A DNA stretch of 64,000 nt from NCBI RefSeq assembly GCF_003597675.1, contig NZ_CP030827.1, positions 1,798,001-1,862,000 on the forward strand, given 5' to 3'. The first letter of the stretch is position 1. The number at the start of each line of letters is the position of its first letter. The DNA is from Neorhizobium sp. NCHU2750. GTDB lineage: Bacteria > Pseudomonadota > Alphaproteobacteria > Rhizobiales > Rhizobiaceae. A model generated the notes under the pieces. It searched no databases. It had not been told where the DNA came from and saw only the letters and a list, made by a program, of their open reading frames with translations. Position numbers and translations under genes: made by a program. Below are positions 1-64,000 of the stretch, piece after piece.

Positions 1-1
1 C

Positions 2-2182
2 AGGCTGACGGCCGCCCTGCGCGAAGGCAAGGAAGGCCACGAAGAGTTCCGCCTGCTGCAGCCTCTCGGGCGGACAGCAGGCAACGGTTCCGATGCACAT
101 TGGTACAGGCTGAAGGCGAGGATACTCGGGGCTGCCGGTCGTGATGCACAGGACATCTGGGAAATTACCGATATCACCTCTGAGCGCGACGATCAGGAGC
201 GCTTTTTCCGCGAATTGCAGAACGCCATCGACTATCTCGACCATGCGCCGGTCGGCTTCTTCTCCGCTGGCCGCAAGGGCGAGATCTTCTACATGAACGC
301 GACGCTCGCCGAATGGCTGGGCCTCGACCTTACCAAATTTACCCCGCAATCCATGACGGTGTCCGATCTCGTGGCGGGCGAGGGCATGGCACTTATTCAA
401 TCCGTTCTGCCGGCTCCCGGCCTGCGCCGCACCGAAACGCTGGAACTGGACCTTCGCCGCACCAATGGCCAGAGTGTGCCCGCAAGGCTCGTTCACAGCG
501 TCAGCGCCACCCGCGACGGCGCGCCGGGCGAAAGCCGTACCGTCGTTCTGATGCGCACCAAGGGCGCCGAGGACGATCAGTCCGCTTCGGCCATGCGGTT
601 TACCCGCTTCTTCAACAACACGCCGATGGCGATCGCCTCGGTGGACGGCAATGGCAAGATCCTGCGCATCAACGCACCGTTCATTCGGCTGTTTTCTGGC
701 GTCGTCTCTCGCGATGAAGTAGAGGCCGGAGGCGCCCAGCTGGAGCGGATCGTCCATGAGGCCTCTGCCGCCTCGATGATGGAGGCACTCGCCGCCGCCA
801 AGGATAGGCAGGGCGATATCGCCCCGATCGAGAGCCGCCATCCGGCCGACGAAAATCGCTATGTCCGTTTCTACGTTAACGCCGTCATCGACGAGGGCGA
901 CGAGGCGCCGGAAGAGGTCGCGATCGTCTATGCCGTCGAGACGACCGAGCAGAAGGCGCTCGAGACGCAGATGGCGCAGACCCAGAAGCTCAACGCCGTG
1001 GGCACGCTGGCGGGCGGTATTGCCCACGATTTCAACAATGTGCTGACCGCAATCCTGTTGTCGTCCGATCACCTCCTTCTGCAGGCGCGCCCCTCCGACG
1101 CGAGCTTTGCCGACCTGATGGAGATCAAGCGCAATGCCAACCGCGCCGCGGTTCTGGTGCGCCAGTTGCTGGCCTTCTCGCGCAAGCAGACGATGCGGCC
1201 TGCCGTCCTCAACCTGACCGATGTCGTCGGCGACCTGCGCATGCTGGTCGACCGGCTGATTTCCGGCACCAATGTCAAGCTCGACGTCGATTACGGCCGT
1301 GATCTGTGGACGGTGCGCACCGACCTGTCGCAATTCGAGCAGGTGCTGATCAATCTCTGCGTCAATGCCCGCGATGCCATGCCGAAGGGCGGCCTGATCC
1401 AGATCAGGACCCGCAATGTCTCGGCACAGGAAGCGGCCGGCTTCCAGCAGGCCGATCTTCCTTCCGAAGATTTCGTCATGGTCGAGGTCTCCGACAACGG
1501 GACCGGCATCCCGCCGGAGATCATGGACAAGATCTTCGAACCCTTCTTCACCACCAAGGAAGTCGGCAAGGGCACCGGGCTTGGCCTGTCCATGGTCTAT
1601 GGCATCGTCAAGCAGTCGGGCGGCTACATCTACCCGGAATCGGAAATCGGTCGCGGCACCAGCTTCCGCATCTTCCTGCCGCGCTATATCCAGGAAATTC
1701 AGCCGGTCACCGCTGCGGCGGCTGGCACGGAAGCCGGCGCCGATGGCGCGGCAAAGCCGTTGGTGCTTGCTGCCGCTGCGACCGAATCCGAGCCGGTCGA
1801 CCTCACTGGAAAGTCTGCCGTCGTGCTTCTGGTCGAAGACGAGGAGGCGGTTCGTCGCGGCGGCAAGCGCATGCTGGAAACACGCGGCTATACCGTTCAC
1901 GAGGCGGGCTCCGGCACGGAAGCACTCGACATCATGGACGAACTCGAAGGCAAGGTGGATATCGTCGTCTCCGACGTCGTCATGCCCGAAATGGACGGGC
2001 CGACGCTTCTGGCGGAACTGCGCAAGTCCTATCCGGACCTGAAGTTCATCTTCGTCTCCGGCTATGCCGAGGATGCTTTCGCCCGCAACCTGCCTGCCGA
2101 TGCCAAGTTCGGCTTCCTGCCGAAGCCGTTCTCGCTGAAGCAGCTGGCCGTCGCCGTGCGCGAAATGCTCGATTCGGAATAG
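2..2182 (+). CDS. cckA: hybrid sensor histidine kinase CckA (5' end outside window)
   Basis: The frame is open from the first bases of the window, so the N-terminus (probably the membrane segments) is missing and 726 residues are visible. Order seen: PAS-like segments, a DHp domain with the H-box [11 protein letters not shown], a HATPase_c domain (N box VNARDAM, G boxes DNGTGIP and GKGTGLGLS), and a C-terminal receiver domain with acidic VEDEE, phospho-acceptor Asp in [10 protein letters not shown] and the conserved Lys in PKPF. This kinase-receiver layout and the position just before recA fit CckA, which in alphaproteobacteria phosphorylates the cell-cycle regulator CtrA through ChpT. It could be another hybrid kinase, but H-box and context favour CckA. 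Confidence 0.88.
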
Positions 2183-2274
2183 GGTAGGCCGGTCTGGCAC
2201 CATGAAGTCGCCGGCGGCTCGCCCGCCGCGAAATCTTTGATTTCAATCGATGTTTCCACAGCTCTTGCAGACGT

Positions 2275-2289
2275 GAACATTACTGGAAC
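2275..2289 (+). promoter_or_regulatory. LexA (SOS) box of recA
   Basis: The 15 bases GAACATTACTGGAAC are a perfect match to the alphaproteobacterial LexA operator GAAC-N7-GAAC, 128 bp upstream of the recA start. A second, degenerate copy (GAAC-N7-GTAC) begins at 2343. SOS control of recA through this box type is established in rhizobia; the assignment here rests on motif and position. Confidence 0.85.
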
Positions 2290-2417
2290 GCAGAGCGAAT
2301 AACGTTTTTTATGCAAGGACTTGAATGGCGCTTGCAAAATGAGAACAAAATGAGTACGAATATCCCATCGGCTGCTTCATTGCTTGCGCGGCGGCAATAA
2401 CCTAAAGGTGGGATCTC

Positions 2418-3506
2418 ATGGCACAGAACACATTGCGGCTCGTAGAGGAAAAAGGCGTGGACAAGAGCAAGGCGCTCGAAGCAGCACTCTCACAGATCGA
2501 ACGTTCCTTCGGGAAGGGCTCGATCATGAAGCTCGGACAGAACGAACAGGTGATCGAGATCGAGACGGTTTCGACCGGCTCTCTCAGCCTGGATATTGCG
2601 CTCGGCATTGGTGGCCTTCCCAAGGGTCGCATCATCGAAATCTATGGTCCGGAAAGCTCGGGTAAGACGACCCTTGCGCTGCAGACCATTGCTGAGGCCC
2701 AGAAGAAGGGCGGCATCTGCGCCTTCGTCGACGCGGAACATGCGCTCGATCCGGTCTATGCCCGCAAGCTCGGCGTCGACCTGCAGAACCTTCTGATCTC
2801 GCAGCCCGACACGGGCGAGCAGGCACTCGAAATCACCGACACGCTGGTCCGCTCCGGCGCCGTCGACGTTCTCGTCGTCGATTCGGTCGCGGCCCTGACC
2901 CCGCGCGCTGAAATCGAGGGCGAGATGGGTGACAGCCTTCCCGGCCTTCAGGCCCGCCTGATGAGCCAGGCGCTGCGCAAGCTGACCGCCTCGATCTCCA
3001 AGTCGAACTGCATGGTCATCTTCATCAACCAGATCCGCATGAAGATCGGCGTCATGTTCGGTTCGCCGGAAACCACGACCGGTGGCAACGCGCTGAAATT
3101 CTATGCCTCCGTCCGTCTCGATATCCGCCGTATTGGCCAGGTCAAGGAGCGCGAGGAGGTCGTCGGCAATCAGACCCGCGTCAAGGTCGTCAAGAACAAG
3201 ATGGCGCCTCCCTTCAAGCAGGTCGAATTCGACATCATGTATGGCGAAGGCGTCTCGAAGACCGGCGAACTCGTCGATCTGGGCGTCAAGGCCGGCATCG
3301 TCGAGAAGTCGGGTGCATGGTTCTCCTATAACAGCCAGCGCCTCGGCCAGGGTAGGGAGAATGCAAAGACCTTCCTGCGCGACAATCCGGAAGTCGCCCG
3401 CGAGATCGAGATGTCGCTGCGGCAGAATGCCGGCCTGATCGCCGACCGCTTCCTGCAGAATGGCGGCCCGGATGCCAATGACGGCGATGACGCCGGAGAC
3501 ATGTAA
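2418..3506 (+). CDS. recA: RecA recombinase
   Basis: 362 residues, the usual length. RecA forms the ATP-dependent filament on single-stranded DNA that drives homologous recombination and LexA self-cleavage. Walker A GPESSGKT lies at residues 77-84, and the DNA-binding loop region with [13 protein letters not shown] is present. The acidic C-terminal tail ([10 protein letters not shown]) is typical. The ATG follows an AAGGTGG ribosome site. The LexA box upstream makes it self-regulated in the SOS response; recX lies in the same window but far away, at 28.1 kb. Confidence 0.98.
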
Positions 3507-3700
3507 TCGTAAATTGGACATGGGCGGTTCCGCCGCACTCGGGAAGCCTTCAAAGGGTTTCATTGCCGCCTATGCTTGCCGGTCGCCATCGAAAGATGTG
3601 CGGCCGGTTTTCTGTTCGGCTGGACAGTCGGGAATGTCGGCGATACAAGCCTCTGGACTTCAAATACTGGTACCGCAGCGGCGGTTGAAAAGGGCGTAGC

Positions 3701-6355
<2,655 letters not shown>

Positions 6356-6366
6356 GAAACACAGTC

Positions 6367-6389
6367 AAAAGCGGGCTCTGCCCGCTTTT
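6367..6389 (+). terminator. rho-independent terminator after alaS
   Basis: A perfect 10-bp stem AAAAGCGGGC / GCCCGCTTTT with a 3-base TCT loop starts 11 bases after the alaS stop and runs into T-rich sequence. The A/T ends make it potentially bidirectional. Confidence 0.85.
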
Positions 6390-6421
6390 GCATTTTGATG
6401 GACGAATAGAGGTTGTTGCGC

Positions 6422-7288
6422 ATGGGCATGAATGCCGGCATCGCGGATGAACTGGACGAGACCGTCGAAGGACTTGCCCCGGCACTGTTTGCCGATGCGC
6501 CGAGTTCGGTCTCCTTCAACAAGCTGCGCAAGCGGTTGCTGCGACAGGTGCGTCAGGCCTTTGAGGATTTCGGCATGCTGAAGGGTCAGGAGCGCTGGCT
6601 CGTCGGCCTGTCGGGCGGCAAGGACAGCTATTCGCTCCTCGCCGTGCTGCTCGATCTCAAGTGGCGCGGGCTGCTGCCGGTCGAACTCATCGCCTGCAAT
6701 CTCGATCAGGGCCAACCGAATTTCCCAAAGCACATCCTGCCGGATTATCTTGCCTCGATCGGCGTGAAGCATCGGATCGAATATCGCGACACCTATTCGA
6801 TCGTGAAGGAAAAGGTGCCGTCGGGCGCCACCTATTGCTCGCTCTGTTCCAGGCTGCGCCGCGGCAATCTTTACCGCGTGGCGCGGGAGGAGGGCTGTCA
6901 GGCGCTCGTCCTCGGCCATCACCGGGAAGATATTCTCGAAACCTTCTTTATGAATTTCTTCCATGGCGGTCGGCTGGCCGGCATGCCGGCCAAGCTGTTG
7001 AACGACGAGGGCGACCTGATGGTGCTCCGTCCACTTGCCTATTGCGCCGAAGACGATCTGGCGAAATTTGCCGCCGCCATGGAGTTTCCCATCATCCCCT
7101 GCGACCTCTGCGGCTCGCAGGACGGCTTGCAGCGCAATGCGATGAAGCAGATGCTCGCCGATATCGAGACGCGTATGCCCGGCCGCAAGGATACGATGCT
7201 GCGCGCACTTGCCCATGTGAACCCGTCCCATCTTCTTGATCCGAAACTTTTTGATTTCTCCGGCCTGATGGCCGCTCCCGCCGACTGA
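6422..7288 (+). CDS. ttcA: tRNA 2-thiocytidine biosynthesis protein TtcA
   Basis: 288 residues from the ATG that follows an AGAGG ribosome site; a TTG nine bases upstream is the alternative. TtcA thiolates C32 of certain tRNAs using ATP and a [4Fe-4S] cluster. Visible: PP-loop SGGKDSY near residue 65, the CSLC pair in [11 protein letters not shown] and a second CDLC pair, which supply cluster ligands. It stands alone between alaS and the phosphatase-like gene. Confidence 0.93.
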
Positions 7289-7335
7289 TCTCCCCCAGGC
7301 TGATCTCCTATCGTCACATACGGATTGGATTGAAA

Positions 7336-8157
7336 ATGACCTTGCCGCTCGATGTCACCAGACTCGCCGATCTTCTGAAACAGGCGGCAAAGGCGGAAAT
7401 CCTGCCGCGCTTTCGCCGGCTTGGCGGCAATGATGTGCGCTCCAAGAGCGAGCCCTCCGACCTTGTGACGGAGGCGGACGAGGCGGCCGAGCGGCTGATC
7501 CGCCGCGAGATTGCAACGCTCGCACCCGGTGCGCTTTTCATCGGCGAGGAATCGGTTGCTGCCGATCCGACGCTTCTCGAAAAACTGGGCGATGCCGACT
7601 TTGCCGTCGTCGTCGATCCGATCGACGGCACCTTCAACTACGCCTCCGGCATTCCGGCTTTCGGCGTCATGGCGGCGGTTGTCTATAAGGGCGAGACCGT
7701 TGCCGGCATCATTTACGACCCGATGGGTGACGATTGGGTCATGGCCGAAAAGGGCGCAGGCGCCTATCTGCGCCGGCCGGATGGCGATGCGGTCAAGCTC
7801 CATGTCGCCGCCCCGCAGCCGCTTGGCGAGATGATCGGCATGGCATCGGCCGGCTATTTTTTCGGCACCACCCGCGAACAGATTCTCGCCAATCTCGCCA
7901 AGGTCAGGCTTTTCGCCAGCTACCGCTGCGCGGCACATGAATACCGCACCTTCGCCAGCGGCCACGTGCAGTTCGCGCTCTACAACAAGCTCATGCCCTG
8001 GGATCACCTGGCAGGGACTTTGATCAGCACCGAAGCGGGCGGCTATGTCCGCCGGCTGGATGGCTCGGTCTATTTGCCGCACCATGTCGACGGCGGCCTG
8101 CTGGTCGCAACCGACGAGGACAGCTGGAAGACCCTGCGTCGCGAGATCATCGGCTGA
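7336..8157 (+). CDS. inositol monophosphatase family protein
   Basis: 273 residues. Family motifs for the Mg2+-dependent IMPase/FBPase fold are present: GEES, the metal-binding DPIDGTFNY, and the C-terminal WDHLAG with its metal-ligand Asp. Substrate could be inositol-1-phosphate, histidinol phosphate or 3'-phosphoadenosine phosphate; sequence alone does not decide. The ATG at 7336 is chosen over an upstream TTG at 7330. It is 47 bp behind ttcA and may be cotranscribed. Confidence 0.85.
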   Translation: MTLPLDVTRLADLLKQAAKAEILPRFRRLGGNDVRSKSEPSDLVTEADEAAERLIRREIATLAPGALFIGEESVAADPTLLEKLGDADFAVVVDPIDGTFNYASGIPAFGVMAAVVYKGETVAGIIYDPMGDDWVMAEKGAGAYLRRPDGDAVKLHVAAPQPLGEMIGMASAGYFFGTTREQILANLAKVRLFASYRCAAHEYRTFASGHVQFALYNKLMPWDHLAGTLISTEAGGYVRRLDGSVYLPHHVDGGLLVATDEDSWKTLRREIIG

Positions 8158-8211
8158 CATCTCCGGCGAAAGATGCTGCCGCCGGCACCAGACCGGGATG
8201 CACAGAGACGA

Positions 8212-8238
8212 AAAAAGCCCGGCATGACCGGGCTTTTT
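8212..8238. terminator. bidirectional terminator
   Basis: Stem AAAAAGCCCGG / CCGGGCTTTTT with a 5-base loop lies between the convergent phosphatase-like gene and hspQ. A/T tracts on both sides suit termination from either strand. Confidence 0.88.
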
Positions 8239-8259
8239 CTCAAGAGGCATTGAGGCCGC

Positions 8260-8589
8260 TCAATTGGCGAGGATTGCCTTCGGCTTGAACTGGCCACCAT
8301 CGCGTAGTTCGAAGATCTGGTAGACCTGCGGGTTGCGAAGCGGCTCCTCGTTCTCGTCATGCTCCAGGTTCTGTTCGGAAACATAGGCGACATATTCGCT
8401 GTCGTCGTTTTCCGCGAGGAGATGATAGAAGGGCTGGTCCTTGCTCGGACGTATCTCGATCGGAATCGAGTTCCACCATTCGTCAGTATTGGCAAATTCC
8501 GGATCAACGTCGAATATGACGCCACGGAACGGAAATACCTTGTGACGGACGACTTCCCCGATCATGAACTTTGCGTGTCTCTGTTTCAT
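8260..8589 (-). CDS. hspQ: heat shock protein HspQ (YccV-like hemimethylated-DNA-binding family)
   Basis: 109 residues from the ATG preceded by GAAAGGA. The family fold is seen in the FMIGEVVRHKVFPFRGVIFDVDP opening (shown in part: IGEVVRHK, RGVIFDVDPEF), the WWNSIP segment and the PFYHLLAE strand. In enterobacteria HspQ is a Lon-specific enhancer and substrate; in rhizobia the role is inferred from family. It stands alone, facing the terminator shared with the phosphatase-like gene. Confidence 0.88.
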   Translation of the reverse strand: MKQRHAKFMIGEVVRHKVFPFRGVIFDVDPEFANTDEWWNSIPIEIRPSKDQPFYHLLAENDDSEYVAYVSEQNLEHDENEEPLRNPQVYQIFELRDGGQFKPKAILAN

Positions 8590-8637
8590 GGCGTGATGTC
8601 CTTTCGCAACATCATGTGGGAATGAAACTCTCAAACA

Positions 8638-9600
8638 TCAAGATCTAGCCGGTTTGTGGCCCGCATCCGCATCCCGGCGACCTTTGACGCCTTTCCCTTT
8701 CAAAGAAGCAAGAACCACGCCACCCAGAACCAGCACGATACCGAGTGCATGATAGGGTTCGAAGGTTTCGCCAAGAAACAGCACGGCCATGACGATCGAA
8801 ACCGGCGGCATCAGGTAGAGCGTCACGCCGGCGGTCGCCGGGCCGAACACCCTGACCACGTGCTGGAAGCAGAAGAAGGCGGCGAGCGAAGCAAAAGCGA
8901 CCATGCCGGCGATCTTCCACCACGCGGAGGCAGAGCTCGGTACAGCGCCTCCGCTCAAGAATTCGGCAAGAGAGGGCGGCAGGAGCACGATCGTGCCGGA
9001 GAACGCGATGATGCCGAAAAGCGCTAGCGGCCTCAGTTCCTGCAGATGCGGGTTCTTCAACAGGATGGAATAGATCGCAAAGCAGATCGCCGCGATCAGG
9101 ATGCCGAGATCGCCGATATTGAATTTGAGGTGCAGCAGAGCCACCGGATCCCCATGCACGACGATGTAGATCACGCCGGCAAAGGCCACGACCATGCCTG
9201 CAAGTTCGCGGCCGCTGACCGACCTGCCGCTGAACATCCACTGGAACAGGATGATGAAGAGCGGCGATGTCGTGTAGATCAGCGTGCCGTTTGCCGCACT
9301 CGTATAGGTCAGCGACCAGTAGACGAGCCCGCCGCAGACCCCCATGCCGAGCCCTCCGAGCAGCAGCCAGAGCCAGAAATGATTGCGCACAAAGGCAAAG
9401 CTGGCCCGCCTGTCCATAACGATGAACGGCAGCATGACCAGTGTCGAGCCCGCCCAGCGCAGGAATGCTGTCGTGTAGGGCGCAACATCACCGATGATGC
9501 CGCGACCGAAGATGATGTTGCTGGCAAAGAAAATCGGAACCAGGGAAAAAATGAACCAGTCGAGCGCACCGCCCGAGCCGGCCTTTGATTGAACGGCCAT
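8638..9600 (-). CDS. EamA/DMT family transporter
   Basis: 320 residues from the ATG at MAVQSKAG. The protein alternates about ten hydrophobic segments in two homologous halves (EamA repeats), as in 10-TM drug/metabolite exporters; glycine-rich turns such as GGLGMGVCGG and the Pro-containing ending LGETFEPYHALGIVLV are typical. Substrate unknown. It lies between hspQ and glnA on the same strand, but glnA has its own terminator, so it is probably transcribed separately. Confidence 0.85.
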   Translation of the reverse strand: MAVQSKAGSGGALDWFIFSLVPIFFASNIIFGRGIIGDVAPYTTAFLRWAGSTLVMLPFIVMDRRASFAFVRNHFWLWLLLGGLGMGVCGGLVYWSLTYTSAANGTLIYTTSPLFIILFQWMFSGRSVSGRELAGMVVAFAGVIYIVVHGDPVALLHLKFNIGDLGILIAAICFAIYSILLKNPHLQELRPLALFGIIAFSGTIVLLPPSLAEFLSGGAVPSSASAWWKIAGMVAFASLAAFFCFQHVVRVFGPATAGVTLYLMPPVSIVMAVLFLGETFEPYHALGIVLVLGGVVLASLKGKGVKGRRDADAGHKPARS

Positions 9601-9669
9601 AATGTACCAACGGATAAAATAGGGCCGCATTCGATCAGAGTCAGGCGGCCTTGACGTCTCCAAAAGAAA

Positions 9670-9693
9670 AAACGGCGGGGTGCCCCGCCGTTT
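9670..9693 (-). terminator. glnA terminator
   Basis: On the minus strand an 11-bp stem AAACGGCGGGG / CCCCGCCGTTT with a 2-base loop is followed by TTTCTTTT, 44 bases after the glnA stop. Confidence 0.88.
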
Positions 9694-9736
9694 CCAGATG
9701 CGGAAAGACCGCATGGCTGTGATAGAATGCGGCCGG

Positions 9737-11146
9737 TCAGGCCGAATAATACATGTCGAACTCGACCGGGTGAGGCGTCATTTCGAAGCGCATCACTTCG
9801 GTCATCTTCAGTTCGATATAGGCATCGATCTGGTCGTCGTCGAACACGCCGCCGGCGGTCAGGAACTTGCGGTCCTTGTCGAGGCTTTCCAGCGCTTCGC
9901 GAAGCGATCCGCAGACGGTCGGGATCTTCTTCAATTCCTTCGGCGGCAGGTCGTAAAGATCCTTGTCCATCGCCTTGCCGGGATGGATCTTGTTTTTGAT
10001 CCCGTCGAGGCCGGCCATCAGCATGGCGGCAAAACCGAGATAGGGGTTCTGCGCCGGATCAGGGAACCGCACTTCGACGCGCTTCGCCTTCGGGCCGGAA
10101 CCGAACGGAATGCGGCAGGAGGCCGAGCGGTTGCGTGCTGAATAGGCAAGCAGAACCGGGGCTTCATAGCCGGGTACGAGGCGCTTGTAGGAATTGGTCG
10201 TCGGGTTGGTGAAGGCGTTGATCGCCTTGGCATGCTTGATGATGCCGCCGATATAATAGAGGCAGCTTTCCGACAGGCCGGCATATTCGTCGCCGGCGAA
10301 TGTCGGTTTACCGTCCTTCCAGATCGACTGATGCACGTGCATGCCCGAACCGTTATCGCCGAAAACCGGCTTCGGCATGAAGGTTGCGGTCTTGCCATAG
10401 GCATTGGCGACCTGATGCACGACATATTTGTAGATCTGCATCTTGTCGGCATTGCGCACCAGCGTATCGAACTTGACGCCGAGTTCGTGCTGGGCCGAAG
10501 CCACTTCATGGTGATGCTTCTCGACCACGACCCCCATTTCGGTGAGCACGGTCAGCATTTCCGAGCGCATGTCCTGCAGGCTGTCGACCGGCGGTACCGG
10601 GAAATAGCCGCCCTTGACGCGCGGACGATGGCCGAGGTTGCCGGTTTCGTAATCCGTGTCGTCATTGGACGGCAGTTCGGACGAATCGAGCTTGAACCCG
10701 GTATTGTAGGGGTCGGCCTTGTACTTCACGTCGTCGAACACGAAGAATTCCGGCTCCGGGCCGACGAATACCGTGTCGCCGATACCGGATGCTTTCAGAT
10801 AGGCTTCCGCCTTCTTGGCCGTGCCGCGCGGATCGCGGTTATAGGCTTCGCCCGAGATCGGATCGAGGATGTCGCAGAATACGACCATCGTCGACTGGGC
10901 GAAAAAAGGATCCATGTGAACAGTGACGGGGTCCGGCATGAGAACCATGTCGGACTCGTTGATCGCCTTCCAGCCGGCAATCGAGGAACCGTCGAACATC
11001 ACGCCGTCTGCAAACATGTCCTCATCGACGGCGGAAATATCCATCGTCACGTGCTGCAGCTTGCCGCGTGGGTCGGTAAAGCGAAGGTCAACGAACTTGA
11101 CGTCGTTTTCCTTGATTTGTTTCATGATTTCGCTTGCGCTCGTCAT
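9737..11146 (-). CDS. glnA: type I glutamine synthetase
   Basis: 469 residues. It makes glutamine from glutamate, ammonia and ATP as a cytoplasmic dodecamer. Seen: beta-grasp N-terminus with [10 protein letters not shown], the [10 protein letters not shown] active-site segment, ATP-site [12 protein letters not shown] region and the adenylylation loop with Tyr398 in DLYDLPP, so adenylyltransferase (GlnE) control is likely. It follows glnB by 49 bp and is read from the same sigma-54-type promoter, the usual alphaproteobacterial nitrogen-control arrangement. Confidence 0.98.
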
Positions 11147-11195
11147 AACAAGTTCCTCGATTTGAGTGACGATATAACAGTCACGCCGAGCCAGC

Positions 11196-11540
<345 letters not shown>

Positions 11541-11595
11541 CTATCTCTCCGCTTCTCCCCATGCGCAGACCCCAAGGCCCGCTCGCCCATGCCAA

Positions 11596-11611
11596 TGCAG
11601 ATATCGTGCCA
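11596..11611 (-). promoter_or_regulatory. sigma-54 promoter of glnB-glnA
   Basis: On the minus strand TGGCACGATATCTGCA matches the RpoN consensus TGGCACG-N4-TTGCA with a single change; the invariant GG and GC are ten bases apart. It lies 61 bp upstream of glnB and points towards it. An NtrC enhancer would be expected upstream, but I see no convincing one in the remaining 11612-11860 stretch, which holds only an AT-rich TATAATATAAT run near 11813 that may serve the divergent gene. Confidence 0.8.
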
Positions 11612-11860
11612 AACTAATATCCACCCTCCAAAAGGATATCCTCATTTTGCACGGTTTCCTCCGCGTTTCCATGCCGCATGGCACGAATACGGGGGCACCA
11701 ATGAGGAATTCCATGCGAAATGACGCCGCACTGCCCAGTTTTGTGACAAAACTGCGAAAAATTGTCCACCCTTCGAAAGGTCATGAGAGGGAGTACAAAA
11801 TATGCATTTGCATATAATATAATCAGTAACTGTGAAATCTGACGACTTGCGTTTCGATCG

Positions 11861-13378
11861 ATGCTGGGCTCAACATGCGCCATGCTCATGACCTCGTCAC
11901 CCACACTGCTCACTCCTTTGGAAATGGCCGAAGCCGATCGATTGGCTGCTCAATCCGGAATTCCCTCCTTCGAGCTGATGCTTCGTGCCGGCCATGCCGT
12001 CGCAGCCGCAGCACTCGCGCATTTCCCTGGGGCCTTGCGCTTCGCCGTATTGTGCGGGCCGGGCAACAATGGCGGTGATGGCTATGTTGCGGCAAAGGCG
12101 CTGGCAGAGTCGGGCGCCACGCTCGATGTTTTCGCTCTCGGCGAAACCGCCGCATTGAAAGGCGATGCTAAATCCGCCTTCGACATGTGGGGAAGGGGTG
12201 CGACACCGCTCGATGCCTATGATCCTAGACCGGGAGACGTCGTCATCGACGCCCTGTTTGGCGCCGGCCTGTCCCGACCGGTATCCGATCCGGTCAGGCG
12301 GCTTATCGCCGATGTCACGGGCGCCGGCCTGCCTGTGCTGGCGGTAGACCTGCCATCGGGCCTCTGCGGCCTGAGCGGCCGCCCGCTTGGCGCAGCCTTC
12401 AACGCAAGGCGCACCATTACTTTCATGGCACGAAAGCCCGGCCATCTGCTTCTCCCCGGCCGGTCCCTCTGCGGTGACATGGAGGTTGTCGATATCGGCA
12501 TCCCGCGGCGGCTCATGCAGGCTGCAGCCGGCAGAGTTTCGGAGAACCGACCCGACCTTTGGCGTAATGAGCTGCCGGTGGCAGGCCCCGATACGCATAA
12601 ATACCGGCGCGGCCATCTCGTCTGCTTTTCCGGTGAAGCGTCAAAAACCGGCGCCGCCCGGCTTTCGGCGCAGGCGGCCCTCAAATGCGGGGCCGGGCTC
12701 GTGACGCTCGCATCTCCCGCCGACGCGCTGGAAATCAACGCGGCGCATCTAACGGCGGTAATGCTCCGGGAAATCGACAGCAAGGCCGATCTCGACGAAT
12801 GGCTCGCCGATGGCAGGCTGTCGACCTTCGTCCTCGGCCCGGGTTTCGGCATTGGCGGAAAGGCGAGGGGGTTTGCCCTGGCCCTTTCCGGCAAGACGCT
12901 CGTGCTCGATGCCGACGGCATAACCTCGTTCAAGGACGACCGCGATGCGCTGTTTGCAGCCTTTGCCGGCGGCGAGCCGCATCTCGTGCTGACGCCCCAC
13001 GAAGGCGAATTCTCTAGGCTGTTTCCCGACCTCGCCGCCGATGACAGCCTCGGCAAGGTCGAAAAGGCGCTGGAGGCAGCAAGGCGGGCCAATGCCGCCG
13101 TCGTTTACAAGGGAGCGGATACGGTCATCGCAGCACCCGATGGTCGCGCCGCAATCAATACCAACGGCCCGCCATGGCTCGCCACCGCCGGATCAGGAGA
13201 TGTGCTGGCCGGCATTGTCGGCGCATTGTCGGCGCAGGGCATGCCGGCCTTCGAAGCCGCCGCAGCCGGCGTCTATATCCACGCCGAAGCCGCCAATATG
13301 GCCGGCCCCGGAATGACGGCGGAAGATCTTGCAGACCATGTCGGCAAGGCCATGGCCGCGACGGTGACCGGCCACTAG
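11861..13378 (+). CDS. nnr: bifunctional NAD(P)H-hydrate epimerase / ADP-dependent dehydratase
   Basis: 505 residues, a two-domain fusion that repairs hydrated NADH/NADPH. N-terminal YjeF_N epimerase domain (about 1-220) has GPGNNGGDGYVAAKAL and the DALFGAGLSRP turn. C-terminal ribokinase-like dehydratase domain has GPGFGIGG and the nucleotide-site TAGSGDVLAG near residue 440. Start is uncertain: in-frame ATGs also exist at 11882 and 11888 and none has a clear ribosome site. The stop overlaps the convergent DUF72 gene by four bases. Confidence 0.93.
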   Translation: MLGSTCAMLMTSSPTLLTPLEMAEADRLAAQSGIPSFELMLRAGHAVAAAALAHFPGALRFAVLCGPGNNGGDGYVAAKALAESGATLDVFALGETAALKGDAKSAFDMWGRGATPLDAYDPRPGDVVIDALFGAGLSRPVSDPVRRLIADVTGAGLPVLAVDLPSGLCGLSGRPLGAAFNARRTITFMARKPGHLLLPGRSLCGDMEVVDIGIPRRLMQAAAGRVSENRPDLWRNELPVAGPDTHKYRRGHLVCFSGEASKTGAARLSAQAALKCGAGLVTLASPADALEINAAHLTAVMLREIDSKADLDEWLADGRLSTFVLGPGFGIGGKARGFALALSGKTLVLDADGITSFKDDRDALFAAFAGGEPHLVLTPHEGEFSRLFPDLAADDSLGKVEKALEAARRANAAVVYKGADTVIAAPDGRAAINTNGPPWLATAGSGDVLAGIVGALSAQGMPAFEAAAAGVYIHAEAANMAGPGMTAEDLADHVGKAMAATVTGH

Positions 13379-14184
13379 CCTTTGTTCACAAGATCCTGCA
13401 TCGCCATCGCTCCCTGAGGCGCATTGACCTTGCCCTCATGGATGAAGAAGGCAAACACGTCGCGCGGCGTCCGGCTGACGTTACGGGCATCATCGACCAG
13501 CGGCAGGTCCCCCGGCACTCTGCCTTCCGCCCATGTCTTGAGCCGCGCGGCCCAGGCATTCATGTCGGTATCGGCATAACAGGTCGCAATGTCGTCCGAT
13601 CCCTTCTGCAGCCGGGCATAGACGAAATCGGCAGTCACGTCGGCAATCATCGGATAGTCGAAATGCTCCGCACAGACCGGCGCGACATTGTATTTTTCGA
13701 TGAGCGCCACGAATTCTGGCACCTTGAAGGAGTCGTGCCGCACTTCGACGACGTGGCGCAGCGGCAGGCCCTCAAGCGCCTCAGGCAGAAGCTTCAGGAA
13801 CGCCTCGAAATCGTCAGGCTCGAATTTCTTGGTCGGCGCAAACTGCCACAGAAGCGGGCCGAGATGGTCGCCGAGTTCGACAAGGCCCTGGTTGAGAAAT
13901 TTCCCGATCGACTCTTCGGCCTCGGCCAGAACCTTTCGGTTGGTTGTGAAGCGGCTGGCCTTCAGTGAGAAGATGAAACCGTCCGGCACTTCCGAGGCCC
14001 ATTTGGCGAATGTCTCCGGCTTCTGCGAACCGTAATAGGTGCCGTTGACCTCGATGACCGAAAGCTTGCCCGACGCATATTCGAGCTGCCGCTTTTTCGG
14101 AAGCTTCTCCGGATAAAACGTGCCTTCCCACGGATCGAAGGTCCAGCCGCCGATGCCGGTGCGGATCTTGCCGCTCTTGCTCAT
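13375..14184 (-). CDS. DUF72 domain protein (TIM-barrel-like, YecE family)
   Basis: 269 residues. Typical DUF72 features: IRTGIGGWTFDPWEG at the start, NGTYYGSQ, FSLKASRFTTN, LGPLLWQFAP and VEVRHDSF. The family is predicted to have a TIM-barrel fold; its biochemical role is not established, so none is claimed. It is convergent with the NAD(P)HX repair gene (4-base overlap) and 37 bp downstream of uvrA on the same strand. Confidence 0.85.
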   Translation of the reverse strand: MSKSGKIRTGIGGWTFDPWEGTFYPEKLPKKRQLEYASGKLSVIEVNGTYYGSQKPETFAKWASEVPDGFIFSLKASRFTTNRKVLAEAEESIGKFLNQGLVELGDHLGPLLWQFAPTKKFEPDDFEAFLKLLPEALEGLPLRHVVEVRHDSFKVPEFVALIEKYNVAPVCAEHFDYPMIADVTADFVYARLQKGSDDIATCYADTDMNAWAARLKTWAEGRVPGDLPLVDDARNVSRTPRDVFAFFIHEGKVNAPQGAMAMQDLVNKG

Positions 14185-14221
14185 CTACCCCTCCCTGATC
14201 TGCCGTCTCGCAAGCGGTGGC

Positions 14222-17149
14222 CTATTCCGCCGCCTGCACCTTTTTCACCGGCCGGCGTTCCAGCAACTCCTTGAGGAAGTGCCCGGTATAGGAGCGCTCC
14301 TCCTTGACGATCTGTTCGGGCGTGCCGGTGGCGACCACTTCGCCGCCGCCGGTTCCGCCTTCGGGACCGATATCGATGATCCAGTCGGCCGTCTTGATGA
14401 CCTCCAGATTGTGTTCGATGACGATAACGGAATTGCCTTGGTTGACCAACTCGTGCAGCATTTCTAGAAGTTTCGCCACGTCATGGAAATGCAGGCCGGT
14501 GGTCGGCTCGTCGAGAATGTAGAGCGTGCGTCCCGTCGAGCGCTTCGACAATTCCTTGGCGAGCTTGACGCGCTGCGCCTCGCCGCCGGACAGCGTATTG
14601 GCCTGCTGGCCGACCTTGATATAGCCGAGACCGACATCGAACAGCGACTGCAGCTTGTCGCGCACCGCCGGCACCGCCGAGAAGAACTCGACGCCTTCCT
14701 CGACCGTCATGTCGAGCACGTCGGCAATCGACTTTCCCTTGAAATGCACGTCCAGCGTCTCGCGATTGTAACGCTTGCCGTGGCAGACGTCGCAGGTGAC
14801 GTAGACATCCGGCAGGAAATGCATCTCGATCTTGATCACCCCGTCGCCCTGGCAGGCCTCGCAACGGCCGCCCTTGACGTTGAAGGAGAAGCGGCCGGGC
14901 GCATAGCCGCGTGCCTTGGCCTCTGGCAGGCCGGCAAACCAGTCACGGATCGGCGTGAAGGCGCCGGTATAGGTGGCCGGGTTGGAGCGCGGCGTACGGC
15001 CGATCGGCGACTGGTCGATATCGATCACCTTGTCGATATGCTCGAACCCGTCGATCCGGTCATGCTCGGCCGGAATTTCGCGCGCCCCCATGACGCGGCG
15101 TGCGGCCGACTTATAGAGCGTCTCGATCAGGAACGTGGACTTGCCGCCGCCCGATACGCCGGTGACTGCCGTGAACACGCCAAGCGGAACCGCTGCGGTG
15201 ACATTCTTCAGATTGTTGCCGCGCGCGCCGAAAACCTTGAGTTCCTTGCCCTTCTTGGGCTTGCGCCGCTCGGCCGGAACCGCAACGCCGAGCTCGCCCG
15301 ACAGGTATTTACCGGTCAATGACTTCGGATTGGCCATCACCTGGCTCGGCGTGCCCTCGGCCACCACCGTGCCGCCATGAATGCCGGCCGCCGGTCCGAT
15401 ATCGACGACATAATCGGCCGTCAGGATCGCATCCTCGTCATGCTCGACGACGATCACGGTATTGCCGATGTCGCGCAGATGCTTCAGCGTGTCGAGGAGG
15501 CGGGCATTGTCGCGCTGGTGCAGGCCGATCGACGGCTCGTCGAGCACGTAAAGAACGCCCGTGAGGCCCGAGCCGATCTGCGAGGCAAGCCGGATGCGCT
15601 GGCTTTCGCCGCCCGACAGCGTGCCGGAGTTGCGCGACAGGCTCAGATAGTCGAGGCCGACATCGTTGAGGAACTGCAGCCGCTCGCGGATCTCCTTGAG
15701 GATACGCACCGCGATCTCGTTCTGCTTGGCATTCAGATGTTCCGGCAGGCCGGAAAACCAGTCGCGCGCCACCTTGATCGACATTTCGGTGGCTTCGCCG
15801 ATATGCAGTTTGTTGATCTTCACCGCCAGCGCTTCGGGCTTAAGGCGATAGCCGGCGCAGGCCGGGCAGGGGGCTGCCGACATGTAGCGCTCGATTTCTT
15901 CGCGCGCCCAGGCGCTGTCGGTCTCCTTCCAGCGGCGCTCAAGATTGGGAACGATACCCTCGAAGGTCTTCACCGTCTTGTAGGAGCGTGCGCCATCGGC
16001 ATAGTTGAACTCGATCTTTTCCTCGGTACCCTTGAGGATCGCGTCCTGTGCCGCCTTGGAGAGCTTGTCCCAGCGGTCCGACAGCTTGAAGCCGAACACC
16101 TTGCCGAGACCTTCGAGCGTCTGGTTGTAATAGGGCGACGACGACTTGGCCCAGGGCGCGATGGCACCGTCCTTCAGCGTGCGCCCCGGTTCCGGCACGA
16201 TCAGGTTCTCGTCCACCTTCTGCTGCGAACCGAGGCCGTCGCAGGTCGGGCAGGCGCCGAACGGATTGTTGAACGAAAACAGCCGCGGCTCGATCTCCGG
16301 AATGGTGAAGCCGGAAACCGGGCAGGCGAATTTTTCCGAGAATAGAACCCGTTCATGGGTCTCGTTGAGCGACTTGTTGGCGGAGCCACCGGCTGCAGTT
16401 TCATTGGCGGGCAGGGGCTTGTCGGCGAATTCCGCCACGGCCAGGCCATCGGCAAGCTTCAGCGAAGTTTCAAGGCTGTCCGCCAGGCGCGCACCGATAT
16501 CCGCCCGCACCACGAGGCGGTCGACGACGACGTCGATGTCGTGCTTGTATTTCTTGTCGAGTGCCGGAACATCGGCAATCTCGTAGAACTGGCCATCCAC
16601 CTTGACGCGCTGAAAGCCCTTCTTCATCAGGTCGGCGAGTTCCTTCTTGTACTCGCCCTTGCGGCCGCGGATCATCGGCGCAAGGATGTAGAGGCGCGTT
16701 CCTTCCTCGAAGGCCAGCACCCGGTCGACCATCTGGCTGACCGTCTGGCTTTCGATCGGAAGCCCCGTCGCCGGAGAATAGGGCACGCCGACGCGGGCGA
16801 AGAGCAGACGCATATAGTCGTAGATCTCGGTAACCGTGCCGACCGTCGAGCGCGGATTGCGCGAGGTCGTCTTCTGCTCGATCGAGATCGCCGGCGACAG
16901 GCCCTCGATCTGGTCGACATCTGGCTTCTGCATCATTTCCAGGAACTGTCGCGCATAGGCCGACAGGCTTTCCACATAACGCCGCTGGCCTTCCGCATAG
17001 ATCGTGTCGAAGGCAAGCGAGGATTTGCCGGACCCCGACAAGCCGGTCATCACGATCAGCGAATTGCGGGGCAGGTCGAGATCGATGCCCTTCAAATTGT
17101 GCTCGCGTGCACCACGTATGGAAATGGTCTTGAGTTCGCTCATCATCAT
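14222..17149 (-). CDS. uvrA: excinuclease ABC subunit A
   Basis: 975 residues. UvrA dimers scan DNA for damage and load UvrB in nucleotide excision repair. Two ABC modules are seen: Walker [11 protein letters not shown] near residue 36 and [10 protein letters not shown] in the second half, signatures LSGGESQR and [10 protein letters not shown], and the second zinc module with CEACQGDG and CDVCHGKRY. The first zinc module is incomplete: it reads CPVSG where many UvrA proteins have CPxC, followed by CPTCDG. Three ATGs in a row (17149, 17146, 17143) leave the exact start open. A perfect LexA box lies upstream, shared with ssb. Confidence 0.97.
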
Positions 17150-17276
17150 GCCTTTGGGGAGGCCCGCTTTCGGGATTGAAGGCCCTTATGTAGTCATTGA
17201 TGTCAGACTGTCGAGGCGAAACTGCCGCATTTGCCAAGCGTTCCGACTCCGTTGACAGCACTATAGGAATAAAATA

Positions 17277-17291
17277 GAACAAATAAAGAAC
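17277..17291. promoter_or_regulatory. LexA (SOS) box between uvrA and ssb
   Basis: GAACAAATAAAGAAC is a perfect GAAC-N7-GAAC operator placed 128 bp from the uvrA start and 153 bp from the ssb start in the divergent intergenic region, so one LexA site may control both DNA-repair genes. Confidence 0.85.
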
Positions 17292-17443
17292 AAAATATAC
17301 GAAAGCTGACCATCATTCAGGCCTTTAGGATTTTGCCTGTGGATTGTCGGCGGTAGGGCAGGCGCTGCGCCCGACCTATGGTTTAAGGTGCGCCACTGTT
17401 TTTGAAGCTGCGGGAATGCGCGGCGAGCTAAGGTGAGAAGATT

Positions 17444-18031
17444 ATGGCAGGTAGCGTCAACAAGGTCATCCTGATCGGCAATGTGGGAGCAGACCCCGAA
17501 ATCCGTCGGACCCAGGACGGCCGTCCGATCGCCAACCTTCGCATTGCGACGTCCGAAACCTGGCGTGACCGCAATTCCGGCGAGCGCCGCGAAAAGACCG
17601 AATGGCACACCGTCGTCGTCTTCAACGAGGGCCTCTGCAAGGTCGTCGAGCAATATGTGAAGAAGGGCGCCAAGCTCTATATCGAAGGCGCGCTGCAGAC
17701 CCGCAAGTGGCAGGACCAGAGCGGCAACGATCGCTACTCGACGGAAATCGTGCTTCAGGGCTTCAACTCGACGCTGACCATGCTCGACGGTCGCGGCGAG
17801 GGCGGCGGTGACCGTGGCGGCTTTGGCGGCGGTCGTGGTGGTGCGAGCGACTTTGGTGGCGGTGACGACTTCGGTGGCGGCTACGGTGGCGGCGGCAACG
17901 ACTATGATCGCCCGCGCTCGGGTGGCCAGGGTGGCGGTGGCCAAGGCGCCGGTCAAGGAAGCGGCGGCCGCGGCGGCCAGTCGTCGGGAGGCAATTTCTC
18001 CCGCGACCTGGATGACGACATCCCGTTCTGA
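17444..18031 (+). CDS. ssb: single-stranded DNA-binding protein
   Basis: 195 residues. The N-terminal OB fold (about 1-115) begins [19 protein letters not shown] long glycine-rich, flexible linker follows, and the acidic tip DDDIPF at the C-terminus is the docking site for repair and replication partners. It binds single-stranded DNA as a tetramer. The ATG is preceded by GGTGAGAAG. It is divergent from uvrA with a shared LexA box and ends at a terminator five bases after the stop. Confidence 0.97.
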
Positions 18032-18035
18032 TCGG

Positions 18036-18057
18036 AGGCGCCTGCGGGCGCCTTTTT
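18036..18057 (+). terminator. ssb terminator
   Basis: Stem AGGCGCC / GGCGCCT with a TGCG loop followed by TTTT, directly after the ssb stop. Confidence 0.82.
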
Positions 18058-18099
18058 CATGTCAGTTCACCAAGGACGAGATCCGGTCCTTCGTCCATT

Positions 18100-18134
18100 A
18101 GCCGGCCAGGCCTCACGCTTGGCCGGCTGTTTTT
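18100..18134 (+). terminator. second hairpin terminator downstream of ssb
   Basis: AGCCGGCC / GGCCGGCT stem (18100-18107 with 18121-18128) followed by GTTTTT, just before the convergent HPP-CBS gene ends. Confidence 0.6.
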
Positions 18135-18137
18135 CGT

Positions 18138-19280
18138 TCATGCCCGCTCGTCGGCAGCCAGCATTGCGACCAGTACATCGGATTGGGACAATATTCCGAC
18201 CAGTGCCTGACCATCATCGACCACTGGCAGGTAATGCAGGCCATTTTCGGCAAATTGAATGATCGCCTCCGCCGGACTGGCGTCCGGTCGAACGGTTTTG
18301 ACCGGCGAGGTCATGATGTCGGCGACAGCCGTGCTTGGCCCGATCGGCGAGGAGAAGGCAGACAATAGGCGAACGACCAGATTGCCCGGCCTCCCGGCTG
18401 GCCGCAGTTTGTCTATCAGGTTCGTTTGTGTAACGATGCCGACAACTTTCGCGTCGTCCGCAATCACCGGCAAAGCCTTGATGTGATGCGAGCGCATGAG
18501 CTGCTGTGCCTCGTAAACCGGCATTTCCGGCGATGCAGTGATCACATCGCGCGACATCAGTTGGCCGCAATCCAGATCGGTGGCCCGACGTCGATAGGAC
18601 CGCAGTTCCACGCGCTTGAGTATCGCTTCGAGGTCATCGCGATTGATATCGATAAACTCGTCATATTCGCCAAGCACATCATCGATATCCTGCGACGAGA
18701 AGCCGATACGTTGGATAGGCGCCGGGTCCTTGGTGCCATGATCGGCCGCCGCCGGCACCGTTCTGTGCGGATACCTACGGCCGGTGACATTGTTGAATAT
18801 CAATGCGACGGCCAGCAATGCGACGGAATTGCCCAGAACCGGCCAGATCACGAAATTAAAGCCAAGATCATGAATGGCCTTGCCACCGAGGACCGCCGTC
18901 AAGGCGATCGCCCCGCCTGGCGGATGAAGGCAGCGGAAGGTCATCATCAAGCCGATGGCTATGCTGATCGAGAGCGCGGCGGCGAGAAACGGTTCACCGA
19001 CAATCATCGAAACAGAAACACCGACGATGGCAGAGAGCGTATTGCCGCCAATGATTGACCATGGCTGGGCGAGTGGACCTGCCGGTACGGCAAAGAGCAG
19101 TACCGCGGAGGCACCCATCGGTGCGATGAGGGCAGGCAGCGATACAGATGATCCGACCGCCAGCACGCCGCTCAGGCCACTGATGAATATGCCCAGAAGG
19201 GCACCGGCAGAGGCGCGCAACCGCTCCCTCTTGGTGACGGGTGACGTGTCCGGCAGCAGCCTGCACAATAAGGGATGCAA
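18138..19280 (-). CDS. HPP family membrane protein with two CBS domains
   Basis: About 380 residues. The N-terminal half holds four or five hydrophobic segments and the family-defining HPPGGAIAL motif. The C-terminal half carries two CBS motifs (QLMSRDVITASPEMPVYEA and DIMTSPVKTVRPDASPAEA), which often bind adenine nucleotides. HPP proteins are integral membrane proteins proposed to act as transporters (nitrite transport in plant plastids); substrate here is unknown. The start is taken at a TTG (19280) with an AAGGA site seven bases upstream; another TTG at 19295 lacks one. Confidence 0.8.
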   Translation of the reverse strand: MHPLLCRLLPDTSPVTKRERLRASAGALLGIFISGLSGVLAVGSSVSLPALIAPMGASAVLLFAVPAGPLAQPWSIIGGNTLSAIVGVSVSMIVGEPFLAAALSISIAIGLMMTFRCLHPPGGAIALTAVLGGKAIHDLGFNFVIWPVLGNSVALLAVALIFNNVTGRRYPHRTVPAAADHGTKDPAPIQRIGFSSQDIDDVLGEYDEFIDINRDDLEAILKRVELRSYRRRATDLDCGQLMSRDVITASPEMPVYEAQQLMRSHHIKALPVIADDAKVVGIVTQTNLIDKLRPAGRPGNLVVRLLSAFSSPIGPSTAVADIMTSPVKTVRPDASPAEAIIQFAENGLHYLPVVDDGQALVGILSQSDVLVAMLAADERA

Positions 19281-19384
19281 TGGACTTTCCTTCAATCAAC
19301 AGATGGCGTTGCCACGCCTTCATCTACCAGATGCAACCGGATGGCCGCGGCCAAAATTTCGGCTTCTTGCCAGAGGGCGCTTTC

Positions 19385-20014
19385 TCAGAGGTTGAAGGCG
19401 GACCGCACCCCGTCGACGACGAACTGCACCGAGAGTGCCGCAAGCAGCACGCCGAGAAGCCGCGTCAGGATCGCCCGGCCGGTGACGCCGAGGAAGCGAT
19501 CGAGCTTTTCCGAAAGCAGCAAGGTCAGATAGACGACGGCCATCATCAGCGCGATCATGCCGATCAGCAGGGCGCGGTCGAAGGCGGTGGTGTAGCTGCC
19601 AGCAAGCAGCACGGTGGCTGAGATCGCGCCGGGCCCCGCAATCAGCGGAATGGCCAGCGGGAAGACGGCCAGGTCACGCAGGTGATCGATGGTGATGGCC
19701 GCCTGCGATGTCTTTTCCTTGCGCTCCTGGCGGCGCTCGAACACCATTTCGAAGGCGATCCAGAAGAGCAGCAAGCCGCCGGCCACCCGAAAGGCGCCCA
19801 TAGATATGCCGAGAAGCCCGAGCACCCCGGCGCCGAATAGTGCGAAGACGGCAAGGATACCGAAGGCGATGATCGAGCCGCGCAGTGCCACCTGGCGACG
19901 CTGCGCTCCCGTCATACCCACGGTCAGGCCGAGGAATACCGGCGCAAGTCCCGGAGGGTCGAGCGTCACCAGCATCGTCGTCATCGCGTTGATCAAAGCG
20001 TCGGCAGTTGCCAT
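19385..20014 (-). CDS. MarC family membrane protein
   Basis: 209 residues with six hydrophobic segments; typical family segments DPPGLAPVFLGLT, GGLLLFWIAFEM and IAGPGAISATVLL. MarC proteins are inner-membrane proteins once linked to multiple antibiotic resistance, but the actual function is not established. The ATG at 20014 has a strong GGAGG site eight bases upstream, which decides the start against longer readings. It is divergent from gyrA. Confidence 0.87.
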   Translation of the reverse strand: MATADALINAMTTMLVTLDPPGLAPVFLGLTVGMTGAQRRQVALRGSIIAFGILAVFALFGAGVLGLLGISMGAFRVAGGLLLFWIAFEMVFERRQERKEKTSQAAITIDHLRDLAVFPLAIPLIAGPGAISATVLLAGSYTTAFDRALLIGMIALMMAVVYLTLLLSEKLDRFLGVTGRAILTRLLGVLLAALSVQFVVDGVRSAFNL

Positions 20015-20271
20015 ATGGATCCTCCGGTGACCACGTTCCTTGCGAACGCGGTCGATGATTGTTAGGACACTGCAGCGCCATCCGCCATATCTGTAACGGC
20101 GGATGCTGTAAAACTTTGGCTCGCGTGGACAAGAGCCCTGAAAACCGACCGGCATTCAGGGCAACACACGGGCAAATCCGGCAAAACCTTTGGCTGCGCC
20201 CGGCAAGGTGTGGCGAAGGACAAAATATTGCCGGGAACGGCGTCAAAAGCTGTTCAAAACCCAAGCGGAAA

Positions 20272-20301
20272 TTGGCGTACGGAACCGCTATCCGCTATAA
20301 A
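20272..20301 (+). promoter_or_regulatory. possible gyrA promoter in the marC-gyrA divergent region
   Basis: TTGGCG (20272-20277), 18 bases, then TATAAA (20296-20301), 37 bp before the gyrA start. Weak evidence, motif and position only. The rest of the 20015-20337 intergenic region shows no other clear feature. Confidence 0.35.
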
Positions 20302-20337
20302 AATGCAACTGATTCCGTTGAGAGATCGTGATCCGTT

Positions 20338-23187
<2,850 letters not shown>

Positions 23188-23281
23188 GCGCATCGCATCC
23201 GACCGGCAGCCTCTTGCAGGGCTGCCGGCAAAACGCAACAGCGAGGTCAGGCGCAAACCGGCCGTCATTCATCAAGCAAGA

Positions 23282-23316
23282 AAAAGCCCGGAGAACGTGA
23301 CGTTCTCCGGGCTTTT
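23282..23316. terminator. gyrA terminator
   Basis: A 16-bp perfect stem (AAAAGCCCGGAGAACG with its complement) around a TGA loop, 94 bases after the gyrA stop, flanked by A and T runs. It is the main feature of the 23188-23543 gap. Confidence 0.88.
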
Positions 23317-23417
23317 CAGTTTTGTCAGCCTGCCGCTCTTGTCGTCGACTTTGACCCTCGCAATTACTGAATCACAAGGGGAGCGGTCATGCTGTGAACA
23401 TGATCGCGGCATAGAAA

Positions 23418-23444
23418 AAGGTGGCGCATGCGTCACGCCACCTT
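23418..23444 (-). terminator. terminator of the 61-residue membrane protein gene
   Basis: On the minus strand, stem AAGGTGGCG / CGCCACCTT with a 9-base loop is followed by TTTCTAT, 100 bases downstream of the small gene ending at 23544. Its presence supports that gene being transcribed. Confidence 0.7.
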
Positions 23445-23543
23445 GAACATAACCAGCTTCGATCGCTGACGACTAAAGGATCACGCTGCTTGGGAGTTTG
23501 CAGGTGAGCACGCCATGCCGTCAGGTTCGCCGCCGCGAAAATC

Positions 23544-23729
23544 TTAGTTGTAGGAAACGTCCTGATAGCGGGCCGAAACCTGCTGGTAGGTGTTGGCGGC
23601 TTCGTGGGTGTTGGAACGATCCTGGTACAGGGTCACCGTTGCCGTCAGCATGACTGCAATCATCGACGTCCAGACGAGGTTGATCATCGTGACCTTGTCG
23701 AGCATCATCGGGTTCCGCTTGGAAAACAT
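23544..23729 (-). CDS. small single-pass membrane protein, unknown function
   Basis: 61 residues from the ATG at 23729, preceded by AAGGA; an in-frame GTG at 23774 has no ribosome site. One hydrophobic segment of about 20 residues (VTMINLVWTSMIAVMLTATV) is preceded by a short Lys/Arg segment and followed by a polar C-terminal part with several Gln, Asn and Tyr (predicted outside). No family recognised. It has its own downstream terminator. Reality is supported by ribosome site plus terminator; function is not inferable. Confidence 0.6.
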   Translation of the reverse strand: MFSKRNPMMLDKVTMINLVWTSMIAVMLTATVTLYQDRSNTHEAANTYQQVSARYQDVSYN

Positions 23730-23865
23730 ATCCAAAATTCCTTTTTTCTGGCCTGTTTGCGCCGGGGCACTCACAGGTCTCGCCGCATGTTGAGAGAAAT
23801 TTAACTGAACGGCTCTGAAGCGTCCCTGAAGGGCTCGTTCATCTGGCGTTCAGGTTTCTCCCGTC

Positions 23866-23952
23866 TCAGAGGTCGTCCTGGCCCAGTGCCGAAAGCACGC
23901 CTTCGAGCATCAGCGATGCAAAAATGGCTGCAATGACCACCAGAACCAGCAT
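23866..23952 (-). CDS. 28-residue hydrophobic micro-protein (candidate)
   Basis: Translation MLVLVVIAAIFASLMLEGVL..., 28 residues ending in ALGQDDL and TGA. The first 16 residues are almost entirely hydrophobic, like a small membrane-inserted peptide, and the tail is acidic. A GGAGAG site stands seven bases before the ATG. It lies between the 61-residue membrane gene and coaD, read leftwards. Short ORFs occur by chance; the ribosome site and the membrane-like composition argue for a real gene. Confidence 0.42.
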   Translation of the reverse strand: MLVLVVIAAIFASLMLEGVLSALGQDDL

Positions 23953-24133
23953 TTCGTCTCTCCATGTCAGGGCACCACGCCCTTCGATGGTCTGGAGTAA
24001 AACAAACCGCGACTGAAACGACCTTGAATGCCCCGTTCATATTGCATTCACGGCCATCAAGACCGCTCTGCCCTTGCGAAGCCGGGGCCGACGTGACAAA
24101 AGGCGCGAGAATTTCAACCGGCCGGCTCACCGT

Positions 24134-24628
24134 ATGACGACTGCTTTTTATCCCGGTTCCTTCGATCCCATGACCAACGGGCATCTCGACGTGCTCGTTC
24201 AGGCGCTTGATGTCGCCGACCATGTGATCGTTGCGATCGGCGTTCATCCGGGCAAGACACCGCTTTTCTCCTTCGAGGAGCGGGCGGACCTGATCCGCGC
24301 ATCGCTCGAGCAGGTGCTGCCGGAAAAGGCGGCCCGCATCGATGTCGTATCCTTCGACAGGCTGGTGGTCGATGCCGCTCGCGCCAATGGCGCAAGGCTT
24401 CTGATCCGCGGACTGAGGGACGGCACCGATCTGGACTACGAAATGCAGATGGCCGGCATGAACAGGCAGATGGCACCGGATGTGCAGACCGTCTTCCTGC
24501 CGGCGGGAACGGCGTCGCGGCCCATAACCGCCACATTGGTCCGTCAGATCGCGGCCATGGGTGGTGATGTCGCAGCCTTTGTGCCGGGTCCCGTGCTTGC
24601 CGCCCTGAAAACGAGATTCGACCGCTGA
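24134..24628 (+). CDS. coaD: phosphopantetheine adenylyltransferase
   Basis: 164 residues, usual length. It adenylates 4'-phosphopantetheine in the penultimate step of coenzyme A synthesis. Seen: nucleotidyltransferase motif [12 protein letters not shown] at residues 6-17, [12 protein letters not shown] and the C-terminal ATLVRQIA, which takes the place of ISSTxVR. The ATG at 24134 gives the conserved N-terminus; longer readings are out of register with the family. It is followed by the cyclophilin genes on the same strand. Confidence 0.96.
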
Positions 24629-24655
24629 TTTGGTCAGAAACACGGAGTTTCAAAC

Positions 24656-25222
24656 ATGAAATTGCTTCACCTTGCCTTTGCCGGTCTCGTCGCCTTCGCA
24701 TCGACGACGATCGCGGCCCATGCCGATGATCTGCTGACGATCCAGCTGAAGGACGGCCCGGTCGTCATCAAGCTCGCCCCGGAAGTCGCGCCGAAACATG
24801 TCGCCCAGATCGAGGCGCTCGCCACCAAGGGCGAATATGACAATGTCGTCTTCCATCGCGTCATCGACGGCTTCATGGCCCAGACTGGCGACGTCGAATT
24901 CGGCAAGGTCGGCGGTCCGAAATACAATCCGCAGCAAGCCGGCATGGGTGGCTCCGAAATGCCGGACATCCCGGCTGAATTCTCGAAGCTGCCGTTCAAG
25001 CGCGGCACGGTCGGCATGGCCCGCGCCCAGGACCCGAACTCGGCCAACTCGCAGTTCTTCATCATGTTCGCCGACGGCCCGTTCCTCAACGGCCAGTATA
25101 CGGTCGTGGGTCAGGTCGTCTCCGGCATGGATCTGGTCGACAAGATCAAGCGCGGCGAGGGATCGAATGGCGAAGTCAGCAATCCCGACAAGATGATCAA
25201 GGTCACCGTTACCAAGAAGTAA
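24656..25222 (+). CDS. exported peptidyl-prolyl cis-trans isomerase (cyclophilin)
   Basis: 188 residues. A cleavable signal peptide (MKLLHLAFAGLVAFASTTIA, cut near AHA) points to the periplasm. The cyclophilin core has VVFHRVIDGFMAQTGD and NSANSQFFIMF. It catalyses proline isomerisation in protein folding. It lies 27 bp after coaD and 91 bp before a second cyclophilin that lacks a signal peptide, so this pair serves periplasm and cytoplasm. Confidence 0.93.
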   Translation: MKLLHLAFAGLVAFASTTIAAHADDLLTIQLKDGPVVIKLAPEVAPKHVAQIEALATKGEYDNVVFHRVIDGFMAQTGDVEFGKVGGPKYNPQQAGMGGSEMPDIPAEFSKLPFKRGTVGMARAQDPNSANSQFFIMFADGPFLNGQYTVVGQVVSGMDLVDKIKRGEGSNGEVSNPDKMIKVTVTKK

Positions 25223-25313
25223 CGACGGCCGAGACGTGAACAAAGGCGCGCAAGCGCCGTTTCCCCAATCATAGAAGAGCCTTTTCAAAGGCGACCAACA
25301 AGGAGAGACGCAC

Positions 25314-25823
25314 ATGGCGGAGATCAAGGATCCCGAAAACACCCTCATCATGGAAACCACCAAGGGCAAGGTCGTGATCTCGCTTCTGCCGGACCTCGCT
25401 CCGGGCCACGTCGCCCGCATCAAGGAACTGGCACGCGAAGAAGCCTATGACGGCGTTGTCTTTCATCGCGTCATCCCCGATTTCATGGCGCAGACCGGCG
25501 ACGTCAAGTTCGGCAAGAAGGGCGGCGAAAGCTTTGCCCCGTCGCGCGCCGGCATGGGTGGTTCCGACAAGCCGGACCTGAAGGCTGAATTCTCGGCCGT
25601 CCCGCACGTCCGCGGCACCTGCTCCATGGCCCGTTCGCAGAACCCGAACTCGGCCAACTCGCAGTTCTTCATTTGCTTCACCGACGCTCCGTGGCTGAAC
25701 AAGCAGTATTCTGTCTGGGGCCAGGTCATCGAGGGCATGGATGTCATCGACACGATCAAGAAGGGTGAACCGGTCCAGGATCCGGATTCCATCGTCTCGA
25801 TCCGCGTCGCAGCCGACGTCTGA
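25314..25823 (+). CDS. ppiB: cytoplasmic peptidyl-prolyl cis-trans isomerase (cyclophilin B type)
   Basis: 169 residues without a signal peptide. Catalytic-core segments VVFHRVIPDFMAQTGD and NSANSQFFICF are present. The ATG follows AAGGAGAG. It is closely related to its upstream neighbour, which suggests a tandem duplication followed by loss or gain of the export signal. Confidence 0.93.
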   Translation: MAEIKDPENTLIMETTKGKVVISLLPDLAPGHVARIKELAREEAYDGVVFHRVIPDFMAQTGDVKFGKKGGESFAPSRAGMGGSDKPDLKAEFSAVPHVRGTCSMARSQNPNSANSQFFICFTDAPWLNKQYSVWGQVIEGMDVIDTIKKGEPVQDPDSIVSIRVAADV

Positions 25824-25841
25824 TCAAGGCTGACGCCTTTG

Positions 25842-25871
25842 GCCCGCTCCGTCTCGAAAGGCGGGGCGGGC
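25842..25871 (+). terminator. possible terminator after ppiB
   Basis: A 10-bp stem with one G-T pair (GCCCGCTCCG / CGGGGCGGGC) and a 10-base loop lies between ppiB and queA; the following T run is short. Confidence 0.45.
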
Positions 25872-25905
25872 TTCCGCATTTCAAGAACAGGCCTAAAACT
25901 ACGCC

Positions 25906-26988
25906 ATGCGTGTCGAACTATTCGATTTCGATCTGCCGGAAGAAAACATCGCTCTCAGACCCGCAAGCCCGCGGGACAGCGCGCGGTTTCTCGTCGTCCG
26001 CCCGGACGCCGATCCGGTTCTCGCCGATCATCGCGTTTCGGAACTGGCGGATTTCCTGAAACCCGGCGATGCACTGGTATTCAACGACACCAAGGTAATT
26101 CCCGCTCAGCTCGAAGGTATCAGGCATCGAGACGGCGCTGGCGGCCAGCAGGTTTCGGCAACGCTGCATATGCGCACCGCAGCCGACGTCTGGAAGGCCT
26201 TCGCCAAGCCCGGCAAGCGCATCAAGATCGGCGATCGCATTCAGTTCGGTCACTCTGCGGAGACATGTCAGACTGGTTCAGTGATGGCGACGGTGGAGGA
26301 AAAAGGCGAGGGCGGTGAAGTCACGCTCCGCTTCGATCTTTCCGGCCCCGCACTTGACGAGGCGATCATGTCGGTCGGCCACATTCCGCTGCCGCCTTAC
26401 ATCGCCGCCAAGCGCGCCGAGGATGAAAAAGACCGGCAGGACTACCAGACCATCTATGCGCGCGAGGAGGGCGCGGTCGCAGCCCCGACCGCCGGCCTGC
26501 ATTTTACCCCGGACCTGTTCGCCAAACTTGATGCCGCAGGCATTGAACGCCATTTCGTCACGCTGCATGTCGGCGCCGGCACCTTCCTGCCGATGAAGGT
26601 CGACGACACGGTCGATCACAAGATGCATCAGGAAATCGGCTATGTCAGCGCCGAGACGGCCGCAAAGCTCAATGCGGTGAAGGCCCGCGGCGGGCGCATC
26701 GTCTGCGTCGGCACGACCTCGCTCAGGCTGATCGAGAGTGCTGCCTCCGATGACGGGCAGATCCAGCCCTGGAGCGGCGCCACCGGCATCTTCATCACGC
26801 CCGGCTATCGCTTCAAGGCGGTGGACATGCTGATGACCAATTTCCATCTGCCGAAATCCACCCTGTTCATGCTCGTCTCGGCCTTCTGCGGCCTAGAGGT
26901 GATGCAGGACGCCTATTCCCACGCCATCAGGACGGGCTATCGCTTTTATTCCTACGGCGATTCCAGCCTGCTTTTCCGGAAAGACTAG
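25906..26988 (+). CDS. queA: S-adenosylmethionine:tRNA ribosyltransferase-isomerase
   Basis: 360 residues. QueA moves the ribosyl part of SAM onto preQ1-modified tRNA to make epoxyqueuosine. Family segments: [15 protein letters not shown] start, [32 protein letters not shown] and the C-terminal [12 protein letters not shown] and [14 protein letters not shown]. The stop TAG is directly followed by the tgt ATG with no gap, so the two queuosine genes are cotranscribed and probably translationally coupled. Confidence 0.97.
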
Positions 26989-28122
26989 ATGACCACCGAG
27001 AACTTCCAGTTCACCCTGAAGAAGACCGATGGCGGCGCACGCCTTGGCGAAGTCTCCATGCCGCGCGGCACGATCCGCACGCCTGCCTTCATGCCGGTCG
27101 GCACCGTCGGCACGGTCAAGGCCATGTATCTCGATCAGGTGCGCGACACCGGCGCCGATATCATTCTCGGCAATACCTATCACCTGATGCTGCGTCCCGG
27201 CGCCGAGCGCGTTGCTCGCCTGGGTGGCCTGCATGAGCTGATCCGCTGGAAGCATCCGATCCTGACGGATTCGGGCGGTTTTCAGGTCATGTCACTGTCT
27301 GGCCTGCGCAAGCTCGACGAAAAGGGCGTGACCTTCAAGAGCCATGTCGACGGCTCGCTGCACCACATGTCGCCGGAGCGCTCGATCGAGATCCAGGGCC
27401 TGCTCGGTTCGGATATCCAGATGCAGCTCGACGAATGCGTCGCGCTGCCGGCAGAGCCGAAGGAAATCGAGCGGGCGATGGAACTGTCGCTGCGCTGGGC
27501 CGAGCGCTGCCGCGTCGCCTTCGGCGACCAGCCCGGCAAGGCGATGTTCGGCATCGTCCAGGGCGGCGACCAGCCGGCGCTGCGTATCCGCTCGGCGGAA
27601 GGCCTGAAGCAGCTCGACCTCAAGGGTTATGCGGTCGGCGGCCTCGCTGTCGGCGAGCCACAGGACGTCATGCTCTCGATGCTGGAGACGACGCTGCCGG
27701 TTCTGCCCACCGAGAAACCGCGCTACCTGATGGGCGTCGGCACGCCGGACGACATCCTGAAATCGGTTGCCCGCGGCATCGACATGTTCGACTGCGTCAT
27801 GCCGACCCGCTCGGGCCGCCACGGTCTGGCCTTCACCCGCCGCGGCAAGGTCAATATCCGCAATGCCCGCCACGCCGAGGACATGCGCCCGCTGGACGAG
27901 GAGAGCGATTGCCCGGCCGCCCGCGATTACTCACGCGCCTACCTGCATCACCTCTGCCGCTCCGACGAGGCGCTTGGCGGCATGCTGCTCTCCTGGAACA
28001 ACCTGCATTACTACCAGGACCTGATGAAGGGAATCCGCAAGTCGATCGAGGAAGGCCGCTTCGCCGACTTCTATGCCGAGACACAGGAAGCCTGGGCCAG
28101 GGGCGATATCGACAAGCTTTGA
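26989..28122 (+). CDS. tgt: tRNA-guanine transglycosylase
   Basis: 377 residues, full length. Tgt swaps guanine 34 for preQ1 in tRNAs with GUN anticodons, the step before QueA. Seen: [16 protein letters not shown], the catalytic-site DSGGFQV, the nucleophile Asp region in [13 protein letters not shown], and GGLAVGEP. The usual C-terminal zinc-site residues are harder to assign: the final quarter has [16 protein letters not shown], which fits the CxCxxC-H zinc region only in part. Start abuts the queA stop. Confidence 0.96.
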
Positions 28123-28135
28123 GGAGCTTTGCGGC

Positions 28136-28756
28136 GTGACGGGCGAGGGCGGCCAACAGGCAGGGCTAGGGGCAGGGGTAGCGGCACCGGAAGAGCCAAC
28201 CGATCCGGCAACGGGCGTCACCGCTCGCATGCTGAATTGGGCGCGCAACTCCACCATCTACCGGCTGTCGCGCCGTATGATGTCGGAGCGGGAATTGGCC
28301 GATGCCATCAGGCGCAAGGCGAAGCAGAAATTCGAGGATATTTCCGCCGAAGACCTGCAGGTCCTCGTGACTGCCGCCATAGACTGCGGCCGCACGCTCG
28401 GTTGCCTGGACGACCAGAATTACGCCGAGATCAAGGTCCGCTCCGGTGTGAGGACCGGCCGCTCGCGACGCATGCTGCAGAGAAAACTGCAGGAAAAGGG
28501 CATCGATGCGCAGACGGCCACTGCGGCGCTGGAAGACATCGATGATCTTCAGGCCGCGCTCGCCTATGCCAGACGGCGTGGCTTCGGCCCCTATCGCCGC
28601 TCCGACGCCGATGATCAGGGCCTCGACGACAAGAGACTTATGAAGGAAATGTCCTCGCTGGCGCGCAATGGGTTCAGTCAGGATGTCTGCCGCCGGATCG
28701 TTCGCCTGACCCGGGAAGAGGCGGATGAGATGATCTCGGCCTCCGGTGCGCTCTGA
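28136..28756 (+). CDS. recX: regulatory protein RecX
   Basis: 206 residues from a GTG at 28136 with a GAGGAG site nine bases upstream. The RecX three-helix repeats are visible around RLSRRMMSERELADAIRRK, RTGRSRRMLQRKLQEKGID and the C-terminal MSSLARNGFSQDVCRRIV. RecX binds and restrains RecA filaments. It is not beside recA (25 kb away) but directly follows tgt (13 bp gap), so it is likely part of the queA-tgt transcript. Confidence 0.85.
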   Translation: MTGEGGQQAGLGAGVAAPEEPTDPATGVTARMLNWARNSTIYRLSRRMMSERELADAIRRKAKQKFEDISAEDLQVLVTAAIDCGRTLGCLDDQNYAEIKVRSGVRTGRSRRMLQRKLQEKGIDAQTATAALEDIDDLQAALAYARRRGFGPYRRSDADDQGLDDKRLMKEMSSLARNGFSQDVCRRIVRLTREEADEMISASGAL

Positions 28757-28771
28757 CACGGTCACGGGTTT

Positions 28772-29212
28772 TCAGAGACCGACGCTCGTCGTGTTCGGCA
28801 TCATGCGGACGCCATTGATCTTGTAGGATCCGTCATCCATCAGCCGCATCTCGTAGATGGCGGTCCAGTCCTTGCCGCCGCGACCGCTGATCATCACTTC
28901 CTGAAACACCATTTCGCCGCCGCCGATCAGCTTGGATCGCCCGAAGGCGTAAGCCCCGGCACGATAGACCGGCCGGTAGCTCCGCTGCACCATGGCAAGG
29001 AAGGCCTGCTTGTCGGGATAGAGGCTGCGGATGTCCGGTGAGGCATAGGAATAGGCCTTGTCGGCATCATCGGCCATCAGCGCCTTGATCTGGCCGGCGA
29101 TGACCGCCTGCGCTTCGGCTTCAGGGCTTTCGGCAACCGGATCTTCTGCGTGGAGCAAGGCCGGGCAGGCGACCAAAAGCGACACGAGCAGAAATGCCAG
29201 GCGAGCAACCAT
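28772..29212 (-). CDS. exported DUF4864 domain protein
   Basis: 146 residues from an ATG with GGAGG eight bases upstream. A signal peptide (MVARLAFLLVSLLVACPALLHA) is followed by a DUF4864/NTF2-like region with KALMADDADKAYSYASPDIR and YKINGVRMM. The domain function is unknown; export to the periplasm is inferred from the signal peptide. It is convergent with recX (15 bp between stops). Confidence 0.8.
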   Translation of the reverse strand: MVARLAFLLVSLLVACPALLHAEDPVAESPEAEAQAVIAGQIKALMADDADKAYSYASPDIRSLYPDKQAFLAMVQRSYRPVYRAGAYAFGRSKLIGGGEMVFQEVMISGRGGKDWTAIYEMRLMDDGSYKINGVRMMPNTTSVGL

Positions 29213-29416
29213 CGAAAATCCTCCAGCGCGATTATCGGCGAAGACTTGTCGGATGGTAGCGCGTTTCACGCCGCCGGGAAGAGCTGCCCGGAAGAATTCG
29301 GTAACTTCCGGACGACTGCAGTCTTGGACATGCAGGGCAGGGTCCCGCCATTGCAACTTGTGGCAGGCGGGCTGCGCTGTCACCAATGGGGGACCTGATT
29401 CGCCCGGATACCCGCA

Positions 29417-30562
29417 ATGACCCTTCTGCCCCCGGCCTTGCTCTATTTCAGCAATGCCATCCTGTTCATCTCCCTGTTCACCCGCCTGCCGTCGATCCAG
29501 GAGGCGATGGAGATCGACAAGGCCGTCCTCGGCCTCGCATTGCTGAGCGCGCCTGTCGGCACCTTCCTGGCACTTCCGCTTGCCGGACGCATCACCGACC
29601 GGCTGACGCCGCGCCTGACCGCCGTCATCATGCTGCCCGTCTGCGCGCTGCTCACTCCGCTGCTGACGATCCTGCCTCTGCCGGGTTTCGTCCTGTGCTT
29701 CTTTCTCTTCGGCTTCTTCCGCACCATTTTCGACGTCTCCGCCAACATGATCTCAGCCGGCATCGAAAACCGCACCGGCGCAAAGGTTCTTTCACGCAGT
29801 CATGGCTTCTGGTCCGTCGGCCTGCTGGCCGGCTCGCTGGTTTCGGGTTTTCTGGCGGAGGAGGGGATGGCGCCACTCGTCCAGCAGATGATGGCGGCAG
29901 CACTTGCCATCCTTGCCTGCCTCACGGTCTTCCTTCTCACGCCGCCCGATCCGCCACCGGTGCCGGCATCGAGAAAGCGTTCCGCCTATGTGATGCCGGA
30001 CAGGACGATCATCCTCATCTGCATCATGGTTCTCGGCCTCTGCATCGTCGAGGGTGCGGTCTATGACTGGGGCATATTCTTCCTGCGCGAGGAACTGGGC
30101 GCCGATCCGGCCTTGGCCGGCATGCTCTATGCCGCTTTCACCATCGGCATGGGCGCCACCCGCATGGCCGGCGATACATTGCGCGAGCGTTTCGGCCCGG
30201 TGGCGCTGATCCGCATGTCGGCGATCGTCGTCACGGCGTCGATCATCCTGCTGATCACCACACCATCCTATATGCTGGCGGGCGCAGCGCTTTTCCTCAT
30301 CGGCTGCGGCATCGCGCTGGCCTTTCCTCTGGCGGTCGCCACCACGATTGCGCTCGGCAAGGGCCAGCCATCCGAAAACCTCGCCGCCCTGGCGCTGACC
30401 TTGATGCTCGCGACCATAGGCGTTCCGCCGCTTCTCGGCTTCATCGCCGAACATGTCAGCCTTGCCGCCACCTTCCTGGTTCTTCTGCCCTGCGTTTTCA
30501 TAAGTTTCCTGATGGCGCCGGTGGCAGAGGGCAGGCGGCCATTCCGGCTGTCGGGACGATAA
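29417..30562 (+). CDS. MFS transporter
   Basis: 381 residues with about twelve hydrophobic segments; the loop after the second segment reads GRITDRLTPR, a weak form of the MFS signature. Related to small YbjJ/FucP-like MFS proteins. Substrate unknown. No ribosome site is clear before the ATG at 29417. It stands alone between the divergent DUF4864 gene and the J-domain gene. Confidence 0.82.
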   Translation: MTLLPPALLYFSNAILFISLFTRLPSIQEAMEIDKAVLGLALLSAPVGTFLALPLAGRITDRLTPRLTAVIMLPVCALLTPLLTILPLPGFVLCFFLFGFFRTIFDVSANMISAGIENRTGAKVLSRSHGFWSVGLLAGSLVSGFLAEEGMAPLVQQMMAAALAILACLTVFLLTPPDPPPVPASRKRSAYVMPDRTIILICIMVLGLCIVEGAVYDWGIFFLREELGADPALAGMLYAAFTIGMGATRMAGDTLRERFGPVALIRMSAIVVTASIILLITTPSYMLAGAALFLIGCGIALAFPLAVATTIALGKGQPSENLAALALTLMLATIGVPPLLGFIAEHVSLAATFLVLLPCVFISFLMAPVAEGRRPFRLSGR

Positions 30563-30711
30563 TTGTGGGAAACAGGGCGAAGGGCAGGGAAGGCATCGCC
30601 GCCTGCCCCCAATTGGCCATAAGAATGCGTCAGGTCTTCGGCCTTCGGGCTTGAGCCCCGCGGCCGAAGCCTTTACCCTAATGACGACATGCCGAACACA
30701 GGTGACGCTCC

Positions 30712-31296
30712 TTGATCGATCCCTATGAAATCCTGGGCCTCGCGCGAGACGCGGACAGTGCGACCGTAAAATCGGCCTATAGAAAACAGGTGAAATCCGC
30801 CCATCCGGATGCCGGCGGCGACCCGGAACTCTTCGGCAACCTGAAGCTCGCCTATGAGCTTCTGCTCGATCCCGTCCGCCGCAAGGTCTTCGACGATACC
30901 GGCTACGATCCGGAACTCGCCGACACCAAGGACCTGCAGGGCCTCGTCATTCTCGAGACGCTGGTCAACGAGATGATCCTCGACGAGCGCGAGCCTGGCT
31001 CCTTCGATCCGGTTGCCTCCATGCGCCGCAAGCTCACCGACCGTGTCGTCAGCGCCCGTTTCCACATTCTTGAAATGGAGCGCCATCGCGCCCGCATTCG
31101 CAACCATATGGACCGCATGGGACGTAAGCCCGGCACGGATGTTCTGGGCCGCATGCTGAAGGCGCGCTGCGAGACGATCGGCGAGGCGATCGGCAAGTCG
31201 GAGGCCGAGATCAGGACGATCGAACAGGCCTATACCATGCTCGAAGGCTATGCCTACGAACTGGAAATCGCCGAGGTGAAGGACGCTGCCGAATAA
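30712..31296 (+). CDS. J-domain (DnaJ-like) protein
   Basis: 194 residues from a TTG preceded by AGGTGA; an in-frame stop lies just upstream, so no longer reading is possible. The J domain (about 1-65) contains YEILGLARDADSATVKSAYR and the invariant HPD at AHPDAGG, needed to stimulate DnaK. The rest is charged and helical with no zinc-finger or C-terminal DnaJ domain, so it is a type III J-protein. Substrate unknown. Confidence 0.85.
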   Translation: MIDPYEILGLARDADSATVKSAYRKQVKSAHPDAGGDPELFGNLKLAYELLLDPVRRKVFDDTGYDPELADTKDLQGLVILETLVNEMILDEREPGSFDPVASMRRKLTDRVVSARFHILEMERHRARIRNHMDRMGRKPGTDVLGRMLKARCETIGEAIGKSEAEIRTIEQAYTMLEGYAYELEIAEVKDAAE

Positions 31297-31379
31297 GCCT
31301 CGGCAGTCCTTGAAACCACTCGGCCGCATCACGATCAAGCCGGTTCACGACACGACCGGAATCCCGGAGACATAACCCC

Positions 31380-31859
31380 ATGACGCTCACCATCCGTCCA
31401 GCCTTGCGCGAGGACGCAGCAACGCTGCTCGGTTTCATTCGCGAACTGGCGATCTATGAAAAGGCCGAGCACGAAGTCGCAGCCACCGAAGAAACAATCG
31501 CCGACTCCATTTTCGGTCCCCGCTCGGTGACAAGGGCGCTGATCTGCGAGCGGGACGGGCAGGCGGTCGGCATGGCGATCTGGTTCTTCAACTATTCCAC
31601 CTGGCAGGCCCGCAACGGCCTTTACCTCGAAGACCTCTATGTAACGCCGAGCGCCCGCGGCCTTGGCGCCGGCAAGGCGCTCCTGAAGCGGCTGGCACAG
31701 ATCGCACTCGAAAACGGCTGCGGCCGTTTCGAATGGAGCGTGCTCGACTGGAACGAACCGGCGATCAAAGTCTATGACGCAATCGGCGCAGAACCGCAGA
31801 ACGAATGGATCAGATACCGGCTGGCCGGCGATGCGCTGAAGGCATTCGCCGAAGGGTGA
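31380..31859 (+). CDS. GNAT family N-acetyltransferase
   Basis: 159 residues. Acetyl-CoA-binding motif A is seen in LYVTPSARGLGAGKALLKRLA (RGLGAGKALL core), preceded by YLEDLYV and followed by FEWSVLDWNEPAIKVYDAIGA, which is characteristic of the diamine (spermidine/spermine) acetyltransferase-like branch. The actual substrate is not known. The ATG follows CCGGAGACATAACCCC. Confidence 0.88.
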   Translation: MTLTIRPALREDAATLLGFIRELAIYEKAEHEVAATEETIADSIFGPRSVTRALICERDGQAVGMAIWFFNYSTWQARNGLYLEDLYVTPSARGLGAGKALLKRLAQIALENGCGRFEWSVLDWNEPAIKVYDAIGAEPQNEWIRYRLAGDALKAFAEG

Positions 31860-32220
31860 TTGCAGGGCTCCATGTGAGCACTCAGGCGGCCGAAGCGCGT
31901 CGACGCTGACAGGGCCAAACGCCAAGTCGCACTTCATCCTTGAACCCACCCCGCCATATACAGAGATCGCATAACATATATTATGGAACTAATCTGTTTG
32001 GCCGCCAAGTCGCCTTAGCCCTGAAACTCTGGCTTCCTCCAATCTTTGGCGCCGCTTCAACATCGGCATTTAACATCATGACGTCATTCGTTTCGGTCTT
32101 GAACTACCGTTCTCCGAAAGCGAGACTGTAAGTCGGAGCCGATATGGGCAAGCCTGCTCGTTGGCGGTTCTCGCCATGTTTGAAACAGTCCAGTCCATTT
32201 ACATCAGGGATACCGCGACG
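31860..32220. other. intergenic region without recognised feature
   Basis: About 360 bp between the acetyltransferase and haloacid dehalogenase genes. It is more AT-rich than its surroundings around 31965-32110 (for example CATATATTATGG). Short open frames exist but have no ribosome site or protein-like composition. I see no convincing promoter, RNA or repeat. Confidence 0.4.
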
Positions 32221-32943
32221 ATGAAACTCACCGACTTCAAGGCACTGACATTCGACTGCTACGGAACGCTCATCGACTGGGAAACCGGCATGGTCGAAGC
32301 CCTGAAGCCGCTGACCGATCGGGCGGCCACGCCACTGTCGCGCAACCAGATCCTCGAAGCCCATGCGCGGCATGAATCTGCGCAGCAATTGCAGACGCCG
32401 GGTAAAATCTATCGGGACCTGCTGCCGATCGTCTACAAGCGCCTTGCCGAGGAATGGGCCATTCCGGTGAGTTGGGCGGAATGCGTGGCCTATGGCCAGT
32501 CGGTGAAGAATTGGCCGGCCTTTGCCGATTCCGCCGAAGCGCTCGGCTATCTGAAACAGCACTACAAGCTCGTCATCCTCTCCAATGTCGATAACGAGAG
32601 CTTTGCCGCCAGCAATGCGAAGCTCGGCGTCGCCTTCGATGCGATCTACACCGCCGAGGATGTCGGCGCCTACAAGCCCGCCGACCGTAATTTCGATTAC
32701 ATGCTGCAGAATTTGACGACGCTCGGCCTCGAGAAGCGGGATATCCTGCACACCGCCGAAAGCATGTTCCACGATCATGGCCCGGCAAACCGCCACGGTC
32801 TTGCATCCTGCTGGATCTATCGCCGCTTCGATCAGGACGGTTTCGGCGCCACGATGCATCCCGGCGACATGCCGAAATATGATTTTCGTTTCAACAGCAT
32901 GGCCGATCTGGTCGCGGCCCACAAGCAGGCCTTGGCCGGCTGA
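32221..32943 (+). CDS. haloacid dehalogenase type II (HAD superfamily)
   Basis: 240 residues from the ATG that places the nucleophile Asp12 in [13 protein letters not shown]. Other HAD motifs: VILSNVDNE (motif 2), Lys in AYKPADRNF (motif 3) and acidic [14 protein letters not shown] (motif 4). Family members hydrolyse (S)-2-haloacids, but many relatives act on other small phosphates or acids, so the substrate is open. It converges on the MBL-fold gene with a hairpin between. Confidence 0.85.
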
Positions 32944-32987
32944 TAGGACTGGGGCAGGCCAAAAGGACTAAAGCCCGCAAAGAGACT

Positions 32988-33010
32988 GGGGAGGGTGCCT
33001 CGCCCTCCCC
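32988..33010. terminator. hairpin between convergent genes
   Basis: 8-bp stem GGGGAGGG / CCCTCCCC with a 7-base loop, between the dehalogenase and MBL-fold genes. No T run follows on either strand, so termination is uncertain. Confidence 0.4.
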
Positions 33011-33015
33011 GCACC

Positions 33016-33849
33016 TCACATGTCCGCCTCCGAAGCCTCGACCTCGAAGCTCAACCCGTCATAAGCGGGTTCGATATGCGCCGGCGTTTCCTCCAGCACC
33101 CTGCGGTAATCGAGCGGAATATGCATATGGGTCAGAAGCGCGCGCCTGGCACCGAAACGCTCGATCCAACCGAGAGCCTGCTCAAGCGATAGATGGCTCG
33201 GATGCCGGCTGTATTGCAGGGCATCGATGATCAGCATGTCGAGGCCCAAAAGTCGCTTGACGCTATCCTCGGGAAAATCGCTGACATCGGTACAATAGGC
33301 AACGTCGCCGATCCGGAAACCCAGAGAATGGGTATCACCATGCATCTGCATATGCGGCAGCAAGCGCAACGGCCCGCCGGCGCCATTCACGACGATACCG
33401 TCATCCAGGTTCTCGATCAGCGTCGGCGTGACGATCGGCGGATAATTGCTGCCGGCCGGCGATTCCAGGCAATAGCCGAAACCCTGGCGGATACGTTCCA
33501 TCGTCACCGGGTCGGCATGGATCGGAATGCGCATCCTCTGGCTATGGAAATAGCCGCGAATATCATCGATCCCGTGCAGATGGTCGGCATGCGCATGGGT
33601 ATAGATCACCGCGTCGATGCGGGCGACCTTGGCCGCGATCATCTGCTCGCGAAAATCCGGCCCGGTATCGATGACGACGACCGTGCGACCGTCATCGGGC
33701 GCGATCTGCTCCACCAGCAGCGCCGCGCGCGTGCGGCGGTTCTTCGGCTCGGCCGGATCGCAGGCACCCCAGTCGCCATTCAGCCGCGGTACGCCCGGAG
33801 AGGACGAGCAGCCGAGAATGGTGAAGCGCCGGCGGTATCCTGTTGCCAC
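33016..33849 (-). CDS. MBL-fold metal-dependent hydrolase (PhnP-like)
   Basis: 277 residues. The metallo-beta-lactamase signature THAHADHLHG lies near residue 84, with further ligands in MQMHGDTHSLGF and CTDVSDFPEDS and the C-terminal THMHIP. PhnP-type members cleave cyclic phosphodiesters; the substrate here is not known. It is the last gene of the rlpA-to-MBL leftward operon, starting 2 bp after the tatD stop, an order conserved in alphaproteobacteria. Confidence 0.88.
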   Translation of the reverse strand: MATGYRRRFTILGCSSSPGVPRLNGDWGACDPAEPKNRRTRAALLVEQIAPDDGRTVVVIDTGPDFREQMIAAKVARIDAVIYTHAHADHLHGIDDIRGYFHSQRMRIPIHADPVTMERIRQGFGYCLESPAGSNYPPIVTPTLIENLDDGIVVNGAGGPLRLLPHMQMHGDTHSLGFRIGDVAYCTDVSDFPEDSVKRLLGLDMLIIDALQYSRHPSHLSLEQALGWIERFGARRALLTHMHIPLDYRRVLEETPAHIEPAYDGLSFEVEASEADM

Positions 33850-33851
33850 CG

Positions 33852-34634
33852 TCAGAGCCTCGGCATTTTCGAGAAGCAGCGCAGCGCATTCTCCGTCGTG
33901 ATCCGGGCGATCTCGTCATAGCTGACGCCATGCACCTCGCCCAGAACCTCGGCCGTGTTGACCACATAGGATGGCTCGTTGCGTTTTCCCCGCCAGCGCT
34001 TCGGCGCCAGATAGGGCGCATCTGTTTCGACCAGCAGGCGATCCAGCGGCAGAGTCTTTGCGATGTCGCGGATCTCCTGCGACTTCGGGAAGGTCAGGAT
34101 GCCGGAAAAGGAGACGTAGCCGCCAAGCTCGATACCGGCACGGGCAAGGTCAGGCCCAGCCGAGAAGCAATGCAGGATGAAGGGGAAGGCCCCCTTCCCG
34201 CTTTCCTTGGTCAGGATCTCGATCATGTCCTCGTCGGCGCTGCGACTATGGATGACGAGCGGCAGCCGCGTGACGCGTGCAGCCTCGATATGGCGCAGAA
34301 GCCCGGTCATCTGGTCGGCGGGCGTCTGGGTGTCGTAGAAATAGTCGAGCCCGACTTCGCCGATGGCGACGATCTTTTCATGCGAACCTGCAAGCCGGAT
34401 CAGGTCGTCCGCCGTCACGTCCAGCTCTTCGCCGGCATTGTTCGGATGAGTGCCGACCGAACAGAACACCGATGGGTATTTTTCGGTGATCGCCAGAAGC
34501 GTCGGAAGCTTCTTCACCCGCGTCGAGATCGTCACCATCTGCTTGACGCCCGCCTCATGCGCACGCGCAATCAGCTCGTCGCGCTCGGCGTCGAACTCGG
34601 CAAAATCGAGATGGCAATGGGTATCGATCAGCAT
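33852..34634 (-). CDS. tatD: TatD family metal-dependent deoxyribonuclease
   Basis: 260 residues from MLIDTHCHLDF. TIM-barrel metal site: HCHLD at the N-terminus, GEVGLDYF, HSRSADED, ILHCFSAG and the C-terminal LLVETDAPYLAP. TatD proteins are Mg2+-dependent 3'-5' exonucleases linked to DNA quality control. It sits between metG and the MBL gene in the same operon. Confidence 0.93.
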   Translation of the reverse strand: MLIDTHCHLDFAEFDAERDELIARAHEAGVKQMVTISTRVKKLPTLLAITEKYPSVFCSVGTHPNNAGEELDVTADDLIRLAGSHEKIVAIGEVGLDYFYDTQTPADQMTGLLRHIEAARVTRLPLVIHSRSADEDMIEILTKESGKGAFPFILHCFSAGPDLARAGIELGGYVSFSGILTFPKSQEIRDIAKTLPLDRLLVETDAPYLAPKRWRGKRNEPSYVVNTAEVLGEVHGVSYDEIARITTENALRCFSKMPRL

Positions 34635-34715
34635 GGACACGTTATTCAAACCTTGACTGCAATATAGAGGATGGCCCGGTCGAATGATCCGGGCCATCGA
34701 TCACGAATTCGACAT

Positions 34716-36272
34716 TCAGGCAGTGCTTTCCGGCGCCACATAGCGCGGGAAGACAGGTTTCGGCGCTTCCAGCACCGTACCCGGCACCAGACGACCGGCT
34801 TCGCCGAGAACGGAGAAGTCGCGGGCATCAGCACCGGCCGCCACGAGATCAAGCAGCTTTGCCGCAGAATCTGGCATGAACGGCTGCAGCAGGATGGCGA
34901 TCTGGCGCACGACTTCCGCCGTCACGTAGAGAACGGTTCCCATCCGCGCCACATCGGTCTTCTTCAGCGCCCAGGGCTCCTGGCTGGCGAAATAGCGGTC
35001 GGTCTCGGAGACGACGGCGATGATCGCCGCCAGCGCCTTGTGAATGAGCTGCTTGCCCATGTCCTCGCGGCAGACCGCCATCAATGCATCGGCCGAAGCC
35101 AGCATCTGACGATCGGCATCTGTCAGTTCGCCGGGCGTCGGGATCTGCCCGTCGCAATTCTTGACGATCATCGACAGCGAGCGGCTGGCAAGATTGCCGA
35201 TACCGTTGGCGAGGTCGGCATTGATGCGGATGCCGATTGCTTCCTCGCTGCAATTGCCGTCCTGGCCGAAGGAGATTTCCCGCAGCAGGAAGTAGCGGAT
35301 CGCATCGAGGCCGAAATGGCCAATCAGTTCGAACGGGTCGAGCACGTTGCCGAGCGATTTCGACATTTTCTCGCCGCCCTTGGCCAGAACGAAGCCATGC
35401 GCATAGACGCGCTTGGGCAAAGGCAGGCCCGCCGACATCAGGAAGGCTGGCCAGTAGACGGCGTGGAAGCGGATGATGTCCTTGCCGATGATATGGACGT
35501 CGGCCGGCCAGTATTTCGCCCGCGGTCCCTGCGGATCGGAAAGGTAGCCGGTCGCGGTCACGTAGTTGGTCAAGGCGTCGACCCAGACATACATGACATG
35601 TGCCGGATCGTTCGGCACCTTGATGCCCCAGTCGAAGGTGGTGCGGGAGACCGACAGGTCCTTCAGGCCCGACTTGACGAAGGAAATCACCTCGTTGCGG
35701 CGCTCGGCTGGTCCGATGAAATCCGGGTTTTCCTCGTAGAGTTTGAGCAATTTGTCCTGATAGGCCGAGAGCTTGAAGAAATAGCTCGATTCCTCCACCC
35801 ATTCGACCGGAGTGCCCTGCCCGCCATAGCGCACGCCGTCGCGCACTTCCGTCTCGTCCTCGGCGTAATAGGCCTCGTCGCGCACGGAATACCAGCCGGC
35901 ATAAGTGTCCTTGTAGATGTCGCCGGCATCCGCCATCAGGTTCCAGATCGCCTGGCTTGCCTCGTGGTGGCGCTTTTCCGTCGTGCGGATGAAATCGTCG
36001 TTGGAGGCATTGAGCAGCTTGCCCATGGCGCGGAATTCGTTGGAATTGCGCTCCGCAAGCGCTTCCGGCGTAATGCCTTCGTTGCGGGCCGTCTGCTGCA
36101 TCTTCTGGCCATGCTCGTCGGTGCCGGTCAGGAAGAAGACGTCCTTTCCGTCGAGGCGCTGGAAGCGTGCCATCGCATCGGTCGCGATCAGTTCGTAGGC
36201 ATGGCCGATATGCGGCTTGCCGTTCGGATAGGAAATCGCAGTGGTGATGTAGAAAGGCGTCTTGTCGGACAT
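34716..36272 (-). CDS. metG: methionyl-tRNA synthetase
   Basis: 518 residues from [31 protein letters not shown] motif near residue 21, KMSKS at [11 protein letters not shown], and an anticodon-binding helical C-terminal domain. The shorter form lacks a C-terminal tRNA-binding EMAP extension. The zinc-knuckle Cys residues of the E. coli enzyme are not seen, as in the MetG2-type enzymes. Part of the tmk-holB-metG-tatD operon. Confidence 0.96.
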
Positions 36273-36436
36273 CGATACACTCGAAAGCATGCGGCCGATA
36301 AAATCAGGCCAAGAACAGGGGAATGGCGCGCAATGCGCGCGCGACATGCCGCTCTTAGCGCATGTTGCGCGCAAGCGAAACCCAAACTTGGCTCGATCAT
36401 CTTCCGCCAGGCTGCCGACAATGCCTTAAGCAGCCG

Positions 36437-37468
36437 TCAGGCCGCCCGTGCTGCCTCGAGAATGGAAAGCAGCGTCTGCTTACGGTCCAGGTTGTAGGCG
36501 GTGGCGATGGTGATCTTCTCGCCGATCTCGCTGACGAGACGCGCGCGCCGGTCGGCCAGCGGCAAGTGGCCTTGCTGCGCCGCAAGTCGCGCCTGTTCGA
36601 TCAGATATTCGCTGAGGTGCTCGAGGAAGAAGGTGAAGATCACCTCGCTATCCTTGCCCGACAGCACGTCGGAAAGCCGGTGCATGGCGCGCCGGGCCGA
36701 AGGTCCCTGTCCGGTGACAATCTCGTCGAAAGCGGCGATGATATCGAGCCCGCCATAGTTCATCAGCTTCAGTGCACGCGACACGCTGCCCTTGGAAAGC
36801 GCCATGATCGTCTCTTCGCTCTGGCCACCCTCCAGCCGCTGCCCGAGTGCTGCAAGCGCCGCATGCAACTCGGTGTCTGCGAGCGGTGACAGCGTCAATG
36901 TCTGGCAGCGGGAACGGATCGTCGGCAAAAGCTTGCCCGGCGCATGCGACAGAACGAGGAACATCGCCCCGCGCGGCGGCTCCTCCAGGATCTTCAGGAT
37001 GGCGTTGGCGGCATTGCGATTGAGATCGTCGGCCGGGTCGATAATGACGATACGGCGATTGCCGGTGCCCGATGTCTGCGAGAAGAAGCGCCCCGCCCGC
37101 CTCACCTCATCGACGGTGATCGCGCTCTTCACCTTGCCGGTCTTCTCGTCGACAGGCCGCGTCAGGTGCAGCAGATTGTGCGAAGCGCCCGAAAGGATCT
37201 GGCGGCTGATCGGCGTCGATGGGTCAGGGTCCGGGATCGTCACCGGCGCTGACCCCGGCTCGGGATTGGCAAGCACGTAATTGGCAAAACGGAAGGCGAG
37301 CGTCGCCTTGCCGATCCCCTCCGGTCCTTCGATCAGGATGGCATGATGCGACTTTCCCGTCCGGTAGCTGCGCGACAGGAAGTCGAGCGCTGCGGCATGG
37401 CCGAAAAGCTGGGTATTGGCAGCCGGTGCCACCGCACCATCGAGAACCTGCGGGTCATTCTCGCTCAT
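36437..37468 (-). CDS. holB: DNA polymerase III subunit delta'
   Basis: 343 residues. AAA+ clamp-loader fold: [20 protein letters not shown] at the Walker A position (the GxxGxGK motif is kept as GPEGIGK), sensor-1-type [17 protein letters not shown] (SRC motif). It helps load the beta clamp. The start ATG overlaps the tmk stop (ATGA, 4 bases), indicating translational coupling. Confidence 0.9.
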
Positions 37469-38130
37469 TCAGCCGGCTCTCCGGCCATCGGATGGGCGAC
37501 AGCCGTCTCGACCTGCGAATGGATCTCGGCGGCAATCTCGTCCTCCGCCCGGTCGGCATCGATCACCCGGCAGCGCGCCGGTTCGGCGGCGGCGATGTCG
37601 AGATAGGCCTGGCGCCTCTTCTCGTGGGTCTCGATCTCTTCCTTCTCGAACCGGTCCGGCGCCTCGTCGCCACCCCGGCGGCGCGCCCGAGCAAGCCCCT
37701 TGTCGGCGGGAAGATCGAGGATGAAGGTCAGGTCGGGCATGACGCCATTGGTCGCGATCCGCTGCAGCGCCTCGATGAAGCCGGGTTCCAGATTGCCGGT
37801 GACGCCCTGATAGACACGCGACGAATCGACGAAACGGTCGCAGAGCACCACAGCCCCGGTTTCCATCGCCGGGCGGATCACCTCTTCCACATGGTCGTTG
37901 CGTGCCGCGGCAAACAGGATGGCTTCCATCCGCACGCCGAATTTCTCCGCCGCCCCGCTCAAAAGCACGTGCCGCACGGCCTCCGCTCCCGGCGAACCAC
38001 CCGGTTCGCGGGTGACGAGCACGTCATGACCCGCCCGCCGCAGGCTGTCCGCCAGTCGCCGGATCTGGGTCGACTTGCCGACCCCCTCGCCGCCTTCGAA
38101 GGTGATGAATATGCCCGTACGATCTGCCAC
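37465..38130 (-). CDS. tmk: thymidylate kinase
   Basis: 221 residues from a GTG with a GGAAG site. It phosphorylates dTMP to dTDP. P-loop [14 protein letters not shown](F/Y) motif in [14 protein letters not shown] and lid region RARRRGG are visible; the Arg in the lid rather than the P-loop marks the E. coli-like type. An ATG at 38172 would add 14 residues before the conserved start but lacks a ribosome site. Confidence 0.93.
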
Positions 38131-38194
38131 GCGTCTTCCGGTCTCTGTTGTCGAGATCGTCCTATAGTGCATCCGCCGCCGGTGCGAAACAATC

Positions 38195-39364
38195 TCAGAG
38201 CCAGAAGAACAGCAATTCCACCAGCGCGTCGCTGGCTTGCGCCCTCAGGCCACCCACATCCACCGGTGCCGCCGCCATCAGCGGCACTTCACGGATCACC
38301 CGCTTGCCGGCGGAAATCTTGAGGGCGGCAACCTCGCTGCCTGCGGCGACCGGCGCCCTGAGCGGCCAGTGATAGACGATCCGTCCCGACAGCCGTTCCG
38401 GGTTGAGCTTCGGCACGAAGACCTCGACCGACTCCTTCGTCACCAGATCCACCTTGCTGACGGTGCCGCCATAGACGCTCGCCTGACCGATCACCTCATC
38501 CGGCTTGAAGAGGACGCGCGTCTGGAACGAGGTGAGCCCCCACTCGAGGATCCGCTTGGCCTCGTCGGTACGGTCCTTGTCGGAAGACAGGCCGCCAAGC
38601 GCCAGGAAAAGCCGCGTCCCGTCGCGCGCCACGGACGCAGCAAGCGCATAGCCGGTCCCCTCGGCAAAACCGGCTCCCAGCCCGTCCACCCCCATGTTGA
38701 GCGAAAGAAGCGGGTTCTTGTTGCGCTGGAAAATCTTGTTCCACTGGAAATCGGGCTGCGCATAGATCGGATAATAGTCAGGATAGTCCCGGTAGAGATG
38801 CCGCGACAGTTCGACGAGATCATGCGCCGTCGTCCAGCTTTCCGCATAGGGAAGGCCCGTCGCATTGCCGAAGGTCGAGCGCGTCATGCCGAGATCCTTC
38901 GCCCGCGCCGTCATGCGGGCGGCAAACTCGGCCTCGCTATGGGCTATCCCTTCCGCCAGCACGATGCAGGCGTCGTTGGCGTTTTGGATGATGACACCGC
39001 GCATCAGATCGGCCACCGCGACCTGCGATTTCAAGGCAGCAAACATCGTTGTCGTGCCGGAAGGAGCGCCACCCGTTCTCCAGGCGTATTCGCTGACCGG
39101 ATAAAGCGTTTCGGGCGTGATCTCGCCTTTCTTCAAGGCCTCGAAGACGACATCCATCGTCATCAGCTTGGCGAGCGAGGCCGCGGGAAAGGCCTGGTTC
39201 TCGTTGACGGCGAGCACGACCGTGCCGGTATTTTCCTCGACGAGATAGGCCTGCTTGGCCTTGGTATCGAACGCCGCCGGATTGTCATCGGCAAGTGCCG
39301 AGCCGATGGGTTGCTGCGTGACTGCGGCCAGGACAAAAGCAAGAAGCAGAAGACGTCGCATCAT
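38195..39364 (-). CDS. D-alanyl-D-alanine carboxypeptidase family protein with altered active-site motifs
   Basis: 389 residues from [13 protein letters not shown], a signal peptide cut near ALA-DD; an ATG at 39388 would give eight more. The serine-type carboxypeptidase (peptidase S11) fold is clear: SxxK motif SLAKLM with the nucleophile Ser, and a C-terminal beta-domain ending in a hydrophobic LLFFWL anchor. But the SxN motif reads NAN (IIQNANDA) and the KTG motif reads GAG ([10 protein letters not shown]), so usual catalytic residues are missing from two of three motifs. It may be an inactive or specialised paralogue. It lies between rlpA and tmk. Confidence 0.85.
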
Positions 39365-39438
39365 TCCCCCGATTCCACCCATGGTCATGGGTAACAGCAG
39401 GTCGCCGGGGCGGCAACCTGCTGGATATCATGCCGGCA

Positions 39439-40620
39439 TCAATACTTCTTGCCGGGCTTCGGCGGCTCCAGGAGTACGTTGCCGAACATCACGCGGGTCA
39501 CCCTGCCCTGCGGCGGTTCGGCCGCGTAGGCCGTTTCCATCGTCTGCATCGGCTGGGCTCTCTGAACCGGCTGGCGTACTTCCCGTACCGGCTGACGCAC
39601 CTCTTCACGAGCCTGCGCAACGACGCGCTGCTGCTGCACCGGCTGCATGCGGGCGGCAGGAGGCAGAGCCTTGGGCGCCATCGGGGCCGGCGAATAGGTG
39701 GACGCGACAACGCGTTCCTGCTGCACCGGCCTGCCCGGATTGAAGCCCTTGCGCTCACTTGGAAGAGGTACCGCACGCGGCGCAGGAGCAACCTGCGCCG
39801 TCTGCTCTGCAAACTGCTCGGCGACCGTATGCCGCGAAGACGAAGTATTCGCATTGCGGTTCGAATACGCGTATGGAGCAGGCGTCGGCATGGCCGAACC
39901 ATAGCTCTGCAACTGTTCGCGCAGCGGCTGGTTGGACGCCACCATCACGCCACTGCCGCCCTGACCACCTGGACCGAAGGACGGAATACGGTCGCCCTTG
40001 CGGATATAGGATGCCATCAGGAAGGGCATGTCCTGGCCGTCCATGCGGGCGCGACCGACATACTGCACGTTCACACGCGCCGTGCCGATGCGCTTCATGT
40101 CGAGCATTTCCGCCGTCTTGCCGGAAACATCGATGATGCGACCCGGATGATACGGTCCGCGATCGTTGACGCGCACGATGATCGAATTGCCGTTGTCGAG
40201 ATTGGTGACGCGGGCATAGCTCGGCAGCGGGAATGTCGGCGATGCTGCCGTCAATGCGTCGCTGTCATAGATTTCGCCATTGGCCGTATAGCGGCCATGG
40301 AAGGCGGAACCGTACCACGATGCCAGGCCGTTCTTGTTATAGTTCGGATCTTCCTTCGGCACATAGGTCTTGCCCTTGACCTCGTAGGGGTCGCCGATCA
40401 TGAAGCGGCCGCCGCCCTTCGGCACAGGCTGACCTTCGGCAACGACGCGCGGGCTTGCCTTCACGCCATATTCCGATTCCGCGAAATACTCTTTGCCGTG
40501 GCCCTTCTTTTTCGGAGCCTCTGCCATGTTCGTCGTGGCACAGGATGCCATCGTCGCGCACATCGCGCTGATCCCGAGCCATTTCGACCAAAGGGAAAGT
40601 TTGCCGCCACTCAAACTCAA
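39439..40620 (-). CDS. rlpA: RlpA-like septal lipoprotein (DPBB domain)
   Basis: 393 residues. An N-terminal lipobox (ATMASC) predicts lipid anchoring. The double-psi beta-barrel domain is seen from LASWYGSAFHGRYTANGE to RVNDRGPYHPGRIIDVS, with the catalytic Asp of lytic transglycosylases in DRGP. The C-terminal third is a low-complexity Pro/Gln/Arg tail with repeated RQPVREV-type units in place of an obvious SPOR domain. RlpA acts on peptidoglycan at septa. The start is a TTG and uncertain. A consensus CtrA box lies about 180 bp upstream, which would tie the operon to the cell cycle. Confidence 0.88.
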   Translation of the reverse strand: MSLSGGKLSLWSKWLGISAMCATMASCATTNMAEAPKKKGHGKEYFAESEYGVKASPRVVAEGQPVPKGGGRFMIGDPYEVKGKTYVPKEDPNYNKNGLASWYGSAFHGRYTANGEIYDSDALTAASPTFPLPSYARVTNLDNGNSIIVRVNDRGPYHPGRIIDVSGKTAEMLDMKRIGTARVNVQYVGRARMDGQDMPFLMASYIRKGDRIPSFGPGGQGGSGVMVASNQPLREQLQSYGSAMPTPAPYAYSNRNANTSSSRHTVAEQFAEQTAQVAPAPRAVPLPSERKGFNPGRPVQQERVVASTYSPAPMAPKALPPAARMQPVQQQRVVAQAREEVRQPVREVRQPVQRAQPMQTMETAYAAEPPQGRVTRVMFGNVLLEPPKPGKKY

Positions 40621-40799
40621 AACTCGTCCGCCCTACGCTTGCACTAGGGGCCACTTAAGGATCTCGTAACCTTAACGGCGCCGCTGCCGATATAGTGTCC
40701 CGGATCAAATCACCGAAACATGATTGGCTTCGACTTTTGCTTGCTTCGTGGCGGAAATGCGAACGAATTCTGTGGAGTAGTTAAAATTCGAACTTTTAT

Positions 40800-40816
40800 G
40801 GTTAATCCATGGTTAA
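40800..40816 (-). promoter_or_regulatory. CtrA-binding site upstream of the rlpA operon
   Basis: On the minus strand TTAACCATGGATTAACC is an exact TTAACC-N5-TTAACC, the full CtrA consensus, facing rlpA. The rest of the 40621-40960 gap shows an imperfect TTAAGG/CCTTAA palindrome at 40655-40675 and no gene. Confidence 0.62.
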
Positions 40817-40960
40817 TGTAAATTGGATTTTTCCTGTTTCAAGCCGAAACAGAACGATAGGTATACTGTTATTTAACAGATGGAAGCGAAGAAAACCTGC
40901 GCGACTCATGACCCTGAAAGCTGAATCACGAGAGGCCCGCATTCGGCCCATTGCAGGTCT

Positions 40961-41344
40961 CTATGGAAGGCAACGCTTGGCTTCATCGATGTTGGACGCG
41001 TTCCCGACGCAGGAATCCAGGTCGCGAGACACGCGCAAAAGTGCATTGTACTTATCGACAAGCTGGTTGTTTTCATCCAGGAGTGCGTTGAATTTCGTAA
41101 CGACGGAATCGTATTTGCCTGCCACGTCGTCAAGCGTCGACTTGCATACGAAGCCCTTGTAATCGCATGTGAAACGGTCGAAAACGACGGCATTCTGATC
41201 GACGCATTTTGCGAAGGGGCTGCAGACCTTGGCTCCATAATCCAGGCAAGCGGGCTGAGTGCCGCCGCGACAGGAGAAGGACTGAGCTTTCGCCGGTAGC
41301 GCCGCAAGCATCAGCAGGCAGGCGCTAGCGGCGACTTTCACCAT
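40961..41344 (-). CDS. small secreted cysteine-rich protein, unknown function
   Basis: 127 residues from the ATG at 41344 with a GGCAGG site. A signal peptide (MVKVAASACLLMLAALPAKA) is followed by eight Cys residues (several in pairs that could form disulphides, such as SCRGG, ACLDYG, VCSPFAKC) and a short helical stretch. No family recognised. It lies at the host side of the island edge, 115 bp from attL, and could be an old accessory gene rather than core. Confidence 0.65.
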   Translation of the reverse strand: MVKVAASACLLMLAALPAKAQSFSCRGGTQPACLDYGAKVCSPFAKCVDQNAVVFDRFTCDYKGFVCKSTLDDVAGKYDSVVTKFNALLDENNQLVDKYNALLRVSRDLDSCVGNASNIDEAKRCLP

Positions 41345-41458
41345 CGACCTGCCCCCCCAGAATCCACGCATCATCCCACCCTCTGATGAATACAGCTATG
41401 CGCACTTTTGCGCCTGGCGCAAATGCTACCTATGTCTTCGCCATGGAGAAGAAAATAA

Positions 41459-41472
41459 TGGCGGATGGGGTG
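41459..41472. repeat. attachment repeat, left (attL)
   Basis: TGGCGGATGGGGTG, identical to 51496-51509, the 3' end of tRNA-Ser on the minus strand (CCA, discriminator, acceptor stem). The bases on either side differ between the copies. Confidence 0.82.
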
Positions 41473-41511
41473 TCCGCAGAACCAGCAAGCTCCTGATCGA
41501 AAAATTCAGAT

Positions 41512-41551
41512 TGAAATCATTGAATAATTTTTACATAGCGCAATGATTTCA
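41512..41551. repeat. inverted repeat between attL and the integrase gene
   Basis: Perfect 11-bp arms TGAAATCATTG (41512-41522) and CAATGATTTCA (41541-41551) around an 18-bp AT-rich spacer. The position suits an operator or excisionase/integrase site; the function is inferred. Confidence 0.5.
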
Positions 41552-41604
41552 GCGGCTTAGATAATACCTTACCATTCCTAATGTGTTTCATTGCATCCTT
41601 CCAT

Positions 41605-41656
41605 ATTCCACAAAATCGCGGTATATCCGATGCAATTATGTGGAATGAATGTGGAA
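41605..41656. promoter_or_regulatory. cluster of TGTGGAA sites at the left end (candidate integrase arm sites)
   Basis: TGTGGAA occurs at 41606-41612 (minus), 41639-41645 and 41650-41656, the first two as an ATTCCACA/TGTGGAAT inverted pair. The same word recurs at the right end (51421-51427, with TGTGGAT at 51410). Sites of this kind at both ends fit arm-type integrase binding. Confidence 0.45.
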
Positions 41657-41662
41657 GCGAAC

Positions 41663-42958
41663 ATGGCCGATAAGAGCAAAACCATCAATCGACTGACACC
41701 GAAAGAGATCGACGGCTTCCAGCCAAAGCGAAATGATAAGACCGGGAAGCTAATCCCGAATAAGGTTCATGACGGCGGTGGGCTTTATCTCGTCGTCAGC
41801 CCGCAAGGGAATAAAAGCTTTGTCGTAAGATACACCTATGATGGCAAGCCGCGCGAAGACGGAATTGGAGCATATCGCGATAAGGTCGGAAGCAAGCTGA
41901 CTCTTGGCATTGACCTGAAGGAAGCCCGCAAGACGGCGGAAGAATATCGCGTCCTTATTTCCAAGGGCATAGACCCTCGCGTTGAACTGCGCGGCGAAAA
42001 GCCTTCGACGGGCAACAGTGAAATCGATCAGGCCGAAGAAATCAAAACCTTCCTCGACTGCATGAAAACGGTTCTGGAAAACAAAGACAAGCGCTGGAAG
42101 AACGAGAAACATAGGCAGCAGTGGCATATGACATTGAACGACTACGCAAAGCCGCTGCACGGTCTTTCTGTAGCGACAATAGCTGTTGATGATGTTGAAA
42201 GAACTCTGAAGCCGCATTGGCACGAAAGACCTGAAACCGCAGACAGGCTTCGTTCTCGCATTGCAGCGGTCATCGACTACGCCATCGCCAAGAAATGGCG
42301 CACAACACCCAATCCAGCGACTGCTAAGCTGATCAAAAGCGTCATGCCAGAAAGGACGCATGAGGAAGACGCCGTGGCCTCGATGAAGGCGATGCCGTAT
42401 CTCAATGCCCCCGACTTTTATAAGCGCATATCAGAGGCCAAGGGGAAAGACGCGTTGGCGCTCCGTTTCACAATCCTCAATGCAAGCCGATCCGGCGAAG
42501 TCAGGTTGGCGGCGTGGGAAGAAATCGATTTTGAAAATGCAGTTTGGACGATACCACCGAACAGATTGAAGCGACCCGTCATTATCGAGGGCAGACCTCA
42601 GCCGCACAAAGTTCCTTTGTCAGCTGAAGCCATTGCCGTTCTGCGGATCAGGGAGCAAAGCCGAAAGCTTGAAGACAATGGACTTATATTCCCCGGCAAT
42701 AAGGAAGGTAGGCCGCTTTCCGACATGACACTTACCGCCGTCATGCGGCGTTGGAAGCTGCCGTTTCATGTGCATGGCTTCCGCTCTACCTTCAGAGATT
42801 GGGCGGCAGATAACGGCGCATCGTTTGAACTGGCTGAAAAATGTCTGGGACACGCGGTTGGAGATAGAACATCGAGAGCCTACTTCCGCAGCGATCTCTT
42901 CGACCAGCGTCGGGAGTTGATGGATCGATGGGCAGCTTTTCTCACGAACACAGCCTAA
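41663..42958 (+). CDS. int: tyrosine-type site-specific integrase (P4 family)
   Basis: 431 residues from the ATG at 41663, which follows GGAAG. N-terminal DUF4102-type DNA-binding domain (LTPKEIDGFQP, HDGGGLYLVVSPQGNKSF), then a core-binding and a catalytic domain. Catalytic residues: Arg276 in ASRSGEVR, His371 and Arg374 in HVHGFR, and nucleophile Tyr407 in SRAYFRSD. Integrases of this family commonly insert into tRNA 3' ends, which matches the attL repeat just upstream. The gene lies at the end opposite the intact tRNA. Confidence 0.93.
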   Translation: MADKSKTINRLTPKEIDGFQPKRNDKTGKLIPNKVHDGGGLYLVVSPQGNKSFVVRYTYDGKPREDGIGAYRDKVGSKLTLGIDLKEARKTAEEYRVLISKGIDPRVELRGEKPSTGNSEIDQAEEIKTFLDCMKTVLENKDKRWKNEKHRQQWHMTLNDYAKPLHGLSVATIAVDDVERTLKPHWHERPETADRLRSRIAAVIDYAIAKKWRTTPNPATAKLIKSVMPERTHEEDAVASMKAMPYLNAPDFYKRISEAKGKDALALRFTILNASRSGEVRLAAWEEIDFENAVWTIPPNRLKRPVIIEGRPQPHKVPLSAEAIAVLRIREQSRKLEDNGLIFPGNKEGRPLSDMTLTAVMRRWKLPFHVHGFRSTFRDWAADNGASFELAEKCLGHAVGDRTSRAYFRSDLFDQRRELMDRWAAFLTNTA

Positions 42959-43068
42959 ACATCGATCCAGAGGCAGTAAATGCGTATCTCTGGATAGGTT
43001 GCAAAACGACGAAGACAATCCATGTCGCGCACGATATTCTGGCCGCTCTATTGGCGGGAGGAATGAGT

Positions 43069-43314
43069 ATGTCAGAGGATTGGACTGTCTCCGTGGAATC
43101 GATCACGCGACAAAAGGGGGTCGATTCCCGTGGTGATTTCTACCTTGTTCATTTCAAGGTAGCGAGAGAGCCGTCGTGGCTTATACCAATCCGCGTTCAG
43201 GTTTCGAGCGTGGACGAATTGGATGTAGTGTCTCAGGCTCGAAAATACCTGCATAACCAATTTCAAAAGTTGGCTGATCAAACCAAACCGTGGGGTCAGA
43301 ATAGCGACCCGTAA
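43069..43314 (+). CDS. hypothetical protein next to the integrase
   Basis: 81 residues from the ATG at 43069 (GGGAGGAATGAGT upstream, well spaced). Composition is protein-like, with alternating beta segments (YLVHFKVAREPSWLIPIRVQV) and a C-terminal helix; no family recognised. A longer reading from 42928 would overlap the integrase end by 31 bases. An ORF on the opposite strand (43181-43378) also has a ribosome site and directly follows the resolvase; only one is likely genuine. Confidence 0.5.
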   Translation: MSEDWTVSVESITRQKGVDSRGDFYLVHFKVAREPSWLIPIRVQVSSVDELDVVSQARKYLHNQFQKLADQTKPWGQNSDP

Positions 43315-43388
43315 GAAAAAGAGTTCTATCGAATGGGATGTAGTCGCCCAATTCCAAATCTTGCATCATGATGCGCATTTGCTCTCCA

Positions 43389-44021
43389 CTATAGCCCCCA
43401 CTTCACAAGGGCGCTTTCTGCCGCCTTTGGATCATCCTTGATCCGCAAAACGGTTTGCCGTGATAGCTCCGCTTCCTTGGCTATCTCTGATGTTCCCTTG
43501 CCCATCGCCAGTAGGTCACTGACCAGTGACAGTTGATCGCGATCATAAGACGGTTTTTTACCGCGATACTTAGTTTCGTCGCTCTTGGCGTGAGCAATAC
43601 CGGCCTTCTGCGCTTCTTTGGTCGCCTCCGCCTGCGCCTGTGCTGTCGCGGCCATGAAGGCTATCAGGGCATCCCGTACAGCTTCCTGCATCGGGTCTTT
43701 GGTGCTGCCGTCGAAGGTCATCCCATTTATAACGGTACGGATAATAACGCCCTTCCTCATGAACAGGCGTATCGTATCGGTAACGTCCTGATAATTGCGA
43801 CCCAAGCGGTCCACCCATCGCACAACAAGGGTATCGCCCTTTCGGAGCATGTCGAACAGCCTGCGGCCTTGCGGTCTGTCGGCAAGGCATGTCGACACGC
43901 CAGATTCGCCATGATCGGCAACAACTTCATCAATCACAAAGCCAGCGGCTTCAGCTTGGGTGCGCTGGTGTCCGAGGTTCTGTTCCAACGTGGAAACGCG
44001 GGCGTATAAAATGGTAGTCAT
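43389..44021 (-). CDS. serine recombinase (resolvase/invertase family)
   Basis: 210 residues. The catalytic N-terminal domain contains the nucleophile Ser in YARVSTLEQN (residue 10), VVRWVDRLGRN and the Arg-rich end of the fold; a C-terminal helix-turn-helix is seen around SEIAKEAELSRQTVLRIK. Such enzymes resolve cointegrates or multimers or invert DNA. It is the last gene of the leftward cargo operon and is distinct from the tyrosine integrase. Confidence 0.9.
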   Translation of the reverse strand: MTTILYARVSTLEQNLGHQRTQAEAAGFVIDEVVADHGESGVSTCLADRPQGRRLFDMLRKGDTLVVRWVDRLGRNYQDVTDTIRLFMRKGVIIRTVINGMTFDGSTKDPMQEAVRDALIAFMAATAQAQAEATKEAQKAGIAHAKSDETKYRGKKPSYDRDQLSLVSDLLAMGKGTSEIAKEAELSRQTVLRIKDDPKAAESALVKWGL

Positions 44022-44233
44022 ATCGGCCTCACTGTCCGTTAGGGTGCTGACCGATTATAATGTGACCGTTGATATGAAATCAACCCTTTCGGACAGGCTT
44101 TCGAGAGCTATTTTTGATGTCCGCTGGACTATACCCTTGCGGACAAAGAAAAGCCCGCCGCCCGTATCCGGTCTATTGTCTCCGGGAAAGAGGCGGCGGG
44201 CTTCAGGCCGGAGACAGGGAAACCGGCCTATTC

Positions 44234-44533
44234 CTAAGTTTTAGATTCGGCGTCCTTCGCAACAGCAGCAGTGAGCGCCGCCTTCACCAAATACTCGAAA
44301 AAGCTCTTCGCCTCCTCAACAGTCGTTATCACCGCACGGTGACGCGGCGGAACACCGATCTTAGTGAGATATGCTGCAAGCTCGTCGCTGATCGGCGTAT
44401 CCGAAATGAAAAAGTCGGTGTCCCCGACAAACAATCGAACATCACGCTCCGATTTCAAGACCAGAGTCGGTTTGAGGAAGTCGATAGCCCCCTGATTTTC
44501 AGGGGAAATTACTAGGGCAACGGAGTAGGCCAT
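44234..44533 (-). CDS. hypothetical protein coupled to the terminase-like gene
   Basis: 99 residues from the ATG at 44533, which overlaps the terminase-like stop by one base (TGATG). It opens with a beta strand (MAYSVALVISPENQG), and its C-terminal helix is Ala-rich. No family recognised. Tight coupling suggests a shared role with the packaging-type protein upstream. A 212-bp gap with no clear feature separates it from the resolvase. Confidence 0.6.
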   Translation of the reverse strand: MAYSVALVISPENQGAIDFLKPTLVLKSERDVRLFVGDTDFFISDTPISDELAAYLTKIGVPPRHRAVITTVEEAKSFFEYLVKAALTAAVAKDAESKT

Positions 44534-45036
44534 CACTTATCCTCCTCTTCACTGACTGGTGACATTGGTCTATGGTCAATCGTCAGCGGTTCCTTTTCGG
44601 AGGACTGGCTTTCCAAAATCCCGGCAAGCTGTTCTAATTGATTGATTTCCAATTTCGCAGGATCGACAATCTGAAATGTCACCGCTCCAAACTGCGGGGC
44701 GGGCAAACCAGAAAAATTTGTGTTTTGTTCGATATGCTGGCGCTCGGTGTAATCGTCCCTAAACCGTGCCTGCGCCGACTTTATCCAAAGGTTCGCATTG
44801 AAATTTTTATTGTCCAGATTCTCGCGAGCCATTCGTTCCCAAGCCGCTTGTTCCAAATCCTTCCCCGCGCGTAGCGCTGTCAGAAATTCAGAGTGAGAAT
44901 CGGCCCATTCGTACAATGTCGAGCGAGCAACCCCTAAGTCTGCCGCCCACTCAGCGACGGACATACCTTTGGAGGCCATAGCTAGGACACGTTCGCAGTA
45001 TTCCTCACGATAAAGCGTCGGTCTGCCTGCCGTCAT
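44533..45036 (-). CDS. terminase small subunit-like DNA-binding protein
   Basis: 167 residues. The N-terminus is a helix-turn-helix (GRPTLYREEYCERVLAMAS, WAADLGVARSTLYEW) followed by a helical oligomerisation-type region (WERMARENLDNKNFNANLWIKSAQARFRDDY), the arrangement of phage small terminase subunits that recognise the packaging site. No large subunit exists in the island. Start overlaps the upstream stop by four bases (ATGA). It could also be a plain phage regulator; the ordering beside virion-type genes favours packaging. Confidence 0.68.
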   Translation of the reverse strand: MTAGRPTLYREEYCERVLAMASKGMSVAEWAADLGVARSTLYEWADSHSEFLTALRAGKDLEQAAWERMARENLDNKNFNANLWIKSAQARFRDDYTERQHIEQNTNFSGLPAPQFGAVTFQIVDPAKLEINQLEQLAGILESQSSEKEPLTIDHRPMSPVSEEEDK

Positions 45037-45377
45037 TTGGCAACTTTCCGGGGAATGACCGGTGCATTCCCAATTTGTGATGCGTACACTAGACCCGCTT
45101 CCATTCTCGAAACGAAACCGGCGTCCGTTGCATAAAGGTGGTTGACCTTTTGCCCGGTCTTGCGGCAGCGGAAGTATCGCCGGATTCCGCGCCTCTGCGG
45201 TCTGGTGACGATTTCGAAGATCGTTCGATTATTCCGATATAGGACCGCCACTTCGCGGTCGCTGAGCAGCGAGGCGGTGGCGGTCGTGAAGTCGCCAAAG
45301 TGAACGGCGACCATTTTGGCGTTCCCGTCGAAAAGACCCCCATCGATAAGGGATTTCATTCCAAGGCGGTTAGGCAT
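45033..45377 (-). CDS. phage-island hypothetical, degenerate zinc-ribbon-like
   Basis: 114 residues from the ATG at 45377, overlapping the upstream gene end by eight bases. The C-terminal half (RRYFRCRKTGQKVNHLY, VSRMEAGLVYASQ) resembles small prophage proteins with a Cys-pair zinc ribbon, but here only one Cys remains, so metal binding is doubtful. Function unknown. Confidence 0.55.
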   Translation of the reverse strand: MPNRLGMKSLIDGGLFDGNAKMVAVHFGDFTTATASLLSDREVAVLYRNNRTIFEIVTRPQRRGIRRYFRCRKTGQKVNHLYATDAGFVSRMEAGLVYASQIGNAPVIPRKVAK

Positions 45378-45609
45378 GACCTTCGACTTTCTCGATTCTT
45401 TCAACCATCTGATCGGCGGCACCACTGACTAGAAAAAGGTTGTCGGAAAGGTTGACCAGTTCGCCAAGGAATTTGACGAACTGCGGTTTCGTGACCCCAA
45501 ACGGTGGCTCAAGATTTACGCGGGCGTCTTGAACCGCATCCGACAGTTCGCAGGACAAGGCATAGGTCGCTTTGGCGAGTGCCTTGTATCCATCTGCATT
45601 AAAAACCAT
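45370..45609 (-). CDS. hypothetical island protein
   Basis: 79 residues from the ATG at 45609 with GAGG nine bases upstream. Mostly helical and acidic at the C-terminus (MVERIEKVEG). No family recognised. It is embedded in the overlapping leftward operon of phage-type genes, with eight bases of overlap to the next gene. Confidence 0.55.
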   Translation of the reverse strand: MVFNADGYKALAKATYALSCELSDAVQDARVNLEPPFGVTKPQFVKFLGELVNLSDNLFLVSGAADQMVERIEKVEGHA

Positions 45610-45617
45610 CTGGCACC

Positions 45618-45839
45618 TCACATTTCAGAAATTCGACGGGCGTCTTCCGCGAAGAACCGGAGCGTCTTGGAATACGAAAGAAGAAATTCCATCCAGTTGG
45701 ACTGTTGCGCGGTAGGCACGGCGTCATGCAGATCGAACGTGCGGCGAAGCTCAAGGGCGGTTTCTTCAAACTTTGTCGAGAGATAGGTCAGCCGCGAAGC
45801 AGTATTCCCGATATGGAGTTCATCAAATTCGAGCATCAT
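45618..45839 (-). CDS. hypothetical island protein
   Basis: 73 residues, predicted helical (SRLTYLSTKFEETALELRRTFDL, WMEFLLSYSKTLRFFAEDARRI). The ATG overlaps the stop of the capsid-cement-like gene by four bases. No family recognised. Confidence 0.55.
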   Translation of the reverse strand: MMLEFDELHIGNTASRLTYLSTKFEETALELRRTFDLHDAVPTAQQSNWMEFLLSYSKTLRFFAEDARRISEM

Positions 45840-46207
45840 GCCTTACCCGCCTTCTCAAACAGAACAGGAATCACAATCCCGGCAGCGGCGGCGGGATTGA
45901 TCGCGGTGCCGAGAATGAAATCGCCAGAAGCGGCGGTCACCGCACGGCCTTCATCGTCGGAGGAAATCGGATCGCCAGCAGTAATGACATCGCCTGCGAT
46001 TAGCTTGCTGATGCCGCCAATGGCGATGCAGGACGCCTGATTTAGATTGGGGTCATCTTGGCAGACGCCGATAGCATCGGCCCCGGCTGTCGAGCGGAGG
46101 AAACCGCCTTCGCCGGACGAAATGACGAACCGATATTGCGCAGAAGCGTCGGAATAGTCGGCGGCTGCGATTAGGGTGATCGTGGAGAGACGTTCTTCAT
46201 ACGCCAT
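45836..46207 (-). CDS. capsid cement / DUF2190-like phage head decoration protein
   Basis: 123 residues. The pattern is that of DUF2190-type cement proteins: a beta-rich chain with GVCQDDPNLNQASCIAIGG, then ISKLIAGDVITAGDPISSD, EGRAVTAASGDFILGTAI and a final IVIPVLF strand. These decorate phage capsids. It is normally found beside a major capsid gene, which is absent here. It overlaps its neighbours by one and four bases. Confidence 0.65.
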   Translation of the reverse strand: MAYEERLSTITLIAAADYSDASAQYRFVISSGEGGFLRSTAGADAIGVCQDDPNLNQASCIAIGGISKLIAGDVITAGDPISSDDEGRAVTAASGDFILGTAINPAAAAGIVIPVLFEKAGKA

Positions 46208-46812
46208 TATGCGATCCTCCCGACTAGTTCAGGGTGAAGGGAGTAGGCCTTGCTAAGTGCTTGCTCGCGAGTCAGGGACGGTTGCGACTTGCGAATGTTT
46301 TCGGCGGCAGCTTCAAGCTGTTCTTCCGCGTCATCGCTTTCGGAGTTCACCTTCTTGATTTTCGCAAGGCTCTCGGTGAAGGTTTTGGCTAGTTCGGCCA
46401 TACCTTCGCGGGCTTCCTGAAGGGCTGACTTCGGACTATCGTCCTTACGATTGGCCGGGGTGATGTAGGCCTTCGAGAGGCGGTCAGAATCGAAAGGGGC
46501 AGATTTCGCAACGGTCGCGGCGTCGATGTTGAGAGACTTCGCTACTTCTGCGGCGGTGTAACCCAACGCCTTCATGTAATCGGCGGTCTGTTCCTGATCG
46601 AACGTCAAGGAAAGGGCAACATCTTCCGACTTGATGACGCGCCAACCGTATTCATCGATTCCATCGCGAATGATCGGGGTGATTTCATCGGCAACAAGTT
46701 CGTCGCCAGATTTCATGACATGGAGAAGATCGATGTCTTTTGACAGTACCTTCGAGCAACCCTTGCGGAGTAGAGCGGCGTCACCGCCAGTTCGGGAAAA
46801 TCCATATTTCAA
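46207..46812 (-). CDS. phage structural-type protein with helical C-terminus
   Basis: 201 residues from a TTG at 46812 with AGGA ten bases upstream. The middle has a possible HTH-like stretch (YTAAEVAKSLNIDAATVAKS). The C-terminal half is charged, coiled-coil-like (GMAELAKTFTESLAKIKK, DDAEEQLEAAAENIRKS), and the ending LTREQALSKAYSLHPELVGRIA resembles ends of phage proteins coded near capsid genes. No exact family; scaffold-like or protease-associated roles are guesses. Confidence 0.5.
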   Translation of the reverse strand: MKYGFSRTGGDAALLRKGCSKVLSKDIDLLHVMKSGDELVADEITPIIRDGIDEYGWRVIKSEDVALSLTFDQEQTADYMKALGYTAAEVAKSLNIDAATVAKSAPFDSDRLSKAYITPANRKDDSPKSALQEAREGMAELAKTFTESLAKIKKVNSESDDAEEQLEAAAENIRKSQPSLTREQALSKAYSLHPELVGRIA

Positions 46813-46823
46813 TTTAAAAAGTC

Positions 46824-47000
46824 CTATTCAGAGATAACGTAAAGGATACTGGGATTTTTGACGGTGAGCGCATCATAGGCAGCTTGCGTCAACTTGATGA
46901 TGGCCACGCCAGTAGAGCCATCAGGTAGCTTTTCGCCGGAGGAGACTATGCGACCGCCGTTCCGGTACATCACGGGCCGATAGATTTTTTCAACACCCAT
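46824..47000 (-). CDS. small phage virion-type protein
   Basis: 58 residues from the ATG at 47000. The ending LTQAAYDALTVKNPSILYVISE follows the pattern (Q-Y-DAL-x-x-K-x-P-x-x-LY-x-I) seen in short phage structural proteins and at ends of tail-associated proteins. It starts four bases after the preceding stop. Function inferred only from that motif. Confidence 0.5.
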   Translation of the reverse strand: MGVEKIYRPVMYRNGGRIVSSGEKLPDGSTGVAIIKLTQAAYDALTVKNPSILYVISE

Positions 47001-47004
47001 GAAC

Positions 47005-47316
47005 CTATGCCTTTTTCCAAGCAATCTTGGCTCGCTGGTTGATCAGCAACTTTTCCGGTACACCTGCCCGGACCAGAATGCGAACACCTTCGGCGGCGTC
47101 GGGAGTTTCCGAAACCGAAACCCAAGCATCGGCGGACGCGTCAACGCGCAGTGTCGCATGACCGAATTTGGCGGATGGAACGGGACCGATAAGGCGGCTT
47201 TCGCCGTCTTTCGCGAGCGTCTCGGAATCGATCAGCATCAGTGCATCAGTTTCGGAGGAGACGGAGCCGACGCGGGCGGATTGGAAAAGAGCGAAATGGA
47301 TGCCTTGAAAGGCCAT
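47005..47316 (-). CDS. small phage virion-associated protein (candidate)
   Basis: 103 residues from the ATG at 47316 with AGGA ten bases upstream. Beta-rich chain with KFGHATLRVDASADAWVSV and a closing GVPEKLLINQRAKIAW strand, a pattern seen in small proteins encoded among head genes of tailed phages. First gene of the leftward operon. Family assignment is by pattern only. Confidence 0.5.
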   Translation of the reverse strand: MAFQGIHFALFQSARVGSVSSETDALMLIDSETLAKDGESRLIGPVPSAKFGHATLRVDASADAWVSVSETPDAAEGVRILVRAGVPEKLLINQRAKIAWKKA

Positions 47317-47697
47317 GCTGAAAATCCTGTTTTGAAATGGGAAAGGGAATGCCGGTCGCGAGGTCACAACGCTCCACCGGCACTCGCAACTCACAGAAGG
47401 GAAAGATGCGAGCCATCAAGGCGCTTTGAGGGACACGCCAAGATTAGGAAAGGGTTGCGGGCCGCGTCCAGCACGGAGACTTCGACCGCCCGCACTCAAC
47501 CGTCGCGGTATGTCCGCCGCGCAGTAGGCTGAGCCGTCCACGCTCAGGCAAGCTGTGCGCAGGTTCATGAAACTTTGGGAGAGATTAGGGAGCGAGAATC
47601 GCTCAATCTATGAGAATAACAATACATGACTTTATGAACAATGTCAATAATAAATTTACTGAAAGAGCATTGTTTTTCATTAATTTTATGTAATGTC
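47317..47697. other. leader region of the virion-type operon
   Basis: A GC-rich stretch (about 47440-47560) has a CTGAGC/GCTCAG hairpin (47529-47534 with 47542-47547), then the sequence turns strongly AT-rich from 47560, with a GAGCGA/TCGCTC hairpin at 47590-47604. It contains no gene. It probably holds the promoter of the leftward operon and the AT-rich part of the origin region described next. Confidence 0.4.
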
Positions 47698-47823
47698 TAC
47701 GAGTAGTACGAGTAGTTACGAGTAATAAATCAACTACCTCTGAGACTCATTTTCCTATTATGATCATTTTTTCATTCTCTGAAGCGACCTGTTTATTACT
47801 CGTAACTACTCGTACTACTCGTA
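47698..47823. repeat. 32-bp perfect inverted repeat of TACGAGTA iterons, candidate replication origin
   Basis: Arms 47698-47729 and 47792-47823 are exact reverse complements around a 62-bp AT-rich spacer. Each arm has three copies of TACGAGTA (starts 47698, 47707, 47717) mirrored as TACTCGTA (47797, 47807, 47816). It lies 56 bp past the primase/helicase stop. Iterons beside a replication gene fit an origin; a very strong terminator is the alternative. Confidence 0.7.
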
Positions 47824-47878
47824 AAATGGAAAAGGGCGACATTTCTGCCGCCCCTTAGATAAAATCAAGTTTCGATTG

Positions 47879-50149
47879 TCATGCCGCGATGGGTTCTGTG
47901 TTTAGAGACTTCAGTTTCCAAACATTGACGTGCTTGTCGCTGTCATATTCAGAAATTAATTTGAGCCCATCGACGATTGCATTTTGTTTTTTGCTAAGGG
48001 CTTTGCCGAGGCTGATTTTTGAAAGCTGATCGCGGCTATTGCTCCCGAATGCGTTAAGGGCATCGCGAAAACGCTCGTTCCGATCATACGCCGCTAGGGC
48101 CTCGCCTATTAAGTCGTTCCTCTCTAGGCGGAAATCGTTAGTCCAGCGCTCCATGAGATCAGCAGAACGGAGACCAACCGTTTCTTTGCCGCAGGGAGCG
48201 CCCTCGCATTCCCACCACGCCGAAACGAACGCTCTAAAGATATTCAGCTTATCGTCACTCTTGCGAGCAACCTCCATTGACTTCAGCGGGTCGTCTTCCC
48301 CAAGCCAGACGAGTGAGGAACGAATATTATCGGACCACTCGCCGAAGCTTCCGAGTGGATCGAGCTTGCCGGGACGGCCAGCGAGAATGTAGGCGCGAAC
48401 AATTGTGAGAATAGCTGCGACGTAACCCGGGCGATCCGCCATGACCATCTTCAAAGGGTTGCTATCGAATTTCCGCTGTTCCGGCTTTTCCGAATTCGGA
48501 TCGAGCGAGATCAAGAGCGCCCGTCGCACCATGTCGCCCGAAACGGTGATACCAATACCCGTGGCAGCGAGCGCGGTCTTGTTTCGGATGATATGTTGAT
48601 CACTGGACCCAAGACGCCGAAGTGTTAGCAGTGGCCGCTCGACTGCCTGACACAAGAATTCTCCACTCAATTCCCCGTTCACGTTGTCGATGACCTGGAA
48701 TTGAGCGCCCTCAAGCAACGGTCCCGCCAGCCGCTTTTCAAGCTCTTCACTTGACCAGCCAGCCGCCGTAACAGGTGCGCGCTCGCCCGACATAATCGCG
48801 GCGGTAATATCAGCGTGGAAACTCTTCCCTGAACCCGCTGCCGGTGCGTTTATTACGTGTATCGGTGCAACCTCCATCGTCGGGCGCAGAACTGGCGTCA
48901 TTAGTAGAGATAGCCCTGCTGACCGAGAACCGTCACCGACATAATCGAACCCCGTCAAGAGAGCCTTTAGCTTCTCTAATGCGGCGATTGCATCGGCCTT
49001 GGACGGCGTTGCGGGCATGTCCGCAGGCAGTTCTAGCGGATCGACTACGAGCAGTCCTGTAGCATCGTCAAAGCCTGCCTTATCCAGAATGCTGCCGTCC
49101 TGCCGTAGCGTCGGGCAGCTAATGACGCCCGCAAGCGTTGGCAGCTTGGCGTCACGGCCGGGGGCAAGCAAGGCCGCAGCGACACGATGCGGCGGATCGG
49201 TTGGCAGATATTGCGTGACAAATTGCTCGCTACCGTCTTCGCCAACCTTTTTGACGCGCTTAGCTTTCTTGAAGACGATGAAGCGCCCCATCGTCTCCAT
49301 GAGGGAGATAGCATCCAGTGCCATCATTCGCACCGATGTCGTTTTCCCATTGTGCGCCGCAGGTAATTCGCTGCGAACAGCGCGCACAAGGCTATTGCCG
49401 CGCACATATACCCCTGACAAGCGATCACGAAGCTCGCGCTCGCTCTTGTCGATCATTTCAATTAAATTGCCATCTGCCACGATCAGAGGCGACCATTTTG
49501 GAGTTGCAGCAATGATCTTCCGCAGCTTGTGTGCGATCTCTTTTGACGAGTGCCCACGCGACGACTGATCGGCGATCCAATCCCGAACGTCTCCCTTGTT
49601 CGGGAGATTAGGTAGGCGGATGATGCGAACTGAAGATGCGCGACCGTAAAGCGCTTTCGCGGCGTTAAGGCAGTGTTTCACGCCGCTTTCGTCCTCGTCC
49701 TGCATAAGCGCGACCGGACGGCCTTCAAGAGCTTCAGTGTATCGCTCTTGCCATTTACCTGCACCGTCATAATTCGTCGTCGAGACAAAGCCGAGGTTCC
49801 TCGTCGCCTTAGCGTCTCCCTCGCCCTCGCAAATGAGAATTACCTCATCCGTATCAGCCGCTTCGATATCCGGCTGATTGTAAAGGGGAACATCAGGGCG
49901 TTCACCTAGATCAGGATTGGCGTCCCACTGCCTCACCGTGAAATCTTGCTGCTGAAGGTTGAACAGTTGCCGATCAGAATTACCGAGCGGGTTTTGGTAA
50001 TATGTTCGGAAGGTCTTGTCGGAGGGATTGTCCTTATTCCGATACTTCACCTTGCGAATGATTTTTCCGTACTCACTATAGTACGACTCTACCTCACTAA
50101 AGTTCTCAAGCGAGGATTCGATCAATTCATAATCGAGGTTATTCGACAT
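47879..50149 (-). CDS. Toprim primase / AAA-type helicase, replication protein
   Basis: 756 residues. N-terminal third: Toprim domain with ILICEGEGDAKA, the DEDESG acidic pair and KGDVRDWIADQ. Middle and C-terminal: an ATPase with Walker A NAPAAGSGKSFHADI and Walker B VIDNVN, followed by an Arg-rich sensor region (SGDMVRRALLISL). The layout resembles satellite and plasmid primase-helicases. No zinc-binding CHC2 start is seen. It probably starts replication at the adjacent iteron repeat. It lies downstream of the AlpA-like gene. Confidence 0.85.
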   Translation of the reverse strand: MSNNLDYELIESSLENFSEVESYYSEYGKIIRKVKYRNKDNPSDKTFRTYYQNPLGNSDRQLFNLQQQDFTVRQWDANPDLGERPDVPLYNQPDIEAADTDEVILICEGEGDAKATRNLGFVSTTNYDGAGKWQERYTEALEGRPVALMQDEDESGVKHCLNAAKALYGRASSVRIIRLPNLPNKGDVRDWIADQSSRGHSSKEIAHKLRKIIAATPKWSPLIVADGNLIEMIDKSERELRDRLSGVYVRGNSLVRAVRSELPAAHNGKTTSVRMMALDAISLMETMGRFIVFKKAKRVKKVGEDGSEQFVTQYLPTDPPHRVAAALLAPGRDAKLPTLAGVISCPTLRQDGSILDKAGFDDATGLLVVDPLELPADMPATPSKADAIAALEKLKALLTGFDYVGDGSRSAGLSLLMTPVLRPTMEVAPIHVINAPAAGSGKSFHADITAAIMSGERAPVTAAGWSSEELEKRLAGPLLEGAQFQVIDNVNGELSGEFLCQAVERPLLTLRRLGSSDQHIIRNKTALAATGIGITVSGDMVRRALLISLDPNSEKPEQRKFDSNPLKMVMADRPGYVAAILTIVRAYILAGRPGKLDPLGSFGEWSDNIRSSLVWLGEDDPLKSMEVARKSDDKLNIFRAFVSAWWECEGAPCGKETVGLRSADLMERWTNDFRLERNDLIGEALAAYDRNERFRDALNAFGSNSRDQLSKISLGKALSKKQNAIVDGLKLISEYDSDKHVNVWKLKSLNTEPIAA

Positions 50150-50236
50150 TATATTTTGCTTGCCTTATAAAGATGCAGCCACAACCCCTTGCTTTCGAAG
50201 CAAAAGTCTGTTATCGTACTGCCGTTGAATAAATAT

Positions 50237-50276
50237 TGCGCCCACGGTTGCCGCCGTATCGGGCGCATTTTTTTTT
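50237..50276 (+). terminator. hairpin with T run on the plus strand between the AlpA-like and primase genes
   Basis: Stem TGCGCCC (50237-50243) / GGGCGCA (50261-50267), with an inner ACGG/CCGT pairing, followed by nine T. As both neighbouring genes run the other way, it may end a short plus-strand RNA starting near 50213, or act on the minus strand as an AlpA-gene hairpin with a poor T run. Confidence 0.6.
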
Positions 50277-50284
50277 GCTAAGAG

Positions 50285-50500
50285 TTAAGCGGCCAAGGCC
50301 CGCTGCTCCCGATCAGCAATGAAGCGCTCCAACGTCCCCTGACGAATGAAGTTCTGCTTCCCTATTTTAAACATCCGGGGAAGCTCGCCCTGCGCCTGAA
50401 GACGATAAACCGATGACCTCGCCAGACCGAAACGGGCTGCTACGTCATCGAGCGAGAGGAGTGTGTGGGGATTTAGCCCCGTTAGTTCAGTTGATTGCAT
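50285..50500 (-). CDS. AlpA family helix-turn-helix regulator / excisionase-like protein
   Basis: 71 residues from the ATG at 50500 with AAGG upstream. A winged-helix MerR/AlpA-like fold is seen: LSLDDVAARFGLARSSVYRLQAQGELPRMFKIGKQNFIR (parts shown). AlpA-type proteins activate excision or the integrase in P4-type islands. It lies at the start of the replication block. Confidence 0.82.
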   Translation of the reverse strand: MQSTELTGLNPHTLLSLDDVAARFGLARSSVYRLQAQGELPRMFKIGKQNFIRQGTLERFIADREQRALAA

Positions 50501-50703
50501 TTCTTGACCTTCATAAAAATAATCACGGACCACCCGAGATTTTCTTTTTGACCGCTTGACGGATGCTCGTTTCCATGTTTTAAAAGTACATAGATCGCCA
50601 AGGGGCGTAATGTATCTGTATAAATCAGAATAATACGCAACCCTCTATAAGACTGACTTTCACCGAATCTGCAAGCAAAAAATTCTTATATTACGTAATT
50701 GTA

Positions 50704-51393
50704 ATGTTTGAGGCATCTAATCGCGCAACCTATCACGTGGGTCTGGCGATGAGAAAATCGAACGAGAACAAACTTCCCGTACTCAAATGGTCGTTGACCG
50801 CCATCGCGGCTTGTATGGGCGCTGTCCTACTGCTCCGGTGGCTCTGCTTCAGTTGGGAAGCCGTCAGCGCGGTAGGTGGTCTGTCTTCGGGAGTATTTGC
50901 CGCTCTTGCCTTCGTGATGGCTCTAAAGGCGGTTTCTGACAACCAACAGTCGATCCGGGAGCAGCAGAGAGAGTTGAAGAAGCAGCGAGAGGCACGCGAA
51001 CAAGCGGATTGGGATGAATTGTTGCGCCTAAGGCTTATCGCGTTTCGGGAATTCTGCTTCCGCACCTTTTGGAATAGCAACAAGTTTGCTGACGAGCAAA
51101 CACACACATTGCTTGAGAAGATGCCAGCAGACCCTAACAATTATTTCTGGCGAGTTTGCAGGGAGATAACGAATAACAGGGGGAACCCTGATTTTGATTG
51201 GTTATTCGGTTTTGGTGAAGCCAAAGTGGACGCAATGAGGGAGGATGTCGCTGAGTTTCGAACGCGGCTCGCTACGATTGCCGACCACAAGCATCACTCA
51301 TCGCCTGCGATTCGGGCATTCCTAGCCGACGCAAAAATTGATCAGGTGCTCGAATTGCTGGAAATAGCCGCCGCTGCTGTCTATCGCCCGTAA
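50704..51393 (+). CDS. membrane-anchored coiled-coil protein, cargo of unknown function
   Basis: 229 residues. Two hydrophobic segments (WSLTAIAACMGAVLLLRWL, and GGLSSGVFAALAFVMALKA) are followed by a charged coiled-coil (IREQQRELKKQREAREQADW) and a helical cytoplasmic part. No family recognised. It is the only plus-strand cargo gene and sits at the right edge, a usual place for defence or fitness genes in satellites. Start is uncertain (50704 or 50749). Confidence 0.65.
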   Translation: MFEASNRATYHVGLAMRKSNENKLPVLKWSLTAIAACMGAVLLLRWLCFSWEAVSAVGGLSSGVFAALAFVMALKAVSDNQQSIREQQRELKKQREAREQADWDELLRLRLIAFREFCFRTFWNSNKFADEQTHTLLEKMPADPNNYFWRVCREITNNRGNPDFDWLFGFGEAKVDAMREDVAEFRTRLATIADHKHHSSPAIRAFLADAKIDQVLELLEIAAAAVYRP

Positions 51394-51423
51394 ATTCGCC
51401 CAATGACCTTGTGGATTTTATGT

Positions 51424-51455
51424 GGAAAGAAAATCGACTTCGGAAAGAAAAATCG
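51424..51455. repeat. GGAAAGAAAA(A)TCG direct repeat at the right end
   Basis: Two near-identical copies, 51424-51436 and 51442-51455, 40 bp inside attR and overlapping the TGTGGAA site. They may be part of the integrase or excision binding area. Confidence 0.4.
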
Positions 51456-51495
51456 GCTTTTATTCAATAAAAACAATTCCAATAATCTAAATGGT

Positions 51496-51509
51496 TGGCG
51501 GATGGGGTG
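51496..51509. repeat. attachment repeat, right (attR), within tRNA-Ser
   Basis: TGGCGGATGGGGTG, the partner of attL at 41459; on the minus strand this is the tRNA-Ser 3' end. Confidence 0.82.
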
Positions 51510-51585
51510 GGATTCGAACCCACGGTACGGTTCCCCGCACGACGGTTTTCAAGACCGTTGCCTTAAACCACTCGGCCACCCATCC
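51496..51585 (-). tRNA. tRNA-Ser (anticodon UGA)
   Basis: 90 bases on the minus strand, from GGATGGG at 51585 to encoded CCA at 51496. The anticodon loop CTTGAAA sits between ACGGT and ACCGT, giving UGA. The long variable arm (GTGCGGGGAACCGTAC) and GTTCGAATC T arm are those of a serine tRNA. The acceptor pairs GGATGGG/CCCATCC. The island has kept it intact. Confidence 0.93.
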
Positions 51586-51630
51586 GGACAGCTCGCCTTT
51601 ATAGGCCAATCGCTTTGCCGTCAACGGCGC

Positions 51631-51679
51631 GCCGGCCTCAGGCCGGCAATGTGGCTCCCGGCCTGACGATACAGGCCGG
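51631..51679. repeat. two GC-rich hairpins downstream of sufA
   Basis: GCCGGCCT-C-AGGCCGGC (51631-51647) and CCGGCCTG/CAGGCCGG with a 6-base loop (51658-51679). They lie between sufA and tRNA-Ser, with no clear T run. Possibly a terminator pair or an intergenic repeat fragment. Confidence 0.5.
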
Positions 51680-51690
51680 CAGAAGGGCCG

Positions 51691-52080
51691 TCAGGCGTGT
51701 GTTTCGGCTTCGCGCTGCTTGGCGAGGGCGGCGAGATCGGCGGGCTTCAGCTCGACCGATTCGCCGCAGCCGCAGGCGGACGTCTGGTTCGGGTTCACGA
51801 AGATGAAGCCGGAGCGCATCTTGGTCGTTTCAAAATCCATCTGGGTGCCGAGCAGATAAAGCACGGCAGACGGTTCGATCCACACCTTGGCACCGTCGCG
51901 CTCGATCATGTCGTCCTTGGCATTGGCCTCGGTCACCAGATCGACCGTATATTCCATGCCGGCGCAGCCGCCCTTCTTGATCCCGACGCGAATGCCCGCG
52001 GCATCCGGACCGGAATTGGAAACGATCTGCTTGACGCGGGCTGCTGCCGCATCGGTCATGGTCATCACTGCAAAGCCCAT
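51691..52080 (-). CDS. sufA: Fe-S carrier SufA (HesB/IscA family)
   Basis: 129 residues from the ATG with AGAGGA upstream. Fe-S ligand cysteines are seen in GGCAGMEY and the C-terminal SACGCGES, the A-type carrier pattern. It receives clusters from SufBCD and passes them to target proteins. Last gene of the leftward suf operon. Confidence 0.93.
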   Translation of the reverse strand: MGFAVMTMTDAAAARVKQIVSNSGPDAAGIRVGIKKGGCAGMEYTVDLVTEANAKDDMIERDGAKVWIEPSAVLYLLGTQMDFETTKMRSGFIFVNPNQTSACGCGESVELKPADLAALAKQREAETHA

Positions 52081-52192
52081 CGGCTCATTCCTCTTCCACA
52101 ACCGGGTTCAAGGCCCGGCGTTTCTGACATCAAATCTAGTCCCGCCGGCTTAACCGATCAATACCAGCCGCCCGCGCAATCTTGAACGCGCG

Positions 52193-52567
52193 TTAATACC
52201 AGCCGACAGCCACCTGCGCCTCTTCCGACATGCGCTCCGGCGTCCACGGCGGATCGAAGGTCATTTCCACCTCCACGCCCGACACGCCCTCGATCGCGCC
52301 AACGGCATTTTCGACCCAGCCCGGCATTTCGCCGGCCACAGGGCAACCGGGCGCCGTCAGCGTCATGGCGATCTTCACCATCCGGTCGTCCTCGATATCG
52401 ATCTTGTAGATCAGCCCGAGCTCGAAGATATCGGCCGGAATTTCCGGGTCGTAGACGGTTTTCAGCGCCGCGATGATATCGTCGGAAAGCCGCGCAAGCT
52501 CCTCTGCCGGAATGGCGGATTCGATGATCCCTTCGCGGGCGTCCCACTTCGGTATGTCTTGGTCCAT
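52193..52567 (-). CDS. sufT: SufT/SufX Fe-S assembly protein (MIP18/DUF59 family)
   Basis: 124 residues from the ATG at 52567. DUF59 motifs are seen in VYDPEIPADIFELGLIYKI and MTLTAPGCPVAGEMP with its conserved Cys. It assists Fe-S cluster maturation. It overlaps nothing and follows sufS by 15 bp. In rhizobial suf operons this gene lies between sufS1 and sufA (sometimes named sufX). Confidence 0.9.
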   Translation of the reverse strand: MDQDIPKWDAREGIIESAIPAEELARLSDDIIAALKTVYDPEIPADIFELGLIYKIDIEDDRMVKIAMTLTAPGCPVAGEMPGWVENAVGAIEGVSGVEVEMTFDPPWTPERMSEEAQVAVGWY

Positions 52568-52582
52568 GGCCGTCAAATGTCC

Positions 52583-53824
52583 TCAGGCAAAGAAATTGCG
52601 GGCGTAGTCGAGCGCGTCGGCAAGCGCATCCACTTCGGCGCGGGTATTATACATGGCAAACGATGCACGGCATGTGGAGGTCACGCCGAACCGTTTCAAG
52701 AGCGGCATGGCGCAATGGGTGCCAGCCCTGACGGCCACGCCGCGCCGGTCGATCACCATCGATACGTCATGGGCATGGATGCCCGCAAGCTCGAAGGAGA
52801 ATATGCCGCCCTTGCCCGGAGCATTGCCGAAAATCCTGAGCGAATTGACCGCCGAAAGCCGCTCCGTCGCATAGGCGGTGAGATCCGCCTCATGCGCCGC
52901 GATCGCTGCCCGGCCGACCTTTTCCATATAGTCCAGCGCGTAACCCAGCCCGATCGCCTGCACGATCGGCGGCGTGCCGGCCTCGAAACGATGTGGCGGA
53001 TCGTTATAGGTGACGATGTCCTCCGTCACCTCGACGATCATCTCGCCACCGCCCTGGAACGGACGCATCTCCTTCAGCCGGTCCATTTTGCCGTAAAGCA
53101 CGCCGATGCCGGACGGACCATAGAGCTTGTGGCCGGTCATCACGAACCAGTCGCAATCGATATCCTTCACGTCGATCGGCATGTGCACGGCACTCTGGCT
53201 GCCGTCGACGAGAACCGGAATACCGCGCTCATGGGCGATGCGGCAGATCTCCTTGACCGGCACGACGGTGCCGAGCGCATTCGACATATGGGTGACGGCA
53301 ACCATCCTGGTCTTTTCCGTCAGCACCTTCTCGAAATCCTCGATATGGAAGGCGCCGTCGTCATCCACCGGAACCCAGACGATCTTCGCCCCTTGCCGCT
53401 CGCGGATGAAATGCCATGGCACGATATTGGAGTGATGCTCCATGATTGTGATGACGATCTCGTCACTTTCACCGATATGCGGCATGCCGTAGCCATAGGC
53501 GACCGTATTGATCGCCGAGGTGGAATTGCTGGTGAAAACGATCTCGTCGATCGAGCCGGCGTTCAAGAACCGGCGCACCTTTTCGCGCGCCGCCTCATAG
53601 GCGTCGGTCGCCGCGTTGGAGAGGAAGTGCAGGCCGCGATGCACATTGGCATATTCGTTCGAATAGGCATGCGCGACCGCATCGATCACCGCCTGCGGCT
53701 TCTGCGCCGAGGCGCCATTGTCCAGATAGACCAGCGGCTTGTTGCCATGCACCTTGGTCGACAGGATCGGAAAGTCCCGCCTTATGGCGTCAACGTCATA
53801 GGCGGCTGGTGTCATCTGGTCCAT
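52583..53824 (-). CDS. sufS: cysteine desulfurase SufS
   Basis: 413 residues. PLP-dependent: it takes sulfur from cysteine to Fe-S assembly. Seen: PLP-Lys segment MTGHKLYGPSG, EIVFTSNSTSAINTV and the catalytic Cys in RAGTHCAMPLL. Group II (SufS type) length. It lies 200 bp downstream of sufD, the gap holding a RIME-like repeat. Confidence 0.95.
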   Translation of the reverse strand: MDQMTPAAYDVDAIRRDFPILSTKVHGNKPLVYLDNGASAQKPQAVIDAVAHAYSNEYANVHRGLHFLSNAATDAYEAAREKVRRFLNAGSIDEIVFTSNSTSAINTVAYGYGMPHIGESDEIVITIMEHHSNIVPWHFIRERQGAKIVWVPVDDDGAFHIEDFEKVLTEKTRMVAVTHMSNALGTVVPVKEICRIAHERGIPVLVDGSQSAVHMPIDVKDIDCDWFVMTGHKLYGPSGIGVLYGKMDRLKEMRPFQGGGEMIVEVTEDIVTYNDPPHRFEAGTPPIVQAIGLGYALDYMEKVGRAAIAAHEADLTAYATERLSAVNSLRIFGNAPGKGGIFSFELAGIHAHDVSMVIDRRGVAVRAGTHCAMPLLKRFGVTSTCRASFAMYNTRAEVDALADALDYARNFFA

Positions 53825-53903
53825 ATCAGACCCTTTCTGTCACGCCCTTGGGCGAAATCCCGTAAAGATCGCAGCAGTTCCCGGCATCGTCACCACGCTC
53901 GCC

Positions 53904-53993
53904 GCGTCATCCTCGGCCTTGTGCCGAGGCCCCAATCACGTTGCAACCGGTTCAACGGTCGCAGATGCTCGGGACGAGCCCGAGCATGACGGG
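53904..53993. repeat. RIME-like intergenic mosaic element
   Basis: Two palindromes, CCTCGGC/GCCGAGG (53911-53929) and ATGCTCGGG/CCCGAGCAT (53965-53987), sit inside an outer CGTCAT...ATGACG pair. This matches the Rhizobium-specific intergenic mosaic element pattern. It lies between sufD and sufS. Confidence 0.68.
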
Positions 53994-54025
53994 AGGAGAT
54001 ACGTCATCTCCTCCGCCATTTCACA

Positions 54026-55309
54026 TCAGGCGTGCTGTTCAAGCCAGTTGGAGATCACGTCCTCCAGCGGCTCGACCAGGTTTTCGTCTTCCAGTTCCTC
54101 GACGATTTCCGCCACGAAGGCATTGACCAGCATGGCCCGCGCCTTGTTTTCCGGAACGCCGCGCGCCATCAGGTAGAACAGATGGTTGCGGTCAATATCG
54201 GCAACGGTGGCGCCATGGCCGCAGATCACGTCGTCGGCGAAGATTTCAAGCTCGGGCTTCACCGAGAAATCGCCATCGTCGGACATCAGCAGCGTGTTGC
54301 AGGCCATCTTGGCATCGGTCTTCTGGGCATCGGGCGCAACCCGGATCATGCCCTGGAAGACGCCGCTTGCCTTGTCGAACACGACATTGCGGAAGGTTTC
54401 CGTCGAGTTGGTATGCGGCACGTTATGGCCGAGCACCAGCGTCACGTCGGTATGCGTATCGCCGCCGAGCAGGTTGACGCCGCGCAGCGTCAGTTCGGCG
54501 CCCTCACCGGCAACCTCGATGCGCAGCTCCTGGCGCACCAGCTTGCCGCCGGCATTGACGACGTAAAGGCGAAGCTTGGCTTCCGCACCAAGCTTGGCGC
54601 GGATCTGCGCCAGATGCGTGTCGGACGCCCCCTGCTCCTGCAGGATGATCCAGGTAATCTCCGCGCCGTCTTCCAGCGCGATGTCACTGATCGAGGATAC
54701 CAGCGCCGCTTCTCCCGTCACCGAGTGGTGACGCTCGACGATCGTGGCCTTTGCGCCTGCACCGAAGGAAACCGGGAAGCGCGTATGGATCTGGCCGGCG
54801 CCATGCAGCGCCTGCAGCTCGATCACATCCTCGATCTCGGCTCCGGCCGGAATGGCAAGCGCCAGACCGTCGCGCACGAACGAGCCGTTCAGGCGGCCGA
54901 TCGCATCGTCCTTGTCGAGCGCGGTCAGGCCGGCAACCGCCGAACCATCGGCAAGCTGGTCGCGGAACGCGGTGATCGAAACGCCGTCGACCGACGCATC
55001 GACATTTGCCTCGCCCTGCAGAACCGACAGCACGGCCGAACCCTTGACCAGCGGTTCGATCGAAGCGCCAGCGGTCCCGACGACACGTTCGGGCACGGCA
55101 CGCAGCAGGTTCTTGAGGTCTGTGTAGTGCCAGGATTCGATCCGGCGGGTTGGCAGGCCCGACTTTTTCAGGTCGTCGAGCAGGCGGTCGCGGGTGCCGG
55201 TGACGGCGCCATTGCCCGGCAATTCGCCGATCTGCGCCGCGAAAGCTTCGACGAGCGCCGTCTCGGCGGCAGTCAGCCTGGCCTCGGGCTTTGTTGCCTG
55301 AATATTCAT
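54026..55309 (-). CDS. sufD: Fe-S assembly protein SufD
   Basis: 427 residues. SufB/D-type right-handed beta-helix core, with the C-terminal ICGHGATVADIDRNHLFYLMARG motif typical of SufD and the family end. Forms the SufBC2D scaffold with SufB and SufC. It follows sufC by 17 bp. Confidence 0.95.
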   Translation of the reverse strand: MNIQATKPEARLTAAETALVEAFAAQIGELPGNGAVTGTRDRLLDDLKKSGLPTRRIESWHYTDLKNLLRAVPERVVGTAGASIEPLVKGSAVLSVLQGEANVDASVDGVSITAFRDQLADGSAVAGLTALDKDDAIGRLNGSFVRDGLALAIPAGAEIEDVIELQALHGAGQIHTRFPVSFGAGAKATIVERHHSVTGEAALVSSISDIALEDGAEITWIILQEQGASDTHLAQIRAKLGAEAKLRLYVVNAGGKLVRQELRIEVAGEGAELTLRGVNLLGGDTHTDVTLVLGHNVPHTNSTETFRNVVFDKASGVFQGMIRVAPDAQKTDAKMACNTLLMSDDGDFSVKPELEIFADDVICGHGATVADIDRNHLFYLMARGVPENKARAMLVNAFVAEIVEELEDENLVEPLEDVISNWLEQHA

Positions 55310-55326
55310 CGCAAATTCCTCCCGGA

Positions 55327-56079
55327 TCAGGCCGCTTCGATCACGTCGGCGTAACCGTTGGCTTCCAGCTCGTGGGCCAGTTCCTTGTCGCCGGTACGGA
55401 TGATCTGGCCCTTGTAGAGAACATGGACGGTATCCGGCACGATATAGTCGAGCAGGCGCTGGTAGTGGGTGATGACGATCACCGCACGGTCGGGCGAACG
55501 CAGCGCGTTGACGCCATCGGCGACGATCTTCAGAGCATCGATGTCGAGGCCACTGTCGGTTTCATCGAGGATGCAGAGCGTCGGCTCCAGGAGTGCCATC
55601 TGCAGGATTTCCGCACGCTTCTTCTCACCGCCGGAGAAACCGACATTGAGCGGGCGCTTCAGCATGGCCGGGTCGATCTTCAGCTGCTCGGCGGCTTCCT
55701 TGACGCGGCGCATGAAATCCGGCGTCGTCAATTCCGCTTCGCCGCGCGCCTTGCGCTGCTCGTTCATCGCCACCTTGAGGAACTGCATCGTCGCAACGCC
55801 CGGGATTTCGACCGGATACTGGAAGGCGAGGAAGATGCCCTTGGAGGCGCGCTCGGCCGGATCGAGTTCGAGAATGCTCTCGCCATTATAGGTGATGTCG
55901 CCCTCGGTGACTTCGTAGTCCTCGCGGCCCGACAGGATGTAGGAAAGCGTCGACTTGCCCGAGCCGTTCGGGCCCATGATGGCGGCAATTTCGCCCGGCT
56001 TCACCGTCAGGTTCAGGCCACGGATGATTTCGGTGCCGTCTTCGGCGATGCGGGCGTGCAGGTTCTTGATCTCAAGCAT
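55327..56079 (-). CDS. sufC: Fe-S assembly ATPase SufC
   Basis: 250 residues from MLEIKNLHARI. ABC ATPase: Walker A GPNGSGKSTLS, signature FSGGEKKRAEI, Walker B LCILDETDSGLD. Powers SufBC2D. A TTG six bases upstream is an alternative start. It lies 40 bp after the small coiled-coil ORF. Confidence 0.96.
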   Translation of the reverse strand: MLEIKNLHARIAEDGTEIIRGLNLTVKPGEIAAIMGPNGSGKSTLSYILSGREDYEVTEGDITYNGESILELDPAERASKGIFLAFQYPVEIPGVATMQFLKVAMNEQRKARGEAELTTPDFMRRVKEAAEQLKIDPAMLKRPLNVGFSGGEKKRAEILQMALLEPTLCILDETDSGLDIDALKIVADGVNALRSPDRAVIVITHYQRLLDYIVPDTVHVLYKGQIIRTGDKELAHELEANGYADVIEAA

Positions 56080-56119
56080 GTTCAATCTCTTATCTGTTCA
56101 AGCGAAACGGAGGGGCGGA

Positions 56120-56341
56120 TTATTCGCCGAGCTCCAGGCGTTTTTCGATTCTGTCGAGGCGAACTTTGATGGTCGCAAGCTCCCCGTCATGAAGAACCTG
56201 AGAGCCGAGAAGGCCGGCCATGTGCTGGCGCATAACCAGCATCTCGGCCCTCATCCCGCTCATCTCTTCCTTCATGGATGCCATGTCTGCCCGCATAGCG
56301 CGCAGATGTTCCAGGATGAGACTTTCGACCTTTTCGTTCAT
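56120..56341 (-). CDS. small coiled-coil protein coupled to sufB
   Basis: 73 residues, helical throughout with regular Met/Leu spacing (MASMKEEMSGMRAEMLVMRQHM), likely a coiled coil. The ATG overlaps the sufB stop (TAATG), so it is probably translated with sufB. No family recognised; such a gene is unusual in suf operons. Function unknown. Confidence 0.65.
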   Translation of the reverse strand: MNEKVESLILEHLRAMRADMASMKEEMSGMRAEMLVMRQHMAGLLGSQVLHDGELATIKVRLDRIEKRLELGE

Positions 56342-57810
56342 TACCCCACACTTCCCTCAAGCGAGATGCTGATCAGCTTCTGGGCTTCGACGGCAAATTC
56401 CATCGGCAGCTGCTGGATGACGTCCTTGACGAAGCCGTTGACGATCAGCGCGATCGCCTCCTCTTCCGGGATGCCGCGCTGCATGGCGTAGAATTTCTGG
56501 TCGTCCGAGACCTTCGATGTGGTGGCCTCATGCTCGACCTGGGCCGATGCGTTCTTCGCTTCGATATAGGGCACGGTATGCGCGCCGCACTTGTCGCCGA
56601 TCAGCAGCGAATCGCAATTTGTGAAGTTGCGCGCATTGTCCGCCTTGCGGTGGATCGACACCTGGCCGCGATAGGTATTCTGCGACACGCCGGCGGAAAT
56701 GCCCTTGGAGATGATGCGGCTCGACGTGTTCTTGCCGAGATGGATCATCTTCGTTCCCGAATCGATCTGCTGGTGACCGTTCGACACGGCGATCGAGTAG
56801 AACTCGCCGCGGCTGTCGTCGCCGCGCAGGATGCAGGACGGGTATTTCCAGGTGATCGCCGAACCGGTCTCGACCTGGGTCCAGGAGATCTTGGAGCGCG
56901 CGCCACGGCAATCGCCACGCTTGGTGACGAAATTGTAGATGCCGCCCTTGCCCTCCTTGTCGCCGGGGAACCAGTTCTGCACCGTCGAATACTTGATCTC
57001 GGCATCGTCGAGCGCAACCAGTTCGACAACCGCCGCGTGCAGCTGGTTTTCGTCGCGCTGCGGCGCCGTGCAGCCTTCGAGATAGGAGACGTAGGCGCCT
57101 TCTTCGGCGATGATCAGCGTGCGCTCGAACTGTCCGGTATTCTTCTCGTTGATGCGGAAATAGGTCGACAGTTCCATCGGGCAGCGAACGCCCTTCGGCA
57201 CGAAGACGAACGAACCATCGGTAAAGACCGCCGCATTCAGCGTCGCATAATAGTTGTCGGAGGTCGGCACGACCGAGCCGAGATATTTCTTGATCAGTTC
57301 GGGATGCTCGCGAATGGCTTCCGAGATCGACATGAAGATCACGCCGGCCTTCTCGAGTTCCTTCTTGAACGTGGTGACGACCGAAACCGAATCGAACACG
57401 GCATCGACGGCAACCCGCGGCTTGTCGACGCCGGCAAGGATTTCCTGCTCGCGCAGCGGAATACCGAGCTTTTCATAGGTCTTGAGCAGCTCCGGATCGA
57501 CCTCGTCCAGCGACTTCGGGCCGGTCACGTTCTTCGGTGCGGCATAATAGTAGATGTCGTTGAAGTCGATCCTGGGATATTCGACGCGCGCCCATGTCGG
57601 CTCTTCCATCGTCAGCCAGCGCTTGTAGGCGTCCAGACGCCATTCCAGCATCCAGTCCGGCTCCTGCTTCTTGGCCGAGATGAAGCGGATGATGTCTTCC
57701 GAAAGGCCCTTGGGAGCCTTGTCCACTTCGATAAGGGTCTCGAAGCCGTATTTGTACTGGTCGATATCGATCCCACGGACCTGATCGATTGTTTCCTGGA
57801 CAGCAGGCAT
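56341..57810 (-). CDS. sufB: Fe-S assembly scaffold SufB
   Basis: 489 residues from [10 protein letters not shown], with GGAG nine bases upstream. SufB core is clear: [39 protein letters not shown] and the C-terminal [22 protein letters not shown] with the conserved Cys-containing segment [12 protein letters not shown]. Builds the cluster with SufC and SufD. The second gene of the operon. Confidence 0.96.
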
Positions 57811-57959
57811 CTTAGTCACTCCAAATCTTGCCGGTTCAAATTCCGGCAATTCCGTCATTCGTGCGGGGAAAACAATGCCTCCCCCATGTAAGGGCCAAAA
57901 GGCGATTTTCCCACCTTTTGGCAAGCGGAAATTTGCATTTCCGCGCAGTATACAACCGT

Positions 57960-59126
57960 CTAGGCGGCCTTTTCGGGCACCTTGCGGCGCCCGGCGATCT
58001 TGCCGAAGGCGGCGATTGCCTTGTCGATATCGGCATCCGTCGTTTCCGGCCCGAGCGAGATGCGCAATCCGCCGACATCGGCGTCATGGCCCATCGCTGT
58101 CAGGACATGGCTCTGCCCGACCTTGCCGGACGAGCATGCCGACCCTGCCGACAGCGAAACCCCCTCGAGGTCGAAGGCGATCTGCCCCGTCTCGGCTTTC
58201 AGCCCCGGCAGCGTGAAGAAACTGGTATTGGCCGCCCGCGCCAGGGCTTCGCCATAGATGACGACATCCGGGGCGGCCTCTTTCATCGCGTGCTCCAGCC
58301 TGTCGCGCAGCGAGCCGATCCGCTCGTTGCGCCCGAGCAAGTCTTCACTCATCGCTTCAGCTGCCGCGCCGAAGCCGATGATGGCGTGAAAATTCTCTGT
58401 CCCCGACCGGTGACCCTTCTCCTGCCCGCCACCGCGGATCAAAGGTTTCGGCATCAGCACTTCGCCGCGTGAAATCAGCGCTCCGACACCTTTCGGCCCG
58501 CCGATCTTGTGCGACGAGACGATAAGGAAATCCGCATCAAGGCTCGTGATATCGACTGCCATGCGGCCCGCCGCCTGCACTGCATCGACGACCATCAGGC
58601 CGCGATATTTGTGGGCAAGTGCCGCGGCTTCGGCCACCGGCTGTACGATCCCCGTCTCGTTGTTGACCAGCATGACGGCCACCATCGGCAGGCCCGAGGC
58701 TGGATCATGCCCTGCCAGAAGCGCATCGAGCGCGCTAAGTTTGATGATACCGTCCGGCGTCACCGGCACTTCCGTTACTTGATCGGCAGCGAATCGCCCG
58801 CCCTCGCGTATCGCCGGATGCTCGATCGCAGACACGTAGAGATGCGACACCGTCACCGGCGAGCGCCCCATCCGGTAATCCGGCGTCAGCACATGGTTCG
58901 ATGCTTCCGTCGCGCCGCTGGTGAATGTCACATGCGACGGCTCGGCGCCGACAAGCGCGCCCACCTGCCGCCTGGCCTTCTCGACGGCCGAGCGTGCGGC
59001 CCGCCCCTCGGAATGCACCGAAGACGCATTTCCCGGCAAGAGAAGCGCATCGATCATCGCAAGGCGCGCGCGCTCGGACAGCGGAGCCGTCGCATTCCAG
59101 TCGAGATATGTTCGCCTTGAGGCCAT
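57960..59126 (-). CDS. cysteine desulfurase, NifS/IscS type (SufS2)
   Basis: 388 residues. Group I desulfurase: PLP-Lys in [11 protein letters not shown]-terminal [15 protein letters not shown], and the catalytic Cys in [17 protein letters not shown]. First gene of the operon, which thus carries two desulfurases of different types (this and SufS), as in other rhizobia. It lies 149 bp upstream of the sufB start. Confidence 0.9.
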
Positions 59127-59259
59127 CACTCGTCCGCGCCTGCCTTCTTCGATTCACATTGACTTTCACTCATCGAGCGAAAATCCTCATTTTAGTTGAA
59201 ATCTCAATTGCGCTTGCCTTATGAGACTTCGCAACGGGTACTGCTGTCGCAGGCCCAAG

Positions 59260-59276
59260 TTTCGAATGGTTCTAAA
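59260..59276. promoter_or_regulatory. Irr-type iron-control (ICE-like) palindrome
   Basis: TTTCGAATGGTTCTAAA differs at one base from the rhizobial ICE palindrome TTTAGAA-N3-TTCTAAA, 134 bp upstream of the suf operon start. A TTCTAGAA palindrome follows at 59282. The rest of 59127-59365 is AT-rich, holds both divergent promoters and shows nothing else. Confidence 0.5.
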
Positions 59277-59365
59277 CTGAGTTCTAGAAAAGCTGAGCGC
59301 CTTCGTCAAGTCAAACAAGACCGAATGCGTGTGTTTCGAACCAAACAAGATTGACCGGAGTACCG

Positions 59366-60043
59366 ATGCCCGAAGTGATTTTCAACGGCCCTGCCGGCCG
59401 CCTGGAGGGACGCTACCAGCCGTCCAAGGAAAAGAGCGCGCCGATCGCGATCATCCTGCATCCGCACCCCCAGTTCGGTGGCACGATGAACAACCAGATC
59501 GTCTACCAGCTCTTCTATATGTTCCAGAAGCGCGGCTTCACCACCCTGCGCTTCAATTTCCGCGGTATCGGCCGCAGCCAGGGCGAATTCGACCATGGCG
59601 CGGGCGAACTGTCGGATGCCGCCTCGGCGCTCGACTGGGTGCAGAGCCTGCATCCCGATTCGAAGAGCTGTTGGGTCGCCGGCTACTCCTTCGGCGCCTG
59701 GATCGGCATGCAGCTTCTGATGCGCCGCCCGGAAATCGAAGGTTTCATGTCGATCGCACCGCAGCCCAACACCTATGACTTCTCCTTCCTCGCCCCCTGC
59801 CCGTCGTCCGGCCTGATCATCAACGGCGACAACGACAAGGTGGCTCCCGAAAAGGACGTCAACGGCCTGGTCGAGAAGCTGAAGACCCAGAAGGGCATCC
59901 TGATCACCCACCGCACGGTCGAGGGCGCCAACCACTTCTTCAACGGTCAGGTGGATACGCTGATGGCCGAATGCGAGGATTACCTCGACCGCCGCCTCAA
60001 CGGCGAACTGGTGCCGGAGCCGGCCGCCAAGCGCATTCGCTGA
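59366..60043 (+). CDS. alpha/beta hydrolase
   Basis: 225 residues from the ATG at 59366 with CGGAG upstream. The nucleophile elbow GYSFGAW near residue 111, the acid in INGDNDKV and His in GANHFF form a catalytic triad. Typical members start HPHPQFGGTM and act on unknown esters or acyl compounds. Divergent from suf. It ends at a terminator. Confidence 0.88.
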   Translation: MPEVIFNGPAGRLEGRYQPSKEKSAPIAIILHPHPQFGGTMNNQIVYQLFYMFQKRGFTTLRFNFRGIGRSQGEFDHGAGELSDAASALDWVQSLHPDSKSCWVAGYSFGAWIGMQLLMRRPEIEGFMSIAPQPNTYDFSFLAPCPSSGLIINGDNDKVAPEKDVNGLVEKLKTQKGILITHRTVEGANHFFNGQVDTLMAECEDYLDRRLNGELVPEPAAKRIR

Positions 60044-60049
60044 TTTCGG

Positions 60050-60078
60050 CGGGCCTCTTCGGAGGCCCGTTTTCGTTT
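60050..60078 (+). terminator. terminator of the alpha/beta hydrolase gene
   Basis: CGGGCCTC / GAGGCCCG stem (60050-60057 with 60062-60069), TTCG loop, then TTTTCGTTT. Confidence 0.8.
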
Positions 60079-60230
60079 CAGCCAATTCATCATCACAAGC
60101 ATCAACGCTGCCAATGCCGGCACCCGTTGCTCCCGCCCACCGCCATTTTGTTGACCCGCAAGGCGCAGTCCTTTAGAAGGCGGCCTCATTCGGAGAGATT
60201 CCGACCCCTTCATATCCGGAGCAGGTGCGG

Positions 60231-60635
60231 ATGGCGGTATTGCCGCTGCGAAATCGGAAAAAGGCTGAACGTGCGCAGGTCGATCTTGCGCGCCTGCCGG
60301 TTATCGCCGCCGCTTTCCTGATCGCGCTCTTCGGACTTCTGGCCGGCACCCCGCGCAATACCGACCTTTCCGCGTCGACGCGGCCGATCGACGATCGCTC
60401 GGATCGCGGACCATCGCTCACCAAGCGTGAGCCCGTGCGCGCGATCACCGTTGCCGAACGCAAGGATGCGACCGCAGCCCAGGTGACGAGCCACGATGGC
60501 CTGCCGGCGCCGACAGCCTTCACGCTGCCGGAAAATGCCTATGCAGCTGCGCAGGGCATAAACCGGGCGGTATCGCTCCATCTGCGATTGGATTGGCCGG
60601 GTGCCCTGCCCCGCGCTCCACCAATTGCCGCCTGA
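60231..60635 (+). CDS. hypothetical protein with one membrane segment
   Basis: 134 residues from an ATG with GGAG upstream. One hydrophobic segment (LPVIAAAFLIALFGLLAG) near residue 25 is followed by a disordered Pro/Ala/Thr-rich part. No family recognised. Minus-strand frames here are also open, so the choice rests on the ribosome site and membrane segment. Confidence 0.45.
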   Translation: MAVLPLRNRKKAERAQVDLARLPVIAAAFLIALFGLLAGTPRNTDLSASTRPIDDRSDRGPSLTKREPVRAITVAERKDATAAQVTSHDGLPAPTAFTLPENAYAAAQGINRAVSLHLRLDWPGALPRAPPIAA

Positions 60636-60718
60636 TCAAGGCATTCTCTGCCTCGCAGCATGAAATTTGACGGCCGCTTCAGCCCGCAATCCGCTGTCGG
60701 CCAAACAGGATTTATACA

Positions 60719-63241
60719 ATGAGAAACTCTCCGTGGCTGGTGGGAAGCTATGCTCTCATCATCATCATCGGCATTCTGATCGCGCTGCCGAATGCGCTTC
60801 CGCAATCGGCCCTCGACCGCCTGCCCTCCTGGCTGCCCCATAGCCGCGTCTCGCTCGGCCTCGACCTGCGCGGCGGTTCGCACCTCGTGCTCGAAGTCGA
60901 CCGCGCCGACCTGATCAACGAGCGCGTCCAGGCGCTGACCCAGGATGCCCGCCGCGTGCTGCGCGACAAGAACATCAACACCTCGGCCATCCGCCGTGCC
61001 GGCGACGCGGTGCTCATCACGCTGCGCGACGCAAGCCAGCGCGACCAGGCCGTCACCGAACTACAGACGCTCGCCAATCCGGTCGGTGGCGTCAACGCCG
61101 TCGGCGCCACGGATCTCGCAATCACCACACCGAGCGACAACACCATCTCGGTCGCCCAGACGGATGCAGGCATCAATGCCCATGTCACCGCCGCGGTCGA
61201 GCAGAGCCTTGAAATCATTCGCCAGCGCGTCGACCAGGTCGGCGTCGCCGAGCCGACCATCCAGCGTGTCGGCTCCGACCGCGTCCTCGTCCAGCTTCCG
61301 GGCGAACAGGATCCGTCGCGTCTTCGCCAGCTTCTCGGCTCGACCGCCAAGATGAGTTTTCATCTTCTCGGTAACCCGGGTGAACCGGGCGTCACCATGC
61401 TCGCCGACGAAAAGGGGCAGCAATATCCGGTTCTCGACCGCGTCGAACTGTCCGGCGACCGCCTGACCGATGCCCGCGCCGCCTTTGACCAGCAGACCCA
61501 GCAGCCGATCGTCACCTTCCGTTTCGACAGTGCCGGCGCCACCCGCTTCGCCCAGATCACCCAGCAGAATGTCGGCAAGCCTTTCGCCATCGTTCTCGAC
61601 AACAAGGTCCTGAGCGCGCCGGTCATCCAGACGCCGATCACCGGCGGTTCAGGCCAGATCTCCGGTTCCTTCACGCCGCAGGAAACCACCACGCTGTCCG
61701 CCCTCCTGCGCGCAGGCTCGCTGCCGGCCAAGCTGACCGTCATCGAGGAACGCACCGTCGGTGCAGACCTTGGCGCAGACGCCATCCAGATGGGTATTTA
61801 TACCGGTCTGATCGGCCTCGTCCTCGTCATCTCTTTCATCTTCCTGCTCTATGGCACATGGGGCATTCTCGCCAACATCGCGCTGGTGATCCATACCATC
61901 CTGACGCTCTCTGCCCTGACGCTGGTCGGCGCCACGCTGACGCTTCCCGGTATTGCCGGTATCGTGCTCGGCATCGGCCTTGCCGTCGACGCCAACGTTC
62001 TGATCAACGAGCGTATCCGTGAAGAAAGCCGCAAGGGCAAGAGCGCCTTCGCCGCCATCGACACGGGCTTCAACCGCGCCTATTCGACCATCATCGACGG
62101 CAACATGACGGCGCTGATTGCCGCGGCCGTCCTCTTCTACTTCGGCTCCGGTCCTGTCCGTGGCTTCGCCGTGACCATGGCGCTCGGCCTGATCATCTCG
62201 ATGTTCACCTCGGTCGCCTTCGTGCGCGTCGCCATGGTGTCGCTCGCCCGCCGCCGCAAGCTGAAGACGGTCGAGATCAAGCCGCTGATCCCCTTCAACC
62301 CCTACGACAAGCACATCCACTTCATGAAGGCGCGCTTCTTCGGGATCGGCGTATCGGCCGTCCTGTCCATCGCGTCGCTCGTGCTGTTCTTCCATCCGGG
62401 CCTCAACTACGGCGTCGACTTCCGTGGCGGCATCCAGATGTCGGTGAAGACGCAAGGCCCTGCCGATCTGCCGAAATTCCGCGAAGGCCTGAATACGCTC
62501 GGCCTCGGCGAAATCACGCTGCAGTCCTTCGGCGATGCCAACAGCCTGCTGGTGCGCGCACAGCGTCAGGATGGTGGCGAAGAAGCCCAGACGGCAGCCG
62601 TCACCAAGCTGAAGGATGAAGTTGCCAAGATCGATCCCACCGCAACCATCCAGGGCACCGACGTCATCGGCCCGAAGGTCTCGGGCGAACTTGCCGTCGC
62701 CGGCTTCCTCTCGGTCTTCATCGCCAGCCTGGCCATGCTGATCTATATCTGGGTCCGCTTCGAATGGCCGTTCGCCGTCGGCGCCATCATCACGCTGGTG
62801 CTCGATACGACCAAGGTGATCGGCTTCTTCGCCATCACCGGCCTCGACTTCAACCTGACGGCCATCGCCGCCGTCCTGACGCTGGTCGGCTACTCGGTCA
62901 ACGACAAGGTCGTCGTCTACGACCGCATGCGCGAAAACATGCGTCTCTACAAGTCGATGCCGCTGCGCGAACTGATCGACAAGTCGATCAACGAGACGCT
63001 GGCACGAAGCCTCTACACCAATGCGACCGCCTTCCTCGCTCTCGTACCGATGGCGATCTGGGGCGGCAGCGCGGTGTCGAGCTTCGCGATCCCGATGGTC
63101 TTCGGCATCCTTGTTGCCGGCGCATCGTCGATCTTCATCGCGGCCCCGATCCTGCTCTTCCTCGGCGACTGGCGTGCCCGCCACCGCAAGGCAGCGTCGG
63201 CCGAGGCCGCTGCTACGCCGAAGGGCGCCAGCAAGGCCTGA
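60719..63241 (+). CDS. secDF: SecD-SecF fusion, protein translocase accessory subunit
   Basis: 840 residues with about twelve hydrophobic segments. The SecD half opens GLDLRGGSHLVLEV and contains GPAVDANVLIN-type RND motif (GLAVDANVLIN). The SecF half opens YGVDFRGGIQM and has SVNDKVVVYDR. SecD and SecF are separate genes in E. coli; here they are fused. It uses the proton gradient to help SecYEG export proteins. Terminator directly after. Confidence 0.96.
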   Translation: MRNSPWLVGSYALIIIIGILIALPNALPQSALDRLPSWLPHSRVSLGLDLRGGSHLVLEVDRADLINERVQALTQDARRVLRDKNINTSAIRRAGDAVLITLRDASQRDQAVTELQTLANPVGGVNAVGATDLAITTPSDNTISVAQTDAGINAHVTAAVEQSLEIIRQRVDQVGVAEPTIQRVGSDRVLVQLPGEQDPSRLRQLLGSTAKMSFHLLGNPGEPGVTMLADEKGQQYPVLDRVELSGDRLTDARAAFDQQTQQPIVTFRFDSAGATRFAQITQQNVGKPFAIVLDNKVLSAPVIQTPITGGSGQISGSFTPQETTTLSALLRAGSLPAKLTVIEERTVGADLGADAIQMGIYTGLIGLVLVISFIFLLYGTWGILANIALVIHTILTLSALTLVGATLTLPGIAGIVLGIGLAVDANVLINERIREESRKGKSAFAAIDTGFNRAYSTIIDGNMTALIAAAVLFYFGSGPVRGFAVTMALGLIISMFTSVAFVRVAMVSLARRRKLKTVEIKPLIPFNPYDKHIHFMKARFFGIGVSAVLSIASLVLFFHPGLNYGVDFRGGIQMSVKTQGPADLPKFREGLNTLGLGEITLQSFGDANSLLVRAQRQDGGEEAQTAAVTKLKDEVAKIDPTATIQGTDVIGPKVSGELAVAGFLSVFIASLAMLIYIWVRFEWPFAVGAIITLVLDTTKVIGFFAITGLDFNLTAIAAVLTLVGYSVNDKVVVYDRMRENMRLYKSMPLRELIDKSINETLARSLYTNATAFLALVPMAIWGGSAVSSFAIPMVFGILVAGASSIFIAAPILLFLGDWRARHRKAASAEAAATPKGASKA

Positions 63242-63260
63242 GGCCTGCTATACGATTAAG

Positions 63261-63291
63261 AAAAAGGGCGGATCCGTTTCCGCCCTTTTTT
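63261..63291. terminator. secDF terminator
   Basis: AAAAAGGGCGG / CCGCCCTTTTT stem (63261-63271 with 63280-63290) and an 8-base loop, A and T runs on both sides. Confidence 0.88.
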
Positions 63292-63338
63292 GTGAGCGAA
63301 GAGCAAAGCCAAACCGCCCAAACAGGATATCGCAGCTG

Positions 63339-63776
63339 ATGTTCGATCTGGCAGCCTATGCGGGCCTCTTCATCACCGCCTTCGTTGCGGCGACGATCCT
63401 GCCGATGCAATCGGAAACCGTTTTCGTCGGCCTGATCCTGACGGGCAATTATTCGGTCGCCGCCTTGCTGCTCACGGCATCGATAGGCAACACGCTCGGA
63501 GCTGCGGTCAACTGGTTGCTCGGCCGCGGCATCGAACGGTTCAGGAACAAGCGCTGGTTCCCCGCCAGCGCGGCGCAGCTCGACCGCGCGCAACGCTGGT
63601 ACCAGCGTTACGGAAAGTGGTCTCTGCTGTTGAGCTGGCTGCCGATCGGCGGCGACGCATTGACCGTCGTCGCCGGCATATTGCGCGAACCGTTTCCGAC
63701 TTTCCTGGCTCTTGTCTTCATCGGCAAGGCAGCACGCTATGCAGTGCTGGCCTGGATCACTCTGCGCCTGAGCTGA
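63339..63776 (+). CDS. DedA/YqaA family membrane protein
   Basis: 145 residues with four hydrophobic segments; family segments LPMQSETVFVGLI, SIGNTLGAAVNWLLGRG, RYGKWSLLLSWLPIGGDALTVVAG and an Arg in RYAVLAW. DedA proteins are lipid transporters/flippases or related; YqaA-like members are less known. Its stop overlaps the convergent methyltransferase gene by 20 bases. Confidence 0.85.
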   Translation: MFDLAAYAGLFITAFVAATILPMQSETVFVGLILTGNYSVAALLLTASIGNTLGAAVNWLLGRGIERFRNKRWFPASAAQLDRAQRWYQRYGKWSLLLSWLPIGGDALTVVAGILREPFPTFLALVFIGKAARYAVLAWITLRLS

Positions 63777-64000
63777 AATCGAACGGCCGCCGCCGGGAAA
63801 TCCGATAGACGGCTGCCGGCGGAATGTTGCGCACGGTCCCGCCGACGCGCACGGCCTTCAACCCCAGCCGGTCGAGAATGCGCCGTGGCACCGGGCAACG
63901 GGGGCCATAGGTGAACTGGTAGAGCGAAGCACCCGGCTTCAGATAGGCGAACACGCCGGCCAGGATCGCCGTCTGCTTGCGCGGCGACATGGAGAGAAGC
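63757..64000 (-). CDS. SAM-dependent methyltransferase, PmtA-like (5' part outside window)
   Basis: Only the last 80 or so residues are in the window; the frame stays open to the edge. LLSMSPRKQTAILAGVFAYLKPG, YQFTYGPRCPVPRRIL and VGGTVRNIPPAAVYRI match the C-terminal part of rhizobial phosphatidylethanolamine N-methyltransferase PmtA, which makes phosphatidylcholine. The assignment is by pattern; the SAM-binding core is not visible. Confidence 0.68.
   Translation of the reverse strand, partial: LLSMSPRKQTAILAGVFAYLKPGASLYQFTYGPRCPVPRRILDRLGLKAVRVGGTVRNIPPAAVYRISRRRPFDFSSGAE

Follow-up and report, generated by a model that had tools for sequence, protein, structure and literature searches.

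The origin region of the E. coli CFT073 PICI, as tested by its authors, lies 3' of the rep gene, and the same position is described for the tested origin region of the archaeal plasmid pRN1 (PMC4234260). According to the pRN1 account, a stem-loop with 21-nt arms and a 58-nt loop stands 54 bp past the stop of the primase/SF3-helicase gene, with a putative small terminator between gene and stem-loop; the stem-loop is required and relocatable, and its integrity is needed (PMC4234260). Its authors describe it as being without iteron structure. The same source assigns the P4 alpha primase to the TOPRIM type (PMC4234260). According to PMC7581432, three short iterons lie downstream of the gene of SCCmec Cch2, a helicase of the D5 family, and the protein binds them as dsDNA through its C-terminal domain.

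Here we describe a perfect inverted repeat in a 64-kb stretch of Neorhizobium sp. NCHU2750 DNA (hereafter the window). We consider it very probable, on the strength of sequence comparisons, that this repeat is the replication origin of a ~10-kb phage-satellite island at a tRNA-Ser gene, and that it is bound by the island's own primase-helicase, with two helicases loading inward. The coordinates of the relevant features are collected in Table 1. The size of the element follows from the 14-bp repeat in the 3' end of tRNA-Ser, which recurs next to the integrase. A comparison of a query joining the island's flanks with 40 genus genomes (own included) revealed no empty attachment site: its tRNA side matched in all, while its far left part matched the own genome only, among the matches listed.

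The PICI hallmarks integrase, att repeats, AlpA-type regulator, pri-rep and terS are present in the island, AlpA and TerS by profile matches. PICIs lack most phage structural and lysis genes, and some encode capsid morphogenesis genes. In the part of the ORFs that was scanned, one scaffolding/decoration-like gene and TerS were found, with no other structural gene. Together with a colinear relative described below, the island seems to make up a PICI-like satellite family. Neither PHROGs nor PADLOC gave an informative family for the 229-aa protein (50704-51393) that is encoded between the AlpA-like gene and the tRNA; a PADLOC run on 8 small proteins gave one weak match.

Table 1. Features of the island and of its candidate origin (positions are those of the window).
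Feature	Position	Strand	Remarks
Attachment repeat TGGCGGATGGGGTG, int-side island end	41459..41472	+	
Tyrosine integrase of the island	41591..42958	+	
Serine resolvase/invertase	43389..44021	-	
Terminase small subunit-like protein, satellite packaging gene	44533..45036	-	Profile match phrog_309
Head scaffolding/decoration-like protein	45836..46207	-	
AT-rich tract beyond distal arm	47580..47697	.	118 bp, 71% AT; may be an additional unwinding element or a promoter region
Gene-distal arm	47698..47729	+	Three TACGAGTA iterons at 47698, 47707, 47717
Spacer	47730..47791	.	62 bp, 63% AT; proposed melting region
Gene-proximal arm	47792..47823	-	Three TACGAGTA iterons at 47797, 47807, 47816
Terminator-like hairpin, primase stop/repeat interval	47831..47856	-	11-pair stem, 4-nt loop, T-rich tail
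Primase-helicase, 756 aa, proposed initiator	47879..50149	-	TOPRIM core ~1-220; D5/SF3 helicase and C-terminal domain ~220-753
AlpA-like HTH regulator/excisionase, upstream of primase	50285..50533	-	Profile match
Attachment repeat in 3' end of tRNA-Ser, other island end	51496..51509	+	

Over all 32 nt, each arm of the repeat is the exact reverse complement of the other, with 62 nt between them, and within each arm the TACGAGTA iterons follow one another at steps of 9 and 10 bp. The arms hold all six copies of TACGAGTA found in the window, against 0.19 expected. A whole-genome search for TACGAGTAGTACGAGTA, a 17-mer, that tolerated up to 3 mismatches recovered both arms and a single further site, which had 3 mismatches. 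In 20 Markov-shuffled versions of the window, perfect arms within 300 bp reached at most 15 nt; the second-longest perfect inverted repeat of the window itself measures 17 nt (23282-23316). Both the spacer and the tract beyond the distal arm are richer in AT than the island, which averages 48%. Direct inspection of the sequence thus bore out what an earlier, sequence-only reading had reported, namely perfect 32-bp arms built from six iterons around a 62-bp spacer, no further copy of the unit in the island, and AT enrichment of both the spacer and the neighbouring tract. That reading was also right in placing the repeat beside the primase gene, except that the gap between stop and repeat is 55 bp rather than the 56 bp it gave.

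Modelling gave the 756-aa protein a TOPRIM primase part joined to a D5/SF3 helicase. Its initial description as a P4-type primase holds at the level of this predicted fold, though not at that of sequence. Two kinds of putative transcription signal flank the repeat. The terminator-like hairpin between gene and repeat has the longest stem among the 4 terminator-like sites found in the region, a count not above that of shuffles (mean 4.3). Among the 8 representative loci (see below) whose repeat begins at least 25 bp past the stop, an intervening hairpin was present in 3 (the window, L060 and L174) and in none of the other 5. On the minus strand of the AT-rich tract, at 47647-47619 and directed towards the packaging genes, lies a promoter-like match (TTGACA, 17, TATTGT; 10 of 12); in 4 kb, 5 such sites were found compared to 3.3 in shuffles. 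Because of this site, the tract may be a promoter rather than part of the origin.

Conservation of the repeat in homologous islands had been proposed as a check on the initial reading, and a relative island in genome G399 allowed a direct comparison; its primase and that of Rhizobium sp. RU20A are 100% identical. The island occupies the same tRNA-Ser with the same 14-bp att, and the gene order is colinear, at identities of 74% for the integrase, 61% for TerS, 52% for the scaffold, 54% for the primase and 64% for AlpA. The relative also carries an inverted repeat, with 32-nt arms (97%) and a spacer of 73, beginning 30 bp past the primase stop. An ungapped comparison of its arm with that of the window found agreement at 14/31 positions, which is chance level (206 of 2000 shuffles). 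The CGAG cores are the exception, standing at 4, 12 and 22 in the relative and at 3, 12 and 22 in the window; the other arm of the relative has lost its first core. Since an inverted repeat of the same arm length stands in the same place at chance-level arm identity, the letters of the arm have changed while the layout stayed. Conservation between the colinear islands is therefore one of layout, with letters mostly different. The two islands (41459-51509 of the window and L165 2621-12288) come from two genera of one family; literature searches found no publication, by title, on either of them, and a search on Alphaproteobacteria phage satellites with AlpA, primase and replication origin found no paper.

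We also surveyed relatives of the helicase. The 132 loci with a readable stop formed 83 clusters at 80% aa, several loci being the window or its relative fetched repeatedly. The scan of each began 40 bp ahead of the stop and ended 400 bp past it, and a score of at least 14 near the stop was called positive. A scored repeat was present in 39 of 60 close helicase relatives (window and colinear relative included), compared to 3/1028 control windows elsewhere in the loci of these close relatives; it was also present in 4/13 distant relatives and in 1/10 loci sharing only the TOPRIM part. Under a first, slightly different scoring of 118 loci, 236 Markov shuffles never rose above 12.5. The scored repeat was absent from 21/60 close and 9/13 distant representatives and from all five readable loci of a fresh, class-wide and more distant set, the sixth of which had no downstream sequence. 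For this reason, either the inverted repeat belongs to a subfamily or degenerate forms of it escape the scan.

The 39 repeat-bearing representatives, the window among them, have several properties in common. Arm self-identity at 9 bp averaged 0.66, compared to 0.36 after shuffling, and 9 was the best self-match lag in 28 of the 39. Read towards the spacer, the gene-proximal arm had more G than C in 38/39. The spacer (median length 70) was richer in AT than the gene in all 39 (mean 0.51 vs 0.37). Over the 100 bp beyond the repeat, mean AT across the 39 was only 0.41, indicating that the far AT tract of the window is not a family trait. An iteron-only scan, which is blind to the pairing of arms, gave scores of at least 4 in 45/60 close relatives vs 5/164 controls, and of at least 5 in 33/60 vs 0/164. 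At the lower threshold it was positive in 4/13 distant relatives and 2/9 TOPRIM-only loci; a score of 5 was likewise reached by 2/9 TOPRIM-only loci, which counts against the origin reading.

Two small plasmids carry an inverted repeat of the window kind. In the Psychrobacter plasmid pA32H2 (6547 bp), a distant relative of the 756-aa protein is the only ORF above 170 aa, and no other exceeds 167 aa, although the four-gene annotation table of this plasmid may be incomplete. Inverted triplets of GGTAGGGATA begin at base 99 after the stop and form the only inverted repeat scored there. In the second plasmid, pMNOD06 (12.6 kb), the repeat starts at base 9 and is the stronger of two found there. 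With respect to other replicons, a perfect 31-nt pair at base 17 was found in AZO_p2, a prophage-like stretch of a large plasmid, an imperfect 35-nt pair in pMt-1, and a 16-nt pair in pA17P3, which also has repM; a Legionella adelaidensis plasmid relative had no inverted repeat, and BPP-1 had one of only 9 bp. As side observations, pA32H2 (L175 6370-6524) looks like a small natural replicon of this kind, on which a literature search found no paper, and the serine resolvase of the island is 70% identical to the recombinase of pMNOD06, the plasmid that also has such a helicase and inverted repeat. Searches by DNA sequence were less productive. The exact 17-mer TACGAGTAGTACGAGTA had 18 genome and 8 viral matches, where by our own estimate chance would give ~30 in the genome collection, and the mirrored arrangement occurred in 0/26 of the matched loci. 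The stretch 47600-47900 had no DNA match among plasmids, and P0003 none in viral contigs.

How does this locus compare with the described origins? As in PICIs and SaPIs, the candidate origin lies directly 3' of the pri-rep gene, 55 bp past its stop, consists of closely spaced iterons (three plus three, with an AT-rich spacer), and adjoins the gene of a proposed initiator that is predicted to be a D5/SF3-type helicase. In the CFT073 island, which we take for EcCICFT073 because capsid and head decoration genes follow the primase, as published, a search allowing 1 mismatch found ten TGTCTACC-type iterons on the 3' side of a D5-type primase (D5_N match), five per orientation and with neighbours often 9 or 11 bp apart. 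These ten are spread over several blocks, in contrast to the three plus three of the window, which form one perfect palindrome, and the iteron sequences of the two are unrelated. The SaPIbov1 and SaPI5 primases are described as AEP-type (PMC7581432), whereas that of the window is TOPRIM-type. The arrangement reported for SCCmec Cch2 resembles that of the window, with the difference that it comprises one direct-repeat triplet and a separate primase-polymerase (PMC7581432), instead of two mirrored triplets. Judged by these comparisons, the repeat is a compact, perfectly mirrored variant of the PICI/SaPI kind of iteron origin.

The likeness extends to P4 and pRN1. The P4 record annotates crr immediately 3' of alpha and marks a terminator between the two; crr carries 8-bp type-1 repeats that run in both orientations, 9 bp separating the first pair. 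The combination of a TOPRIM primase with a D5/SF3 helicase recurs in the window by predicted fold. P4 replication needs both crr and ori. These are two separate cis sites, whereas the iteron of the window occurs in one inverted repeat only; moreover, crr consists of two 120-bp direct repeats, and the repeat sequence differs. pRN1 shares with the window a large inverted repeat 3' of the replication gene, yet its protein begins with an AEP prim-pol domain that the window protein lacks. Each pRN1 arm contains two GTCC units 9 bp apart, compared to three units per arm in the window. Across five pRN plasmids, the pooled arm self-match was best at 9 bp (0.48), a value as high being reached at that lag in 0/5000 shuffles and at any lag of 7-12 in 5/5000; without pHEN7, the respective counts were 9 and 61 of 5000. 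pSSVx alone showed almost no 9-bp self-match.

A site of this kind could serve purposes other than initiation, or be recognised in another way. As proposed for pRN1, the protein might recognise a stem-loop (cruciform or hairpin) instead of iterons. The perfect 32-bp pairing, a DNA fold z of -9, an RNA fold z of -12, computed on a stretch that includes the terminator-like hairpin as well, and the reported need for stem-loop integrity in pRN1 (PMC4234260) are consistent with a structural origin. Identity between arms also exceeds that between units within an arm in 32/39 loci, a comparison biased by locus selection, which leaves room for a cruciform role. The 9-bp repeated units within the arms speak for iterons, as do loci such as L009 and L012, where inverted units stand without a good hairpin, and we regard purely structural recognition as unlikely. 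The stability of the predicted RNA fold could also mean that the repeat is a transcription terminator or an RNA hairpin of the primase transcript, a role we find hardly credible: its 62-nt loop does not fit the short-loop GC stem and T run of an intrinsic terminator, the scan calling the T-tailed hairpin ahead of the repeat instead, and repeated units fill its arms. With that separate terminator-like site between gene and repeat, the idea that primase transcripts end in the repeat is weakened, and the P4 record likewise places a terminator between alpha and crr.

The island encodes a resolvase and a TerS-like protein, so that the repeat might be a recombination or packaging site (res for the serine resolvase, or pac/cos for TerS). 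This is very improbable, as many loci have the repeat after the helicase gene, and as it is found on pA32H2, where neither resolvase nor TerS is annotated in the possibly incomplete gene table and the other ORFs are small. That the repeat acts mainly in control of the primase or of the packaging genes downstream of it, as an operator or copy-number site, also appears improbable, if less so. Plasmid iterons often also serve in control, and a promoter-like site lies beyond the distal arm; against this role, the repeat stands 3' of its gene, and the elements that carry it differ in the genes that follow. That the repeat is an origin used by the neighbouring, predicted primase-helicase, as the sequence-only reading had proposed, is supported by its position, its unit structure and the comparative evidence. 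We favor the origin because the layout is kept while the letters change, because 39 of 60 close relatives and two small plasmids have such a repeat, and because the CFT073 PICI and pRN1 origins lie 3' of rep genes and contain inverted units set close together.

At such an origin, the 756-aa primase-helicase would bind the TACGAGTA iterons in double-stranded form, each arm offering three of them at intervals of about one turn. Since the two triplets are mirror images, two helicase hexamers would load face to face on either side of the AT-rich spacer and open it, and the two forks that arise would lead to bidirectional replication. The TOPRIM domain would prime and a host polymerase extend, and the terminator-like hairpin, if it works as such, would stop the primase transcript from running into the origin. 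Sites that come as a mirrored pair would lend themselves to head-to-head helicase loading, which is a general question of replication initiation.

For the satellite family, which we found in two genomes, both from the bacterial family to which Rhizobium sp. RU20A belongs, the repeat provides a precise candidate origin. It also suggests that the geometry of origins persists longer than their sequence in this branch of D5/SF3 replicons. For pRN1-like plasmids, it hints at a single answer to the question of hairpin or iteron. Tentatively, and with somewhat more doubt than confidence, we propose that bacterial satellite iteron origins and archaeal pRN stem-loop origins may be of one kind: mirrored initiator sites spaced ~9 bp apart, just 3' of a D5/SF3 primase-helicase gene, that load two helicases head to head. 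Geometry and polarity would be kept while the site sequence is repeatedly replaced, giving replication compatibility groups among satellites. A point against the origin reading is that co-variation of iteron and protein was weak over 35 loci (overall 0.32) and fell on the AAA+ part instead of the C-terminal domain; with four domains tested, partial co-variation was 0.18 for AAA+ (4/500 permutations) and 0.02 for the C-terminal domain (208/500).

In some loci, such as L147, L154, L107, L126, L160 and L172, another mirrored motif, AAACTGTCAG..TGACAGTTT, stands beside differing iterons, in most cases within the spacer. Counted as ACTGTCA..TGACAGT, this motif is absent from the window, a further point against the origin reading, and does not clearly track primase type; within 230 bp of the stop it was found in 23/60 close relatives, compared to 7/573 gene windows.
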